Positions 1 to 64,000 of a stretch of DNA of 64,000 nt are shown in pieces; the stretch's first letter is position 1, and the number at the start of each line of letters is the position of its first letter. Source of the stretch: an uncultured Gammaproteobacteria bacterium. Its GTDB lineage: Bacteria > Pseudomonadota > Gammaproteobacteria > Enterobacterales > Psychrobiaceae. Where the stretch lies: positions 1-64,000 of the forward strand of contig CAKZQF010000101.1 in the NCBI GenBank assembly GCA_937139475.1, given 5' to 3'. The notes below the pieces were generated by a model. The model saw only the letters and a list, made by a program, of their open reading frames with translations, was not told where the DNA came from and made no database searches. A program made the translations under genes and the position numbers.

Positions 1-198
1 GATGATATCGATGCGCTATTAGAAGATAATGCACCGCAAGCCGATGAAGATGGTTTAGACGCCGATGATATAGATGCATTGCTTGATAGCACCGACGTTG
101 ATGATATCGATGCGCTATTAGAAGATAATGCACCGCAAGCCGATGAAGATGGTTTAGACGCCGATGATATAGATGCTTTGCTTGATAGCACCGATGTT
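1..198 (+). repeat. Two 99-bp tandem repeats inside fimV
   Basis: Bases 1-99 and 100-198 are identical except at two positions (78/177 and 96/195). Each unit encodes 33 residues with two DDIDALL motifs. A diverged third unit starts at 199. The frame is kept, so copy number can change without breaking the gene. More copies may lie upstream of the window. Confidence 0.95.
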
Positions 199-1341
199 GA
201 TGATATCGATGAGCTGCTGGAAGAGAATTCCAAATCAGATACTGACGATGCGTTAGCACCGGAAGATGTAGATGCGCTGCTTGAAGATACTGAACTTGCA
301 GCAGAGTTCGATAATGCCGCCGAAGCTATCGCATTAGATGATATCGATGCATTACTAGAGGAAACAGAGTTAGTACAGGAGGCTGACTTTGCCACTGACT
401 CCATCGATGCTGACGACATTGAAGCATTACTAGAAGAAACAGAACTTGTACAAGAAACTGATCATGCGGCAGATACAATTGATTTAGAAGACATCGATGC
501 CTTATTGGCAGAAACAGAATTAGACGCTACGCAAAGCGATGTAGAGTCGATCCTATTGCAAGAGCCAGCAGCAGAAACACCACCGTTGGACGCCGATGAA
601 ATCGAAGCTTTGCTTGCTGATTCAGATGTTTCGCCACAAACAGATGCCGCTGAACGAGCAGCAAGGGATGAACTTTACAACAAAGACAAAGTTGACCAAC
701 CCTATCTAATCACGACCGAATACGATTCATTAGGTGTAGAGGCAAGCGAAGAGGCTCAGCATTTAGTTGATGCGTTGGATGCAATGACAGCGCCCAGCGC
801 AGACGCACCAACCAATTTAGATGCGCAACTTAACGAGCTTGATAGCTTTTTAACGCAAGACGAGCCACCGCTAGTTGAGGATTCCGAACTTTCAGATTCG
901 ATGGCGGAGTTTGATGAAAGCCAAATCATCGATAATGAGCAAAATGAATCCAGCTTGGAGTTAAGCCCCGCTGACGGTTTATTGGATGCGTCTGAGGCTG
1001 AACTCACTGAGCAGCTAGAGAAATTTGAACAGGAAAACAGCTTTATTGATATTGATAAGCTGCTTAATGATTCTGCTGTATCAGATGAGAGTGTTGAACC
1101 GTATAAAGATGTTGACTTGGATACTGGGCTTGCAGAATTCCCTGAGGTTCTGCCAACGGGGGAGCCAGTTGATGTCGATGATGATCCGAATAACAGTGCC
1201 AAGAAACTGGATTTGGCAAGAGCCTATTTAGAAATAGAGGACGAAGACAGCGCCTTAGAGATCCTTGAGTTTGTAAGAGATAATGGCGACGCAAAGCAAC
1301 AGAAAGAAGCAAATCGCTTATTAAGTAAATTAAAAGGTTAA
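1..1341 (+). CDS. fimV: FimV/HubP family polar landmark protein, C-terminal part (5' end outside window)
   Basis: The reading frame is open from base 1, so the N-terminal LysM and membrane parts lie outside the window. What is seen is a very acidic cytoplasmic region. Its first 210 residues contain ten copies of a short motif of the form DDIDALL. The last 50 residues form the FimV C-terminal domain, a TPR-like helix pair beginning KKLDLARAYLEIEDEDSALE. FimV/HubP proteins organise the cell pole (type IV pili, chemotaxis arrays, flagellar placement, chromosome origin). The position directly upstream of truA is the usual one for fimV in Alteromonadales. The repeat part is low-complexity, so only the C-terminal domain and the synteny support the name. 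Confidence 0.85.
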   Translation, partial: DDIDALLEDNAPQADEDGLDADDIDALLDSTDVDDIDALLEDNAPQADEDGLDADDIDALLDSTDVDDIDELLEENSKSDTDDALAPEDVDALLEDTELAAEFDNAAEAIALDDIDALLEETELVQEADFATDSIDADDIEALLEETELVQETDHAADTIDLEDIDALLAETELDATQSDVESILLQEPAAETPPLDADEIEALLADSDVSPQTDAAERAARDELYNKDKVDQPYLITTEYDSLGVEASEEAQHLVDALDAMTAPSADAPTNLDAQLNELDSFLTQDEPPLVEDSELSDSMAEFDESQIIDNEQNESSLELSPADGLLDASEAELTEQLEKFEQENSFIDIDKLLNDSAVSDESVEPYKDVDLDTGLAEFPEVLPTGEPVDVDDDPNNSAKKLDLARAYLEIEDEDSALEILEFVRDNGDAKQQKEANRLLSKLKG

Positions 1342-1415
1342 TCGGCAATTTTTTACTATTATCATCTGCATAATTTGGCGATAATACGTTTTTTTAATTT
1401 TGGTGGTTTGGGTTT

Positions 1416-2201
1416 ATGCGCATTGCATTAGGTGTTGAGTATGATGGCTCGGCGTATTACGGATGGCAGCGACAGAAGGATGTTGTTTCTGTTCAAGGAG
1501 TATTAGAGAAGGCGCTGTCTAAGCTTGCTAATGAACCAATAACGGTGCAATGCGCTGGCCGGACTGACTGTGGCGTCCATGGTACCGGGCAAGTCGTTCA
1601 TTTTGACACCCAAGCTATTCGCAATGACCGTGGCTGGACTCTTGGCTTAAACTCTTATTTGCCCGACGATATATCAATTCGCTGGGTAAAAACTGTTCCA
1701 GACGAGTTCCACGCACGCTTTAGTGCTACTGCTAGACGCTATCGTTATATCATTTGCAACACGCCGCTGCGTCCTGCAATCTTAGCCAAGGGATTGAGTC
1801 ACTACTACCAACCGCTTGATGCAGATTTAATGGCGCAAGGCGCAGAACACTTAGTTGGTATTCATGATTTTACCTCGTACCGAGCGCTACATTGTCAAGC
1901 GCACCACGCGCTAAGAGATGTGAAGCACCTAAAGGTTTCTCGCCAAGGTCAATTTATTATTATCGATATAAAAGCCAATGGCTTTTTACACCACATGGTC
2001 AGAAACATTGTTGGCACTTTGATTAAAATAGGTGAGGGCAGTGAGCCCCCAATCTTCAGTCAACAAGTCCTAAATCTTAAGGACAGAGCACAGGCACCGG
2101 CAATGGCTAAAGCCGGTGGACTCTATTTGGTAGAGGTAGATTACCCGAGTGAATTTGGTTTTCCTGCTATGCCTTGTGGACCACTATTTATTGCTGACTA
2201 A
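1416..2201 (+). CDS. truA: tRNA pseudouridine(38-40) synthase TruA
   Basis: TruA converts uridines 38-40 of the tRNA anticodon stem-loop to pseudouridine. The 261-residue protein has the family length. It starts with the typical [17 protein letters not shown] and carries the catalytic motif GRTDCGVHG, with Asp51 as the expected nucleophile. The C-terminal half has [13 protein letters not shown], a conserved TruA signature. It lies 74 bp after fimV, as in related genomes, and may be read from the same transcript. Upstream is T-rich with only a weak ribosome site (GGTGG about 10 bases before ATG). Confidence 0.97.
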
Positions 2202-2210
2202 ACCAAGAGT

Positions 2211-2244
2211 CGACTAGAAGCACATTAGAGGCTGCTCCTAGTCG
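2211..2244. terminator. Stem-loop between convergent truA and chemoreceptor genes
   Basis: CGACTAG (2211-2217) pairs with CTAGTCG (2238-2244) around a 20-base loop. It sits between two genes that converge, where termination is expected. There is no clear T-run on either side, so this is a weak call. Confidence 0.3.
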
Positions 2245-2251
2245 CTTGAGT

Positions 2252-4087
2252 TTATACCTTAAATTGTTCAATCGACGCTGAGAGTGTCGTTGCCTGCTGC
2301 GAAACTTCCTCGCTCATGTGAGAATTTTGCTGGGACGAATCAGACGTTTGTTCGGTGACATCGCGAATTGATACAACGTGCTTATTTACCTCTGCTGCCA
2401 CGGCACTTTGTTCCTCAATTGCAGCGGCAACGGAGGTGGTCATTTCAAGTATCGTTGAGACATCCTGAGTCATTGCCGTTAACATATCGCCAGTAGATGC
2501 AGCTTGCTCTGCGCTTATCTTGCCTTGTTCGCGACATTGTGCCATTAACACTACGATTTCTGAGGTTCGTGATTGGAATTGCGCGATGATAGCTTCTATT
2601 TCTTGCGTTGAATCCTGGGTTTTGCTGGCCAAGGAACGAACCTCATCAGCCACAACCGCAAAGCCACGTCCTTGTTCTCCGGCTCGAGCAGCTTCTATCG
2701 CAGCGTTGAGCGCCAAAAGGTTGGTTTGCTCTGCAATACCGCGAATGACATCCACTACCGAACCGATACTCTGGCTATCCGCTTCAAGCATATTCACTTC
2801 ATTTTGTGAGTTTAATAGATTGTCGGATAGTTGATTGATTTGAGAAATGGTACTGTCAACACCCGCTTTTCCTTGCTGAGCATTTTGATTTGTGACATCG
2901 GCTTTAGTCGCTGTGTCTGAGGTATTGGCGGCGATTTCATCAATAGTTGCTACCATTTCGGTGACTGCTGTTGCCACCATGTCAGTTTCAACCATTTGGC
3001 TTTGTACACCGCTGCTGGTTAGCGAAACATTTTTGGCGAGACTGTCGGTAGCACCATTTAGGGTGACTACCGATTGGTCTACTTCAACGATCAACGACTG
3101 AAACTGCTTAACCATTTCATTGAAATGCTCCGCCATTTGGCTTATTTCATCGTTATTATTTACATCTGCTCGTAGCGTAAGGTTCTTGTCCCGGCCAATG
3201 GTGATCATGAGTTCGCGCAAGTTATTTATCGGGGTTAGAATACTGCGTGATGTCATTATTGATGCAACAATGCTGACTAAGAAAATAACAACGAAAAATA
3301 CAATACTGGTATTAATGACGTTGCTAGAACTCTCTGCAATCTTTTGTTGATTGGTTTGGATAATCCGCTCCAATAGCGTTTCGGTCTGGTGAACCGTAGC
3401 GCGCATCTCACCAAGCAATCCTTCATTTGCTGTTAATCCAAACGCGATATAGGCATCACTGAGCTGCTTGAAACCATCCTTATACTGGGTGAATAATTTA
3501 CGTGTTTGCGCATCCGCCTGGTTTAGGGGGGTAGAAGCGATGAGCTGATTGAAATCTGCGACGTATTTGCTTTCTTTACGCAGGAAGAAATCTTTTTCTG
3601 TGCGGCGTAATAGTAATAAGTGATTAATATCTTTTAGGTTGTTCGCTGCGATGCGTTGCTCTAAGAGATGTGCTGTATCTCTTAATTGGCCTGTTAAGCC
3701 GCTTGTTTTGTCAAAGCCAATAAGCTTTTGTAGTGCACCTAGTCGGTCAAATTTGCGCCGGTATTCGCCAATGACCTGATCAAATGCTTCAATGTCAGTG
3801 ACAGGCAATTCAAAGGCGTTAAATATCTGTTTTAAATGGGCAGAGTCTTGGTTTAGGAGGTCAGCGCGCTTGGTAAAACGTGCAAGATATTTCGGATCTT
3901 TACGTGCAAGGAAGTCTTTCTCGTGCTTACGTAGCTCTAATACGTCTTTGTCCATTTGCGCCGCGACCGTGACGCCTTCCATTAAGGTACTATTTGTACT
4001 TAGGCTATAAGTTTGAAGTAACACCATCAAGCTAAGGCTAACGATTAACAATCCTGTGCTAAGTGCCAATTTATGTTTAATTTGCAT
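2252..4087 (-). CDS. Methyl-accepting chemotaxis protein with HBM-type sensor domain
   Basis: A transmembrane chemoreceptor of 611 residues. TM1 is at about 8-29, a periplasmic all-helical region at 30-255, TM2 at 257-279, HAMP at about 281-334, then the long cytoplasmic coiled coil. The signalling tip reads [20 protein letters not shown], the near-invariant CheA/CheW contact region. The periplasmic part holds two similar helices, each with R-x(2)-EKDF[LF]-x-RK (about 53-62 and 162-171). This fits the helical bimodular (HBM) family known from McpS, which binds organic acids; the ligand here is unknown. No C-terminal CheR/CheB-docking pentapeptide is visible. It is downstream of the pta operon but separated by a strong terminator, so it is probably expressed on its own. 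Confidence 0.95.
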
Positions 4088-4193
4088 AATACTCTCAGAA
4101 AAAAAATACGTCTCAAACGTACTTTAAATAATAACGTCCATTACCATTTCGTCCATGAATATTAAATGCTTAGCCCTGCGTTTAATAAAATGA

Positions 4194-4227
4194 AAATAGG
4201 ACAAAGTAATGTCACTTTGTCCTATTT
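4194..4227 (-). terminator. Rho-independent terminator of the ackA-pta-lipoprotein operon
   Basis: A perfect 14-bp stem (4194-4207 with 4214-4227) closes a 6-base loop. On the minus strand it is followed by a T-rich stretch (TTTCATTTTATT). It lies 24 bases past the lipoprotein stop codon and upstream of the chemoreceptor start. Confidence 0.85.
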
Positions 4228-4250
4228 ATCAGTGTAGCCAGAATGACTCG

Positions 4251-4697
4251 CTACGACTTGCTGACTTTCGCTACTTTCCAACGATTATCTTGCCAAGTAA
4301 GCGTTAAAAAGCGATCGTCTGCGACAATGCCGCCTTCACGCTCACCACGAATGTGGAGTTCCACTTTAGTGTCTTTTTTGGACTTTCTAAAAAAGTCTCC
4401 ACCTACATCGGTAATTTGAATCGTTGCGGCATCCAGGCGCAAACTCATTAAATGGCGTTGAATACTCTTAATACTGCGATAATGTGAAGCCAGCTTTGCC
4501 AGCTTATCGGTCGAGTGTCCCTTGATAAGCTCAAGATCTTTTTTGTTATAGACAGCGTCAACAAATTCAAATGCAATTTCTTCGGGCATTTTCTTTGAAT
4601 TGTCATCGCCACCACCACAAGAAATAATAGTGATACTTGCTAGCATAATGAAAAGTGTTTTAAAGCCGTTACGGTATTTGTTCTTTCTATTGTTCAC
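4251..4697 (-). CDS. Small putative lipoprotein (DUF4878-like), translationally coupled to pta
   Basis: Reading from GTG at 4697 gives 148 residues. A basic N-terminus ([12 protein letters not shown]) and a short hydrophobic stretch are followed by a lipobox-like IISC and GGGDD, typical of a lipoprotein signal. The mature part ([19 protein letters not shown]... to [13 protein letters not shown]) has the size and layout of DUF4878/NTF2-like lipoproteins. The GTG start overlaps the last 11 bases of pta, suggesting translational coupling. An ATG at 4754 in the same frame would bury the signal peptide behind 19 extra residues, so I prefer GTG. Function is unknown. Confidence 0.75.
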
Positions 4698-6831
4698 GAT
4701 CTTGAGCCTGTTTGCTTTGGATTGCAGTAAGAGCGATAGTGTATACGATATCATCCACTAATGCACCGCGAGAAAGATCATTTACTGGCTTACGCATACC
4801 TTGAAGCATAGGCCCGATACTGATTAGGTCTGCGCTTCGTTGCACCGCTTTGTAAGTGGTGTTACCAGTGTTTAGATCCGGAAAAATAAATACGTTTGCT
4901 TGGCCGGCGACAGGACTATTAGGCGCCTTACTTTTGGCGACGTTTTTCATCACCGCCGCATCGTATTGTAACGGTCCGTCAATGATAAGGTCAGGGCGTC
5001 GTTCTTGTGCTAGTTTTGTTGCTTCGCGTACTTTATCGACATCACTGCCTGTGCCCGAGGTGCCGGTAGAGTAACTGATCATTGCCACCTTCGGTGAAAT
5101 GCCAAACGCTAACGCTGAATCGGCCGATTGGATAGCTATTTCTGCCAGTTGCTGGGCACTTGGATCCGGGTTGATTGCACAATCACCATAAACCAGCACT
5201 TGGTCTGGTAGCAACATGAAGAACACTGATGAAACCAGACTAGAACCAGGTGCTGTCTTAACTAGCTGTAATGGCGGTCTGATAGTGTTTGCCGTGGTGT
5301 GAATAGCGCCCGAAACCAGGCCATCTACTTCACCTTGAGCTAACATCATGGTGCCTAAAACGACATTGTCTTCAAGCTGCTCCAGGGCAACGATATCAGT
5401 CAGCCCTTTATGCTCACGAAGTTTCACCATCGGTGCTACGTATTGTTCTCGTACGAGTTCAGGGTCAAGAATAGTAACCCCGGCACCAAGTTCTACGCCT
5501 TGTTGTTTTGCTGTTAATTCAATAGTTTGCGGATTACCAAGCAAAATACAATGTGCAATATTACGCTGGGCACAGATGGTAGCCGCTTTAATCGTACGAG
5601 GTTCTTCGCCTTCAGGCAGCACGACTGATTTTGCCGCTTTGCGTGCCATTTCTGTTAGTTGATAACGGAAGGCCGCAGGAGAAAGGCGGCGCTTTCTACC
5701 GCTTGCTTTGCTAAGCGAATTTATCCAGTGCTTATCGATATGACTTGCCATAAATTCCTGAACTTTACTAATTCTACCAGCGTCATCTTCTGGTACTTCA
5801 TGGTTAAAGCTTTGTAGGTCAATAGAGGTTTGCCAGGTGTTGGTTTCCACCAATAAAATAGGCAGCCCGGTATCCATCGCTTGTTGGCATAATTTTAACA
5901 CCGGTGGTTCTGGTTCATAGCCGTTGGTCAATAGCAGTGCGCCAATCTTAACGCCATTCATCGCCGCTAGGCAGGCGGCAACAATAACATCACTACGATC
6001 GCCTGAAGCGACGAGTAATTTGTCGGCACCAAAGTTTTCAACCATGTTGGGAATACTGCGTGCACAAAAGCTTATACTGCGTAATCGTCTGGTGTCTGTT
6101 TCCCCATGATTAATCAGTTTTGCTTTAAGGTGTGCGGCCAAATCGCTTACCCGCGGTGCTGTAATTGATTCGTTCCATGGAATGTAACCCAAGACCCGAA
6201 TAGGGCTGCGACCAAATAGCTGGAAAACTTCCATCTGGTTTTTATTGCTGGTTTTTGAGGTGCCAGCTAAATCAGGACGAATCACACCATTCTCATCTAT
6301 TGGTGCGTTAATTTGGTTAACAATACAGCCCAGGATCATTTCTGAATCTGTACCACCAAAGCTTTGGCAAGCAATCTCCAATCGTTCCTTTTGCTGTACG
6401 GCACTATCTGCCCCTGGCGAGGTGACAAAAATTACTTCAGCATCTAGTGCTTTTGCAATTTGGTTATTCAATCGCGCCGAATATTGCTGCTTACGCGTCG
6501 GGACGAGCCCTTCAATGACAAGGACATCATTGCCAGTAAGCGCCTCGTTGGCACGTTCTACGATTTCCTCTAGCAAGGTATCTGCTTTGTCGCTGCTCAC
6601 TAAATTTGCGACATATCCTTGCGTAAAAGATAAAGGTGGCTTGATATTGGGGTTTTGTCCAATGATCGCTGACGATCGTTCCGGGCCGTTATCGCCGTGG
6701 CTTGGCTGTGCCACAGGTTTGAAAAAGTTTACTTTAGTACCATGTCTTTCCAGCGCATGGACAATGCCCATACTTACCGATGTAAGTCCAACGCCGAAGC
6801 CTACTGGCACTAACATAATGGTTCTTGCCAT
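4687..6831 (-). CDS. pta: Phosphate acetyltransferase
   Basis: Pta interconverts acetyl-CoA and acetyl phosphate in the cytosol. At 714 residues this is the long three-part enzyme: an N-terminal P-loop-like domain (starts [20 protein letters not shown]), a central DRTGG regulatory domain (about 215-330), and the C-terminal catalytic PTA domain (from about 390, with [15 protein letters not shown] and GPLQYDAAV). The start is 2 bp past the ackA stop, so the two are one operon and their products make the Pta-AckA acetate pathway. The 3' end overlaps the start of the lipoprotein gene. Confidence 0.98.
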
Positions 6832-6833
6832 GA

Positions 6834-8036
6834 TTATTGCTCCAAATTATTTGTGATACGAATGGCATCTTGCGCGATGACTAATTCTTCATTTGTTGGG
6901 ATAACCAGTGCTTTGGGCCCATCTTCGTGCGTGATTTGGCCACTTTGACCAAACCGTGCTGCTTTGTTTGCGCTATGGTCAACGCTAAATCCGAAAATGG
7001 TTAATTGTGCTAAAACCTTGGCGCGAATCGTATCTGAATTTTCACCGATGCCGCCAGTAAATACTAATGCGTCCAAGCGGCCTAGCGGCACAGTATATGA
7101 AGCAATATATTTTGCTAAACGATAACAAAAAACATCAAGCGCAAGTTGTGCTCCCACATGGCCTTGCGCAGCGTTCTCTTCTATCACTCTACAGTCGTTG
7201 GATAGTTGCGAAAGGCCCAACAAACCGCCTTCTTTGTTTAATGTATTGGTAACTTGCTGCTCACTGTAGCCTAATTGGTCCATTAGAAATGTCGGTATGG
7301 CAGGATCGATGTCCCCGCAACGAGTGCCCATTACCAGCCCCTCAAGTGGAGTGAGGCCCATGCTTGTATCGACACTCTTACCGTTTTTTATCGCGGTAAT
7401 ACTTGCGCCATTACCGAGGTGAGCGCTGATAATATTTAAATCTTCCACCGGCTTATTTAACACTTTTGCCGCTTCTGAGGTGATATAAAAATGGCTGGTA
7501 CCGTGAAATCCGTAACGACGAATACCATGCTCTTTATACAGCGCGTAAGGCAGCGGATATAAATAAGCTCGTGCTGGCATCGACTGGTGAAAGGCAGTGT
7601 CAAAAACAGCGACTTGAGGTAAATCAGTAAATACTTTTTGGCAAGCTTTAATGCCAACGATATTGGCAGGATTATGCAGTGGTGCCAAGTCTGAGACCTG
7701 CTCCATTTGCGCCATTACCTCGTCATTGATTAAGACCGATTGGGTAAATCGTTCGCCGCCGTGTACGACGCGGTGGCCAATTGCAATAATGTGCTGGCCT
7801 AGCGCTAATTCGCTGAGCTGGTTAACCAGCTCACTAATTGCTAATGCGTGAGTTGCTTGGGGGGCAAGTGCTGTCTTGCGTTTTTCTCCTTGGTATTTTA
7901 CTTGGAGAAAAGGTTGCGCAGAACCGAGAGAGTCAGCTAATCCTGACAAGATTTGTTGCTGGCTTTGGCTATCAATAAGTGCAAACTTAAGTGAAGAACT
8001 ACCGCAATTTAAGACAAAAACCAATTTATTGGACAT
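6834..8036 (-). CDS. ackA: Acetate kinase
   Basis: AckA transfers phosphate between acetyl phosphate and ADP/ATP, making acetate and ATP during overflow metabolism or activating acetate in reverse. The 400-residue length is normal. The ASKHA-fold signatures are present: [11 protein letters not shown] at the N-terminus, [10 protein letters not shown], the [11 protein letters not shown] loop, and [10 protein letters not shown] near the C-terminus. It is the first gene of ackA-pta. The promoter must lie in 8037-8315, which it shares with the divergent yfbV; I could not assign it with confidence. Confidence 0.98.
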
Positions 8037-8315
8037 GTTTATTCCGTTGAAGAGCTAAATACTTAACGTGTGTGACGCTGTCTGCGTTTGCACACGAATT
8101 CACTACTTTATTATTGGCAAATATGGCAATCATGCTAAATTGTCTCTACAATAATAATAGGGTACTAAAAGTGCCGACCGCTAAATAAAGTAACAGCAGT
8201 ATTATACTATCGTCTATGGCGTTGACTAGTGGTGATGTGGCTTATTCTTATTTTATATCAATTTAGTTTTTTTCTTTTGGCGACAAGCCTTAATGATGCA
8301 GTAATAGGATTAGAC

Positions 8316-8753
8316 ATGCAGCAATTACGACAACAAATAGAGAAAGGCCAGCGTTACCTGGAATTGTGGCCAAGGCAGCGAGAACTCGCCGCAATTTTTC
8401 CCGAACCGAGAATAATTGCGTTGTGCTTATTGCTGCAAAAAACGGCGCCAATGATTGCCTGTTTAAGCTTTGTGGTTCAATTTCTATACTTTGGCCCCGA
8501 GGCCATACCTAAAGCTTTAGCGATGTCTCTGTTGGTATTAAGCATGCCTTATCAAGGATTGATCTGGTTAGGCCATCGCGCAAAACAACCACTCTCTCGT
8601 GGTCTAATAAGTTGGTGTAGTGAAGTGCGTGCACAAATGATTAATGCTGGCGTGAACGTTAAGCCCATTACAGCGAGAGCTTGTTATATGGATATGGCTC
8701 AGTTGTTAAACGATGCTTATTCGAAATTGAATAAGGCGTTTGATCTCCCTTAA
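8316..8753 (+). CDS. yfbV: UPF0208 membrane protein YfbV
   Basis: Small inner-membrane protein of the YfbV/DUF412 family, linked in E. coli to chromosome organisation near Ter. Recognised from RGQ-Y-WP-like GQRYLELWP, the central pair of membrane segments, and SMPYQGLIWLGHRA, which matches LSLPMQGLWWLGKR of E. coli YfbV. It is divergent from ackA, as in enterics. I chose ATG 8316 (145 residues, preceded by AGGAT) because E. coli YfbV is about 151 residues. An upstream in-frame start at 8229 would add 29 hydrophobic residues not found in the family. Confidence 0.9.
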   Translation: MQQLRQQIEKGQRYLELWPRQRELAAIFPEPRIIALCLLLQKTAPMIACLSFVVQFLYFGPEAIPKALAMSLLVLSMPYQGLIWLGHRAKQPLSRGLISWCSEVRAQMINAGVNVKPITARACYMDMAQLLNDAYSKLNKAFDLP

Positions 8754-8806
8754 TCCCTTCTAACTTTTATCACTCATTATTTTTCAAATCGGAAAACTAG
8801 TCATTT

Positions 8807-9877
8807 ATGAAATACCTAGAGGTTAGTGCAGGCAAAACTGCGCTGCGTACGTTGCAAGCTGAGGGCTTTACTCAAGAGCGTTTCTGCGCAGTGTTAGGAG
8901 CTAGTGGCGGCCCTAAATGGTTCACCCTGTTTGGCCTTGATCGGTACTTGTTTGGGGAGTTCTTTAACAATAGAACTAAGCCGTTACATCTCATTGGCTC
9001 GTCAGCAGGCGCTTTTCGCTTTGCAGCGCTTGCACAAAAAGATCCGGTAGCTGCAATAGAGCGACTGGCCAATCACTATTCACGGATAACTTATAGCAAG
9101 AAACCTACACTTGATGAAATTTCCACAAAAGGTGAAGCCATGGTGGATGTTGTGCTTGGCCAGCACGGCGCAACTGAAATCATCGCTAATGCGAAGATCC
9201 ATCCACACTTTATAACTGCCCAAACCAAGGGATTCTTAGCTTTTGAGCAAAAGCTGCTGCAATTTGCCGGCTTGACTAAAAGTTATTTGCTAAATCGAAT
9301 AAACCGCCGCTACCTTGCGAAACAGTATGAGCGGGTTATGTTTACGCCTGTCGTAGGGCAATTGCAATTGTCTGATCCTGCTCAGATTAGTACCCATGAG
9401 GTTTTGCTAACTCACACCAACCTAGCTGACGCGTTGTTGGCCTCAGGCGCTATTCCGCTGTTGCTTAGGGGGATCAGGGACATCGAAGGGGCGCCAAATG
9501 GCACGTACCGCGACGGCGGTATTATCGATTACCATTTCGACCTTAACCTAAGCGTAAAAGATCAGACTAACGGCTTAGTATTGTTTCCTCACTTTAATTC
9601 TAAGCCTCGTGCAGGTTGGTTCGACAAGAAATTAAAACGGACACCACTGTCATCGAGTTATGACAATGTTGTTATGTTATCGCCAACAAAAGAGTTTATA
9701 ACGGAATTACCTTTTGGAAAAATCCCAGATAGGGAAGATTTTACAGCTCTACCGGCGGATGTTCGCTTTGAATATTGGGATAAAGTACTTTCGCTAAGCT
9801 CATTGCTCGCCGATGATCTTTCATCGCTAATCGAGGATCAAACATTAGACTTAATAAAACCACTAGAGCTTAACTAA
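8807..9877 (+). CDS. Patatin-like phospholipase family protein
   Basis: Probable cytosolic lipid acyl hydrolase of 356 residues. The patatin catalytic dyad can be read directly: the nucleophile elbow GSSAG with Ser66, and the DGG motif with Asp236 (YRDGGIID). The glycine-rich oxyanion-hole loop is GASGGPKW (31-38). No signal peptide or membrane segment is seen. The substrate cannot be told from sequence. It ends 2 bp before the convergent rlmA stop, leaving no room for a separate terminator. Confidence 0.88.
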   Translation: MKYLEVSAGKTALRTLQAEGFTQERFCAVLGASGGPKWFTLFGLDRYLFGEFFNNRTKPLHLIGSSAGAFRFAALAQKDPVAAIERLANHYSRITYSKKPTLDEISTKGEAMVDVVLGQHGATEIIANAKIHPHFITAQTKGFLAFEQKLLQFAGLTKSYLLNRINRRYLAKQYERVMFTPVVGQLQLSDPAQISTHEVLLTHTNLADALLASGAIPLLLRGIRDIEGAPNGTYRDGGIIDYHFDLNLSVKDQTNGLVLFPHFNSKPRAGWFDKKLKRTPLSSSYDNVVMLSPTKEFITELPFGKIPDREDFTALPADVRFEYWDKVLSLSSLLADDLSSLIEDQTLDLIKPLELN

Positions 9878-9879
9878 CC

Positions 9880-10692
9880 TTATACCTGCTTTTTGTAGCA
9901 GTTGATCACGAAATCTAACTCAATTGACAAGTGATGTGCTGCCTCGATTGCTTTGGTCTGGTCAAGATTTGCCTTCCATGCAAAAGGTGTCATTTGCAAT
10001 AAGGCGCTGCGATGCCGGTCAGTTGGACAAATAGTGAACGAGAACTGGTGGCTACCGGTAAGGTCAAAGCCATCAAATGTTGTGTTTTGTGTATTATGCT
10101 CAATTACCTCGTCATAGATAAACTCGCGTAATTGCCACAGGTGGCGGGGGCCAGGCATAACTGAAATAATTAAGCCATGACTACTTGTTACACGTGCCAA
10201 TTCACTGTCCTTGGCAGGTGCATATACTTTTAATACGGCATCAACACTTGCATCCTGCAAAGGGATTTTATCAGAACTGGCGACACAATATTGTGACTCC
10301 TTATCTTGACCTGCGGCTTTAACCACGGCGGCCTTTGAAATGTCCATCCCATAGAGGTCAATTTGCGGTAGCGCTTGGCGTAATTGGCGTGAGTAGTAGC
10401 CTTCACCACATCCCAGGTCTAACAGCGTTGCGTTACCTAACTGATGCTCACTAACAATTTGTGCCAGCTTATCCGCCAAGGGGCGATAGTAGTCGGCATT
10501 TAGAAAGTCATGTCGCGCCAGGATCATTTCTTTACTATCCCCTGGCTCTTTCGATTTTTTATGTTGGACTGGTAACAGGTTGAAATACCCTTGCTTGGCA
10601 CGGTCAAATTGGTGGTTTTTGGCACAGCATAGCTGTTTGCCGTTGCTATTTAGGGCGAGAGGGCCGCTACAAATAGGGCAGTTGTATTTCAT
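9880..10692 (-). CDS. rlmA: 23S rRNA (guanine-N1)-methyltransferase RlmA
   Basis: Methylates N1 of G745 of 23S rRNA (E. coli numbering). The 270-residue protein has the family's N-terminal zinc finger (Cys5, Cys8, Cys22/23, His27: CPIC...CCAKNH) followed by FDRAKQGYFNLL, a strongly conserved RlmA segment. The Rossmann methyltransferase motif I is LLDLGCGEGYYS. It appears to be a single-gene unit on the minus strand. Confidence 0.95.
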   Translation of the reverse strand: MKYNCPICSGPLALNSNGKQLCCAKNHQFDRAKQGYFNLLPVQHKKSKEPGDSKEMILARHDFLNADYYRPLADKLAQIVSEHQLGNATLLDLGCGEGYYSRQLRQALPQIDLYGMDISKAAVVKAAGQDKESQYCVASSDKIPLQDASVDAVLKVYAPAKDSELARVTSSHGLIISVMPGPRHLWQLREFIYDEVIEHNTQNTTFDGFDLTGSHQFSFTICPTDRHRSALLQMTPFAWKANLDQTKAIEAAHHLSIELDFVINCYKKQV

Positions 10693-10796
10693 CTAAAATC
10701 CATAGCATACTGAAGAAAGAAATGTGCTAATCAAGCGACTAGCTGATAGATGCGGCATTGTATGCCAAATTTAGCTGGATGGCTAACCCCGAGTAT

Positions 10797-11291
10797 TCAA
10801 AGTGCTTTTTCGTAGAGTGCAACATCATGAAACTTGCCCATCTTTTCGCCTACTTGGCTCATCAGGCCAACCTGAGTAAAGCCAAGTTGTTGATGAAGTT
10901 TGTTTGATGCTTCATTTGGTACAGTGATTAAGGCGTACGCACGGTGATAATCCCGGGCCTTTAATTCTGCTAATAGCCGCTTATACAATGCTCGACCTAC
11001 GCCTTTGATAGTGCACTCAGGCGCCTTATAAATAGTGACCTCGGTCGATAGGCAGAAAGCTGCCTTAGGGTTATATGCGCTGTTGTAAGCGAAACCAATA
11101 ACAAGATTATCTTTTAACGCGACCAGTACGGTATATTGGCCATTTTGTTGCATCTGATTAAACCAATCAGTGCGGCGACTCATATCCCATGGCTTAACAT
11201 CGAACGTGATGGCTGAGTGAAGAATGAAGTGATTGTAGATATCGTTTATCGCGGGTAAATCTGCCACTGTTGCCTGGCGAAGCGTGATCAT
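10797..11291 (-). CDS. GNAT family N-acetyltransferase (phosphinothricin/PAT-like)
   Basis: An acetyl-CoA dependent N-acetyltransferase of 164 residues, starting ITLRQATVADLPAINDIYNHF. The N-terminus (AINDIYNHFILHSAITF) and the C-terminal LHQQLGFTQVGLMSQVGEKMGKFHDV resemble the phosphinothricin/methionine-sulfone acetyltransferase subgroup. The acetyl-CoA loop reads KGVGRALY. ATG 11291 was chosen because AAGGAATG precedes it and the family starts here; an in-frame start at 11366 lacks homology. The real substrate is unknown. Confidence 0.85.
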   Translation of the reverse strand: MITLRQATVADLPAINDIYNHFILHSAITFDVKPWDMSRRTDWFNQMQQNGQYTVLVALKDNLVIGFAYNSAYNPKAAFCLSTEVTIYKAPECTIKGVGRALYKRLLAELKARDYHRAYALITVPNEASNKLHQQLGFTQVGLMSQVGEKMGKFHDVALYEKAL

Positions 11292-11400
11292 AAGCGTTTC
11301 ATTCCTTGCATTAAAAACAATATCTTGGTCAGTTTTACCGCAAGAGTCAAGTGGATTAATTAACACTCAGCACCGCAAGGGGCGCTGAGTTATTATGTTG

Positions 11401-12210
11401 TTAACATTCAAACGTAGACCAAATAGGCGCATGGTCAGAAGGCTTTTCGATACCACGAAGCTCATAGTCAACATCGGACTCTAGGCAATATTGGCTCAAG
11501 TTCTCAGTCGCTAAAATTACATCGATACGCAATCCGCGATTATCATCAAAACCGCGAGAACGGTAGTCAAACCAGCTATAGCGCTCTTCGCGCTCTGGAT
11601 GAAGCAGGCGGAAGGTATCATCTAAGCCCCAGCCTTTAAGCGTCGCTAACCACTCACGCTCTTCGGGTAAAAAGCTACACTTACCTGTTTTTAACCAACG
11701 TTTCGCATTGTCCGGGCCAATGCCGATGTCGATATCAGCCGGGGAAATGTTGATATCACCCATTACAATCACGTTTTCATCATTGGTGTGGTTGTTGACC
11801 AAATAGTGCTGTAAATCTTGATAGAACTTTTCTTTCGCTGGGAATTTGGTCTCGTGGCTACGGTTTTCACCTTGTGGGAAGTAGCCATTTAATACGCGTA
11901 CTTTATTGCCTGCTTTAGTGGTGACGGTCGCCATTATCATCCGGCGTTGAGCGTCTTCTTCATCAGTCGGGAAGCCGTACTGTACATCTTCTACATCCAA
12001 GTTGGTCATCAAAGCCACACCGTAGTGTCCTTTTTGACCATGATAGAACACTTTGTATCCCATGGCTTCTACGGCTTCTAATGGAAACTGCGGATTATCT
12101 ACTTTGATTTCTTGTAAACCGATAACCTCTGGCTGATGCTTATCGATTAGTTGCTGTAATTGATGTAAACGGGCTCTAAGGCCATTAATATTAAAAGAGA
12201 TGGCTTTCAT
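11401..12210 (-). CDS. xthA: Exodeoxyribonuclease III
   Basis: Base-excision-repair AP endonuclease and 3'-5' exonuclease. The 269-residue length equals E. coli XthA. Motifs in order: [21 protein letters not shown] (metal-binding Glu), [14 protein letters not shown], and the C-terminal SDHAPI with the catalytic His. ATG 12210 starts with [10 protein letters not shown] as in the family; a start at 12246 would add 12 residues without counterpart. Promoter is probably in 12211-12339. Confidence 0.97.
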
Positions 12211-12339
12211 AATTTTAATCTTATATTTGTTAACCCAACAGGGCATAAAATGTAGTGCGCTTATTCTAAACTAGGGTTGAGGCTAGTCACAACCGAAACT
12301 CATTGAATTTTAGTGTTCTAGCTGCACTTCGCGTGATCA

Positions 12340-13602
12340 TTAGATCCCGATATAAATGCTAGTCTTTGCAATGGGGCAAAGGTACTGGCGTGCCTCTGGT
12401 GCAACATTTTCTAGCGAGATTGCTTTTTCGATACTGATATCTTCAGTGGCAATGTCTATAATGGCGGCGTCATTGCGGGGCACTGTCTCATCAAAAACCA
12501 TCACCTGAGGCGCCAATAAGTTACTTGCGGTGACGGTGATAACGATGCCTACCTGTTCGTTTGATAGGGCCACAAAAGTACCGGGTGGATAAACGCCCAT
12601 CGTCTTAATAAACGCCGCAAGGTGAACAGGGTCAAATCGCTCTCTATGATGTTTAAATAAATAGGATAGCGCCTGAGCAGGGCTTTTAGCCTTATCGTTA
12701 TTATAAGGAAAGCGCAGTTTCTCGTAATAGTTTACCAGTGAAACAATTAACGAACTATCGTCCAACTGAGCGCGGGTTAATTTATTCGGGTAACCACTGC
12801 CATCAGCAAATTCGTGATGCTGGGCGATAGCGCTTTTGATGTTTTCATTGATTGACGGACATAACTTTAGTATTTCCAAGGCATAAGCAGGGTGCTGACG
12901 GATAATATGATTGCGCTGTTCATTACCTATGGTTTTGTTGCTGTAGAGCTGGGCTGGTATTTTAAGCTTACCAATATCATGGAGTAAACCAGCCAAGCCA
13001 AGCTCAGTCATTGCTTTACTGTCTAATCCAATGTACTTTCCGACAAGCAGCGATAATACACAGACAGAAAGACTATGATGGTGCAAATCATGGTCATCCC
13101 GATCGTCACTGACTAAATGCAGTACTAGGTCGTCCTCTTCAAGCAGTGCACAAGCTAACTCGCTTATTAGCTCATGCGCTTGGGCAACCGATTCAAGTGG
13201 CCTCGACTGAAGTTTATTGCTCAACGAACGCACCTGAGCTAAAGCAGACTTGTAACTTTCCTGGCATTTCTTGAGTGTCCGGCGATAACGTTGCATCGCT
13301 TCTATTTTAGCTTGCTTTTGTTGCTGCAACCTCTGGATATGATCAGAGAGCTCGTCATCGGGCGCAACCACGCACAGTGGCTGTTCATCGGTGATGGTTA
13401 AGGGCGCTGCCGTACTTTTGGCCAGATCGGCGTAAACAAAACCAATACCGCAGCTTGTTAGTATTTCGATCTGCTGCTGACTTGCCAAGCGAAACTTGTT
13501 GAAAATAAAAGGATGAGCGCTCCACTTACCGGGGATCTCGATAAAAATCCCAGGCTGAAGTTGTTCAATCAGGAGCTTAGTACGGCTATTTTTTTTAGAC
13601 AC
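12340..13602 (-). CDS. HD-GYP domain protein (probable cyclic-di-GMP phosphodiesterase) with DUF3391 N-terminus
   Basis: A 420-residue cytosolic protein. Residues about 8-75 fit DUF3391, 80-130 form a Gln/Lys-rich coiled coil, and about 155-345 form the HD-GYP domain. The HD pair (His208-Asp209) and HHEFADGSGYP (262-272) are intact, so catalytic activity on cyclic-di-GMP is likely. It probably lowers cyclic-di-GMP to favour motility over biofilm. No sensory or receiver domain is seen besides DUF3391. It starts 8 bp past the stop of the upstream minus-strand yciI gene. Confidence 0.9.
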   Translation of the reverse strand: MSKKNSRTKLLIEQLQPGIFIEIPGKWSAHPFIFNKFRLASQQQIEILTSCGIGFVYADLAKSTAAPLTITDEQPLCVVAPDDELSDHIQRLQQQKQAKIEAMQRYRRTLKKCQESYKSALAQVRSLSNKLQSRPLESVAQAHELISELACALLEEDDLVLHLVSDDRDDHDLHHHSLSVCVLSLLVGKYIGLDSKAMTELGLAGLLHDIGKLKIPAQLYSNKTIGNEQRNHIIRQHPAYALEILKLCPSINENIKSAIAQHHEFADGSGYPNKLTRAQLDDSSLIVSLVNYYEKLRFPYNNDKAKSPAQALSYLFKHHRERFDPVHLAAFIKTMGVYPPGTFVALSNEQVGIVITVTASNLLAPQVMVFDETVPRNDAAIIDIATEDISIEKAISLENVAPEARQYLCPIAKTSIYIGI

Positions 13603-13610
13603 AAATAAAC

Positions 13611-13910
13611 TTAAGGTAGTACTTTTTTATAAGGTTTTACAATAACATTATCGTAAACACCAGCTGCGATGTAAGGGTCGGCATCAGCCCACGCTTGCGC
13701 GTCAACTAACGAGTCAAACTCTGCGATTACCACAGAACCGGTAAATCCAGCAGCACCAGGTTCTTCGCTGTCTATTGCAGGCGTTGGGCCCGCTACCAGC
13801 AATCGACCTTGGCTGGTTAATTCTTTTAGGCGCTCGACGTGTGCTGGACGCGCTTCCATACGTTTCTCTAGGCTATTTTCAACATCTTGTGCAAAAATTA
13901 CATACCACAT
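13611..13910 (-). CDS. yciI: YciI family protein
   Basis: A 99-residue ferredoxin-like dimeric protein of the YciI/YCII family, whose role is uncertain. It begins [17 protein letters not shown] and contains the family's [11 protein letters not shown] and the [12 protein letters not shown] segment. ATG 13910 gives the family length; an in-frame start 63 bases upstream would lie inside yciB. It starts 1 bp after the yciB stop, so yciB-yciI form an operon, as in many gammaproteobacteria. Confidence 0.93.
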
Positions 13911-13911
13911 A

Positions 13912-14457
13912 TTAAGAACTCTCTTGATCAGTTGATTCAGGCATGTATTTGTATAGATACACACCTGTGACAATAAATAACAACATCGTTAGCCCAAATA
14001 GACCAAACACTTTAAAGTTTACCCAAAATTCCTGACTCATGTTGAAGGCGATATAATAGTTGAGCAAGGCCGCGCCAAAGCAGCTCGCCACCCAACCTAA
14101 ACTAACATTTCGCCACACAAAGTCCGGTGCATTCATATCACCGCCCAGCAATTTCTTGGGGATAGGATCTGAAAACAATTGATAACCGGCAATAACGAGC
14201 GCGAATAAGCTATAAATGATGGTGACTTTCCATTTAATAAACGCATCATCACGTAAGTAAAGCGTCAGGGAGCCAAAGATCACTATTGCTACCAGGGCAA
14301 TCCAATGACTTTTTTCGATTTTGTTAAAAAGCACTTTTAATAAAATCAGTTGTACAGCAGTTGCGACCATCAGCACGCCAGTTCCGATATAGATATCAAA
14401 AAGGTAATAGCTAATTAAAAAGGCGAGTAAGGGTAAAAATTCTAGTAATTGTTTCAT
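13912..14457 (-). CDS. yciB: Inner-membrane septation-related protein YciB (IspZ/IspA family)
   Basis: A 181-residue polytopic membrane protein with about five hydrophobic segments, starting [20 protein letters not shown] as is typical of YciB. Conserved DPIPKKLLG and the WRNVSLGW segment are present. In E. coli YciB interacts with elongation and division machinery and supports envelope integrity. It is the first gene of yciB-yciI and lies immediately downstream of the trp terminator on the same strand. Confidence 0.93.
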
Positions 14458-14498
14458 TGTAGGTTATGTTGTGGGTTTTTCTTATTGTATTAAATAAA

Positions 14499-14532
14499 GC
14501 ACAGAGCTGCCATTATAAATTGAGCTCTGTGC
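14499..14532 (-). terminator. Terminator of the trp operon
   Basis: GCACAGAGCT (14499-14508) pairs perfectly with AGCTCTGTGC (14523-14532). On the minus strand the stem is followed by TTTATTT. It lies 14 bases past the trpA stop and before yciB. Confidence 0.8.
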
Positions 14533-14546
14533 AATAAATATTAGTT

Positions 14547-15371
14547 TTAACGTGTTAGCGTTGCTGATTTCATCGAAGTAACGAAATCGCTTAGCTGCTC
14601 AAGCATTACTTGTGGCGATGCGAGGTTATCTTCAATGAATTTAACAACGGCTGAGCCACTGATAATCCCATCTGCGCCAGCGGCCAATCCAGCTTTTGCA
14701 TCCGCAGGTGTAGCAATACCAAAACCTAACAATAGTGGCGCTGCTTGCTGCTCCTTTAGCGTGGTGATGAGGTGCTCAACTGGCATTTGCACTTTTGCCT
14801 CGGTGCCTGTTACCCCAGCGCGACTTAATAAATAAGTATAGCCTTGTGTTTGCTTAGCGACGTTGGCCAAAGTTTGTGGGCTGCCATTAGGTGGCGCAAT
14901 GAAAATCGCTTGAATACCAGCTTCATTGGCGGCCGACTTAAATCGTACAGACTCACGCAAAGGAACATCTGCTATGAGTACTGAATCAACGCCAGCGTCT
15001 TTACACTTTTTATAAAAGGTTTCAATGCCGTTGCTGACGACTAAATTGGCGTACAGTAATAGACCGATGGGGGTTTTTGGATGTTTTGCGCGAATTTTCT
15101 TTAGAATATCAAAGCAGATTGTTGGCGTTGTTCCGGCTTCGAGCGCGCGGTCATTCGCCGCTTGAATCGTCGGGCCATCAGCACTCGGATCAGAGAAGGG
15201 GATCCCAAGCTCTAAGGCATCTGCGCCAGCTTGAACTAAGGTATCAATCACGGCTAGTGATTGTTCAGGATTAGGATCGCCAATTGTAACAAAAGGAACG
15301 AAAGCACCTTGGTTATTCTGTTTTAACGTCGTAAATGTGTCTTGGTAACGACTAGATAAAGCGACACTCAT
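14547..15371 (-). CDS. trpA: Tryptophan synthase alpha subunit
   Basis: Cleaves indole-3-glycerol phosphate to indole and glyceraldehyde 3-phosphate, passing indole to TrpB. At 274 residues it has normal length. The signature [15 protein letters not shown] contains the catalytic Glu and Asp, and [20 protein letters not shown] is the phosphate-binding region. The start overlaps the trpB stop by 4 bases (ATGA), showing translational coupling. Last gene of the operon. Confidence 0.98.
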
Positions 15372-16570
15372 GATTGTGCTCCTGACTGTTGTTTCTTGTC
15401 TTTTAAAATCGATGTAACGTGGGCCAAGTCTTTGTCACCGCGACCCGACAGATTTACCAGCAAAGTCATTGGCTCCGTTGCTGCGTTTGCCATTTCATAG
15501 GCATAGGCGAGTGCATGAGATGACTCTAGCGCTGGGATAATCCCTTCACTGCGCGCTAAGCGTTGAAACGCTTCCAGCGCCTGGTCATCCGTCACTGACT
15601 CGTAACGCGCCCGACCTATTTGCGCTAGGTGAGCATGTTGTGGACCAACGCCGGGGTAGTCTAATCCAGCAGAGACAGAGTAAGACTCCTCGATTTGACC
15701 ATCGCTATCTTGCATTAAATAGGTATAGGTGCCGTGAATGATACCTTTGCGTCCTTTACCGATAGTTGCCCCATGTTTACCACTATCGACACCGAGGCCA
15801 GCAGGCTCGACGCCAATCAATTCAACGCCGCTTTCATCGATGAAATCATTAAACATGCCAATGGCATTAGAGCCACCACCAACACAAGCAATAACGGCGT
15901 TTGGAAGTTGTCCCTCAGCTGCAACGATTTGCGCTTTGGCTTCCTCACCAATCATTTTTTGAAAATCCCGAACCATGGTAGGGAAAGGGTGAGGACCAGC
16001 GGCCGTACCCAGCAGGTAATGTGCTGAGTCATAAGTTGCAGACCAATCACGCAGCGCTTCATTTACCGCATCTTTCAATGTACCACTACCAGCGGTAACA
16101 GGGATAACCGTGGCGCCCATTAGCTCCATACGAAAAACATTTGGTTGCTGACGTTCACAGTCTTTTGCGCCCATATAAATCCGAGCTTTTAGACCGAGCA
16201 GGGCACAGGCTAGTGCGGTAGCAACGCCGTGTTGGCCAGCGCCTGTTTCTGCGATGATTTCATTTTTTCCCATGCGCTTTGCCAATAACGCTTGGCCCAG
16301 CACCTGATTGGTTTTATGCGCACCGCCGTGAAGTAAATCTTCGCGCTTTAGGTAGATCTTGACATTGGGATTCGGGCTAAAGTTACGGGTTAGCGTTAAC
16401 GCTGTTGGGCGACCCGCATAATCTTTTAGTAATGACATGAACTCCTGTTGAAATTCGTCATCGGTTTGACTATCGACAAATGCCTTTTCTAATTGCTCTA
16501 GTGCTGGCACAAGTATTTCAGGGACAAACATGCCACCAAAATCGCCAAAGTAAGCATCGTTGCTGCTCAT
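15368..16570 (-). CDS. trpB: Tryptophan synthase beta subunit
   Basis: PLP enzyme that joins indole and serine to tryptophan. 400 residues. The PLP lysine lies in [18 protein letters not shown] and the phosphate loop is [10 protein letters not shown]. It belongs to the standard TrpB1 form that pairs with TrpA. It starts 10 bp after trpCF and overlaps trpA by 4 bases. Confidence 0.98.
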
Positions 16571-16580
16571 AATATAATTC

Positions 16581-17999
16581 CTAATATTCTCTAATGTGTT
16601 GCATTAATTTTTTAATTTGAACTAAGTCTTTAACCCCTGGGCTACTCTCTACACCGGAGTTGACGTCTAAACCGATAAAGCCACAGCTCGCGGCTTGCTT
16701 GATATTCTGCGGGTTAAGTCCGCCCGCTAACATCGCTTTAATCCGTAGAGGCTTTGGCACTTGCTCCCAGTCAAACGTGTGCCCTGTACCACCAAACTGG
16801 AGGTTATGATCTGTTGTCACTGCGCTGTCAATGAGTAACCGGTCAACGGCGTCAAGAGCGGGGATCTCACCGAGCTGGTCGCTGCGGATAGCTCGCCAGA
16901 TTTGGCAAGCAGGGCTAAGGAGTGATGCTAGTGCGCTGATGTACTCTTCATCTTCACCGCCGTGTAACTGGACGGCGAATAAGCCTAAGGTGTTTGCATA
17001 ATTGACGACGGTAGCGATCTCTTCATTTACAAAAACGCCGACAAAGCGCAAGTCTGCACTGTTACGAATTGCTTTGGCCTGTTCAAGTTCGATATAGCGC
17101 GGTGACTTCTTGGCAAAGATTAAGCCGCCGTAAACCACGCCAGAGGCTGCTGCAGCAATAGCGGTTTCAGGGGTACTCATGCCACAAATCTTGTTATGGC
17201 CGTAGATCAACTCGCGACAAGCTAAATCGATGTTAGGTTGGCTCATCAGCGAACTACCCACTAAAAACGCGTCAACAAACGGCGCTAAATCGGCTATTTG
17301 CTGGTGGCTTGAAATCCCCGATTCTGAGATGATTACTTTATCGCCCGTCACTTGTGGGGCTAGAACCTTGGTGGTGTTTAAATCTATTGAAAGGTCACGC
17401 AGATTGCGGTTGTTGATGCCGATAATTTTTGCATCAAGTGCGATGGCGCGCTCCATTTCTTCTTGGTTGCTAACTTCGGTCAATACATCCATGTTATAGC
17501 GTGCGGCAAATGCACTTAATGCAACATACTTCTCATCATCTAATACCGACAGCATTAATAAAATAGCATCGGCGCCCATGTAGCGTGCTAATAGGATCTG
17601 GTAGCTATCAACGAAGAAGTCTTTACACAATATGGGTTGGTCAAGTAGACCGCGCACGGTGCGCACGTATTCAAAATTCCCCTGAAAGTATTTTTCATCA
17701 GTTAATACTGAGATCGCGCTCGCATGATTTTTATAGCCTGCACAAATTTCATCAAGATCAAACACATCGCGTATAAGCCCCTTTGATGGTGAAGCCTTTT
17801 TACACTCCAGTATGTACGCGGCATTGCTACCATTTAACGCGTCAAACAAGCTGTTGTTGGACTTTGCCAAGCCTTCACTGATTTGTTCTGGCGGATATTG
17901 TGTTTGCAACTTGCTGATTTGCTCGGGCTTGGACGCAACAATTTGATCCAAAACGGTACCCGTGTGCTTAATGCCCGCGATTTGAGTATATATATCCAT
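16581..17999 (-). CDS. trpCF: Bifunctional indole-3-glycerol-phosphate synthase / phosphoribosylanthranilate isomerase
   Basis: A natural fusion of two TIM barrels in 472 residues. The N-terminal half is TrpC ([13 protein letters not shown], the substrate-binding lysines; [13 protein letters not shown]). The C-terminal half is TrpF, beginning KICGMSTPE with its catalytic Cys and ending [14 protein letters not shown] chose ATG 17999 because GGAG lies 9 bases upstream and the start is 1 bp past the trpD stop (18001-18003). A TTG at 18014 would overlap trpD. The fused form is typical of gammaproteobacteria. Confidence 0.97.
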
Positions 18000-18000
18000 T

Positions 18001-19023
18001 TTATGCTTCTCCAAAGCGAGTGCTCGCGTCAGCCAATTGCTGAACTACCTGATAAGGGGCGCCACTGTTGATGCTGTCCATTGCGATAGTTACACCCTCG
18101 GCGAGCGTTTTTGCTTTACCAGCCAAGTACAGTGTGGCAGCAACATTAACGGCTACCGCGGTTTGGTGTGCAATGTGGCCTTCGCCTTTCAATAGGGCCG
18201 CGATTAACCGGGCATTGTGAGCCGCATCGCCACCTTCTAAGTCACTGAGTGGATATTGCTCAACTCCAAGATCTTGCGGTGTCACTTGATAGGTAGTGAC
18301 TTTGCCATCCTTTAGCTCGGCCACTGAAGTTGCGCCATGAATAGCAAATTCATCAAGACCACTACCGTTAACTACTAACGCGTGTTCCACGCCGACTAAT
18401 TGTAATGTTTTAGCGATGGGCTCGATAAGTGCCTCATCGTAAATACCCATTAACTGGGTTTTAGGGGATGCTGGGTTAATGATTGGCCCAAGCACATTGA
18501 ATATGGTGCGTGTAGCCAATGCTTTCCTAACCGGCACTGCAAAGCGTACACCTTGATGGTATTGCACTGCAAAGAGGAAACACAGATTGAAATCATCTAA
18601 ACATTGACGTGATTGTTGTGGTGTCATATCAAGTTTTATACCTAATGCCTCGAGCAAATCGGCGGAGCCTGACTTAGAAGAAACACTACGATTGCCATGT
18701 TTGGCTACTTTGACACCACAGGCAGCAGAGACAAACGCACTAGCGGTGGAAATATTAATGGTATTCGAGCCATCCCCACCAGTACCACAGCTATCCAAGA
18801 ATGGATACTCGGGACTCGGAAAAGGCAGTGCGGCCTCTTTCAGTGCCAGTGCTGCCCCGGCAATTTCTTCTGGGGTTTCACCTTTAATCTTAAGTGCCGT
18901 TAACAGCGAACTTAACAGAATGGGCTCTAGTTCCCCTTGAACTATTTGACTAAAAATCTCTTTGCTTTGCTCAATTGTTAAGGATTGACCTTGGTAAAGC
19001 TGTTCTAGAATTGGGTGACTCAT
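18001..19023 (-). CDS. trpD: Anthranilate phosphoribosyltransferase
   Basis: Adds phosphoribosyl from PRPP to anthranilate. 340 residues, with the PRPP motif DSCGTGGDGSNTINIST and the KHGNRSVSSKSGSADLLEALG segment. It is a stand-alone TrpD: the glutamine amidotransferase is encoded separately by trpG, unlike the TrpGD fusion of E. coli. Its start overlaps the trpG stop by 4 bases (ATGA). Confidence 0.98.
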   Translation of the reverse strand: MSHPILEQLYQGQSLTIEQSKEIFSQIVQGELEPILLSSLLTALKIKGETPEEIAGAALALKEAALPFPSPEYPFLDSCGTGGDGSNTINISTASAFVSAACGVKVAKHGNRSVSSKSGSADLLEALGIKLDMTPQQSRQCLDDFNLCFLFAVQYHQGVRFAVPVRKALATRTIFNVLGPIINPASPKTQLMGIYDEALIEPIAKTLQLVGVEHALVVNGSGLDEFAIHGATSVAELKDGKVTTYQVTPQDLGVEQYPLSDLEGGDAAHNARLIAALLKGEGHIAHQTAVAVNVAATLYLAGKAKTLAEGVTIAMDSINSGAPYQVVQQLADASTRFGEA

Positions 19024-19634
19024 TGTGAGGCTTCCTTATTGGCCAATAAATGATTTAAAGATTGGGCTAATAACTGCTCGCCATCGGGCGTTAAAATAGA
19101 TTCTGGATGGAATTGAAAGCCTAATATTGTTTGTTGCTGATTCATCACTGACATTACAATCTCATCTGTTTTTGCTACTACGTGCAACTCTTGTGGCAGT
19201 TTATGGGCCATTAATGAGTGATAACGAGCAACGGGCATTGGATTAATTAGCCCGGAAAATGCGCCGGTGCCATCATGATGAATAGGCGAGGACTTGCCAT
19301 GCACCGTTTCTGGACTTAGTCCGATTGTCCCACCAAAGGCTTCAACTATCGCTTGATGGCCAAGACAAATTCCAAGCATTGGAAACCGGTCAATACACTG
19401 TTTTACTAGCGGTACCAAACAACCTGCGTCACTTGGACTCCCGGGGCCTGGTGAAAGTACCAATACCGGCGGTAGTTCGCTATTTGCCATTTTATCGATA
19501 ATTAATTCGGGGCTAATATCATTTCGGTAGATAGTCACCTTAGCGCCCATCGAGCGAAACTGATCGACAAGGTTATAGGTGAACGAGTCAAAGTTGTCCA
19601 ACAGAAAGACATGGCAAGCGTGTAAATTAGGCAT
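19020..19634 (-). CDS. trpG: Anthranilate synthase component II (glutamine amidotransferase)
   Basis: Supplies ammonia from glutamine to TrpE. 204 residues of a class I amidotransferase: nucleophile in LGICLGHQAI, catalytic His-Glu in FQFHPESIL, and N-terminal FLLDNFDSFTYNLVDQF. ATG 19634 is preceded by a strong AGGAGG. The start overlaps the end of trpE by 8 bases, so the two subunits are translationally coupled for equal amounts. Possible earlier in-frame starts would lie deep inside trpE. Confidence 0.97.
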   Translation of the reverse strand: MPNLHACHVFLLDNFDSFTYNLVDQFRSMGAKVTIYRNDISPELIIDKMANSELPPVLVLSPGPGSPSDAGCLVPLVKQCIDRFPMLGICLGHQAIVEAFGGTIGLSPETVHGKSSPIHHDGTGAFSGLINPMPVARYHSLMAHKLPQELHVVAKTDEIVMSVMNQQQTILGFQFHPESILTPDGEQLLAQSLNHLLANKEASQ

Positions 19635-21162
19635 GATAACCTCCTTGTGCTTTAACTGCGCTAATGACCGCCTGCGCTTTGGCGCGAGTTTCATCGGTTT
19701 CTGCTTGTGGGTCTGAATCAAACACAACCCCGGCCCCCGCTTGAATAGTCGCCACACCCTGACTTACAAAAGCCGAACGTATCACGATACATGTGTCCAT
19801 ATCGCCGGCACTATTAATATAGCCAACCGCACCACCGTAACTGCCGCGGCGTTGCTGCTCCACCTCGCGGATTAGCGCTGAGGCTTTGATTTTTGGTGCG
19901 CCAACTAGCGTTCCCATGTTCATACAGGCCTGGTAGGCATGTAGCGCATCAAGATCGCTACGTAATTGGCCAGTCACGCGTGAAACTAAATGCATTACGT
20001 GTGAATAACGGTCTACTTTAAGTAATTGGGCTACCTTTCGGGTGCCTGCTTCGCTGATCCGGGCGACGTCATTACGTGCTAAATCAACGAGCATGATATG
20101 TTCTGCCAATTCTTTTTTGTCAAGGCGTAAATCAAGCTCCATCCGCCCGTCTAAATCAAGATTAATGGTTCCATCACTATTAAAGCCACGGCGGCGGGTT
20201 CCGGCAATAGGGTAAACCTCGACCTGATTGTTTTCACTCTCATATTTAAGTGCACTTTCTGGTGAGGCACCAAATAACACAAAGTCTTGGTCTTTGATGA
20301 AGAACATATAAGGCGATGGATTAGTTTTCTTGAGCTGATTATAGGCGGCAAGAGGATTTGGACAAGGTAAACTGAACTCACGAGAAGGAACGACCTGAAA
20401 TATGTTCCCTTTGATGATTTGCTGCTTTAATGTTGTCACGATGTGGTTAAATTCACTATCACTTATGTTAACAGCGACATCGTCTGTAATAGGGCCACCT
20501 ACGATAGGCTCTATTGCACCATCCTCAATTTGCTGCAATAGCGCTTGATGTTTTTTTGCAATTTGTGGTTCAAGCTGGCTGCTAAAAGTATGCGAAACTA
20601 GCTGGGCCTGCTCGGTTTGATGGTCTAGCATCAAAGCATCTTCGATTAAATAGAAAACAAAATCTGGGCAATGATTTTGTCCTTCCTTAACTGCAGGCAA
20701 GCTTTCGATACTGGCAATCATGTCATAGGCAAAGGTACCGGCAATGAATCGGTGGTGATCGTCGCTGCCCTGAGCGAGCAGTTGTTGTAATTCACGCAAA
20801 GCACTAAAAGGAGACAATGCGCTCAGACGGCTGTCTTGGTCTAAATCATTGGCAGGCTCGGGGTAACTAATGATAAAGCAATCTTTTGTCGAGGTAGTTA
20901 CGAGGTCGCCAAAATGCAGGCTAAGCGGAGCGATTAACGATTGACCATTGCTATTAAGTGCTTTAATAGTGACTTGTCTGTCATGACAAACTATTTTAAG
21001 TGCGCTGCTAATGAGCAATAAACTTTTTAAATTGTCTTTGGAATCAATTTCACTGGACTCTAGCAGCATCACATCGCTTTTATCTTTAGTTAATGCGGCA
21101 AAAAGCGCGGTAGGGCTCACGCTATAGCGGCATTTACTCTCTAATATTTTACTCTTAATCAT
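19627..21162 (-). CDS. trpE: Anthranilate synthase component I
   Basis: Makes anthranilate from chorismate and ammonia. 511 residues. The N-terminal LLESSE motif belongs to the tryptophan feedback-inhibition site, so the enzyme is probably Trp-inhibited. The catalytic domain has FQVVPSREFSLP, PIAGTRRRG, ELDLRLDKKELAEHIMLVD and GAPKIKA. First structural gene of the operon; expression is likely controlled by the trpL attenuator upstream. Confidence 0.98.
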   Translation of the reverse strand: MIKSKILESKCRYSVSPTALFAALTKDKSDVMLLESSEIDSKDNLKSLLLISSALKIVCHDRQVTIKALNSNGQSLIAPLSLHFGDLVTTSTKDCFIISYPEPANDLDQDSRLSALSPFSALRELQQLLAQGSDDHHRFIAGTFAYDMIASIESLPAVKEGQNHCPDFVFYLIEDALMLDHQTEQAQLVSHTFSSQLEPQIAKKHQALLQQIEDGAIEPIVGGPITDDVAVNISDSEFNHIVTTLKQQIIKGNIFQVVPSREFSLPCPNPLAAYNQLKKTNPSPYMFFIKDQDFVLFGASPESALKYESENNQVEVYPIAGTRRRGFNSDGTINLDLDGRMELDLRLDKKELAEHIMLVDLARNDVARISEAGTRKVAQLLKVDRYSHVMHLVSRVTGQLRSDLDALHAYQACMNMGTLVGAPKIKASALIREVEQQRRGSYGGAVGYINSAGDMDTCIVIRSAFVSQGVATIQAGAGVVFDSDPQAETDETRAKAQAVISAVKAQGGYHA

Positions 21163-21207
21163 CTAATTCACTGTGTTCCATGTTGAATGCTATTAGCGAA
21201 TTGTTGG

Positions 21208-21237
21208 AAAAAAAAACCCGCTAGTTAAGCGGGTTTT
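21208..21237 (-). terminator. trp attenuator (intrinsic terminator in leader)
   Basis: On the minus strand, AAAACCCGC (21237-21229) and GCGGGTTTT (21221-21213) form the stem, and nine T bases follow (complement of 21208-21216). It lies between trpL and trpE. The 5' arm ACCCGC can instead pair with GCGGGT inside the trpL coding region, giving the antiterminator. That segment can also pair with an upstream CUCGC near the Trp codons, giving the pause hairpin. Confidence 0.9.
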
Positions 21238-21256
21238 AGTATGGTTTGTTTATCGA

Positions 21257-21340
21257 TTAGACAACAAAAGAACTGACCCGCGAAGATTGCGAGCGCCACC
21301 AACAAAAATTTGTAAGGATGTTCAGCGTAATTTGTTGCAT
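21257..21340 (-). CDS. trpL: trp operon leader peptide
   Basis: A 27-codon reading frame starting ATG at 21340 and ending TAA. It holds two adjacent Trp codons (TGG TGG at residues 14-15), the expected sensor of charged tRNA-Trp. They sit just before the region 1/region 2 hairpin (CTCGC with GCGGG, minus strand), so ribosome stalling there would free GCGGGT to pair with ACCCGC of the terminator. The ribosome site is weak (AAGAAG about 13 bases upstream). The peptide has no function beyond being translated. Confidence 0.9.
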   Translation of the reverse strand: MQQITLNILTNFCWWRSQSSRVSSFVV

Positions 21341-21459
21341 AATATCTATAATTTCTTCTTGTGTAAGCTAAATCTGCCTTAGTCATGCTGGAAGTTAACC
21401 AACATCTATCGCGCTAAGGCCATACAATATGGCTATAGAATTTAATAAAATGCGACCGA

Positions 21460-21465
21460 TGTCAA
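21460..21465 (-). promoter_or_regulatory. Candidate -35 element of the trp promoter
   Basis: A perfect TTGACA on the minus strand, 120 bases upstream of trpL. The matching -10 is poor: AATTCT at 17-base spacing. I see no clear TrpR operator (ACTAGT-type palindrome) over it. Tentative. Confidence 0.4.
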
Positions 21466-21511
21466 GAAACTATTTCAGCTGGTTAGAATTTTTTTAAGGT
21501 TTTGTAAAAAC

Positions 21512-22366
21512 ATGATATTTGATCTTCATTGCCACAGTACAGTGTCTGATGGCAAATTAACCCCTCAAGCCCTGCTAGAACGGGCTATCGAGCGTGGGGT
21601 GAATGTTCTTTCGCTAACAGATCACGACTCGACAGATGGTATTGCGTTAGTCCAAAAAGAGATAAGTGATAAGCAATTAGACATAGCCTTGATTAGTGGT
21701 GTTGAAATATCGACCTGTTGGGAGAATAAAGATATTCACATCGTAGGGTTGAACTTTGATGTTAGCCATCCGGCAATGGTGGGTTATCTCGCCACGCAGA
21801 GTGACATTAGAGAAGCGCGCGCGCAGGAGATTGGTCGTCGGTTAGAGCGCACAAAGTTAATCGATAATGTTTATCTAGGCGCAAAAGCCATAGCGGGAGA
21901 AGGGCAAATTGGCCGAGGGCATATCGCTCGCTATATGATTGAGCAAGAAATGGTAAAGGACAATGCGACTGCGTTTAAGAAATACTTAGCGCGGGGTAAG
22001 ACTGGTTATGTACCGAGCCCGTGGCCAGATATGCAAAGTGCCATTGATGTGATCCATGAGGCAGGTGGGCAAGCTGTACTTGCCCACCCAATGGGTTATA
22101 AGTTATCCGGAAAATGGCTGAGAAAGCTAACCATTGCGTTTAAACAATGTGGTGGAGATGCACTTGAAGCCGCGGGGTGTCAATTGGCGCCACCGCATCG
22201 CCAGCATTTGGCGAGTTTAGCCCAAGAATATGATTTGTATGGCTCTGCTGGTAGTGACTTTCACTTCCCAGCAAGCTGGATAGAGCTTGGGCGCAATTTA
22301 CATTTCGCCAAAGGGGTCCGCCCCATTTGGCAATTATGGCCTCAATATGCCAATGAATTAAATTAA
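21512..22366 (+). CDS. rnm: RNase AM (YciV/TrpH), PHP-domain 5'-3' exoribonuclease/phosphatase
   Basis: PHP-fold metallohydrolase that in E. coli degrades short RNA 5'-3' and matures 5' ends of rRNAs. 284 residues. Metal ligands are visible in DLHCHSTVSDG, LTDHDSTDG, ISGVEIS, LAHPMGY and GSDFHFP. Located divergently from the trp operon, exactly as rnm is in E. coli. First gene of a plus-strand run with yciO (10 bp gap) and probably scpAB-rluB. Confidence 0.94.
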   Translation: MIFDLHCHSTVSDGKLTPQALLERAIERGVNVLSLTDHDSTDGIALVQKEISDKQLDIALISGVEISTCWENKDIHIVGLNFDVSHPAMVGYLATQSDIREARAQEIGRRLERTKLIDNVYLGAKAIAGEGQIGRGHIARYMIEQEMVKDNATAFKKYLARGKTGYVPSPWPDMQSAIDVIHEAGGQAVLAHPMGYKLSGKWLRKLTIAFKQCGGDALEAAGCQLAPPHRQHLASLAQEYDLYGSAGSDFHFPASWIELGRNLHFAKGVRPIWQLWPQYANELN

Positions 22367-22376
22367 GGCGAATAGA

Positions 22377-22997
22377 ATGAGTCAGTTTTTTTATGTACAC
22401 CCAGACAATCCACAGCAACGTTTAATTGATCAAGCGATCACTATTATTAATAAGGGTGGCGTCGTTATCTATCCAACGGATTCAGGGTATGCTATCGGTT
22501 GCCAGTTGGATAATAAAAGCGCGCTGGAGCGCATTTGTCGGATCAGGGACATCAACAAGGAACATAACTTTACCTTGATGTGTAGCGATTTATCGCAAAT
22601 ATCCAATTATGCCAAATATGATAATCAGTGTTTTAGAGCGCTACGAAACCATACGCCTGGGCCCTATACCTTCATTTTCAGGGCCACCAGAGAGGTACCT
22701 AAGCGGGTACAAAACCCTAAGCGTAAAACGATTGGCCTGCGTGTTCCTGAGAACAAGATAGCGCACGCATTATTGGCAACCTTAGGGGAGCCAATTTTGT
22801 CAACGTCTCTAATTTTGCCAGGCGAGATAGTCACAGAATCTGATCCTGAGCTTATACGCGAAAAGCTAGAGAAACATGTTGATTTGATCATCAATGGCGG
22901 TCATTTAGGGGAAACACCAACAACGGTGATTGACATGTCAGAAGGGGATTTTGTGCTAGTGCGTCAAGGTGTTGGGGACGCTAGTGAATTTCAATAA
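22377..22997 (+). CDS. yciO: YciO (Sua5/YrdC-family protein)
   Basis: A 206-residue paralogue of the threonylcarbamoyl-AMP synthase TsaC. It carries the YrdC fold signatures GGVVIYPTDSGYAIGC and PGPYTFIFRATREVPKR. E. coli YciO can perform the TsaC reaction in vitro but its main role is unclear. The name is fixed by the rnm-yciO pair as well as by the sequence. Confidence 0.93.
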   Translation: MSQFFYVHPDNPQQRLIDQAITIINKGGVVIYPTDSGYAIGCQLDNKSALERICRIRDINKEHNFTLMCSDLSQISNYAKYDNQCFRALRNHTPGPYTFIFRATREVPKRVQNPKRKTIGLRVPENKIAHALLATLGEPILSTSLILPGEIVTESDPELIREKLEKHVDLIINGGHLGETPTTVIDMSEGDFVLVRQGVGDASEFQ

Positions 22998-23075
22998 GCG
23001 AAAGTTGAATAATAATACAGCGATCACGGTTATTTTTGAGCATCGTGCTATTGATTGCCTGATTAAGTCCGTATA

Positions 23076-23885
23076 ATGAGTGAAGATTCTATGGCGGTTG
23101 ATTTATCTGAGCTGGAGACTCCTATAGCGATGATCGCGGGAGAACCCTTAATCACTCAACCGCAAGACTTGTTTATTCCGCCGGATGCACTGACCGTATT
23201 TTTAAATGCGTTTGAAGGGCCGCTTGACCTACTGCTTTATCTGATCCGCAAACATAAATTCGACATTTTAGATCTGCCTGTTAGTAAGATCACGCAGCAG
23301 TACATGGAATATGTTGAACTAATGAAAGTGTTAGATCTGGATTTAGCGGCTGAATATTTGTTGATGGCAGCAATATTGGCGGAAATTAAATCGCGCATGC
23401 TCTTGCCGGTGGAAGCCGAGGTCGACGATGAATCGCTTGACCCAAGGGCAGACCTAGTCGCCAGGCTGAAAGAATATGAGTTGCTTAAACAGGGAGCCGT
23501 TGATATGGATACCATACCAAGGCTTGAGCGCGATTTTTTTGTGGCGAAAGTTAGGCGCCATGATTCGTTAGTTGTGGATGCGCAAGGACCAGAGTTGGAG
23601 CTCGCTGATTTAACGGTGGCGTTTGCCAGTGTGATTAAACGTATTGCAGCAAATGCCAGTCATCATATTAGCCGGGAGTCGCTATCGACAAGAGAGCGGA
23701 TGACGCAAATTTTGGCCCAATTACAAGATGATCAACAGCTGTTGTTTCATCAACTATTTGCGGCTAATGAAGGGGTTGCCGGCGCGGTAGTGTCCTTTTT
23801 AGCAATTTTGCAGCTAGCCAAAGAACAATTTGTTGGAATTGCTGTAGATGGTAGCAAGATTGCGGTGTTCAAATTGGCACTTTAG
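23076..23885 (+). CDS. scpA: Segregation and condensation protein A
   Basis: Kleisin subunit that would bridge SMC heads; found with ScpB. 269 residues: the N-terminal kleisin motif FEGPLDLLLYLIRKHKFDILDLPV and the following EYLLMAAILAEIKSRMLLP are strongly conserved. The C-terminal part forms a winged helix. A second ATG at 23091 is possible; neither start has a clear ribosome site. Paired with scpB 38 bp downstream. No smc gene is in the window. Confidence 0.95.
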   Translation: MSEDSMAVDLSELETPIAMIAGEPLITQPQDLFIPPDALTVFLNAFEGPLDLLLYLIRKHKFDILDLPVSKITQQYMEYVELMKVLDLDLAAEYLLMAAILAEIKSRMLLPVEAEVDDESLDPRADLVARLKEYELLKQGAVDMDTIPRLERDFFVAKVRRHDSLVVDAQGPELELADLTVAFASVIKRIAANASHHISRESLSTRERMTQILAQLQDDQQLLFHQLFAANEGVAGAVVSFLAILQLAKEQFVGIAVDGSKIAVFKLAL

Positions 23886-23923
23886 CGAGAGATAGCAGGA
23901 CAAATAACAGGAAATCTTTTTGG

Positions 23924-24478
23924 ATGAGTGAACTAATCCATAAGCAATTAGTTGAGGCCGCGATCCTTGCACTGGCAAAGCCTCTATCAATAAAATTTTT
24001 GCAGCACACGGTACTCGCACCTTATAAACTTAAAAAAGCGGATGTCGTTGCCATTTTAGATAGCCTTATTTTGGACTACCAGGATAAGGGCATTGTACTA
24101 ATCGAGACTGCGTCGGGTTATAGTTTTGTTACGCGACCGGATCTCAGTGATGCTTTAAGCTGCCTATGGCAAGAAAGGTCACCGAAATATTCAAAGGCAT
24201 TATTGGAAACACTTGCAATAGTTGCTTATCGCCAGCCGATAACGCGTGGTGAAATTGAACATATACGTGGGGTTGCAGTGAGCAGCCACATTATGAAAAC
24301 ACTGGTAGAAAGACAATGGGTAAAAAACGTGGGCCAAAAAGACGTGCCGGGTAAACCGTCACTTTATGGCACAACCAAAGAATTCCTGGATTACTTTGGG
24401 TTAACCACGTTAAGTCAATTACCAACATTAAAAGAAAATCAACTTGAAGATGCCATTAGCGCCTTTGAGCAACAATAA
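23924..24478 (+). CDS. scpB: Segregation and condensation protein B
   Basis: Accessory winged-helix partner of ScpA in chromosome condensation. 184 residues with the two-winged-helix pattern; ALLETLAIVAYRQPITRGEIEHIRGV is the family signature and GKPSLYGTTKEFLDYFGL the second winged helix. It ends 9 bp before rluB, so these two are very likely co-transcribed. Confidence 0.95.
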   Translation: MSELIHKQLVEAAILALAKPLSIKFLQHTVLAPYKLKKADVVAILDSLILDYQDKGIVLIETASGYSFVTRPDLSDALSCLWQERSPKYSKALLETLAIVAYRQPITRGEIEHIRGVAVSSHIMKTLVERQWVKNVGQKDVPGKPSLYGTTKEFLDYFGLTTLSQLPTLKENQLEDAISAFEQQ

Positions 24479-24487
24479 GGTTCACCC

Positions 24488-25396
24488 ATGAGTGAAAAGT
24501 TACAGAAAGTATTAGCGCGTGCAGGCAAAGGGTCACGCCGCGAACTAGAAAAAGCCATTGCTAATGGTGACGTCAGTGTAAACGGCAAGGTTGCTGCACT
24601 GGGTATGCGGGTAGAGCCTAGTGACGCGATCCGCTTAAACGGCATTCTTGTCAATATTGAAGAAGCCAATGAGCAGATTTGTCGTGTGATTGCCTATCAT
24701 AAGCAGGAAGGCGAATTGTCAACCCGTAACGATCCAGAAGGCCGTGCTACCATATTTGACCGTTTGCCGAAGATTCGTAATGGACGCTGGATTGCCATTG
24801 GGCGATTAGACACTAATACATCTGGCTTAATGCTCTTTACGACCGATGGTGAATTAGCAAACCGTCTAACGCGCTCTAAAATGGAAATTGAGCGGGAGTA
24901 TGCTGTTCGAACCTTCGGCGAAGTAACAGATAAAGACATTCAACATTTACGTGCTGGTGTGCAAACCGATGAAGGAATGGCAAACTTTAGCAAAATTAAG
25001 CTGCAACCGGGGGAAGGGATTAACCGCTGGTACCACGTTATCCTAACTAACGGGCGGGACCGTGTTGTGAAAAAAATGTGGGAAGCGCAAGAAATACAGC
25101 TATCGCGTTTAATACGGTTGCGCTACGGTGACATCGCACTTGAAAAGTCGCTGCCCCGCGGCGGTTGGCAAGATTTGGAACTTCCCCAAATTAATTACCT
25201 TCGTGGCTTGGTGGGACTAGAAGAAGAACTTGAATCATTCTTAAATGTGCGCGAGGAGCATCGTAATAAAACTGCCCGTATTCGCCGCGCAGTGCGTAAG
25301 CACGCAGTGATAAAAAATCGCGAAGAATCAGGGCGCGGAAAACCAGCAAAGAATAAAAAGCATCGCCAAAAACAAAAGCCACGCACACGTAGTTAG
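24488..25396 (+). CDS. rluB: 23S rRNA pseudouridine(2605) synthase RluB
   Basis: RsuA/RluB-family enzyme making pseudouridine 2605 in 23S rRNA. 302 residues. An N-terminal S4 RNA-binding domain (EKLQKVLARAGKGSRRE) is followed by the catalytic domain with GRLDTNTSGLMLFT, where the Asp is the nucleophile. The C-terminal 50 residues are a very basic Arg/Lys tail, common in RluB. Order scpB-rluB is conserved in gammaproteobacteria. Confidence 0.96.
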   Translation: MSEKLQKVLARAGKGSRRELEKAIANGDVSVNGKVAALGMRVEPSDAIRLNGILVNIEEANEQICRVIAYHKQEGELSTRNDPEGRATIFDRLPKIRNGRWIAIGRLDTNTSGLMLFTTDGELANRLTRSKMEIEREYAVRTFGEVTDKDIQHLRAGVQTDEGMANFSKIKLQPGEGINRWYHVILTNGRDRVVKKMWEAQEIQLSRLIRLRYGDIALEKSLPRGGWQDLELPQINYLRGLVGLEEELESFLNVREEHRNKTARIRRAVRKHAVIKNREESGRGKPAKNKKHRQKQKPRTRS

Positions 25397-25405
25397 TCAA
25401 CCTAA

Positions 25406-25437
25406 AGCAAGACCTAAAGCCTACTTTGGGTCTTGCT
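25406..25437 (+). terminator. Stem-loop after rluB
   Basis: AGCAAGACC (25406-25414) pairs with GGTCTTGCT (25429-25437). It starts 10 bases past the rluB stop. There is no T-run, so it could protect the 3' end or act only as a weak terminator. Confidence 0.45.
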
Positions 25438-25509
25438 AATGTATGTGAGTTCAAAGCCGACAATATAGCGGCTATAATGACGATTGAATTTGCCACGTTG
25501 AGAGCTTAA

Positions 25510-25719
25510 ATGAGCAAAATTATTCTTGAGTCAATAATCACTTGTCCTGCCTGTCGCTCGCAGAAAAAAGAGCTGATGCCGACAAACGCTTGCCAGTACT
25601 TTTATGAATGCAGTGCTTGTCATCAAGTGATCAGGCCTTTAGATGGCGATTGTTGTGTCTATTGTTCTTTTGGTAGTGTTAAATGCCCACCTGTTCAGGA
25701 GGGGGCCTGCTGTGGTTGA
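25510..25719 (+). CDS. GDCCVxC domain protein, all-cysteine form
   Basis: A 69-residue cysteine-rich protein. It has two CxxC-type pairs (CPACRS, CSACHQ) followed by GDCCVYCSFGSVKCPP and a terminal CC. This matches the small family named for GDCCVxC, in which some members carry selenocysteine at a Cys position. Here the relevant codons are ordinary Cys codons. Function is unknown; metal binding or redox chemistry is likely. No signal peptide, so probably cytosolic. It appears to be a single-gene unit. Confidence 0.8.
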   Translation: MSKIILESIITCPACRSQKKELMPTNACQYFYECSACHQVIRPLDGDCCVYCSFGSVKCPPVQEGACCG

Positions 25720-25831
25720 TTCAACCCAATCCACATGTGAATAAGTGAGTAACAACGCTTTAGCGCGCTACCAGCCAGCTGATTTCTTTGCTTAACCACG
25801 AGATATTATTCCTTTTTCACTACTTCATCGC

Positions 25832-25860
25832 TTGAGAGTGTTGCTTATATTGCCTACAAT
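25832..25860 (+). promoter_or_regulatory. Sigma-70 promoter of the DUF3297 gene
   Basis: TTGAGA (25832-25837), a 17-base spacer, and TACAAT (25855-25860). The start codon is 32 bases further on, giving a short 5' leader. Confidence 0.7.
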
Positions 25861-25892
25861 AGCGCAGTTTTCTATCATTACAGGTCACTAAT

Positions 25893-26141
25893 ATGAACGA
25901 CACTAAATCGCTTCCAACTTTACCGGATCGCCTTTCTGGAAATCCCCGCAGCCCACACCATGTGGCAGAGGTTTTTGAGCATGACATCGGCATCATCCTA
26001 AACGGCAAAGAACGCTTTGATGTAGAAGAGTATTGCATCAGCGAAGGTTGGGTTAAGGTAGCTTCTCCTAAAGCGTTAGATCGTCGCGGACAACCACTGC
26101 TAATGACGATAAAAGGAACCGTTGAAGCTTTTTACAAGTAA
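25893..26141 (+). CDS. DUF3297 family protein
   Basis: A small soluble protein of 82 residues matching DUF3297 along its whole length: LPDRLSGNPRSPHHVAEV, LNGKERFDVEEYCISEGW, and the C-terminal TIKGTVEAFYK. The family is common in proteobacteria but its role is unknown. It has its own promoter and terminator and is therefore monocistronic. The ribosome site is AGG about 10 bases before ATG. Confidence 0.92.
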   Translation: MNDTKSLPTLPDRLSGNPRSPHHVAEVFEHDIGIILNGKERFDVEEYCISEGWVKVASPKALDRRGQPLLMTIKGTVEAFYK

Positions 26142-26161
26142 CAGCATTTTCCAGGATTAGC

Positions 26162-26196
26162 AAAAAGGGGCCTAAATTTTATTTAGGCCCCTTTTT
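26162..26196 (+). terminator. Intrinsic terminator of the DUF3297 gene
   Basis: A long near-perfect stem: AAAAAGGGGCCTAAA with its complement TTTAGGCCCCTTTTT, 3- to 5-base loop. The terminal T-run serves the plus strand. Confidence 0.92.
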
Positions 26197-26237
26197 ATTG
26201 GTGTGGGTAATAGTCGCAATCGTTTTGTCGTTAGCGC

Positions 26238-26335
26238 TTATACCAATTACACAAATTAACTGATCATTTTTCATGTGCTAAACGAATGATAGCTACGTTA
26301 TTTATTTTCTATGTAGAATAACTACATACGTAAAT
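26238..26335. repeat. Probable dispersed intergenic repeat
   Basis: Begins at TATACCAATTACACAAATTA and ends near the inverted pair CTATGTAG-aataa-CTACATA (about 26309-26328). The opening resembles a repeat I recall from Colwelliaceae/Alteromonadales intergenic regions. Only one copy is in this window, so the repeat status is inferred. Confidence 0.4.
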
Positions 26336-26480
26336 AAATGCCTTGCTCTTCTGGCGCAGTGGCAGTCTGAATATTTATCTCCGCTCTTGCGTTGACCGAT
26401 TGCGTGATTGTTGCTAGCGCATCACCAGCTGACTTTGCTGTATCTACACTACCAGCGACCAAGTGCGGACTCTCGCTATA
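26322..26480 (-). pseudogene. Remnant of a chemoreceptor gene (signalling-domain fragment)
   Basis: On the minus strand an open frame (up to 26531) translates to a segment reading LVAGSVDTAKSAGDALATI followed by TQSVNARAEINIQTATAPEEQ. This matches the conserved end of methyl-accepting chemotaxis proteins (consensus like AGEAL-x-I-x-x-SV...IATAAEEQ). The similarity breaks off exactly where the repeat-like sequence (26238-26335) begins, after which the frame stops. Nothing else of the gene remains, so it is most likely a decayed fragment and not a functional short gene. Confidence 0.5.
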
Positions 26481-26603
26481 AGTAGATGGTGGACAAGCGA
26501 CGTATTGTGACGGCAACGTTATTCGATACAAATTAAGCGGCTATTATATTGCCTTTTAGTTATTAAGGATGCGGCTGGCTGGCGCGCTTATCGGATTAGT
26601 TGT

Positions 26604-29600
26604 TTGGCGGATAAAGGAAATTTTGTTAAGATCACGTCATTGTTTATAAAAGAAATTCATGCCTTGCCAAATTCAATACCAAATCCCGCTAGTGGAACGC
26701 CAATTAGCGTTCAAGAGCAAGTTTCACAGCTGCAAAAACTGTCACATCAATGCATGCACCTTGATGGCATCAAGTTGCGGGCGCGGCTGCGCAATCTAAA
26801 AAAGATAAAACAACCAGCCCGTCAACAAGCGACGCTTGATAAGATAAAGTTAAATTGCGAGCAGGCAATAAGTAAATACACCCAACGTGGCGCCAGTGTC
26901 CCTGAAATAACCTTTCCACAGCAGCTCCCGGTCAGTCAGTTAAAGGATAAGATCGCCCAGGCTATTTGTGAGAACCAAGTGGTTATTGTCGCCGGTGAGA
27001 CCGGTTCAGGTAAAACAACACAATTGCCCAAAATATGCATGGAATTGGGACGAGGGCAAAAAGGACTGATTGGCCATACACAACCGCGGCGAATTGCAGC
27101 GCGCAGCGTTGCAGAGCGTATTGCCAGTGAACTAGATACTGAATTAGGTCAGACCATAGGCTTTAGGGTTCGCTTTGCCGATAAGCTAAATGATAACAGT
27201 CTCGTGAAGCTAATGACTGATGGTATTTTACTCGCTGAAATTGCCCACGACCCGTTTTTAAACCGCTACGATACGATTATTATCGATGAGGCTCATGAAC
27301 GTAGTTTAAATATCGACTTCTTGCTGGGCTATCTTAAACGTTTGCTCCCCAAGCGCCCAGACCTAAAGATTATCGTTACCTCAGCAACCATCGATACCCC
27401 CCGTTTTTCAGAGCACTTTAACAATGCTCCTGTGATTGAGGTGAGCGGCCGTACGTTCCCGGTAGAAGTGCGCTACCACCTTGATGAACACAACAGCGAT
27501 AAAGACCAGCTACAGTCCATTTTTGATGCGGTTGACGAATTAGTGGCTGAAGGCCCGGGTGATATCCTGATCTTTATGAATGGCGAACGTGAAATTCGTG
27601 ACACCAGCGATGCGTTAGCCAAGCGAAAACTTGCCAACACCGACATATTACCGTTATACGCGCGGCTTAGTTACGCTGAGCAGTCAAAAATATTTAAGAG
27701 CAGTCATAAACGCCGTATCGTATTAGCCACCAATGTTGCCGAAACATCACTGACCGTGCCTGGAATTCGCTATGTCATTGATCCGGGCACTGCGCGTATC
27801 AGTCGCTATAGTTACCGAACAAAAGTCCAGCGCTTGCCGATTGAAAAAGTGTCCCAAGCTAGTGCCAATCAACGTAAAGGTCGTTGTGGACGTGTTGCAG
27901 AAGGTATTTGCATTCGTTTGTACAGCGAAGCAGATTTTGATGCTCGGTCACCGTTTACCGATCCGGAAATTTTACGGACCAATTTAGCCTCGGTTATTTT
28001 ACAAATGGTATCGTTAGGACTGGGTAATATTGAAGCGTTTCCATTTATACAACCACCCGATAGTCGTAATATTAATGATGGTATTCGCTTGCTTGAAGAA
28101 ATTGGCGCATTATCAAAGGAGCATGCCAATGGCAAAAATGAAGGCAATGCTCAATTAAGTTTATCGACGATTGGTAAGCAGATATCTACCTTGCCTATTG
28201 ATCCTCGTTTAGCGCGCATGGTTATTGAAGCAAAGGACAATGGCGCGTTAAAGCAATTGTTGATAATTACCGCCGCGCTAAGTATTCAAGATCCACGAGA
28301 ACGCCCTCTAGAGGCGCAACAAAAGTCAGACCAAGCGCATCAACGTTTTGTTGATAAGACCTCTGATTTTATCACCTTTGTTAATTTGTGGGAGCACCTG
28401 CAAGAGCAACAGAAATTATTATCTAACTCGCGCTTTCGCAAGATGTGCCGAGAGCAATTTTTAAATTATATGCGAGTCCGCGAATGGCAAGATCTTTACG
28501 CGCAGTTAGAACAAGTGCTCAAAGAGCAGGGCATAGAGACACATGACAATGAAGCCAATTGGGATAATGTTCATCAAAGTATTTTATCGGGCTTATTGAG
28601 CCATATCGGCTTTAAAGAAAATAACAACGAGTTTGCGGGCGCACGGAATAGCAAGTTCTTCGTATTTCCTGGCTCGGCATTGAGTAAAAAGCCACCTAAA
28701 TGGCTAATGGTCTCAGAATTAGTTGAAACATCACGCTTGTTTGGCCGTGTTGCGGCAAAAATTGATCCAGCGTGGATAGAACCACTTGCGGGAAATCTTG
28801 TAAAGAAAAGCCATAGCGAGCCTCATTTTGAAAAGAAGCAGGGTCGGGTCGTTGCCTTCGAGCAGGTGAGCTTGTTCGGTGTAGTTATTGTTACTAAGCG
28901 TAAGGTCGATTATGCGCCAATTAAACCGATTGAAGCCCGTGAAATTTTCATTCGCCAGGGATTGGTTGAAGGTGAATTGGCGATTAAGCATAAGTTTTAT
29001 CGTCAGAACTTAAAGTTAGTTGAGCAAGTTGAAGAGCTTGAGCACAAATCTCGTCGCCGCGATATTCTTATCGATGAGGAAGATCTGTTTGGCTTTTATG
29101 ATGAAAAATTGCCACAGCATATTTGTAGTGAAGCACTGCTAACGAGCTGGTGGCGAAAAACAGAAAAGAACACTCCGACGTTGCTAGATTTCGATCTCGA
29201 ACAGTTGATCCGCGATGATGCAACTCGGGTCAGTAAAAACGATTTCCCGGATAAATGGCAGCAAGGTAATTTAACCTTCAAGCTCAGCTATCACTTTGAA
29301 CCGGGAGATGAGGATGACGGTGTTAGTGTTCATATTCCTATTGAGTTGCTTAATCAAGTCACTAGCGCTGATTTTGACTGGCAGGTTTCTGGCCTTCGTG
29401 AAGAGAAGGTGATTGCACTAATCAAGTCTTTGCCGAAATCAATTCGTCGAAACTTTGTGCCTGCCCCCAACTATGCAACGGCCTGTATTGATGCAATGCC
29501 TGTGATGCAAGGCACCCTGATTGACGCGATGGCAAAGCAGTTATTGCGGATGTCAGGTGTCCGCATTGACAAAGAGAGCTGGGATCTGGCTCAACTGACA

Positions 29601-30620
29601 CCCCATCTGTTGATTAATTTTAAAGTGGAACAAGGGGTTGGCCGTAAAACTAAACTGATAAAGCAGGGCAGAGATTTGGCACAGCTTCAGGCACAGCTAA
29701 GTGGACAGGTGTCTAAATCGCTGGTTAAAGTGGCAGATGAAGGCATAGAGAAACAAGGCTTAACCCAGTGGGATTTTGGCAAATTACCAACAAGTTATAC
29801 CTCTAAGCGCGGTCAATTTGAAGTTAAAGCCTATCCGGCGCTAGTTAAAGCGAAAGAGAGCGTTGAGATAAAGCTATTTGATGATCCGGCTCAGGCCAAA
29901 GCAACACATGCTGTGGGCCTACGTGAGTTATTGCGTTTAAATGTACCATCGCCTATCGCTCATATGCAGCGCACATTGCCCAATAAAGCGAAGCTTGGCT
30001 TGTATTATCATGGTTTTGGTCAAGTCAATGTGCTAATCGATGACATTATCGCCGCGGCGGTGGATGCGATTGTTGCAAAAAGTGGCATTGAAACAACGGA
30101 TGAGCACTCTTTTAATAAGCTGCGAGATGTGGTGCGCACCGAACTTGCTGATTGTGTTGTAGATATTGCGCAAAAAGTAGAGACTAGCCTTAGTCTACTC
30201 AATGGCATTAATAAGAAGCTTAAAGGGAAAGTATCCCTTGATATGGTGATGGCCCATGGTGATATTAAGGCGCAGCTAGAGGGGTTAATCTTCAAAGGTT
30301 TTGCCAGCGAACTTGGTAGTGAACGCCTGGATGACCTACCGCGTTATCTTAAAGCCATTGAACGCCGCCTGGAGAAACTCCCAGTTGATCCCAATAAAGA
30401 TCGTGTAGTGACCATTGGTATTTCAAATGTGGTTAAGGAATATCAAGCGCTATTAAATAAAATACCGAAGAATAGCCAAATTCCGCAGGGCCTGAAGGAA
30501 GCTCGTTGGATGATCGAAGAGCTACGGGTGTCGATGTTTGCACAAACATTAGGCACTAAATTCCCTGTTTCTGAAAAGCGTGTTAAGCAACAGCTGGCGT
30601 TAATCAAAAAAGAGTTATAA
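26604..30620 (+). CDS. hrpA: ATP-dependent RNA helicase HrpA (DEAH box)
   Basis: A very large DEAH-box helicase (up to 1338 residues; E. coli HrpA is 1300), used in mRNA processing and in rescuing stalled or collided ribosomes. Motifs: Walker [35 protein letters not shown], and motif [11 protein letters not shown]. The long C-terminal DUF3418 half (for example [19 protein letters not shown]) is complete. The start is unclear: the longest frame begins with TTG 26604, with other TTG codons at 26640 and downstream. The first in-frame ATG is at residue 51, too far in to preserve the conserved N-terminus. It runs into the peroxiredoxin gene with a 38-bp gap. Confidence 0.96.
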
Positions 30621-30658
30621 TGCAAAGAACCATTAGCAAATCATTAAGGAAGCTTACT

Positions 30659-31186
30659 ATGAAAAGTTTAGTCAAACTCGCTGGCATTTTGCTTATCGGC
30701 ATCAGCAGTACCCTGGCACAGGCAACGGATTTGAAAGTCGGTGACATGGCGCCAGATTTTAAATTGCAAGCAACGAATGGTAAAACCTATCAGTTAAGCC
30801 ATTTTCGTGGCCGTCAAGCAGTTGTACTTGCGTGGTACCCGATGGCGAATACACGGGGTTGTACAATTGAATGTTTATCCTTGGTTAAAGATGGCGGCTT
30901 GATCCGTCAGTTTGATGTGAGCTATTTTATGGCCAGTGTTGATCCGCTGGAAGATAACCTGGATTTCGCCAAGAAAACCAAGGCCGATTTTCCAATGTTA
31001 AGCGATCCTAGCAAAGAAACTGCGAAAGCTTATGACGTGCTGAATTTATTTCGTGTTGCCTCTCGCGTAACGTTTTATATCGACAAAGCGGGGCGTATCG
31101 CCAAGATAGATGATGATATTACCCCGAAAACGGCGGCGCAGGATATTGCAAACACGCTAAAAGCATTAGGCATGCAACCGCGTTAA
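30659..31186 (+). CDS. Exported peroxiredoxin (AhpC/TSA, Bcp-like)
   Basis: A thiol peroxidase of 175 residues from ATG 30659, which has AAGGAAG upstream. The first 23 residues form a Sec signal peptide ([21 protein letters not shown]) so the enzyme should be periplasmic. The thioredoxin fold has the peroxidatic Cys in NTRGCTIEC; the second Cys five positions on suggests an atypical 2-Cys (Bcp-type) cycle. It would remove peroxides outside the cytoplasm. Probably co-transcribed with hrpA. Confidence 0.9.
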
Positions 31187-31213
31187 AAGATGCTTAAGTA
31201 AATAGAAATTGTC

Positions 31214-31245
31214 AGGGACACCAGCTAAGCCGGTGTCCCTTTTTC
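31214..31245 (+). terminator. Terminator after the peroxiredoxin gene
   Basis: AGGGACACC (31214-31222) pairs with GGTGTCCCT (31232-31240), followed by TTTTTCTT. It ends right at the stop of the convergent aminopeptidase gene. Confidence 0.9.
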
Positions 31246-32601
31246 TTATTTGAATGTGTTTGCTAGGTATTGATAGACGGTACGGATACCAAACGCTTCG
31301 CCACCAATCGGGCGGCCGCTTAGTTTGCGATTATTCCAAGCCATAATATCAAAATGCAGCCAGTTAGGGTGCGCCTTGGTAAAATGCTGCAGATAAAGCG
31401 CAGCCGTGATGTGTCCGCCAAATGGACCTGCGGCACAGTTCGTCATATCAGCGACTTCACTTTTAAGCATTGACTGGTATGGCTTATGTAACGGCATATT
31501 CCATACCGGATCGCTATTGGTTTCGCCAATAGACATTAAATCAACAGCAACGCTTTTATCTGTTGAGAAAAAACCAGGTAACTCTGTACCAAGAGCAACA
31601 CGCATCGCACCGGTGAGTGTTGCAAAATCGATTAGCATTTCGGGTTCATCGTTAATGGCTTCACTAATCGCATCACATAATACCAAACGCCCTTCAGCGT
31701 CAGTATTGTCAATTTCAACTGTTGTGCCACTGCGCGTGGTGATCACATCTCCCGGCCGCATGGCGTTAGCGGATACGGCGTTTTCAACCGCAGGAACTAA
31801 CACCCGTAATCTCACCGGAAGTTTGTTTGCCATGATAAGATGCGCAAGCCCTAATACGTGAGCCGAACCTCCCATATCTTTTTTCATATAGCGCATGCCG
31901 GCTGCAGGCTTAAGATCTAACCCACCACTATCAAAACAGACACCCTTACCAACTAAGGTTACTTTAGGTGCAGATTCATCACCCCATATTAAGTCAACTA
32001 ATTGTGGTTTGTTGTCGCTAGCACGGCCAACCGCATGAATAGTTGGGTAATTGTGTTCTAATAAGTCATCGCCAATAATTTGCGTAACTTCCCCGCCAAA
32101 TTGCTCTGTTAAATGTACGGCACATTGGGCGATATCTTGAGGCATCATATCGGCGGCAGGGGTATTAACCATGTCACGTACCAGCGCTGTAGCGCTTGCT
32201 TCAATATTTGCTGTGTTAACGATGTCCTCATCCCCAATTGCTAACGTTGGTAGCGTTGATTTGTTAGCCTTGTAACGTTCAAAGCGGTAACAGCCGGCTA
32301 GCCAGGCGAATGCCAGTGCCTTTTGGCTTGCCTGTTCTGGCTCTAATTTGTAGTGCCCTGATGGTAGCAGCGCAGGTAAGTCACCGATTGAAAAGTAATC
32401 ACTGATATCTTCAACACAGAATAAAGCCAATTTGATTGAACCTTGTGGGCTCGGCAGTAGGCTTAACCCCGCGCCTTCATAACCACTGGTTGCTAACCAA
32501 TTGTTGCTAAAGCTATCTTGAGTGTCTAACCATGATTGATATTCGCTTGTTGGTAATATAATTAACGGGATGGCGTTTGTTGTATTTGTAGTTAGCTGCA
32601 T
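31246..32601 (-). CDS. M17 leucyl aminopeptidase family protein
   Basis: Zinc/manganese aminopeptidase of 451 residues. The catalytic C-terminal domain is clear: VGKGVCFDSGGLDLKP, MKKDMGGSAHVLG, and NTDAEGRLVLCDAI, containing the metal ligands and catalytic Lys/Arg. It belongs to the shorter M17 branch with a divergent N-terminal domain, not classic PepA. ATG 32601 was chosen for its AAGGAAG ribosome site; an in-frame ATG at 32649 lacks one. Role: cytosolic peptide turnover. Confidence 0.93.
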   Translation of the reverse strand: MQLTTNTTNAIPLIILPTSEYQSWLDTQDSFSNNWLATSGYEGAGLSLLPSPQGSIKLALFCVEDISDYFSIGDLPALLPSGHYKLEPEQASQKALAFAWLAGCYRFERYKANKSTLPTLAIGDEDIVNTANIEASATALVRDMVNTPAADMMPQDIAQCAVHLTEQFGGEVTQIIGDDLLEHNYPTIHAVGRASDNKPQLVDLIWGDESAPKVTLVGKGVCFDSGGLDLKPAAGMRYMKKDMGGSAHVLGLAHLIMANKLPVRLRVLVPAVENAVSANAMRPGDVITTRSGTTVEIDNTDAEGRLVLCDAISEAINDEPEMLIDFATLTGAMRVALGTELPGFFSTDKSVAVDLMSIGETNSDPVWNMPLHKPYQSMLKSEVADMTNCAAGPFGGHITAALYLQHFTKAHPNWLHFDIMAWNNRKLSGRPIGGEAFGIRTVYQYLANTFK

Positions 32602-32774
32602 TGAACAAGCTTCCTTTGTTTTGGTGGCATGATAGGTGAAGATGCCCATTAGTATAACGTGACGGTAACCGCCATTCGAGCCATTTAGGCCACTTAAACT
32701 AAAGTAATTAAGGCACTAGCTCACAAAGCGAAGGATTATTACTCCGTTAGGGGTGCTTCTACTGTTTGTTTAGG

Positions 32775-32780
32775 TATAAT
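32775..32780 (+). promoter_or_regulatory. -10 element upstream of DEAD-box helicase
   Basis: A perfect TATAAT lies 31 bases before the helicase ATG (32811). No good -35 is seen at 16-18 bases, so an activator may be needed or the match is chance. Confidence 0.45.
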
Positions 32781-32810
32781 GCCGCCTTTACCAATCATTG
32801 ATGAATCGCT

Positions 32811-34064
32811 ATGACTACTTTTGCCGCATTAGGTTTGAACAAAACCTTACAAGCCAATATTAAACGTTTAGGTTACAAAGAACCGACGTATATACAGGAA
32901 CACTCTATTGGTGCCGTATTATCAGGCGCTGATACTTACGCTATTGCGCCAACAGGTACTGGTAAAACAGCTGCGTATTTATTGCCTACTTTGCAAGAAT
33001 TGAGTCAAACGGATAATAGCGAGATGCAAGTACGACCAATCCGTGGTTTGTATTTGGTACCTACGCGCGAATTAGCACAGCAGGTCCACGACTCTATTAA
33101 TGTTTACGGTAAGGATCTTGGTTTGCGTACCATTAGTTTATTTGGTGGCGTACGCATTGAATCACAAATCAATCGATTTAAGCGCGGTGCAGATATCATC
33201 GTAGCTACGCCAAAACGATTAATCGATCTGGTAAAGAAAAACGCGATCTCACTTAATGCCATCGAACATTTTGTAATGGATGAAGCGGATCGCCTTGTGA
33301 GCATGGGTATAGTGCAAGAACTACGTACAATTTTAGAGACTATCCCTAAAAAGGCGCAAAAAGTGGTCTTTTCTGCCACTGATTCCAAAGCGCTAGAAAA
33401 ATTTAGTAAAGCGAATCAAAGTAATGTTAAGTCAGTAAAGAGTGAAGCTAAATCACCGGCATTAACTAAGATCGTCCATACCATGTATCGCACCTTCCGG
33501 GATGATAAGAATAAAACCTTGTGTCGCCTGCTTGATATGCTTGATTGCGACAAAGCGTTAATTTTTGTACGTACTAAAAATGACGTAAATCATTTAACCG
33601 ACTTGTTAAACAACAATGGATTTAGCAGTGCTGGCTTGCATAACGAAATTCCGCAAAAAAAGCGCCAAGAACGCTTGGCGGCTTTTAAACAAGGTGAGGT
33701 TAAATACCTTGTGGCGACTGATATTGTTTCACGTGGTATTGATATTGACGATCTGTACTACGTTATTAACGTGGATTTACCCGTTAACTGCAATGATTAT
33801 ATTCACCGTGTTGGGCGTACCGCACGTACCGCAAAGACACACCTTCGTTCGAAGAAGGTATTAAGTGATAAAGCGAGCAAGCAAGCATTTTCAAAAGATG
33901 TTGCCACTAAAAAGCATCATGATGACTATTCGGCACCTGCCAAGGTAGTTAAGGATATTCAAGGTCACGTCTTCTCCTTAGTGTGTCCAGAACAAGAACG
34001 CCTGTTGCCGAAAATCATCAATGCTGTCGGAAAAGATATCAAATTAGAAGCGCTGCCTTGGTAA
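32811..34064 (+). CDS. DEAD-box RNA helicase with insertion after motif VI
   Basis: A 417-residue ATP-dependent RNA helicase. Motifs in order: Q-motif PTYIQ, APTGTGKT, PTRELAQQ, DEADRLVSMG, SAT, ATDIVSRGIDI, HRVGRTAR. After motif VI an unusual stretch of about 45 Lys/Ser-rich residues (starting KTHLRSKKVLSDK) separates it from GHVFSLVCPEQERLLPKI, which normally follows within a few residues. There is no basic tail after the core. It may act in cold-shock RNA remodelling or ribosome assembly; the subfamily is not clear. Confidence 0.92.
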   Translation: MTTFAALGLNKTLQANIKRLGYKEPTYIQEHSIGAVLSGADTYAIAPTGTGKTAAYLLPTLQELSQTDNSEMQVRPIRGLYLVPTRELAQQVHDSINVYGKDLGLRTISLFGGVRIESQINRFKRGADIIVATPKRLIDLVKKNAISLNAIEHFVMDEADRLVSMGIVQELRTILETIPKKAQKVVFSATDSKALEKFSKANQSNVKSVKSEAKSPALTKIVHTMYRTFRDDKNKTLCRLLDMLDCDKALIFVRTKNDVNHLTDLLNNNGFSSAGLHNEIPQKKRQERLAAFKQGEVKYLVATDIVSRGIDIDDLYYVINVDLPVNCNDYIHRVGRTARTAKTHLRSKKVLSDKASKQAFSKDVATKKHHDDYSAPAKVVKDIQGHVFSLVCPEQERLLPKIINAVGKDIKLEALPW

Positions 34065-34094
34065 GTCAAGCAATGAACTCGTGATTGATATGAG

Positions 34095-34122
34095 CCGCTG
34101 TTTTGCAACAGCGGTTTTTTTT
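34095..34122 (+). terminator. Terminator after DEAD-box helicase
   Basis: CCGCTGTT (34095-34102), loop TTGC, AACAGCGG (34107-34114), then eight T. Confidence 0.93.
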
Positions 34123-34285
34123 GCTCTTAAATTACCCGTTAAAGGAAAATTATTAAAATGCATCTGATTCTTTAATTATCCCCATCTAATGTCTTTATTG
34201 AGTTAACTGATTCACAAAAATGCTCGATTGCCTTATTTGTAACCAATTATTGGTGTTTTTTAGTCTAAATTCTCTGTTTAGGGGA

Positions 34286-34314
34286 TTGGCAGAAGGTATT
34301 TACACTGGCATTAT
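34286..34314 (+). promoter_or_regulatory. Sigma-70 promoter of aroA
   Basis: TTGGCA (34286-34291), 17-base spacer, CATTAT (34309-34314), 53 bases before the aroA start. The rest of the gap 34123-34285 shows nothing I can identify. Confidence 0.6.
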
Positions 34315-34367
34315 AAGTTTTCACCGAAAAGTAATAAAATTACATAAATCGAAATTTGAGGAATATG

Positions 34368-35645
34368 ATGGATTCGCTAACACTATCGCCAATTACTGCT
34401 GTCAATGGCACTGTAAATTTACCGGGTTCTAAGAGTCTGTCTAACCGTGCACTATTATTGGCGGCATTAGCCCATGGTGAAACAACGATTAAAAATCTTT
34501 TAGATAGTGATGATATTCGTCATATGCTAGATGCGTTAAAGTCTCTAAATGTTAACTATTCACTTAACGATGATCGAACAGAATGTGTGTTGCAAGGTAA
34601 TGGTGGACCATTAAACTTTGACGGCGCCGTTGAGTTATTTTTAGGTAACGCCGGTACAGCGATGCGCCCGCTGTGTGCGGCTTTGTGTCTAGGGGAAGGG
34701 CAGTTTACATTAACGGGTGAGCCGCGAATGTCAGAGCGTCCTATCGATTCTCTGGTCGATGCACTTAGGGATATGGGCTGTGATATCTCCTATCATGATT
34801 ACCCGGGTTTTCCACCGGTAACGATAAAAGGCACTGGCCTAAACGGTGGCATCGTAAAAATTGATGGCTCAGTATCTAGTCAATTCTTAACCGCATTTTT
34901 AATGGCTGCACCGTTGGCATCAGGTGACATTGAGATTGAAATCGTTGGCGAATTAGTATCAAAACCCTACATCGAAATTACCTTAGATTTAATGAAGAAA
35001 TTTGGTGTCGATGTAAAACATGAAAATTTACAACATTTTTCTATTAAAGGCGGCCAAACATACCAGTCTCCGGGCGTTGTTCACGTTGAGGGCGATGCTT
35101 CTTCTGCGAGTTACTTCCTTGCCGCAGCCGCTATCAAGGGTGGGAGTGTTACTGTAACAGGCGTTGGTAGTGATTCAGTGCAAGGAGACAAACATTTTGC
35201 CGACGTGCTTGAAGAGATGGGCGCCGAGGTAATATGGGATGCACATGCTATTACGGTACGCGCTAAGGAACTTAAAGGCGTCGACTTAGACATGAACCAT
35301 ATTCCTGATGCGGCGATGACCATTGCCACTACGGCGCTCTTTGCCACTGGCCCAACGTCGATTCGTAATATCTATAACTGGCGCGTGAAAGAAACCGATC
35401 GTTTACATGCGATGGCGACAGAGCTGCGCAAAGTCGGTGCTACCGTAGATGAGGGCCACGATTACATCACTATCAACCCGCCTGCAAAACTACAGCATGC
35501 GGCTATTGATACTTATAATGATCACCGTATCGCGATGTGTTTTTCCTTAGTTGCACTTAGCGACACTGCGGTGACCATCAACGATCCAGGCTGTACAGCG
35601 AAAACATTCCCAACATACTTTGAGTGTTTTAAGTCGATCTGTTAA
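34368..35645 (+). CDS. aroA: 3-phosphoshikimate 1-carboxyvinyltransferase (EPSP synthase)
   Basis: Sixth step of the shikimate pathway, leading to chorismate for the trp operon also in this window. 425 residues, closely like the class I enterobacterial enzyme: [31 protein letters not shown] (the Gly of the glyphosate-sensitive [10 protein letters not shown] motif is present), and [13 protein letters not shown] 34368 gives DSLTLSPI, matching E. coli ESLTLQPI; GAGG is 6 bases upstream. A second ATG directly before it (34365) is too close to the ribosome site. Confidence 0.98.
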
Positions 35646-35739
35646 TTGTGATTCAAATCAAACTGCGTTCTTGTAAATATTAAATAAACGTTAATTTTAT
35701 GTTTATTGATACCATCTCCAGCAAACCTATTGTAGAATA

Positions 35740-35760
35740 CGCCCCGAAATTTTAGGGGCG
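35740..35760 (+). promoter_or_regulatory. Stem-loop upstream of cmk, next to a TAGAAT -10
   Basis: CGCCCC (35740-35745) pairs with GGGGCG (35755-35760). It begins just after TAGAAT (35733-35738), so if that is the -10 box the hairpin would form the very 5' end of the cmk-rpsA message. It could also be a weak aroA terminator, though it lacks a T-run. Confidence 0.35.
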
Positions 35761-35840
35761 GAATTCATTTTTAAAATAATCTCAATGACAACAAATGACG
35801 GATTTTGCCACCTAGTGTATTGCCTAGTTAGGAGTAAAGA

Positions 35841-36527
35841 ATGACTGAAAACTTATCAGTGATCACGATAGATGGCCCAAGTGGGGCAGGGAAAGGGACC
35901 ATTGCTAGACTATTAGCCGACAAGTTAGGCTGGCAGTTACTTGATAGTGGTGCAATTTATCGTGTGCTGGCACTCGCAGCTATTCATCATAATGTAGCGT
36001 TAGACAACGAAGAAGCACTAACTCCCTTGGCGGGACATTTAGATGTGCGCTTTGTCAGTGATTCAGATTCGGGTGCAATAAAAGTAATACTCGAAGGTGA
36101 AGATGTGACCAGAGACATTCGTAGCGAGAAAGTTGGCAATAGCGCCTCTAAAGTTGCTGCTTTTCCGCGTGTTCGTGAAGCACTATTAAGACGCCAACGT
36201 GCATTTTTAACTGGTGAAGGGCTGATTGCCGATGGCCGTGATATGGGAACCATTGTATTCCCTCAGGCGCCAGTCAAATTTTTCTTAACCGCTAGCGCCC
36301 AAGAACGCGCGCAGCGCCGCTATAACCAGTTGCAAGAGAAGGGCTTTGATGCTAATATCCAATCCCTTTTAAGTGAGATTAGTGAGCGTGATGAGCGTGA
36401 CCGCAACCGCAGTGTTGCTCCACTTGTTCCGGCTAATGATGCACTTTTAATTGATTCGACAGGACTGTCTATTGATGATGTATTAGCAAAAGTGGTTGAA
36501 CACGCCGCTAATAGCATCGAAATATAA
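35841..36527 (+). CDS. cmk: Cytidylate kinase
   Basis: Phosphorylates CMP and dCMP. 228 residues. The P-loop is [18 protein letters not shown], followed by [11 protein letters not shown]; the [10 protein letters not shown] and RAQRRYNQL segments form the substrate and lid regions. The ribosome site is AGGAG, 8 bases before ATG. The cmk-rpsA-ihfB order is conserved across gammaproteobacteria. Confidence 0.98.
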
Positions 36528-36637
36528 GACATATTGTCAAACTAACTCTATTACTCATTCATGGATGGAAGAGTATTAATTAACAACCCCGTATTCGCTG
36601 GATTGCGTGTATGGATTGAAAAAATGTGAATATAAAC

Positions 36638-38308
36638 ATGACTGAATCTTTTGCTCAACTGTTTGAAGAGTCTCTTCAAGAACTAGAAACCCGTCCAGGT
36701 TCGATCGTTAAAGGTACTGTTGTTCGTATCGAACGTGGTACTGTATTAGTAGACGCTGGTCTAAAATCTGAAAGCCCAATCTCTGCTGACCAATTCAAGA
36801 ATGCACTAGGCGAACTAGAAGTATCTGTTGGCGATGTTGTTGATGTTGCTATCGACGCGATGGAAGATGGTTTCGGTGAAACTCAACTTTCTCGTGAAAA
36901 AGCTAAGCGTCACGAGTCTTGGGGCGTTCTTGAGAAAGCATTCGAAGAGCAAGAAACTATCGTTGGTGTTATCAACGGTAAAGTTAAAGGCGGTTTCACT
37001 GTTGAAGTTAACACAATCCGTGCTTTCCTACCTGGTTCATTAGTAGATGTACGTCCAGTACGTGACACTTCTCACCTTGAAGGTAAAGAATTAGAATTTA
37101 AAGTTATCAAGCTTGACCAAAAGCGTAACAACGTTGTTGTTTCTCGTCGTGCTGTTATCGAAACTGAAAACAGTGCAGAGCGTGAAGAGCTACTTGCTAA
37201 CCTGCAAGAAGGTATCGAAGTTAAAGGTATCGTTAAGAACCTTACTGATTACGGTGCATTCGTTGATCTTGGCGGTATCGATGGCTTACTACACATCACT
37301 GACATGGCTTGGAAACGCGTTAAGCACCCAAGCGAAATCGTTGCAGTTGGTGACGAAATTAACGTTCGCGTACTTAAGTACGATCGTGAGAAGACTCGTG
37401 TTTCTCTAGGTCTTAAGCAAATGGGTGAAGATCCATGGGTATCAATCGCTGGTCGTTTCCCAGAAGGCACTAAGCTTACTGGTCGCGTAACTAACCTAAC
37501 TGATTACGGTTGTTTCGTTGAAATCCAAGAAGGCGTTGAAGGTCTAGTTCACGTTTCAGAAATGGATTGGACTAACAAAAACATCCACCCATCTAAAGTT
37601 GTTAGCTTGGATGACACTGTGGAAGTTATGGTTCTTGACATCGATGAAGAGCGTCGTCGTATTTCTCTTGGTCTTAAGCAATGTATTGCTAACCCATGGT
37701 CAGAGTTCTCTTCTAAGTTCGCTAAAGGCGATCGTGTTTCTGGTAAGATCAAATCAATCACTGATTTCGGTGTATTCATTGGTCTTGACGGTGGCATCGA
37801 CGGTCTTGTTCACCTATCTGACATTTCTTGGAATGTTGCTGGTGAAGACGCAGTTCGTGAATTCGCTAAAGGCGATGAAATCGAAGCGGTTGTACTTGCA
37901 GTTGACGCAGAACGTGAACGTATCAGCCTAGGTATTAAGCAATCTGAAGAAGATCCTTTCAATAACTACCTGTCAGAAAACAAAAAAGGTGCTATTGTTA
38001 AAGGTAAGGTAACTTCAGTTGACGCTAAAGGCGCTACAATTGAACTAGCTGATAGCGTTGAAGGTTACATCCGTGTAGCTGATATTTCACGTGACCGCAT
38101 TGAAGATGCTTCTACTGAATTGTCTGAAGGTCAAGAAGTTGAAGCTAAGTTCGTTGGTGTAGACCGTAAGAACCGTGTTGTTAGCTTATCTATCCGTGCT
38201 AAGGATGAAGCTGAAGAGAAATCTGCAGTTGAAAGCGTAAACAATGCTGAAGAGAGCTTCTCTTCAAATGCAATGGCTGAAGCGTTCAAAAACGCAAACC
38301 GCGACTAA
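36638..38308 (+). CDS. rpsA: 30S ribosomal protein S1
   Basis: mRNA-binding ribosomal protein needed to start translation of most messages. 556 residues with six S1 domains, e.g. [19 protein letters not shown] and [18 protein letters not shown]. Start is ATG 36638 ([12 protein letters not shown], as in the family); a GTG at 36626 in frame is unlikely. Codon choice is visibly restricted, as expected for a highly expressed gene, which also creates long false frames on both strands. The 110-base leader after cmk has no classic ribosome site, in line with rpsA autoregulation in E. coli. Confidence 0.98.
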
Positions 38309-38379
38309 TATAATATTATTGGGGCGTTTTGCAAAAAGCGCCTCGAAATATTTTACTAGTGAAAGCAAAAGGAAGGTTT

Positions 38380-38670
38380 ATGACAAAGTCAGAATTAATC
38401 GAAAGGTTAGCGCTGAAACAGTTGCATCTATCAGCGAAAGATATCGAATCAGCAGTCAAAGACATGCTGGACTTAATGGCCAATACGCTTGCCGATGGCG
38501 ATCGCATTGAGATCAGAGGTTTTGGTAGTTTTTCTCTGCATTACCGTGCGCCACGTGTTGGACGTAACCCTAAATCAGGCGAAACGGTTGATTTGGGATC
38601 AAAATACGTTCCTCACTTTAAGCCAGGTAAAGAGTTGCGCGAACGCGTCAATGCCAGTCTTAATGCATAA
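38380..38670 (+). CDS. ihfB: Integration host factor beta subunit
   Basis: DNA-bending HU/IHF family protein of 96 residues. It starts [22 protein letters not shown] and has the intercalating arm region [13 protein letters not shown] and [15 protein letters not shown] 38380 is preceded by AAGGAAGG. It pairs with IhfA, encoded at 56743. A GC-rich stem-loop (about 38321-38342) lies between rpsA and ihfB and may reduce read-through. Confidence 0.97.
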
Positions 38671-38707
38671 ACGCATAGGTTTTATACCAATGTAGTTATA
38701 CGCGATA

Positions 38708-38737
38708 CAAAAAGTGACCCTCGGGTCACTTTTTTTA
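38708..38737 (+). terminator. Terminator after ihfB
   Basis: AAAAGTGACCC pairs with GGGTCACTTTT, followed by a run of T. Ends the cmk-rpsA-ihfB unit. Confidence 0.9.
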
Positions 38738-38836
38738 TAGCTAAACTAAAGTAAATTATATCTAGTAACCCCCAGATATTTCTTGGATAATAGAGATATA
38801 GCAGATATTTGATATACTCGCTAAAAAGGAGCTTTT

Positions 38837-39148
38837 ATGAAATCTGTATTTATTACCATGTTAGTGGTCATATGTTTTGTCGCAGCGATGATTTTTAGTG
38901 CCAATAATACGGCCTTAGTAAATATCAACTATTTTGTGGCGCAAGGTGATTTTAATATTAGTCACGTTATTGGCTTTGCATTTTTGTTAGGCTTCATCAT
39001 TTGTTGGCTAATCTTTTTGTCTTTTTATATCACTTTGAAATTTCAACTTCGCTCAGCAAATAAAAAGCTAGCGCGATTAGAAACAAGTTTGGAAAAAGAC
39101 AAGACAGCTGAAACCGACATAGTGGCAACAACTCCTGCCAATGTTTGA
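38837..39148 (+). CDS. lapA: Lipopolysaccharide assembly protein A (LapA/YciS)
   Basis: Small inner-membrane protein of 103 residues with two hydrophobic segments (about 3-20 and 41-65) and a charged cytoplasmic tail (KKLARLETSLEKDK). The SANNTALVNINYF segment after TM1 is typical of LapA. It works with LapB to set LPS levels through LpxC turnover. A strong AAGGAG lies 7 bases before the start. The stop overlaps the start of lapB by 8 bases. Confidence 0.93.
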   Translation: MKSVFITMLVVICFVAAMIFSANNTALVNINYFVAQGDFNISHVIGFAFLLGFIICWLIFLSFYITLKFQLRSANKKLARLETSLEKDKTAETDIVATTPANV

Positions 39149-40298
39149 GTTATTGTTTTTACTGCTGCCTATAGCAGCAGGGTATGGTTGGTATATGGGG
39201 CGGCGCAGTGCAGGGCACCAACATCAACGAGATGCTAAGGACTATTCTAAAAACTATTTTGCTGGGTTAAATTACTTATTATCTGATCAGCCTGATAAAG
39301 CGGTCGATCAGTTCATCTCATTAGTAGAAGTTGATAGCGAAACAATCGAGACTCACCTCGCATTAGGTCGCTTGTTTAGGCAGCGAGGCGAGGTTGATCG
39401 TTCGCTACGGATACACCAAAACCTTTTAGCGCGACCTAACCTAACGCAGCAACAACGTGATAATGCATTGTATGAGTTAGGGAACGATTACCTGCAAGCA
39501 GGTCTACTTGATCGATGTCAGGCAATATTTAGTGATCTCGCTTCCAGTGAAGAGTTTGGTGAACGAGCGCTTAATCATCTGGTGTGCCTTTATCAAAAGA
39601 CCAAAGAGTGGCGCTTGGCCATTAACGTTGTCAATCAATTGAAAAGACGTGGTAATGACTGCCTTACCAAATCATTGGCGCACTTTTATTGTGAGTTATA
39701 TGAGGAAAATACCGAAAATCCAGATATTGGACTGTTGAAAAAAGCACTGCTAGTTGACGAAAACTGCGTGCGTGCAAGGCTGATATTGGGAAAGCATTAT
39801 CTGGAGAACGAAAGGTTCGCGGAATGCCAACTGTTGGTTGACCAATTTCTGAATCAGGATATTGATTATTTTTGTGAAGCCATTGAGTTATTTACCCAGT
39901 GTTATCACCAAAGAAATCAGCAAGATCTATTGGTAGAGAAACTTGAACAAGCGCTACAAAAAGGCGCTGGGGTAGCGACTTTGATCGCTAAAATTGAGAT
40001 AATACGTCCAAGTTTGTCACAAAACCAACTAGAGAAGCTCATTACAGAGCATTTAATCAGGCGCCCAAGCATCAGCGGGTTTTATAAGTTGATGGGCTAT
40101 CAGCTTGAAGATGCTGAGGCTGGGCGAGCCAAACACAGCTTATCTCATTTGCGTTTACTCGTTGGTGAGCAATTAAAAATAAAGCCCAAATACCGTTGTA
40201 GTGGTTGTGGTTTTAGCGCGAAAAATATTCACTGGCAGTGTCCATCATGCCAAGGTTGGGGTGTGATCAAACCCATTCGAGGTCTTGATGGCGATTAA
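39141..40298 (+). CDS. lapB: Lipopolysaccharide assembly protein B (LapB/YciM)
   Basis: Membrane-anchored adaptor that presents LpxC to FtsH for degradation and so limits LPS synthesis. 385 residues: one N-terminal membrane segment (ELLFLLLPIAAGYGWYMGR), about nine TPR units, and a C-terminal rubredoxin-like zinc ribbon with CSGCGF and CPSCQGWG. All four Cys are present. Translationally coupled to lapA by overlap. Confidence 0.97.
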   Translation: MFELLFLLLPIAAGYGWYMGRRSAGHQHQRDAKDYSKNYFAGLNYLLSDQPDKAVDQFISLVEVDSETIETHLALGRLFRQRGEVDRSLRIHQNLLARPNLTQQQRDNALYELGNDYLQAGLLDRCQAIFSDLASSEEFGERALNHLVCLYQKTKEWRLAINVVNQLKRRGNDCLTKSLAHFYCELYEENTENPDIGLLKKALLVDENCVRARLILGKHYLENERFAECQLLVDQFLNQDIDYFCEAIELFTQCYHQRNQQDLLVEKLEQALQKGAGVATLIAKIEIIRPSLSQNQLEKLITEHLIRRPSISGFYKLMGYQLEDAEAGRAKHSLSHLRLLVGEQLKIKPKYRCSGCGFSAKNIHWQCPSCQGWGVIKPIRGLDGD

Positions 40299-40355
40299 AT
40301 TTAAGTAACTTATTCGGGGTTGCCACCCAATAACGTAGAACAGTAAAGGAAAAAC

Positions 40356-41060
40356 ATGAGCAATCAATCAAAAGTCTGTGTTGCATTAGATTTTGACAAT
40401 AAAGAAAAAGCATTAGCGTTTGTTAACAGCATAGATCCAAATAGCTGTCGCCTAAAGGTGGGCAAAGAAATGTTTACCTATTTTGGCCCTGAGTTTGTTA
40501 AGGCATTGGTTGATAAAGGTTTCGATGTATTCCTCGATTTAAAATTCCATGATATTCCGAACACGGTAGCAAAAGCCGTAGCGGCCGCTGCTGAATTAGG
40601 TGTGTGGATGGTAAACGTCCATGCCAGTGGTGGTGAGAAAATGATGCGTGCTGCCAAAGCATCGCTAGCGCCTTATGGTGACAAAGCACCGCTGTTAATA
40701 GCCGTCACGGTATTGACCAGCATGGAGCAAAGCGAATTACCATTGATTGGTGTACAGGCACCATTAGATGAACATGTAAAGCGTCTGGCAACCTTAACTA
40801 AAGACTGTGGCCTTGATGGTGTTGTGTGTTCAGCGCAGGAAGCAAGTGTGTTAAAAGCACTGCTTGGCCAAGAGTTTAAACTGGTTACTCCTGGTATTAG
40901 ACCGAGTGGTAGTGCAGTGGGTGACCAAAAACGCATTATGACACCAGAGCAGGCCGTAGCCGCGGGCAGTGATTACCTTGTGGTCGGACGTCCTATTACA
41001 CAGTCTGAACAACCGGCCAGTGTATTGTCAGATATTAATCAATCGCTAGCTATAAATTAA
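40356..41060 (+). CDS. pyrF: Orotidine 5'-phosphate decarboxylase
   Basis: Last step of UMP synthesis. 234 residues of the TIM-barrel family. The catalytic motif [14 protein letters not shown] is intact, and the phosphate-binding end reads VTPGIRPSG and YLVVGRPIT. The lapB-pyrF order matches E. coli (yciM-pyrF). AAAGGAAA precedes ATG. Confidence 0.98.
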
Positions 41061-41078
41061 GCTAATTCAATTAGATAA

Positions 41079-41112
41079 AAAGCTCCCAAATGTTTTTGGG
41101 GGCTTTTTTTTT
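41079..41112 (+). terminator. Terminator after pyrF
   Basis: AAGCTCCCAAA pairs with TTTTGGGGGCTT (one G-T pair) over a short loop, followed by eight or more T. Confidence 0.9.
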
Positions 41113-41142
41113 GCGTGGTCTTTTTTAAAATGAAGCGTTAGG

Positions 41143-41158
41143 TTAAACGCATGTTTAA
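41143..41158. promoter_or_regulatory. AAAC-N4-GTTT palindrome upstream of acyl-CoA dehydrogenase promoter
   Basis: TTAAACGCATGTTTAA. The core AAAC-N4-GTTT fits the PsrA-type operator form known from Pseudomonas fatty-acid regulation, although the flanking G/C bases are replaced. It is 29 bases upstream of the -35. Confidence 0.4.
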
Positions 41159-41186
41159 AATAAATTCTGATTTGGGCTTATTTGGC

Positions 41187-41215
41187 TTAACAAAGCTTTA
41201 CAAATTTGGTATAAA
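41187..41215 (+). promoter_or_regulatory. Sigma-70 promoter of the acyl-CoA dehydrogenase gene
   Basis: TTAACA (41187-41192), 17-base spacer, TATAAA (41210-41215). The start codon is 61 bases after the -10. Confidence 0.65.
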
Positions 41216-41217
41216 AT

Positions 41218-41231
41218 AAAACAACTGTTTT
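41218..41231. promoter_or_regulatory. Second AAAC-N4-GTTT palindrome at the transcription start
   Basis: AAAACAACTGTTTT begins 3 bases after the -10 box, where a bound repressor would block transcription. Same core as the palindrome at 41143. Confidence 0.45.
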
Positions 41232-41275
41232 AAAAGAGCGTTTAGTTGCTCGAGTCTGCTAAGGATAACGATACA

Positions 41276-43075
41276 ATGACCGAATTTAAGCCACCGCTAG
41301 AAGATATGAGCTTCTTGCTAAAGAATGTATTTAATGTTGAACAATTATGGCAGGGCATACCGGCTCTAGCAGAAGCTGTCGATGTTGATACCGCTGAAGC
41401 CATTCTTGAGGAAGCTGGTAAGTTGGCAAGCACGCTAATAGCCCCGCTAAACCGTAGTGGCGATGAAGAAGGCGCTAAATGGGATGATGGGGTTGTAACA
41501 ACGCCCGCTGGCTTTAAAGAAGCGTTCGCTACCTTTGCTGAAGGTGGTTGGGGCGGTCTTTGTGGTGATCCTGAGTTTGGTGGTATGGGCATGCCAAAGA
41601 TGCTAGGCGTTTTATTTGATGAAATGATGTATGCATCTAATAGTTCATTCACACTCTATCCAACGCTGACCTCTGGCGCATGTTTGGCACTGAACGCACA
41701 TGGTAGTGATGAATTAAAAAATGAATACTTGCCAAACCTATACAGTGGCCGTTGGTCAGCTTCAATGTGTTTGACTGAACCACACAGTGGTACAGATCTA
41801 GGCTTGATTCGCACTAAAGCTGTACCTAACGATGAAGGTAGCTATGATATTTCTGGGACCAAAATCTTCATCACCGGTGGTGAACATGATCTTAATGAGA
41901 ACATTATCCACTTAGTGCTTGCCAAACTGCCAGATGCAGCACCAGGCGCACGTGGTATTTCATTGTTCTTGGTACCAAAAATTAATGTTGAAAATGACGA
42001 GTTAACAACGCCCAATAACGTCTCTTGTGGTTCGATCGAACACAAAATGGGAATCAAAGCATCATCAACTTGTGTGATGAATTTCGATGAATCAAAAGGT
42101 TATCTCATTGGTGAAGCAGGTAAGGGCCTTGCATGCATGTTCACGATGATGAACTACGAGCGTTTATCGATCGGTATCCAAGGTATCGGTTGTGGCGAAA
42201 TGGCGTATCAAGGCGGCGCTGAATATGCAAAAGAGCGCTTGCAAAGTAAAGGTGTTGGCCCATTACGTGATAAAACCAAAGATGCAGATCCAATCGTAGT
42301 ACATGGTGACGTTCGCCGTATGCTACTTACTGCACGTGCCAATAATGAAGGTAGCCGAGCCTTTGCACTTTACATTGCCAAACAGCTAGATGTTGCTAAA
42401 TTTAGCAATGAGCCAGAACAGGTTGCCAAAGCGAATTCGTTAGTAGCCTTATTAACGCCAGTGGCAAAAGCGTTCTTTACCGATTTAGGCTTTGAGTCCA
42501 CGGTATTGGGCCAGCAAGTGTATGGCGGCCATGGCTACATTCGCGAATGGGGCATGGAGCAGTTAGTACGTGACGTACGCATTGCGCAAATTTATGAAGG
42601 TACAAATGGTATTCAAGCACTAGATTTAATTGGCCGTAAAGTCGCTGCAAACCAAGGACAAGACTACAACGTCTTCTCTGATGAAGTGAAAGCGTTTATT
42701 AGTACCTTTGAATCTAGCGCACAGGCAGACAACCTTCGTCTGGTGGCCATGGTTGAGCAATTGAAAACCTCGATTGCGTCGTTAGACGAACTAACCCAAA
42801 TCATTTTGGAGCGTTCAGGTGACGGTAATGAACTTAATGGCAATGCTGTTGATTATCTAAACGCATTTGGTTACGCATCGTTTGCGTATATGTGGTGTAT
42901 GACCTCATTAAGCGCTGTCGAAGCACAAGCAAGTAGCGATAATCCATACTTTGAAAACAAGTTAACGGTTGCGGAATTCTTCTTCGCCCGCCTATTACCT
43001 AAACAACAAGCTTATACCAATTCGATTAAAGCTGGTGTCGAATCTATCATGGCAATGCCAAACGATATGTTCTAG
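41276..43075 (+). CDS. Acyl-CoA dehydrogenase (DmdC/AcdA-like long form)
   Basis: FAD enzyme of 599 residues that oxidises an acyl-CoA to the enoyl-CoA. Longer than classic ACADs (about 380) because of an N-terminal extension and an extra C-terminal domain, as in the DmdC (3-methylmercaptopropionyl-CoA dehydrogenase) branch. Visible: MCLTEPHSGTDLG (FAD/substrate loop), GGHGYIREWGMEQLVRD, and QIYEGTNGIQALDLIGRK with the catalytic Glu. The substrate is uncertain: fatty acyl-CoA or DMSP-derived. ATG 41276 has AAGGA upstream. The gene is monocistronic with its own promoter and terminator. Confidence 0.92.
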   Translation: MTEFKPPLEDMSFLLKNVFNVEQLWQGIPALAEAVDVDTAEAILEEAGKLASTLIAPLNRSGDEEGAKWDDGVVTTPAGFKEAFATFAEGGWGGLCGDPEFGGMGMPKMLGVLFDEMMYASNSSFTLYPTLTSGACLALNAHGSDELKNEYLPNLYSGRWSASMCLTEPHSGTDLGLIRTKAVPNDEGSYDISGTKIFITGGEHDLNENIIHLVLAKLPDAAPGARGISLFLVPKINVENDELTTPNNVSCGSIEHKMGIKASSTCVMNFDESKGYLIGEAGKGLACMFTMMNYERLSIGIQGIGCGEMAYQGGAEYAKERLQSKGVGPLRDKTKDADPIVVHGDVRRMLLTARANNEGSRAFALYIAKQLDVAKFSNEPEQVAKANSLVALLTPVAKAFFTDLGFESTVLGQQVYGGHGYIREWGMEQLVRDVRIAQIYEGTNGIQALDLIGRKVAANQGQDYNVFSDEVKAFISTFESSAQADNLRLVAMVEQLKTSIASLDELTQIILERSGDGNELNGNAVDYLNAFGYASFAYMWCMTSLSAVEAQASSDNPYFENKLTVAEFFFARLLPKQQAYTNSIKAGVESIMAMPNDMF

Positions 43076-43093
43076 TTTTAATTTGCAAGGTAC

Positions 43094-43123
43094 AAGCGCG
43101 CAGCCTATGCTGCGCGCTTTTTT
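43094..43123 (+). terminator. Terminator after acyl-CoA dehydrogenase
   Basis: GCGCGCAGC (43096-43104), loop CTAT, GCTGCGCGC (43109-43117), then six T. Confidence 0.93.
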
Positions 43124-43200
43124 ATGCGCAACTAACGGCTTCGTAGTCCGGCGTTTGCGAGCAAAACTGTGCTATTTTCCATGTTTTTTTAGTCCCACCG

Positions 43201-43227
43201 TTGAAAACCAAAATAACTACCCCATCT
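43201..43227 (+). promoter_or_regulatory. Sigma-32 heat-shock promoter of htpG
   Basis: TTGAAA (43201-43206), 13-base spacer, CCCCATCT (43220-43227). This is close to the RpoH consensus CTTGAAA-N(11-16)-CCCCATNT. The htpG start is 53 bases further on. Confidence 0.88.
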
Positions 43228-43280
43228 ATTTATTTATGACGCATTAAAGTGCAATTAGTATCAACCAAACGGAGTTAAGC

Positions 43281-45197
43281 ATGTCTGCAACAACCCAAAC
43301 TCATGGCTTTCAAACGGAAGTAACTCAATTATTACAACTGATGATCCATTCACTGTATTCTAATAAAGAAATCTTTTTACGTGAATTGGTATCAAATGCA
43401 GCAGATGCTGCAGATAAATTACGTTTTAAAGCACTGGAGAATAATGCTCTTTACGAAGGTGATGGTGAACTGAGAGTTCGCGTGAGCTTTGATAAAGAGG
43501 CCGGTACCATTACGATAAGTGATAATGGCATTGGTATGAATCGCGATGATGTTATCGAACATCTTGGTACGATCGCTAAATCAGGTACTGCAGAATTTTT
43601 CTCAAACCTCTCTGGTGACGAAGCAAAAGACAGTCAACTAATCGGTCAATTCGGTGTTGGTTTTTACTCTTCATTTATTGTGGCGGACCGTGTAACGGTT
43701 AATACCCGTAAAGCGGGTGAGGCTGCTGATCAGGGTGTTCGCTGGGAATCGGAAGGCAAGGGCGAGTTTGACCTTACTCCAATTACCAAAACAGAGCGCG
43801 GTACAGAAATCATTTTACATTTGATGGAAGCGGAAGAAGAGTTCTTAAATGATTACCGATTGAAACAGGTTATCGGAAAGTATTCTGACCATATTTCAGT
43901 TTCTGTAGAAATGTTCAATCAAGAAGTACCTGAAGTTGAAGTAGAAGATGGCGAAAATACGCCAGCTGTACCTGCTCACTGGGCTCCGGTAAACAAAGCG
44001 ACTGCGCTGTGGACTTTAAGCAAGTCTGAGTTAAAAGACGAAGAATACAACGAGTTTTACAAACACGTTGCGCATGACTTTGAAGATCCACTAACCTGGG
44101 CACATAACAAGGTTGAAGGTAAACTGGAATATACGAGTCTACTTTACATTCCAAGCCGTGCGCCATGGGATATGTATAATCGTGAATCAGCCTCAGGCCT
44201 AAAATTATACGTTCAACGTGTATTTATTATGGATGACGCTGAGCAATTTATGCCTGCATACCTACGCTTTGTTAAAGGCTTGGTTGACTCTAACGATTTA
44301 CCTTTGAATGTTTCTCGTGAAATTCTACAAGAGAACAAAGTAACACAAGCGATGCGCAGTGGTTGCACTAAGCGCGTGTTACAAATGCTAGAAAAACTCG
44401 GTAAAAAAGATAGCGATAAGTACCAAAAATTCTGGAAAGAGTTTGGTCAGGTGCTTAAAGAAGGCCCAGCAGAAGATTCTGTGAATAAGGAAGCTATCGC
44501 TAAGCTACTACGTTTTGCATCGACGCATAACGATACTGCAGAGCAAACTGTATCGCTGCCTGATTACATCGAACGTATGCCGGAAGACCAAGAATCTATT
44601 TACTATATTACTGCAGATAGTTTCGCAGCGGCTAAAAACAGCCCGCACCTTGAGCAACTACGTAGCCGTGGATTCGAAGTATTATTACTTTCTGATCGTA
44701 TTGACGAATGGTTAATGAGCCACCTAACAGAGTTTGATTCTAAGCAGCTGCAATCAGTGGTTAAAGCGGACTTAGACTTAGGCGAACTAGACGAAGAAAC
44801 GAAAGAAAAGCAAGCAGCAACAGATAAAGAATTTGAATCCGTTGTTACACGCATCAAAGAAGTGCTTGGTGATGAAGTAAAAGATGTTCGCGTATCGCAC
44901 CGCTTAACTAACACACCAAGTTGTATCGTATCTGATGGTCAAGATATGACGAGTCAAATGATTAAACTGATGGAAGCCGCTGGTCAGCCAGTTCCTGAAA
45001 CCAAATTCATTTTTGAATTCAACCCTGAGCATACACTGGTTAAGCACCTTGCCGATGAACAAGATGAAGCGCGATTTGGTAAGTGGGTCGATGTATTATA
45101 TCGTCAAGCGCAGCTTTCAGAGCGCGGATCATTAGAAGACCCAGCAGGATTCATTAATAAAATGAATGAGCTGATGCTAGATTTAGCTAAAGCATAA
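43281..45197 (+). CDS. htpG: Chaperone HtpG (Hsp90)
   Basis: Bacterial Hsp90, an ATP-driven dimeric chaperone. 638 residues: N-terminal GHKL ATPase ([36 protein letters not shown]), middle domain ([18 protein letters not shown]), and C-terminal dimerisation domain. All ATP-site motifs are intact. Expression should rise on heat shock given the sigma-32 promoter. Single-gene unit. Confidence 0.98.
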
Positions 45198-45212
45198 AGA
45201 AAAACTTCGATT

Positions 45213-45247
45213 AAAGGCCCTTGCAGCAATGTCAGGGCCTTTTTTTT
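45213..45247 (+). terminator. Terminator after htpG
   Basis: AAAGGCCCT (45213-45221) pairs with AGGGCCTTT (45234-45242), followed by T. Confidence 0.92.
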
Positions 45248-45410
45248 GGGGCACTGTTTGGGTGGCTTCTACGCTTAGCAGCTAAGTCTATTGCCTGGAA
45301 AAATCTTGTTACACCTTAATTTATTATTTCTATTTAAACTCATCTAGATAAGTTATTTTCTTGATAGAACTGCGCTACACTCGATTGGTTATTAACCAAT
45401 GGAAGCTGTG

Positions 45411-47570
45411 ATGAAAATAACAACAAAAACACTCGGTTGTATACTTGCCCCTACAATTTTTGTAGCGGGTTGTACAAGTAATCAAATAAAACCAAATGAC
45501 GTTGTCTCAGACGTCGCGACCCCTATAGCGCCAATCGCAAAAAAGGTGCCATTTGTGATTGAAACCCACGGTCATAAACGCACAGACAATTATTATTGGA
45601 TGCGTGATGATCAGCGTAAAGATCCCGAGATCCTAGCGCATTTAATGGCGGAAAATAAGTTTACAAGTGAAACACTAGCGCACACCGAATCATTACAACA
45701 AACGCTGTTTAATGAGATTAAAGGCCGCATGGTAAAGGATGATAATTCTGTACCAATTAAGCGGGGAAATTTCTATTACTCCAGTGAGAATTCCGGCGAT
45801 AGTGAATATCCTGTTCATGTGCGCGCCGATGATTTTTCAGGCGCTAACAAAACGGTGCTGCTTGATGTCAATGTATTAGCTAAAGCACACGACTACTTTG
45901 CCGTCAGTGGGTTGAGTGTTAGCCCTAATGAAAATATGCTGGCCTATGGTCAAGATACACTTAGCCGCCGGATATACACCATCATGTTCAAGGATTTAGT
46001 CACTGGCGAGTTGTTAAAAGATACATTGACAGGGACCAGCGGTCGAACAGTTTGGGGGAACGACAACAAAACGGTTTACTATATTAAAAAGGATCCGCAA
46101 ACGTTATTGGGCTATCAAGTTTATCGCCACCATTTAGGACAGCCACAAAGCAATGATGAGCTGGTCTACGAAGAAACAGATAAATCTTATTATACTGGTA
46201 TCTGGAAATCTAAAGATGGCTCAACAATCTTTATTGGCCACGACAGCACCGAGGCGAGCGGTGTTTCTTTAATTGATGCAAACGATCCGAAGGCTAAACC
46301 TGTACGTGTTATCCCTCGTCAACATGGTCATGAATATTCAGTTGCCAAGCTTAACGACGATTTTTATATTAGCACCAATTGGAATGCGACAAACTTCCGC
46401 CTGATGAAGGCGACAAAAGGGGACTTGCATGATCAAAGTAAATGGCAAGATGTGGTTCCGGCGAATGCCAATGTTAAGCTAAACGACTTCGAGTTGTTTA
46501 ACGACCACCTTGTTTATAATCAGCGTGACACCGGAATATCTAAAATCACCGTACGCACGTTATCATCGGGTAAGGAACGTCAATTAACTTTCAATGATCC
46601 AGCGTTTCGTGTGAGCTTATACGGAAACAATGAGCTTGGTCTGGATAAAATTCGTCTTTATTATTCAAGTATGACAACCCCGGGGTCGCATTATGATTAT
46701 GCGCTCAATGGCAACAGCAGAGATCTATTGAAGCAAACTAAGGTGTTAGGGGACTTTAATGCTGAAAATTATAAATCAGAGCGTTTGATGATCAAGGCTC
46801 GCGATGGTGTGGACGTACCCGTTTCGCTTGTTTATCGAAAAGATAAGTTTAACAAAGACGGCGCTAACCCGTTATTACAATATGCCTATGGTTCTTATGG
46901 CTCAACGCGAGACCCATCATTCTCCCTAACTCGTTTAAGTCTGCTCGACCGAGGTTTTGTCTACGCCATTGCCCATACTCGTGGTTCGCAAATGCTTGGT
47001 CGTCCATGGTATGAAGATGGTAAAAAGCTGACTAAAATGAATACCTTTAACGATTTTATTGACGTTACCAAGGGCCTAGTTGCAAAAGGGTATGGCAATA
47101 AAGACAACATCTTTGCCTCTGGCGGCAGCGCTGGTGGACTGTTAATGGGTGCTGTGATTAACATGGCTCCAGAACTTTACAATGGCGTCGCGGCGTCAGT
47201 GCCTTTTGTTGACGTTGTTACCACCATGTTGGATGAAAGTATCCCGTTAACTACCAATGAGTTTGACGAGTGGGGCAACCCTAAGGACAAAGTCTATTAC
47301 GATTATATGTTGTCTTATTCACCGTATGATCAAGTTAAAGCACAGGATTATCCGAACTTGTTAGTGACAACTGGTCTGCATGATTCACAAGTACAATACT
47401 TTGAACCAATGAAGTGGGTAGCAAAACTACGTGAATATAAAACCGATAATAATACCTTGGTATTTAAAACGGACATGGAGTCAGGCCATGGCGGTGCATC
47501 GGGACGATTCAAGCGAATTAATCGTTCGGCATTACAGTACGCATTTTTCCTCGACCATGTGAAAAAATAA
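45411..47570 (+). CDS. S9A family prolyl oligopeptidase, lipoprotein (oligopeptidase B-like)
   Basis: A serine peptidase of 719 residues. The N-terminus KITTKTLGCILAPTIFVAGC ends in the lipobox VAGC, so it is probably an envelope lipoprotein. Residues about 40-430 form the beta-propeller (HGHKRTDNYYWMRDD is typical of the PtrB branch). The alpha/beta-hydrolase end has the nucleophile in GGSAGGLLMG, the Asp in GLHDSQV and the His in SGHGG. It likely trims short peptides, preferring basic P1 sites if it behaves like PtrB. ATG 45411 has GGAAG upstream and gives a clean signal; an ATG at 45399 is less likely. Confidence 0.92.
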   Translation: MKITTKTLGCILAPTIFVAGCTSNQIKPNDVVSDVATPIAPIAKKVPFVIETHGHKRTDNYYWMRDDQRKDPEILAHLMAENKFTSETLAHTESLQQTLFNEIKGRMVKDDNSVPIKRGNFYYSSENSGDSEYPVHVRADDFSGANKTVLLDVNVLAKAHDYFAVSGLSVSPNENMLAYGQDTLSRRIYTIMFKDLVTGELLKDTLTGTSGRTVWGNDNKTVYYIKKDPQTLLGYQVYRHHLGQPQSNDELVYEETDKSYYTGIWKSKDGSTIFIGHDSTEASGVSLIDANDPKAKPVRVIPRQHGHEYSVAKLNDDFYISTNWNATNFRLMKATKGDLHDQSKWQDVVPANANVKLNDFELFNDHLVYNQRDTGISKITVRTLSSGKERQLTFNDPAFRVSLYGNNELGLDKIRLYYSSMTTPGSHYDYALNGNSRDLLKQTKVLGDFNAENYKSERLMIKARDGVDVPVSLVYRKDKFNKDGANPLLQYAYGSYGSTRDPSFSLTRLSLLDRGFVYAIAHTRGSQMLGRPWYEDGKKLTKMNTFNDFIDVTKGLVAKGYGNKDNIFASGGSAGGLLMGAVINMAPELYNGVAASVPFVDVVTTMLDESIPLTTNEFDEWGNPKDKVYYDYMLSYSPYDQVKAQDYPNLLVTTGLHDSQVQYFEPMKWVAKLREYKTDNNTLVFKTDMESGHGGASGRFKRINRSALQYAFFLDHVKK

Positions 47571-47641
47571 GCCACGACTAGCTCGCTTGGTGTACGTCGG
47601 GCGAGCTAATTGTGTAATGCACTATATAAGGAAAGCAGTTA

Positions 47642-48157
47642 ATGGTTATCACTACATCACCAAGACTAACGATAGAGAGACTTAGCCATAGTGATTTTCG
47701 CTTTATTGAGGTCTTAGTAAATGAACCAGCATTTATTAAATATATCGGTGATAAAGGCGTTAGCGATAAGTTAACCGCCATACGGTATTTAGATCAAGGA
47801 CCACTGGCAAGCTATGACAAATTTGATATTGGCTTGTACAAAGTCTCACGTAGTAGCGACGGCCTACCCATTGGGTTATGTGGCTTGTTGCAGCGGGATA
47901 TCTTTGTACATCCGGATTTGGGGTTTGCTTTTTTGGCGGAGCATGGCGGCAAGGGGTTTGGCTTTGAAGCGGCAACAGCAGTCATGGCATACGAAGTTAA
48001 ACGAAAAGGCTTTAAAACGGTGTGTGCTATCACAGCACAAGACAATCAGCCATCGATGGCATTATTAAAAAAACTTGGCTTTAGTCAAGTGATTGGTGAT
48101 GCCAAGCCGGACTGTGGGGAATTTGAACCAGCAAATTATTTTGAATTGAAGGCTTGA
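47642..48157 (+). CDS. GNAT family N-acetyltransferase (RimJ/RimL-like)
   Basis: A 171-residue acetyltransferase of the Acetyltransf_3 type: TSPRLTIERLSHSDFRFIEVL at the start, the acetyl-CoA loop EHGGKGFGFEAA, and NQPSMALLKKLGFSQV. Such enzymes modify protein N-termini or small molecules; the target here is unknown. AAGGAAAG lies just before ATG. It is 71 bp after the S9 peptidase and convergent with fabA. Confidence 0.88.
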   Translation: MVITTSPRLTIERLSHSDFRFIEVLVNEPAFIKYIGDKGVSDKLTAIRYLDQGPLASYDKFDIGLYKVSRSSDGLPIGLCGLLQRDIFVHPDLGFAFLAEHGGKGFGFEAATAVMAYEVKRKGFKTVCAITAQDNQPSMALLKKLGFSQVIGDAKPDCGEFEPANYFELKA

Positions 48158-48161
48158 TAAA

Positions 48162-48186
48162 AATGGCTAGTCAACGACTAGCCATT
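48162..48186 (-). terminator. Terminator of fabA (possibly bidirectional)
   Basis: A perfect 11-bp stem AATGGCTAGTC / GACTAGCCATT with a 3-base loop. On the minus strand it runs into TTTTTATC, 14 bases past the fabA stop. Confidence 0.85.
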
Positions 48187-48200
48187 AGATAACAATCTAT

Positions 48201-48716
48201 TTAGAAGGCACTAGTATCGGAGAATAAGCCAACTTTTAAATCTTTAGCGTTGTAGATTTCGCGACCATCTACTTCCATGGTTGCATCTGCTAGTCCCATC
48301 ACAAGCTTGCGATTAATCACGCGCTTCATGTTGATTTTGTAGGTCACTTTTTTCGCATCAGGTAATACTTGTCCAGTGAACTTAAGCTCACCAACACCTA
48401 GGGCACGACCACGGCCTTTGCCGCCAATCCAACCAAGATAGAAACCAACGAGTTGCCACATTGCATCAAGACCAAGACAACCAGGCATAACTGGGTCACC
48501 AATGAAATGACAGTCGAAAAACCAAAGGTCTTTAGTGATATCTAATTCTGCGATAATTTCACCTTTACCAAAGGTACCACCATCTTCAGTCATACTTACG
48601 ATGCGATCCATCATTAGCATGTTTGGTGCAGGTAATTGAGGATTGCCTTCGCCGAATAACTCACCACGGCCACTAGCTAGTAGATCTTCTCTTGTGTAAC
48701 TTGATTGCTTTGTCAT
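48201..48716 (-). CDS. fabA: 3-hydroxydecanoyl-[ACP] dehydratase/isomerase
   Basis: Introduces the cis double bond in anaerobic unsaturated fatty-acid synthesis by dehydrating 3-hydroxydecanoyl-ACP and isomerising the product. 171 residues, very close to E. coli Fab[38 protein letters not shown] with the catalytic His, and [13 protein letters not shown] at the end. ATG 48716 matches the family N-terminus (TKQSSY). Regulated by FabR, judging from the operator in the promoter. Its partner fabB is not in the window. Confidence 0.98.
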
Positions 48717-48746
48717 TATTAAAACCATTGTATTAATTTGCGGCAT

Positions 48747-48775
48747 AGATTAGCGAACACTTGTACGCCAAACAA
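48747..48775 (-). promoter_or_regulatory. fabA promoter with FabR operator in the spacer
   Basis: On the minus strand: -35 TTGTTT (48775-48770), a 17-base spacer, and -10 TAATCT (48752-48747). The spacer plus the first base of the -10 reads GGCGTACAAGTGTTCGCT (48769-48752), a near match to the FabR consensus AGCGTACA-NN-TGTTCGCT known from E. coli fabA and fabB. Binding there would block RNA polymerase directly. Confidence 0.88.
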
Positions 48776-48797
48776 CTCCGATGAGCCAATTTTTGCC

Positions 48798-50822
48798 TTA
48801 TGATTGCCAGAATTTCAACTTATCATACCAATTGGCGATGCTAAGGTGTGGGTGATTGATTTGGTCAATACGCCCTTTAATGACACCATACAAAGAATCT
48901 GCTGGGAAATCACCCTCTTTGTTTTGTTTCCCCGCATCTAAATCAAAGGTTAATTGAATTGCTTGTTCGATATGGTTTACTGGCCACACTTTAAACTTAC
49001 CTGCTAATACTGCCTGTATTATCTCGGGCGGTAGGTTTAGGTTATTAACATTGCTTTGGGGGATTATCACCCCTTGGTGTTCATCAAATCCATTGACCTT
49101 GCATGCGTTATAAAAACCAATTATCTTTTCGTTTACGCCGCCAATAGCCAGAATATTACCGAATTGATCCATTGCGCCTGTAACAGCCAATCCTTGCTTT
49201 AATGGCTTTTTAGCGAAAGCGGACAATAGGCATAGCAAACTGGCCATTGCAGCGCTGTCACCATCGATACCTTGGTAAGATTGCTCAAATACCAAGTTGG
49301 CACTCATTGGGATTTCATCTTCTAACGCAAACTTTTGGTGTAAATAGGAGGTTAAAATCGCAACGCCTTTTGCATGGATGTTACCGGCCATGTCGACTTT
49401 TCTTTCAACATCATCGATTTCACCGTTACCAAGATAGACGGCGGCAGTGACGCGCGAGGGTTCGCCAAAAGAGTCTAAGTCGGTATCCAATACACTTAAT
49501 GCATTGATTTGTCCGATGGCTAGTCCTTGCGTTACCAGTAATAACTGTTTTTCTTTAATGGCGTCAAAACTGTATTGTGCGATACGATCTTTGCGTTGAT
49601 TAATACAATCAATAGCCTTTTCAATATGCTTGGCGTCGATGAGGGTATCTGGCGTAGCAAATGTTTGTGCTTGCTGAATAAGTGACTTAAAACTTGCACT
49701 ATCAAGCGACATTTTATGCTGATGCTCAATTGTCACCGATGAATAGTTCATCAAACATACTAGCGCTTCATTTGTCAGATCTGAACAATCTGCGCGTCTG
49801 GCGATGTTTTGCAAGAAACCGGCATAAGCAATGTAATGCTCATCATTAACTAACGGATATTGATGATTCACTTCGGCTATCAGTGGAAACAACTGAATAA
49901 TATCAGGATCGACTTCTAAAAAGCCTTTGTAGGCGAGGGCGTCCCCGACCAATACGATTTGCAAGCGCAGGTCAATTGGTTCGGGATCGAGCCACTGATT
50001 GGCTCTGGTCCATTTAATTTGGCGATCAAAGAGCGAAGATTTAAGTTCAAACCAAAGCGCAGGTGTTTCTAATAAGCGCTCTGCAGGTAATATGAGTACG
50101 CCACCATTGGCATGGTGTAGCAAACCGGGTTGTAGTAAATGGTGGTTGGCAACGGTAGTGCCTTGCTCAGTAACAATGGCGATATCACCGAATAATTTAA
50201 TGCTATCTGGGTTATCACAAAAGACGATAGGAAAACTCTCATCGCCATGATGGGTGATAAAGTTATTACAAACCACCGGATGACTCAATTCATAGCCGTT
50301 ATCTAACGCTTTGGCCAGTTCACAAAGGTAATATTTAACTTTTTCTAAACGCTTAAATACCTTAAGTAACGGACTTAGATGATCGCTAAAGTAGCTTAGT
50401 TCTTGCGCTTGCGGATCTTGCTCAAGACGCTGCTTGAGTTGCACCGCAGATTGCTTTAACCACGAGTTAACTAGTCGAGTAAACTTCGGACCTTGCCCCT
50501 TAGGTAGACTAAGACAAATAGGCTGATGCGGGCGCTTGACGTCCTCACAATAAACGATATCAAAGACACCTTCACCATGCAGTGGGTGTGAAAGCAGCAT
50601 CTCCTTTACCAGGGCCTTACTTTCGATGGCAGGATAACCAAGCATGAACAGGTGTTGATCACTACACTGGGGCTGAGCGAAGAAGTTGAACGCATTTTGA
50701 GCTCGCTCCTGACCAAGACTTAGGCCAACCGCATCTATCCATGCCGTTTGTGTTAGGATAGCGAGAGCTTTATCGTTATCAAACCCAAGCTTTGATACGG
50801 GTAAGTTGATTACATTGTCCAA
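48798..50822 (-). CDS. Lon-like protease (LonH/YcbZ family)
   Basis: A 674-residue protein related to Lon. The C-terminal protease domain has the Ser-Lys dyad: Ser523 in GIDGDSAAMASLL and Lys566 in GGVNEKIIGF. The N-terminal ATPase-like region lacks a recognisable Walker A; the expected place reads LGYPAIESKALV. The HHANGGVLILPAERLL segment is typical of the LonB/LonH group. In enterobacteria the same gene (ycbZ) also sits beside fabA. Substrates are unknown. It ends just upstream of the fabA promoter. Confidence 0.92.
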   Translation of the reverse strand: MDNVINLPVSKLGFDNDKALAILTQTAWIDAVGLSLGQERAQNAFNFFAQPQCSDQHLFMLGYPAIESKALVKEMLLSHPLHGEGVFDIVYCEDVKRPHQPICLSLPKGQGPKFTRLVNSWLKQSAVQLKQRLEQDPQAQELSYFSDHLSPLLKVFKRLEKVKYYLCELAKALDNGYELSHPVVCNNFITHHGDESFPIVFCDNPDSIKLFGDIAIVTEQGTTVANHHLLQPGLLHHANGGVLILPAERLLETPALWFELKSSLFDRQIKWTRANQWLDPEPIDLRLQIVLVGDALAYKGFLEVDPDIIQLFPLIAEVNHQYPLVNDEHYIAYAGFLQNIARRADCSDLTNEALVCLMNYSSVTIEHQHKMSLDSASFKSLIQQAQTFATPDTLIDAKHIEKAIDCINQRKDRIAQYSFDAIKEKQLLLVTQGLAIGQINALSVLDTDLDSFGEPSRVTAAVYLGNGEIDDVERKVDMAGNIHAKGVAILTSYLHQKFALEDEIPMSANLVFEQSYQGIDGDSAAMASLLCLLSAFAKKPLKQGLAVTGAMDQFGNILAIGGVNEKIIGFYNACKVNGFDEHQGVIIPQSNVNNLNLPPEIIQAVLAGKFKVWPVNHIEQAIQLTFDLDAGKQNKEGDFPADSLYGVIKGRIDQINHPHLSIANWYDKLKFWQS

Positions 50823-50868
50823 ATACTTATTCCTATTTACTACTTGATAATCTTAAATTTAGTGTAAC

Positions 50869-52059
50869 CTATCTGATGGTTAAGGCTAAGCCTTTAAGGT
50901 AAAACCCTTCAGGAAAGGTACTAGCAATTGGGTGGTCCGACGCTTGGGAAAGGCGACCAATGATTTGTGCGTCGCGCTTAGCATCTAGTGCCGCATCGGC
51001 AACAACTTTTTGAAATAGATCCGCAGACATCAAACCTGAACACGAATAAGTAAGCAACGTGCCGCCTGGGTTAAGTAATTGCATTGCCACCATATTAATA
51101 TCTTTATAGCCACGGCATGCACCGTTTAGCTGTGATTTATTATCGGCAAATTTAGGCGGGTCAAGAATGATCACATCGAAGGTTTTGCCTTCCTCTCGGT
51201 ATTTACGCAATAACTTGAAAACATCGGCTTGAACAAAGTCAACTTTTGCTAAATCTAACCCGTTAGTTTCGATGTTCTTTTTCGCAATATCCAGTGCGCT
51301 CTGTGACAAGTCGACGTTGGTAAAGTGCTTTGCACCATTTTTTAAGGCGTAAATACCAAAGGTGCCGGTATAACTGAAACAGTTTAATACCGTTTTGTCG
51401 CGGCAATAACCTCCGGCGATGCGGCGATTATCCCGTTGATCAAAATAGAATCCTGTTTTATGGCCGTTTGCAATATCAACAAGAATTTTGACCCCATTCT
51501 CCTCGATGATACTCAGTTCTTCACTTAGTTCACCCTTTATTGGGCCCTGGGTCTTTTCAAGACCTTCCTTCTTGCGCACGTCTACATCTGAACGGTCATA
51601 GATCTTGTGCTGTGGGAATAGCTGCTCAAGTGCTGCGATAATTAAATGACGGTTAAATTCTGCGCCAGCACTAAGCAGCTGACATACCAGCGTATCGGCA
51701 TAATGATCGATGGTAATACCAGGAAGGTAATCAGATTCGGCCGCTACTAAGCGATAGCCCGTAAGTTGCTGTTCTTTAATTAACGCTTGGCGAGAATCAA
51801 GTGCAGCGCTGATACGATTGACAAAAAATGCTAAATCGATCGCTTCTTGTTGGTCAAAGCTCCACAGACGAACCCGAATTTGTGATTGTGGCGAATAGGC
51901 GCCTTTTGCCAACCATTTGCCCTGATTATCAAATATGTCTACGGTCTCGCCAATACCTGGTTTACCTACTACCTTTTTAATCGCCATCGAAAATATCCAA
52001 GGGTGGCGACGATTGAGGGCTTTTTCTCTACCAGGTTTTAAAACGATTGAAGCTGACAT
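50869..52059 (-). CDS. rlmI: 23S rRNA (cytosine(1962)-C5)-methyltransferase RlmI
   Basis: Methylates C1962 of 23S rRNA. 396 residues: N-terminal PUA domain ([17 protein letters not shown]), an EEHEAD-type middle part, and the SAM-binding Rossmann domain ([31 protein letters not shown], and the catalytic Cys in TYSCSGLM). It starts upstream of lonH with a 46-bp gap on the same strand and is divergent from the quinone oxidoreductase. Confidence 0.95.
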
Positions 52060-52233
52060 GATGATACCTATAAGTGATCGATAAGGAAGATAGACGCGCG
52101 ATTCTACGGGGATGCAATCGCTATCGCAACTTAAATTGACAATAGCACAACAAGTGTCAGACTTTAGCTTGCTTTTACTCGCTTAAGCCCTTAATTTTAC
52201 CGAAAAACAATTTTAGCTTGTGGGAAATACACC

Positions 52234-53229
52234 ATGCAATATTTACAGGTAGATAATACAACAACGAACCTATGCCTTGACTCCAGAGAGCGACCGCTGC
52301 CAAAGCCCAATGAAGTGTTAATTGAAGTCGCTGCCAGTGGCATAAATCGCGCGGACCTGTTGCAGATAGCCGGTCATTATCCACCACCGCCAGGAGCGAG
52401 CGATATTGTTGGGCTGGAAGTCAGTGGAGTGGTGAAAAGCGCCCCTGACGCAAGTCGATTTCAAGCGGGAGATAGGGTGATGGCGCTCTTAAGTGGCGGT
52501 GGCTATGCGCAGTATGTCACTGTCGATGTCGGCAGCGTCATGCCGGTTCCCAAACGACTAGATTTACCTCAAAGCGCTGCGATCCCAGAGGCTTTTATTA
52601 CGGCTTATCAAGCGCTTTTTGATATTGGAGGCCTAAATGCTCGCTTGCTTGCTGGAAAACCTCGTGTATTGATTCATGCTGGTGCCAGCGGTGTTGGCTG
52701 CGCCGCAATTCAACTTGCACTCGCCGCAGGCTGTGAAGTTTTTACTACCGCTAGCAGTAACGAAAAGCTTACCGCGCTGGCGGAGTTTGGCCCCATAGAG
52801 CCGATAAACTATAAGCAGCAATGCTTTAGTGATTATATTGCCAAGAAAACCAATAAGTGTGGTGTTGATATCATCGTTGATTTTATTGGTGGCGATTATC
52901 TAGAAAAGAATATTAGCTGCGCGGCGTTAGATGGCACGATAGTGACGCTTGCGATGCTAGGCGGGCGTTTTGGCAGCAAGTTGGATTTCGCAAAATTACT
53001 ACAAAAGCGGCTTACGCTTTGTGGCAGTACCTTACGCAACAGAAGCGATGCGTACAAAGCTAGACTGGTGAGTGAATTTGAACAGCGCTTTTTGCCGAAA
53101 TTTGAAAGTGGCGAACTTAAACCCACTATTGATTCTACCTTTACCTATCGTGATGTGAATACCGCGTTAGCACGTATAGCCAGCAATCAAAATATAGGAA
53201 AACTCCTGCTTTGCGATTTTACGGCTTGA
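52234..53229 (+). CDS. NAD(P)H-quinone oxidoreductase, zinc-independent MDR family (PIG3-like)
   Basis: Medium-chain dehydrogenase/reductase of 331 residues without the zinc ligands of alcohol dehydrogenases. PIG3-type features: SGINRADLLQIAGHYPPPPGA near residue 31 and the cofactor loop AGASGVGCAAIQLA. It probably reduces quinones or other electrophilic carbonyls with NADPH. A possible promoter is TTGCTT-N17-TAATTT at 52169-52197. GTGGGAAA precedes ATG. Confidence 0.92.
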   Translation: MQYLQVDNTTTNLCLDSRERPLPKPNEVLIEVAASGINRADLLQIAGHYPPPPGASDIVGLEVSGVVKSAPDASRFQAGDRVMALLSGGGYAQYVTVDVGSVMPVPKRLDLPQSAAIPEAFITAYQALFDIGGLNARLLAGKPRVLIHAGASGVGCAAIQLALAAGCEVFTTASSNEKLTALAEFGPIEPINYKQQCFSDYIAKKTNKCGVDIIVDFIGGDYLEKNISCAALDGTIVTLAMLGGRFGSKLDFAKLLQKRLTLCGSTLRNRSDAYKARLVSEFEQRFLPKFESGELKPTIDSTFTYRDVNTALARIASNQNIGKLLLCDFTA

Positions 53230-53308
53230 TATTTAAACGAAAGATAACCCAGCCCTAGCTATTGGGCTGTTCATCGCGTAGAATTGCGGCCTTTATCAAT
53301 CATTTTAA

Positions 53309-54340
<1,032 letters not shown>

Positions 54341-54351
54341 GGTCAGATTAC

Positions 54352-56739
54352 ATGAAATTTAGTGAATCATGGTTACGCGAATGGGTTAATCCAAGCATAA
54401 CAAGTGACGAATTATCAGCACAAATTACCATGGCTGGTCTAGAAGTTGACGGCGTAGAGCCAGTAGCAGCTGAGTTTAGCAACGTGGTTGTTGGTGAAGT
54501 TGTTGAGTGTGGGCAGCATCCTGATGCTGACAAACTACAAGTAACTAAAATCAATGTTGGCGATGATGAATTAGTCGATATCGTTTGCGGTGCGAAAAAC
54601 TGTCGTCAAGGCCTCAAGGTTGCCGTGGCTAAAGTTGGTGCAGTGCTGCCTGGCGATTTTAAAATTAAGAAGGCCAAATTACGTGGTCAGCCTTCATTTG
54701 GAATGTTGTGTTCGTTTAGTGAATTAGGCATGGCGGATGACAGTGATGGCATTCTGGAGTTGCCAGCTGATGCCCCGATTGGCACCTGTGTTCGCGAATA
54801 CTTGCAACTTGATGACGTTACGATTGACGTTGATTTAACGCCTAACCGTGCTGATTGTCTTGGCATGAAAGGACTAGCACGTGAAGTTGGCGTATTAAAC
54901 TCTATGCCAGTGACCGAATCACCAATTACGCCAGCCCCAGTTACAATTGATGATACGGTAGCGATTAACCTATCAGCGCCGAGTGCTTGTCCACGTTATT
55001 TAGGACGAGTTATTAAAGGTATCGATCTTGGTAGTGCGACGCCATTGTGGATGAGTGAAAAATTACGCCGTAGTGGTGTTCGCTCAATTGATCCTGTTGT
55101 TGATGTAACTAATTACGTGTTACTTGAACTTGGGCATCCAATGCATGCCTTTGATCTTGCTAAAATAGATGGTGCAATTGATGTACGTTTAGCAAATAAA
55201 GACGAAAAGCTTGTGTTGTTAGATGGTAATGAAGCGACGTTGCGTGATGACACGTTAGTTATTGCCGATAATAACAAGGCACTGGCTATGGCGGGTATCT
55301 TCGGTGGCGAAGATAGCGGCGTAACTAATGAAAGCAATGATATTTTCTTAGAAAGTGCTTTCTTTGCACCGATTGCCATTGCTGGACAAGCGCGTAAGTA
55401 TGGCCTGCATACAGATGCATCACACCGTTACGAACGTGGTGTCGACTCGCAGCTTCAGCATCAAGCGATGGAAAGAGCGACAAACCTGCTACTAGAGATC
55501 GTTGGTGGTCAAGCTGGACCTATCGTTGAAGCGGTTTCACAAGAACATCTGCCGACTCATGATGTTATTACGTTGCGCCGTAGTCGCATCGAACGCATCA
55601 TTGGGATTAAAATAGCCGATGAGCAAATTAGTGAAATCTTGACCCGATTGGGTATTGAAGTAACAGCGACCCAAGAGGGATGGGATTGTATTTCTCCGTC
55701 GTATCGTTTTGACCTTAATATTGAGTCCGATTTCGTCGAAGAGATTGCTCGCGTGTACGGTTACAACAACATCCCAAATGTTTCGCCGACGGCAACGCTT
55801 TCAATGAGTGCCCATAACGAATTGCAGCTACCGATTCGTAAACTGCGTGACGTTTTGGTCGCACGTGGCTTTAATGAAGCAATTACCTATAGTTTCGTCG
55901 ATCCGAAAAAGCAGCAGGTGTTATTCCCGCAACTGGAAGCGAAAGCATTACCACATCCTATTTCTGCTGATATGTCAGTAATGCGTGTTAGTTTGTGGAC
56001 CGGTTTACTACAAGCGGTTAGCCACAATCAAAAACGTCAGCAAGGACGTGTTCGTTTGTTTGAAACAGGCTTGCGTTTCTATCCTGACAGCAACAGTGAA
56101 CATGGTATTTCACAAGACCCGATGATTGCGGGTGTCATTGCTGGTGGTTATAGCGATGAGCATTGGGATATCGAAACACGCCCAGTTGACTTCTTCGATC
56201 TTAAGGGCGACTTAGAAGCGCTAATGGACCTAACGGCAGACACGGATCAATTTGAATTCAAAAAAGCTGATATTGACGCGTTACATCCTGGGCAATCTGC
56301 TCAAATTTTCCTTAATGGTGAAGCGGTTGGGTACATCGGTGCTATCCATCCACAGCATGAAAAGGCATTAGGTCTTAATGGTCGTACCATTGTTTTTGAA
56401 ATGACTCAAGCTGCTCTTTTGCAACGTAAATTGCCTGAATCTAGCCCCCAGTCTAAGTTTCCGGCTAATCGTCGTGACATAGCTCTAGTGGTTCGTGAAG
56501 ACGTTAATGCAAAAGAAGTCATAAAATGCATAGAAAATGTTGGCGAAAATCAGTTAGTTGGCATAAACTTATTTGATGTATATAGAGGACAAGGTGTCGC
56601 AGACGGATTTAAGAGCCTAGCTATTGCGTTAACATTGCAAGATACCTCTCGTACATTGGAAGAAAAAGAAATTTCATTAGTCGTAGACAAGGCCGTGAAG
56701 GCCACTAATGATTCATTTGATGCAACCTTAAGAGACTAG
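54352..56739 (+). CDS. pheT: Phenylalanyl-tRNA synthetase beta subunit
   Basis: A 795-residue subunit with the standard domains: an N-terminal OB-fold tRNA-binding domain ([15 protein letters not shown]), the B3/B4 editing domain (about 210-380), B5 (about 400-470), a catalytic-like core, and the C-terminal ferredoxin-fold anticodon-binding domain (about 700-795). Full length, no frameshift. It ends 3 bp before ihfA, so pheS-pheT-ihfA form one operon. Confidence 0.98.
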
Positions 56740-56742
56740 CTT

Positions 56743-57042
56743 ATGGCCTTAACTAAAGCCGAGATGGCAGAACATCTATTTGAGAAACTGGACTTCAGTA
56801 AGAAGGAAGCCAAGGATATGGTTGAACTATTTTTCGAAGAGTTACGTGCTTGTTTGGAAAGTGGAGAACAGATCAAGTTATCAGGATTTGGTAATTTCGA
56901 TTTGCGTGACAAAGCTGAGCGTCCCGGTCGAAACCCGAAAACGGGTGAAGACATCCCAATTTCAGCACGTCGTGTTGTTACTTTTCGGGCGGGCCAGAAG
57001 TTAAAAGCACGCGTTGAACAGCTGGAAGCTAAAGAGCCGTAA
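56743..57042 (+). CDS. ihfA: Integration host factor alpha subunit
   Basis: 99-residue DNA-bending protein, partner of IhfB at 38380. It begins [24 protein letters not shown] and has the DNA-intercalating arm [22 protein letters not shown]. Position after pheT is conserved in gammaproteobacteria. The ribosome site overlaps the end of pheT. Confidence 0.98.
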
Positions 57043-57120
57043 TTTAAATTTTAGTGATGTCCTGACTTGCTTTATTAATAAAGCGGGTTAGGGCTTTGCA
57101 CTATAATTTACAGCGATAAT

Positions 57121-57158
57121 AAAAAAGCCTTGTGCATTGGTCTGCTCAAGGCTTTTTT
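57121..57158. terminator. Bidirectional terminator between ihfA and DEAD-box helicase
   Basis: AAAAAAGCCTT (57121-57131) pairs with AAGGCTTTTTT (57148-57158). A-run and T-run on opposite sides allow use in both directions by the convergent genes. Confidence 0.9.
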
Positions 57159-57177
57159 GATCCGGCAAATTTAGTAT

Positions 57178-57208
57178 TACCAAGTTTGCGAGGTGATCAA
57201 ACTTGGTA
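57178..57208 (-). terminator. Second stem-loop at the helicase 3' end
   Basis: TACCAAGTTT (57178-57187) pairs with AAACTTGGTA (57199-57208). It starts 6 bases past the helicase stop on the minus strand but lacks a good T-run. Confidence 0.5.
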
Positions 57209-57213
57209 TCGCA

Positions 57214-58524
57214 CTATTTCTTTCGCTTCATCGGAATGTGACCAACGTCAACTGCCTCAACAAATGATTTGTCTAGTTTCTTGTTTGGGGTTTTCTTAGT
57301 GGCTTTCTTTTTCGCTGTCACTTTTTTATGTTTTGTCGGATTGTATTTGGCTTTTGGCTTAGCTTTTGCGGGTTTTAAGCCCTTAAAGCGGGCGACCAGA
57401 CCTTCGAGTTCACTGAAGCTGAATTTTGTTTTTAATAGCAATTGAATGCGTTCTAGACTAGGCCAATCTTTCTTACTGACTAATGAAATAGCCAGACCAT
57501 CATTTCCAGCACGACCCGTTCTACCAATGCGGTGAATATAGTCTTCTGGGTGTTTAGGCAGGTCGAAATTGACTACATGACTGACATGTTTAATATCAAG
57601 CCCGCGCGCTGCTATATCTGTCGCTACTAACACCTTGCTTACAGTGCGCTTAAAATCATCCATAGCCTTATTACGTGCACTTTGAGCCATGTCACCATGC
57701 AACGCGCTAGCTGGTACATTATTTTCGGTGAGAAGGGCACTGAGGCGGTCACAGTCGACCTTTGTAGCGGTAAATATAAGCATTTGCTCAAATGGGCGCG
57801 AGCAGATTGCTTTTAACAAGCTTTCTTTGTGATCAAGGTGGTCAGCCAAGTAAACTTGCTGAGTAATATTCTGGTGCTTGTCAATTGCCCGACCAATCTC
57901 TATACGCTTGGCATCCTGTAACACTTCAACACTAAGGTTTTTAATCGCCTTATCATCAATGGTTGCCGAAAAAAGCATTGTTTGGCGTTTGCGGTGGTCT
58001 GCGGCTTTGTTGATGTGCCGTAGGGCCGTCGCAAAACCTAGATCGAGCATGCGGTCAGCTTCGTCCAGTACTAAAACTTCAAGTGCGTTTAGAAAGATAT
58101 GCCTATGTTCAAGGTGGTCACTAATCCGTCCAGGCGTGCCAATAATGATATCAGGCTCTTTTCGTAACACTTTCGCTTGGTCGTTAAATGATTCACCGCC
58201 AACAATTAAAGAAGCATTCAAACGACTTGCTCCAGTTAGTTTTTTGAAGTCTTGATAAACTTGCATCGCAAGCTCTCGGGTAGGGGCCAAAACCAGTGCT
58301 CTTGGGTCGCGTTTTGAAAATGCTTTTTGACGTAATAAGCGTTGCATAATTGGTAGCAAAAAAGCGATGGTTTTACCCGAACCTGTTTGCGACGATGCCA
58401 GGATATCTTTGCCAGCAATTGCCACTGGAATCGCCTCACTTTGGATGGGCGTTGCTTGGTGAAATCCCAAGTGTTCGAGTGAGGTGGTAAGACGTTTATC
58501 TAAACCAAAATTTGAAAATGACAA
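57214..58524 (-). CDS. DEAD-box RNA helicase (RhlE/SrmB-like)
   Basis: A 436-residue RNA helicase. Motifs: Q-motif ATPIQSEAIP, SSQTGSGKT, APTRELAMQ, GTPGRISDHLEH, DEADRMLDLGF, SAT, ATDIAARGLDI and HRIGRTGRAG. The core ends near residue 375. The last 60 residues are a very basic Lys-rich tail (KKVTAKKKATKKTPNKK), likely for RNA contact. It probably works in ribosome assembly or mRNA turnover. A TATAAT -10 is present on the minus strand at 58565-58560. Confidence 0.94.
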   Translation of the reverse strand: MSFSNFGLDKRLTTSLEHLGFHQATPIQSEAIPVAIAGKDILASSQTGSGKTIAFLLPIMQRLLRQKAFSKRDPRALVLAPTRELAMQVYQDFKKLTGASRLNASLIVGGESFNDQAKVLRKEPDIIIGTPGRISDHLEHRHIFLNALEVLVLDEADRMLDLGFATALRHINKAADHRKRQTMLFSATIDDKAIKNLSVEVLQDAKRIEIGRAIDKHQNITQQVYLADHLDHKESLLKAICSRPFEQMLIFTATKVDCDRLSALLTENNVPASALHGDMAQSARNKAMDDFKRTVSKVLVATDIAARGLDIKHVSHVVNFDLPKHPEDYIHRIGRTGRAGNDGLAISLVSKKDWPSLERIQLLLKTKFSFSELEGLVARFKGLKPAKAKPKAKYNPTKHKKVTAKKKATKKTPNKKLDKSFVEAVDVGHIPMKRKK

Positions 58525-58802
58525 GAAGGTTCCTAATCGGTCAATGTTAATTGACGGCCATTATAAATGGTGGCGTTGCTTAGCACCAACCTTATTGTCA
58601 ATTTAATTAGAGTAGGGCTCACAAATGAAGACCAGCTCGCAAAAATAAAGGTAAAAATAGCAGCGTTACACACCACTGGTGACACTGATTTGGCAATAGG
58701 GGTTATTTGGGTCTTGTGTCGCTGTATGCGCTGGCATGCCTGTTGATTGAGTTGGTTGGGTGTGCTACATTTGTGATGTGCAAGGTGTTTTTTGAGGCGA
58801 TT

Positions 58803-60005
58803 TTGAATATAAAGGAACGAATTAGCCAGGGGTTGTTTAGTTCACTTGGTAATGATGTCAAACGGGTCAATGATAGTCAATACATTGGCTTTCATGCCCG
58901 TTTGGGCAAACCAAAAGCCGATGGCTCTCGACTGATTAGCTACTATTATTTCTATCGAGTCGGTGGCCGAAATGGTAAGCAGGTAAATTATTTTATTGGC
59001 AATAGTGAACAAATGGATGCGGGGGTCGCCCGCCGGATCGCGATGAAAATTGAGCCGCATGTGAAGGCTGGAGAAGACTTGTTAAAGTTAAAATTTGAAG
59101 CTGAAAAAAAACATGTTCGGCTCAAAGATTTTTGGTCTTTTTGTGGTAAAGATTTCTTTGTAAGAAAGTATAAAAATTCACGTGATGCGATTCGTAATAT
59201 TGAGGCTGATGTACTGCCTCAACTTGGTAGTGTTACCCTAGATAAACTAAGTCAACATTTGATTGAGTTGCGCGTTTTTTCGCCGCTGATTAAACGAAGT
59301 AAAGTCAGCCAAATGAAAGTTGTAGCCAGTCAATTTAAAGTACTCTTACAGCATGCTGTAGAAAATGACTACCTAGCGAGCCAACCGATCAGGCAAACAA
59401 GTTTCAATACGACAAAACCAAATAATCGAACGAAGCCTGCGTTAGCAGAGTTGACCCTAAGTCCCGCGCAGATCAAAGGTATATATTACCGTGCGGCTAA
59501 ATCAGACAAAAATAATGCTTATCTTTATACCTTGCGAATTCAAATTTTGTCTGGCCAATCGCTTTCGACCATCCTAGCGAGCTATCGTCAGGATATTAAG
59601 GGAAATTATTGGTCGTTACGCGGGACTAATGGTAAATTAACAGGTAAAGTTATTCCTTTGCAGGGACCACTTAAGCTGTTGTTTAAAGATGTTTTGACCC
59701 GATTTCCAACACCAGAGAGTTTATTCTTGTTTCCAAGTAAAAGTGGACGCAAAGACGGGGAGGACGGTATGGACGCTCGTGCAGTAGCAAAAAGCCAGCA
59801 ACGCTTTATTGCCAATGTGCATGGCGAAACGCTTTCGATGAGCAAGCTAAGAAAGCAAATAGAGCAGGCAATGGTTAACATAGGCATCGATCCTTTGGTA
59901 GTCGCCTATTTATTTGATCGTAAAGTCGACGGTTATTTGCGCTTAACACCTAAAGATAAAGCCATTGAGCATGGGCTAAACCATTGGTACAACGGCAAGA
60001 TATAA
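58803..60005 (+). CDS. Tyrosine-recombinase-like protein lacking key catalytic residues
   Basis: A full-length frame with the layout of a P4-type integrase. The N-terminus resembles an arm-binding domain ([20 protein letters not shown] near residue 47), then comes a core-binding-like helical region (about 105-200) and a catalytic-like domain (about 220-400). In that domain box I reads LSGQSLSTI where integrases have TGQR-x-E, and box II reads MSKLRKQ where HxLRR is expected. The second Arg (350) and a possible Tyr (378) remain. TTG 58803 was chosen because GAGG lies 5 bases upstream; ATG 58776 or TTG 58707 are alternatives without a ribosome site. No att site, tRNA or cargo genes are seen. 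It is probably a domesticated or inactive recombinase relative; function unknown. Confidence 0.6.
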
Positions 60006-60040
60006 CCCGTTATAATTATTCAGTAATAAGTAGAGATAAC

Positions 60041-60859
60041 ATGAAACAACAGATCCTAAATGAAATGCAGGTACAGCCAACAATCGATGTAGGCTATGAA
60101 ATCAAACGCCGCATTGCGTTCATCCAATCAATGCTCACCGACAGTGGTGCAAAATCGTTAGTATTAGGTATCAGTGGTGGGATTGATTCAACGTTAACCG
60201 GCCGCTTAGCGCAGATGGCGGTGGATCAGCTAAATGAGCTAGCCAATGACACGGTTTATGCATTTTATGCCGTGCGCTTGCCCTACGGGGAGCAAAAAGA
60301 CGAAGATGAAGCGCAGATGGCACTGAGTTTTATTAAGCCAAGTCACGCGTTGACGGTGAATGTCAAAGCAGCAGCCGATGCAATTGATGAACAGGTTCAA
60401 GGTAACGGATTTGCTGTCAGTGAACATATCAATAAAGACTTTGTTAAAGGTAACGTCAAAGCGCGGATGCGCATGTCAGCCCAATATCATATTGCGGGAC
60501 TCACTGGCGGTTTAGTCATTGGTACAGATCATTCAGCGGAAAATATAACTGGCTTTTATACAAAGTTTGGTGATGGAGCCTGTGATTTAGCGCCGTTATT
60601 TGGCCTCAATAAGCGCCAGGTTAGGGCGTTAGCCAGTGAACTTGGAGCCCCGGATAGATTAGTTAAAAAGGCCCCGACCGCCGATCTTGAATGCGATAGT
60701 CCGCAGCTAACCGATGAAGCTGCGTTAGGCATGAGCTATGATCAAATAGACGATTTCCTGGAAGGCAAAGAAGTTCGTGCTGATGTTGAATCACGACTTA
60801 TATCGATTTATCAGCGTACCCAACATAAGCGCAAGCCAATCCCTACAATTTATGGCTAG
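60041..60859 (+). CDS. nadE: NH3-dependent NAD+ synthetase
   Basis: Final step of NAD synthesis: amidation of nicotinate adenine dinucleotide. 272 residues, the short form without a glutaminase domain (E. coli 275). The PP-loop is [17 protein letters not shown]; other conserved parts are [20 protein letters not shown] and [21 protein letters not shown] 60041 matches the family start ([10 protein letters not shown]). It begins 35 bp after the integrase-like gene. Confidence 0.97.
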
Positions 60860-60878
60860 CGTTATAGCAGCTCCTTGG

Positions 60879-60993
60879 CATTGCGTGCATGGATGCACGT
60901 ACTTAGGTTACGTCTGGAACATGTAACCTGCCATAGCATCACTGCATTGCATACATGGAGGTATGTACTTTGGTTTTGCAGGAGCATAAAACC
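60879..60993. repeat. Two imperfect copies of a double-hairpin intergenic repeat
   Basis: Copy A (60879-60929) and copy B (60944-60993) both begin CATTGC and end ACCT. Each holds two nested inverted repeats. Copy A: GTGCAT-gg-ATGCAC and AGGTTAC...GTAACCT. Copy B: CATAC...GTATG and GGTTTT...AAAACC. The arm sequences differ between copies, yet pairing is kept in all four hairpins, so base changes are compensated. It looks like a REP-type element. Confidence 0.75.
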
Positions 60994-61013
60994 TGACCGT
61001 TCAACCTGAACAT

Positions 61014-61052
61014 AAAAAAGCCCCTGGGTTAGATGCAACGCAGGGGCTTTTT
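61014..61052. terminator. Bidirectional terminator between nadE and pykA
   Basis: AAAAAAGCCCCTG (61014-61026) pairs with CAGGGGCTTTTT (61041-61052). Serves both convergent genes. Confidence 0.93.
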
Positions 61053-61067
61053 CTATTGTCTGACAAC

Positions 61068-62504
61068 CTATTTAACGGTTAGGATCTTGCAGGTATTGGT
61101 TCCACCAACTGTTTCCATGCTGTCACCACAGGTAAACAGAACGGTATCACCGCTTTCAACAAAACCTTGCAGCTTTAATTCTGCTAGGGCCGATAATGTT
61201 AGGCGATCGTCATCAACTTTAGTTGAGTCAAAGAACACTGAATAAACCCCACGATAAAGCGCAGCGGAGCCAAGTGTTCTTGGGTGACGCGATAGACAGT
61301 AAATTGGCATGTGTGAGCTGATACGTGACATAAGCTGTGGCGTAGCACCTGATTCACTTAACGCAACAATTGCTTTAACACCAGTTAGATGGTTTGCAGC
61401 ATACATTGTTGATAGTGCAATCGTTTCTTCGATGGTCGTAAACTCTTCCTGAACACGGTGACGAGACTTAACGATTGAAGGGTGGCTTTCTGCACCAATA
61501 CAAACATTTGCCATCGCTTGAACGGTCTCAACAGGGTAGGCGCCAGCCGCTGTTTCTGCTGAAAGCATTACTGCATCGGTGCCATCAAGTACCGCATTTG
61601 CAACATCCATTACTTCCGCACGTGTTGGCATCGGGTTTTCGATCATCGATTCCATCATTTGTGTTGCGGTGATCACGATGCGGTTTAAAGTACGGGTACG
61701 ACTGATAATATTCTTTTGCACTGCAACCAGCTCGGCATCACCGATTTCTACCCCTAGGTCACCACGGGCTACCATAACGGCATCTGAGGCTAAAATCACG
61801 TCGTCGAGTGCTTCATCAGTTGCAACAACTTCTGCACGCTCAACCTTAGCGACTAGCTTGGTTTTAAGACCGGCTTTTTCTGCAAGGTTACGTGCATAGC
61901 GCATTTCATCACCGTTACGTGGGAATGAAACCGCCAGGTATTCAACACCAATTTCTGCGGCAGTTAAAATATCGGCTTTATCTTTATCTGTTAGAGCGTC
62001 AGCGGTTAAGCCGCCACCTTGCTTATTGATGCCTTTATTGTTTGATAATGGTCCACCAATGATCACTTCTGTAATGACCTTGCTACCTTCAATCGCGGTA
62101 ACTTTTAGCTGCACACGACCATCGTCTAGTAGCAATACATCGCCAGTATCAACATCGTTTGGCAATTCAGCATAATCAAGGCCAACCTGAGTTTGATCGC
62201 CACTGTCTTTGTCCAGTGCCGCGTCTAAAGTAAACACATCACCAACTGACAGTTGAATTTTTGTATCCTTAAAGCGTGAAACACGGATTTTAGGCCCTTG
62301 TAGATCGCCTAGGATCCCGACATATGTGCCTAGTTTTTTTGCTACGTCGCGCACCATCTTAGCGCGGTTTATATGATCCTGTGCGCTACCGTGTGAGAAA
62401 TTCATGCGGACAACATTAGCACCTGCTTTAATAAGTTCTTCTAATATTTCTGGCGTGTCTGTTGAGGGACCTAATGTTGTTAAAATCTTGGTTCTTCTAT
62501 ACAT
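61068..62504 (-). CDS. pykA: Pyruvate kinase
   Basis: Converts phosphoenolpyruvate and ADP to pyruvate and ATP. 478 residues, PykA/type II-like as judged by length and the hexR neighbourhood. Motifs: [52 protein letters not shown], and the signature [21 protein letters not shown]. The upstream gene on the same strand is hexR, whose regulon includes glycolytic and Entner-Doudoroff genes in Shewanella. The 102-bp gap leaves room for its own promoter. Confidence 0.97.
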
Positions 62505-62606
62505 AGTATTTTCCGGCTTTGTGTGTGTTGGTAGTAGTACTGGCCTTTGGTGATTAATGCCAGTAGGTTAGCGGTTTCCACCCTGCTAAATAAGTGCTCA
62601 ATCGCA

Positions 62607-63461
62607 CTAGACTTCCAATTGTTTGTTGAATCGGGATTCTTTGATCCCTTGCTTAACTTTTTGTAAATTGTCTCTAAATTTTGCCCCGCGGCGTAGCGTG
62701 AAGCCAGTCGCAAGCACATCTATAATAATTAACTGACCGATACGAGAAGCCATCGGCATGTACAAATCAGTATCCTCAGGTACCTCTGATGAAATCACTA
62801 AATTACATTCGTTTGCCAAAGGGGAGCCTGTTGCCGTTATCCCAATGACCATTGCATCGTTTGACTTAGCCATTATAGCTAACTCTACTAAAGACTTTGT
62901 ACGCCCCGTATGTGAAATTAAGATGACAACATCGCCGTCACTTGAATTAATACATGCCATGCGTTGCATTAAAGCGTCTTGAAAACTTTGTACAGGTACG
63001 TTAAATCGAAAAAACTTATTCAACGCATCTTGGGCAACGGCTGCAGACGCGCCAAGGCCAAAAAATGAAATCTTCTTTGCTTGGGTTAATATATCAACGG
63101 CTTTATTGATCGAAACAGTATCAACCATTTGGCGCGAGCGGTCTAAACTGGCTAGCGTTGCTTCATAAATTTTGTTGGTATAATCTTCAACACTATCACT
63201 TTCTTCTACATGACGATTTACGTACGGCGTACCATTTGCCAAACTTTGCGCCAAATGTAATTTAAAATCAGGAAATCCTTTGGTATCCATTCTTCGGCAA
63301 AAGCGATTAACGGTTGGCTCACTAACATCGGCAAGTTTGGCTAATGTCGCGATGCTTGAGTGAATTGCTGATTTTGGGGAGGATAAAATAGCATCAGCCA
63401 CTTTACGTTCTGAACGGCTTAACTTGTTTAAATTGATTGTAATCTGTTCTAAGACATTCAT
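62607..63461 (-). CDS. hexR: HexR, RpiR-family transcriptional regulator of central carbon metabolism
   Basis: A 284-residue regulator. The N-terminal HTH_6 domain (about 1-77) has IATLAKLADVSEPTVNRFCRR as its helix-turn-helix; the C-terminal SIS domain (about 120-260) senses a sugar phosphate, 2-keto-3-deoxy-6-phosphogluconate in studied HexR proteins. FPDFKLHLAQSLANGTPYVNR is almost identical to Shewanella HexR. ATG 63461 matches that start; an earlier start at 63494 is less likely. HexR-type palindromes directly upstream suggest autoregulation. In Shewanella zwf lies divergently upstream of hexR; here that place is taken by another gene. Confidence 0.95.
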   Translation of the reverse strand: MNVLEQITINLNKLSRSERKVADAILSSPKSAIHSSIATLAKLADVSEPTVNRFCRRMDTKGFPDFKLHLAQSLANGTPYVNRHVEESDSVEDYTNKIYEATLASLDRSRQMVDTVSINKAVDILTQAKKISFFGLGASAAVAQDALNKFFRFNVPVQSFQDALMQRMACINSSDGDVVILISHTGRTKSLVELAIMAKSNDAMVIGITATGSPLANECNLVISSEVPEDTDLYMPMASRIGQLIIIDVLATGFTLRRGAKFRDNLQKVKQGIKESRFNKQLEV

Positions 63462-63517
63462 TAGTCGTAGTGCCTGTAAGTTATTTACAGGCAATATGAC
63501 ATAGAATGGCGGTCTGT

Positions 63518-63554
63518 TGCAATAAAATTACTAAAGTTTTGTAATTTTATTACA
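63518..63554. promoter_or_regulatory. Two HexR-type boxes upstream of hexR
   Basis: TGTAATTTTATTACA (63540-63554) has perfectly paired 6-base arms TGTAAT and ATTACA. A second site, TGCAATAAAATTACT (63518-63532), differs from that form at two arm positions. The two centres are 22 bases apart, about two helical turns. The form fits the HexR motif described for Shewanella. Confidence 0.8.
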
Positions 63555-63564
63555 TTAGTGGGAG

Positions 63565-64000
63565 CTAAATTTTATTATTTGGTGCTTCGAACGCTAAAGA
63601 ACGGATAGAATTATAGGTGTCAGAAGCTACTCCTTCCAATTTGTCGACATCGGCATGCTGGGCTTCCAAATTTTGCATAATCAAGTTGTTTTTATTGGTT
63701 TTTAAGCCAGCCATCGTGGCCACTTCGGTCCAGACAAACGCCAACTTATAGCGCTTTTCTTGATAGAAATGAGTCGCTAAACTTGCATACACAGAAGGGT
63801 CCAAACTCTCTAGCTCACTGGCTTTCAAGAATTGCAACGCTTTGTATAGCGAGGAAATTGCTCTTTCTCTGTTAGCCTTGCCATAGTAAGCTGCCATCAT
63901 TAGTTGCAGCCTGGTAGTGTTTAGTTTTGAGCGCTGGTCGAGTGCCACTAGTTTTTCAATTTTTGATGGGTCGCCGTCCTGAGCCCAGTGATAATACAAG
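63565..64000 (-). CDS. Helical repeat (Sel1/TPR-like) protein, C-terminal part (5' end outside window)
   Basis: Open to the right edge of the window; only 144 residues are visible. They have the spacing of TPR/Sel1-type helices (AISSLYKALQFLKA, VYASLATHFYQEKRYKLAFVWTEVATMAG). No family beyond this can be named. It ends 11 bases before the HexR boxes on the same strand as hexR, so it replaces the zwf gene found here in Shewanella. Confidence 0.6.
   Translation of the reverse strand, partial: LYYHWAQDGDPSKIEKLVALDQRSKLNTTRLQLMMAAYYGKANRERAISSLYKALQFLKASELESLDPSVYASLATHFYQEKRYKLAFVWTEVATMAGLKTNKNNLIMQNLEAQHADVDKLEGVASDTYNSIRSLAFEAPNNKI

Follow-up and report, generated by a model that had tools for sequence, protein, structure and literature searches.

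An integrase-derived gene beside nadE in Psychrobium that has lost its catalytic residues and may act as a DNA-binding regulator

The window (the whole 64,000-nt stretch of DNA analysed) carries, most likely at 58803-60005 on the + strand, a gene derived from a P4-type tyrosine integrase. Its product is a full-length integrase by profile and fold, with arm, core-binding and catalytic domains, in which catalytic residues have been lost. The gene is kept under purifying selection at a fixed place beside nadE in Psychrobium. It is considered somewhat probable that the product has been domesticated and, no longer able to recombine DNA, serves as a DNA-binding regulator of its own promoter at least and perhaps of nadE too.

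Coding sequence and gene neighbourhood

The original prediction described an intact frame at 58707-60005 with no stop or frameshift, and analysis of the window showed that this frame is indeed open. The TTG at 58707, which had been taken as its start, was not upheld. It lies upstream of a promoter-like conserved block (58762-58775), so the protein is likely to have 400 aa. The start that the family conserves falls at 58803, where the window has TTG; the orthologues have ATG or TTG in the matching place. Judged from the conserved start, the open frame and the orthologues in 7 other Psychrobium genomes, the coding sequence of the integrase-derived protein is most likely 58803-60005 (+), with a TTG start, the stop TAA (60003-60005) and a putative ribosome-binding site, GAGG (58794-58797, +), seen by inspection 5 nt before the start.

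The gene nadE (60041-60859, +) lies 35 nt downstream on the same strand, with no terminator-like site found on the + strand between the two genes in the window. The constant upstream neighbour is a divergent DEAD-box RNA helicase gene (57214-58524, -). No tRNA was found in the 64,000-nt window and no RNA family at the locus.

Domain architecture and predicted fold

The three-part P4-integrase layout first read from the translation was recovered by family profile matches, profile-profile comparison and predicted folds. Phage_int_M was matched by all eight family members and Arm-DNA-bind_3 by 7 of the 8 (best E 7e-4, Pfam), in the order expected of P4-type integrases with an arm domain; this assignment holds for the family, and the window protein alone falls below the curated Pfam cut-off and barely scores in Pfam, NCBIfam or PHROGs. 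The profile of the 8 orthologues aligned over nearly its full length with a profile of 11 active integrases (hhalign, Prob 99.5, E 9e-23), and it matched 2kj5 at the core-binding domain (E 4e-5).

Predicted folds matched lambda, HPI and Xer proteins, and the core-binding and catalytic-domain folds place the protein in the tyrosine recombinase superfamily. The arm-type DNA-binding domain (residues ~1-90; 58803-59072, +) resembles the HPI integrase arm domain 3jtz (Z 9.7, rmsd 2.0 over 75 residues). The core-binding, SAM-like domain (residues ~98-200; 59094-59402, +) resembles lambda Int 2oxo (Z 13.6, rmsd 1.5 over 90 residues), and the catalytic-fold domain, which lacks a working active site (residues ~217-400; 59451-60002, +), resembles the lambda catalytic core 1ae9 (Z 11.0, rmsd 3.7 over 152 residues) and was also delimited by profile alignment. 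The DNA-bound phi3T protein 9rd5 (SroF, by title) was in the fold list with Z 10.2. AlphaFold2 run on an orthologue-only alignment predicted the N-terminal half confidently and the catalytic domain weakly, with lambda integrase as the top fold match. The mean pLDDT was 80.5 once the sister integrases had joined the alignment, and that model depends in part on the integrase alignment, since active integrases are in its input.

The arm-domain hairpins carry insertions of 5 and 3 residues in all eight orthologues (alignment A4 columns 41-57; about 58920-58975 of the window), which are absent from the active sister integrases. As read from the alignment, these insertions possibly alter DNA specificity.

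Catalytic residues

Residue positions were taken from hhalign, as MAFFT misplaces the Arg I region relative to the sister integrases. The first catalytic Arg, the His and the His/Trp position had been listed as not conserved, and all three losses stood up to profile or family alignment. The Arg I position (59559-59561, +) is Ser253 in the window and S, D or T among the orthologues (Ser in L014 by alignment reading), the box II His position (59841-59843, +) is Ser347 (S, T or R), and the His/Trp position (59916-59918, +) is Asp372 (H, N or D). Arg II (59850-59852, +) was not among the losses first listed; the window does retain it as Arg350, yet it is Leu in the 7 other intact orthologues. The hairpin Lys278 (59634-59636, +) is retained in 8 of 8, and Tyr378 (59934-59936, +), a putative remnant of the nucleophile, is Tyr in 7 of 8, being missing only in L018. 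The loop before Tyr378 is 4 residues shorter than in active integrases.

None of the eight intact copies thus has Arg I or the His, and seven of them lack Arg II; no orthologue recovers a full R-H-R-Y set or has the R-K-H-R-(H/W)-Y set of a functional tyrosine recombinase, while all 11 sister integrases have 6 of 6 catalytic residues. An active integrase was rejected on this loss. The locus also lacks the surroundings of a mobile element, with core genes on both sides in congeners, no tRNA in the window and no cargo; a short degenerate att relic is possible. Some DNA chemistry might persist through the invariant Lys and the Tyr in an unusual active site, but this is highly improbable given the losses of Arg I, His and Arg II, the loss of Tyr in L018 and the shortened loop. 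MrpR, a catalytically dead tyrosine recombinase, retains Lys and Tyr too, with its catalytic Arg and His replaced, and is nevertheless concluded to have lost recombinase function (PMC10516654).

Distribution and synteny

Orthologues beside nadE were found in 8 of the 9 other Psychrobium genomes (placed under Shewanellaceae by NCBI), of which 7 are intact, with 49-59% identity to the window protein, and one is decayed. In the ninth, G003, the contig starts inside nadE and does not reach the site. Where both flanks are assembled, the site invariably has the divergent DEAD-box helicase gene on one side and nadE on the other, and nadE follows 18-90 nt after the gene on the same strand across the Psychrobium loci. 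The decayed copy, in G005 (L019, about 5080-5680, -), carries deletions and several stops, with the helicase and nadE genes on either side of it intact; this independent loss shows that the gene is dispensable. The gene tree is broadly compatible with the nadE and helicase trees, the clade of L013, L015, L016 and L017 being present in all three, and deep branches of these trees are poorly supported. An unusually long intergenic region of about 730 nt was seen upstream of the orthologue in G002 (L014, 6224-6952).

When genome contigs were queried with the alignment, the matching contigs were named Psychrobium; a single-sequence query found none. Among 395 sampled genomes of the order and 369 of the class, no further orthologue was found; the remaining matches were weak, and the matches within the order whose full sequences were inspected were ordinary integrases. 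None was found in phage records, plasmids or viral contigs, where two Vibrio plasmid integrases matched the N-terminal 120 residues only.

Selection

For the closest pair, L013/L015, dN was 0.107 and dS 1.27, giving an omega of 0.084, indicative of purifying selection, with 0.079 for nadE and 0.077 for the helicase in the same pair. The whole-gene Fisher p was 5e-63, and the arm, core-binding and catalytic domains were each constrained, the linker alone being free. For distant pairs the synonymous sites are saturated, and the ratios are indicative only. In neutral simulation at dS 1.27, about 19 in-frame stops were expected, with a minimum of 8 in 200 simulations.

These figures bear on whether the gene is a functionless relic that decays slowly and is kept by chance. 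The pseudogene in G005 would suit such a relic, as would the protein's faster evolution than its neighbours (dN about twice that of nadE). The absence of any stop in 8 lineages despite saturated synonymous sites, against about 19 expected under neutrality, and the closest-pair omega with its Fisher p make it scarcely credible. A recent island or prophage remnant was rejected on synteny and selection.

Upstream element

A 14-nt block, GTGCTACAYTTGTG, is common to 7 orthologous loci at 39-51 nt upstream of the start. It is the sole exact copy in each of the 7 genomes and was absent from 30 shuffles. The window version, GTGCTACATTTGTG (58762-58775, +), contains an extended -10-like sequence, TGC-TACATT, so the block may serve as a promoter, as an operator or as both. 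Degraded versions occur in G004, where the gene is intact, and at the pseudogene locus of G005. No regulon with this motif upstream was seen, as no genome has a second exact copy and one-mismatch matches were near control levels; the one-mismatch match in G003 adjoins other genes and was set aside as unrelated. Direct repeats considered as arm sites were short, at chance level and not common between species, and were rejected. An inverted near-copy of the block, TCACAAATGAAG / CTACATTTGTGA (58619-58630 and 58765-58776, 134 nt apart), is present in the window only and may be due to chance.

Three other roles can be weighed against this element. The gene could be maintained not for its protein but solely because it carries, or is coupled to, the promoter and transcript of nadE, for example through translational coupling or as a leader. 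That it always sits immediately before nadE, with short gaps, agrees with this, as does a promoter-like element conserved before the gene with none conserved before nadE, but such a function needs no folded integrase and would leave the constraint on the protein over its whole length unaccounted for, which makes it very unlikely.

Arm-type integrases bridge and bend DNA, as is established for lambda Int, and the three retained DNA-binding modules would also suit an architectural protein that bends, loops or organises the chromosome near the locus with no gene-specific regulation. A single conserved site per genome, and a single-copy gene whose fixed context suggests a local role, speak against this, and it is judged distinctly unlikely.

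The protein could instead be a dead partner or decoy which binds att sites or co-assembles with incoming or resident integrases and so blocks or tunes the integration of related elements. This would agree with the loss of catalytic residues from a protein whose DNA-binding domains all persist under constraint, and with the finding that other families of the order have active relatives belonging to the same subgroup. No close active kin were found in the Psychrobium genomes, however, where the other integrases match weakly and are of a different subgroup. There was also no meaningful match to PADLOC models, and the single conserved site is in the gene's own promoter. A decoy is therefore held to be fairly improbable.

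Proposed role and relation to known systems

The original prediction that the gene has been kept for a role other than recombination is supported by the orthologues beside nadE, the purifying selection and the missing R-H-R-Y set. In the proposed regulator, a P4-type phage or island integrase would have become fixed here in the Psychrobium ancestor, after which the mobile element would have gone and recombination been lost. The protein would have been maintained as a sequence-specific DNA-binding regulator, retaining all three DNA-contacting domains. We infer that it may bind the conserved element at 58762-58775 as an operator in its own promoter and thereby repress or tune its own transcription. 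Because nadE is within 18-90 nt on the same strand, it is possibly co-regulated, and its transcription might be affected as well.

Several findings weigh against a regulator. The block may be merely an unusually constrained promoter and start region, its lack of a second genomic copy gives no sign of a regulon, and it is degraded in G004 despite the intact gene. The gene is dispensable, its adjacency to nadE may be passive, and its dN is the higher by the factor given above. The confident structure model used active integrases, whereas the orthologue-only model has a weak catalytic domain.

A bolder version, in which the dead recombinase would be a chromosomal transcription factor over an operon with nadE and hence a genus-specific regulator of NAD synthesis, is considered somewhat unlikely. 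Replacement of the NAD regulator NrtR was rejected as a rationale, since most sampled families of the order lack NrtR just as Psychrobium does, and its absence therefore carries no weight. In L031 (2510-3238) and L033 (2561-3250), from another family of the order, the neighbour divergent from nadE is a gene resembling NrtR, which is a regulator of the Nudix type.

The closest relatives found are P4-type phage and island integrases of the FHDLRHHFASKL subgroup (e.g. L058 and L068), near full-length homologues with the same domain order. They differ in keeping all six catalytic residues and in their varying genomic location, and have about 22% identity to the window protein. The function had been called undescribed, which is partly tempered by MrpR (YopR), a catalytically dead tyrosine recombinase that is the master repressor of the Bacillus subtilis prophage SPbeta (PMC10516654). 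The Psychrobium protein shares with it the recombinase fold and a similar residue pattern, with Arg and His lost, and its proposed role as a DNA-binding repressor is that of MrpR; the resemblance put forward is one of function and carries no claim of common descent. MrpR is a Firmicute prophage gene that controls lysogeny through many SPBRE sites (PMC10516654), whereas the Psychrobium gene is chromosomal, belongs to a Gammaproteobacterium, has a P4-type arm domain and a single conserved upstream site, and has no prophage around it.

The integrase IntS of the KplE1 prophage represses its own promoter through binding sites that overlap it (PMC2951348), and such self-repression is the proposed ancestral mode for the Psychrobium gene, although IntS actively recombines DNA and has both att sites and a directionality factor (PMC2951348). 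With MrpR and IntS as precedents, each half of the mechanism, a dead-recombinase repressor and repression of the own promoter, is plausible. Domesticated Crypton-derived genes are mobile-element tyrosine recombinases that became host genes; they are eukaryotic and of another recombinase lineage (PMC3212892).

Few dead recombinases are known as regulators, mainly MrpR inside a prophage, and the MrpR paper suggests that tyrosine recombinases may have been recruited as transcription factors more widely than has been supposed (PMC10516654). If the proposed role is true, the Psychrobium gene would add a case from the chromosome of a Gammaproteobacterium, one whose phylogenetic record of orthologues, loss and active sisters is clear, so that the step from an enzyme of a mobile element to a regulator of the host could be tested by experiment. 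Genes annotated as integrases that adjoin core genes need not mark mobile elements.
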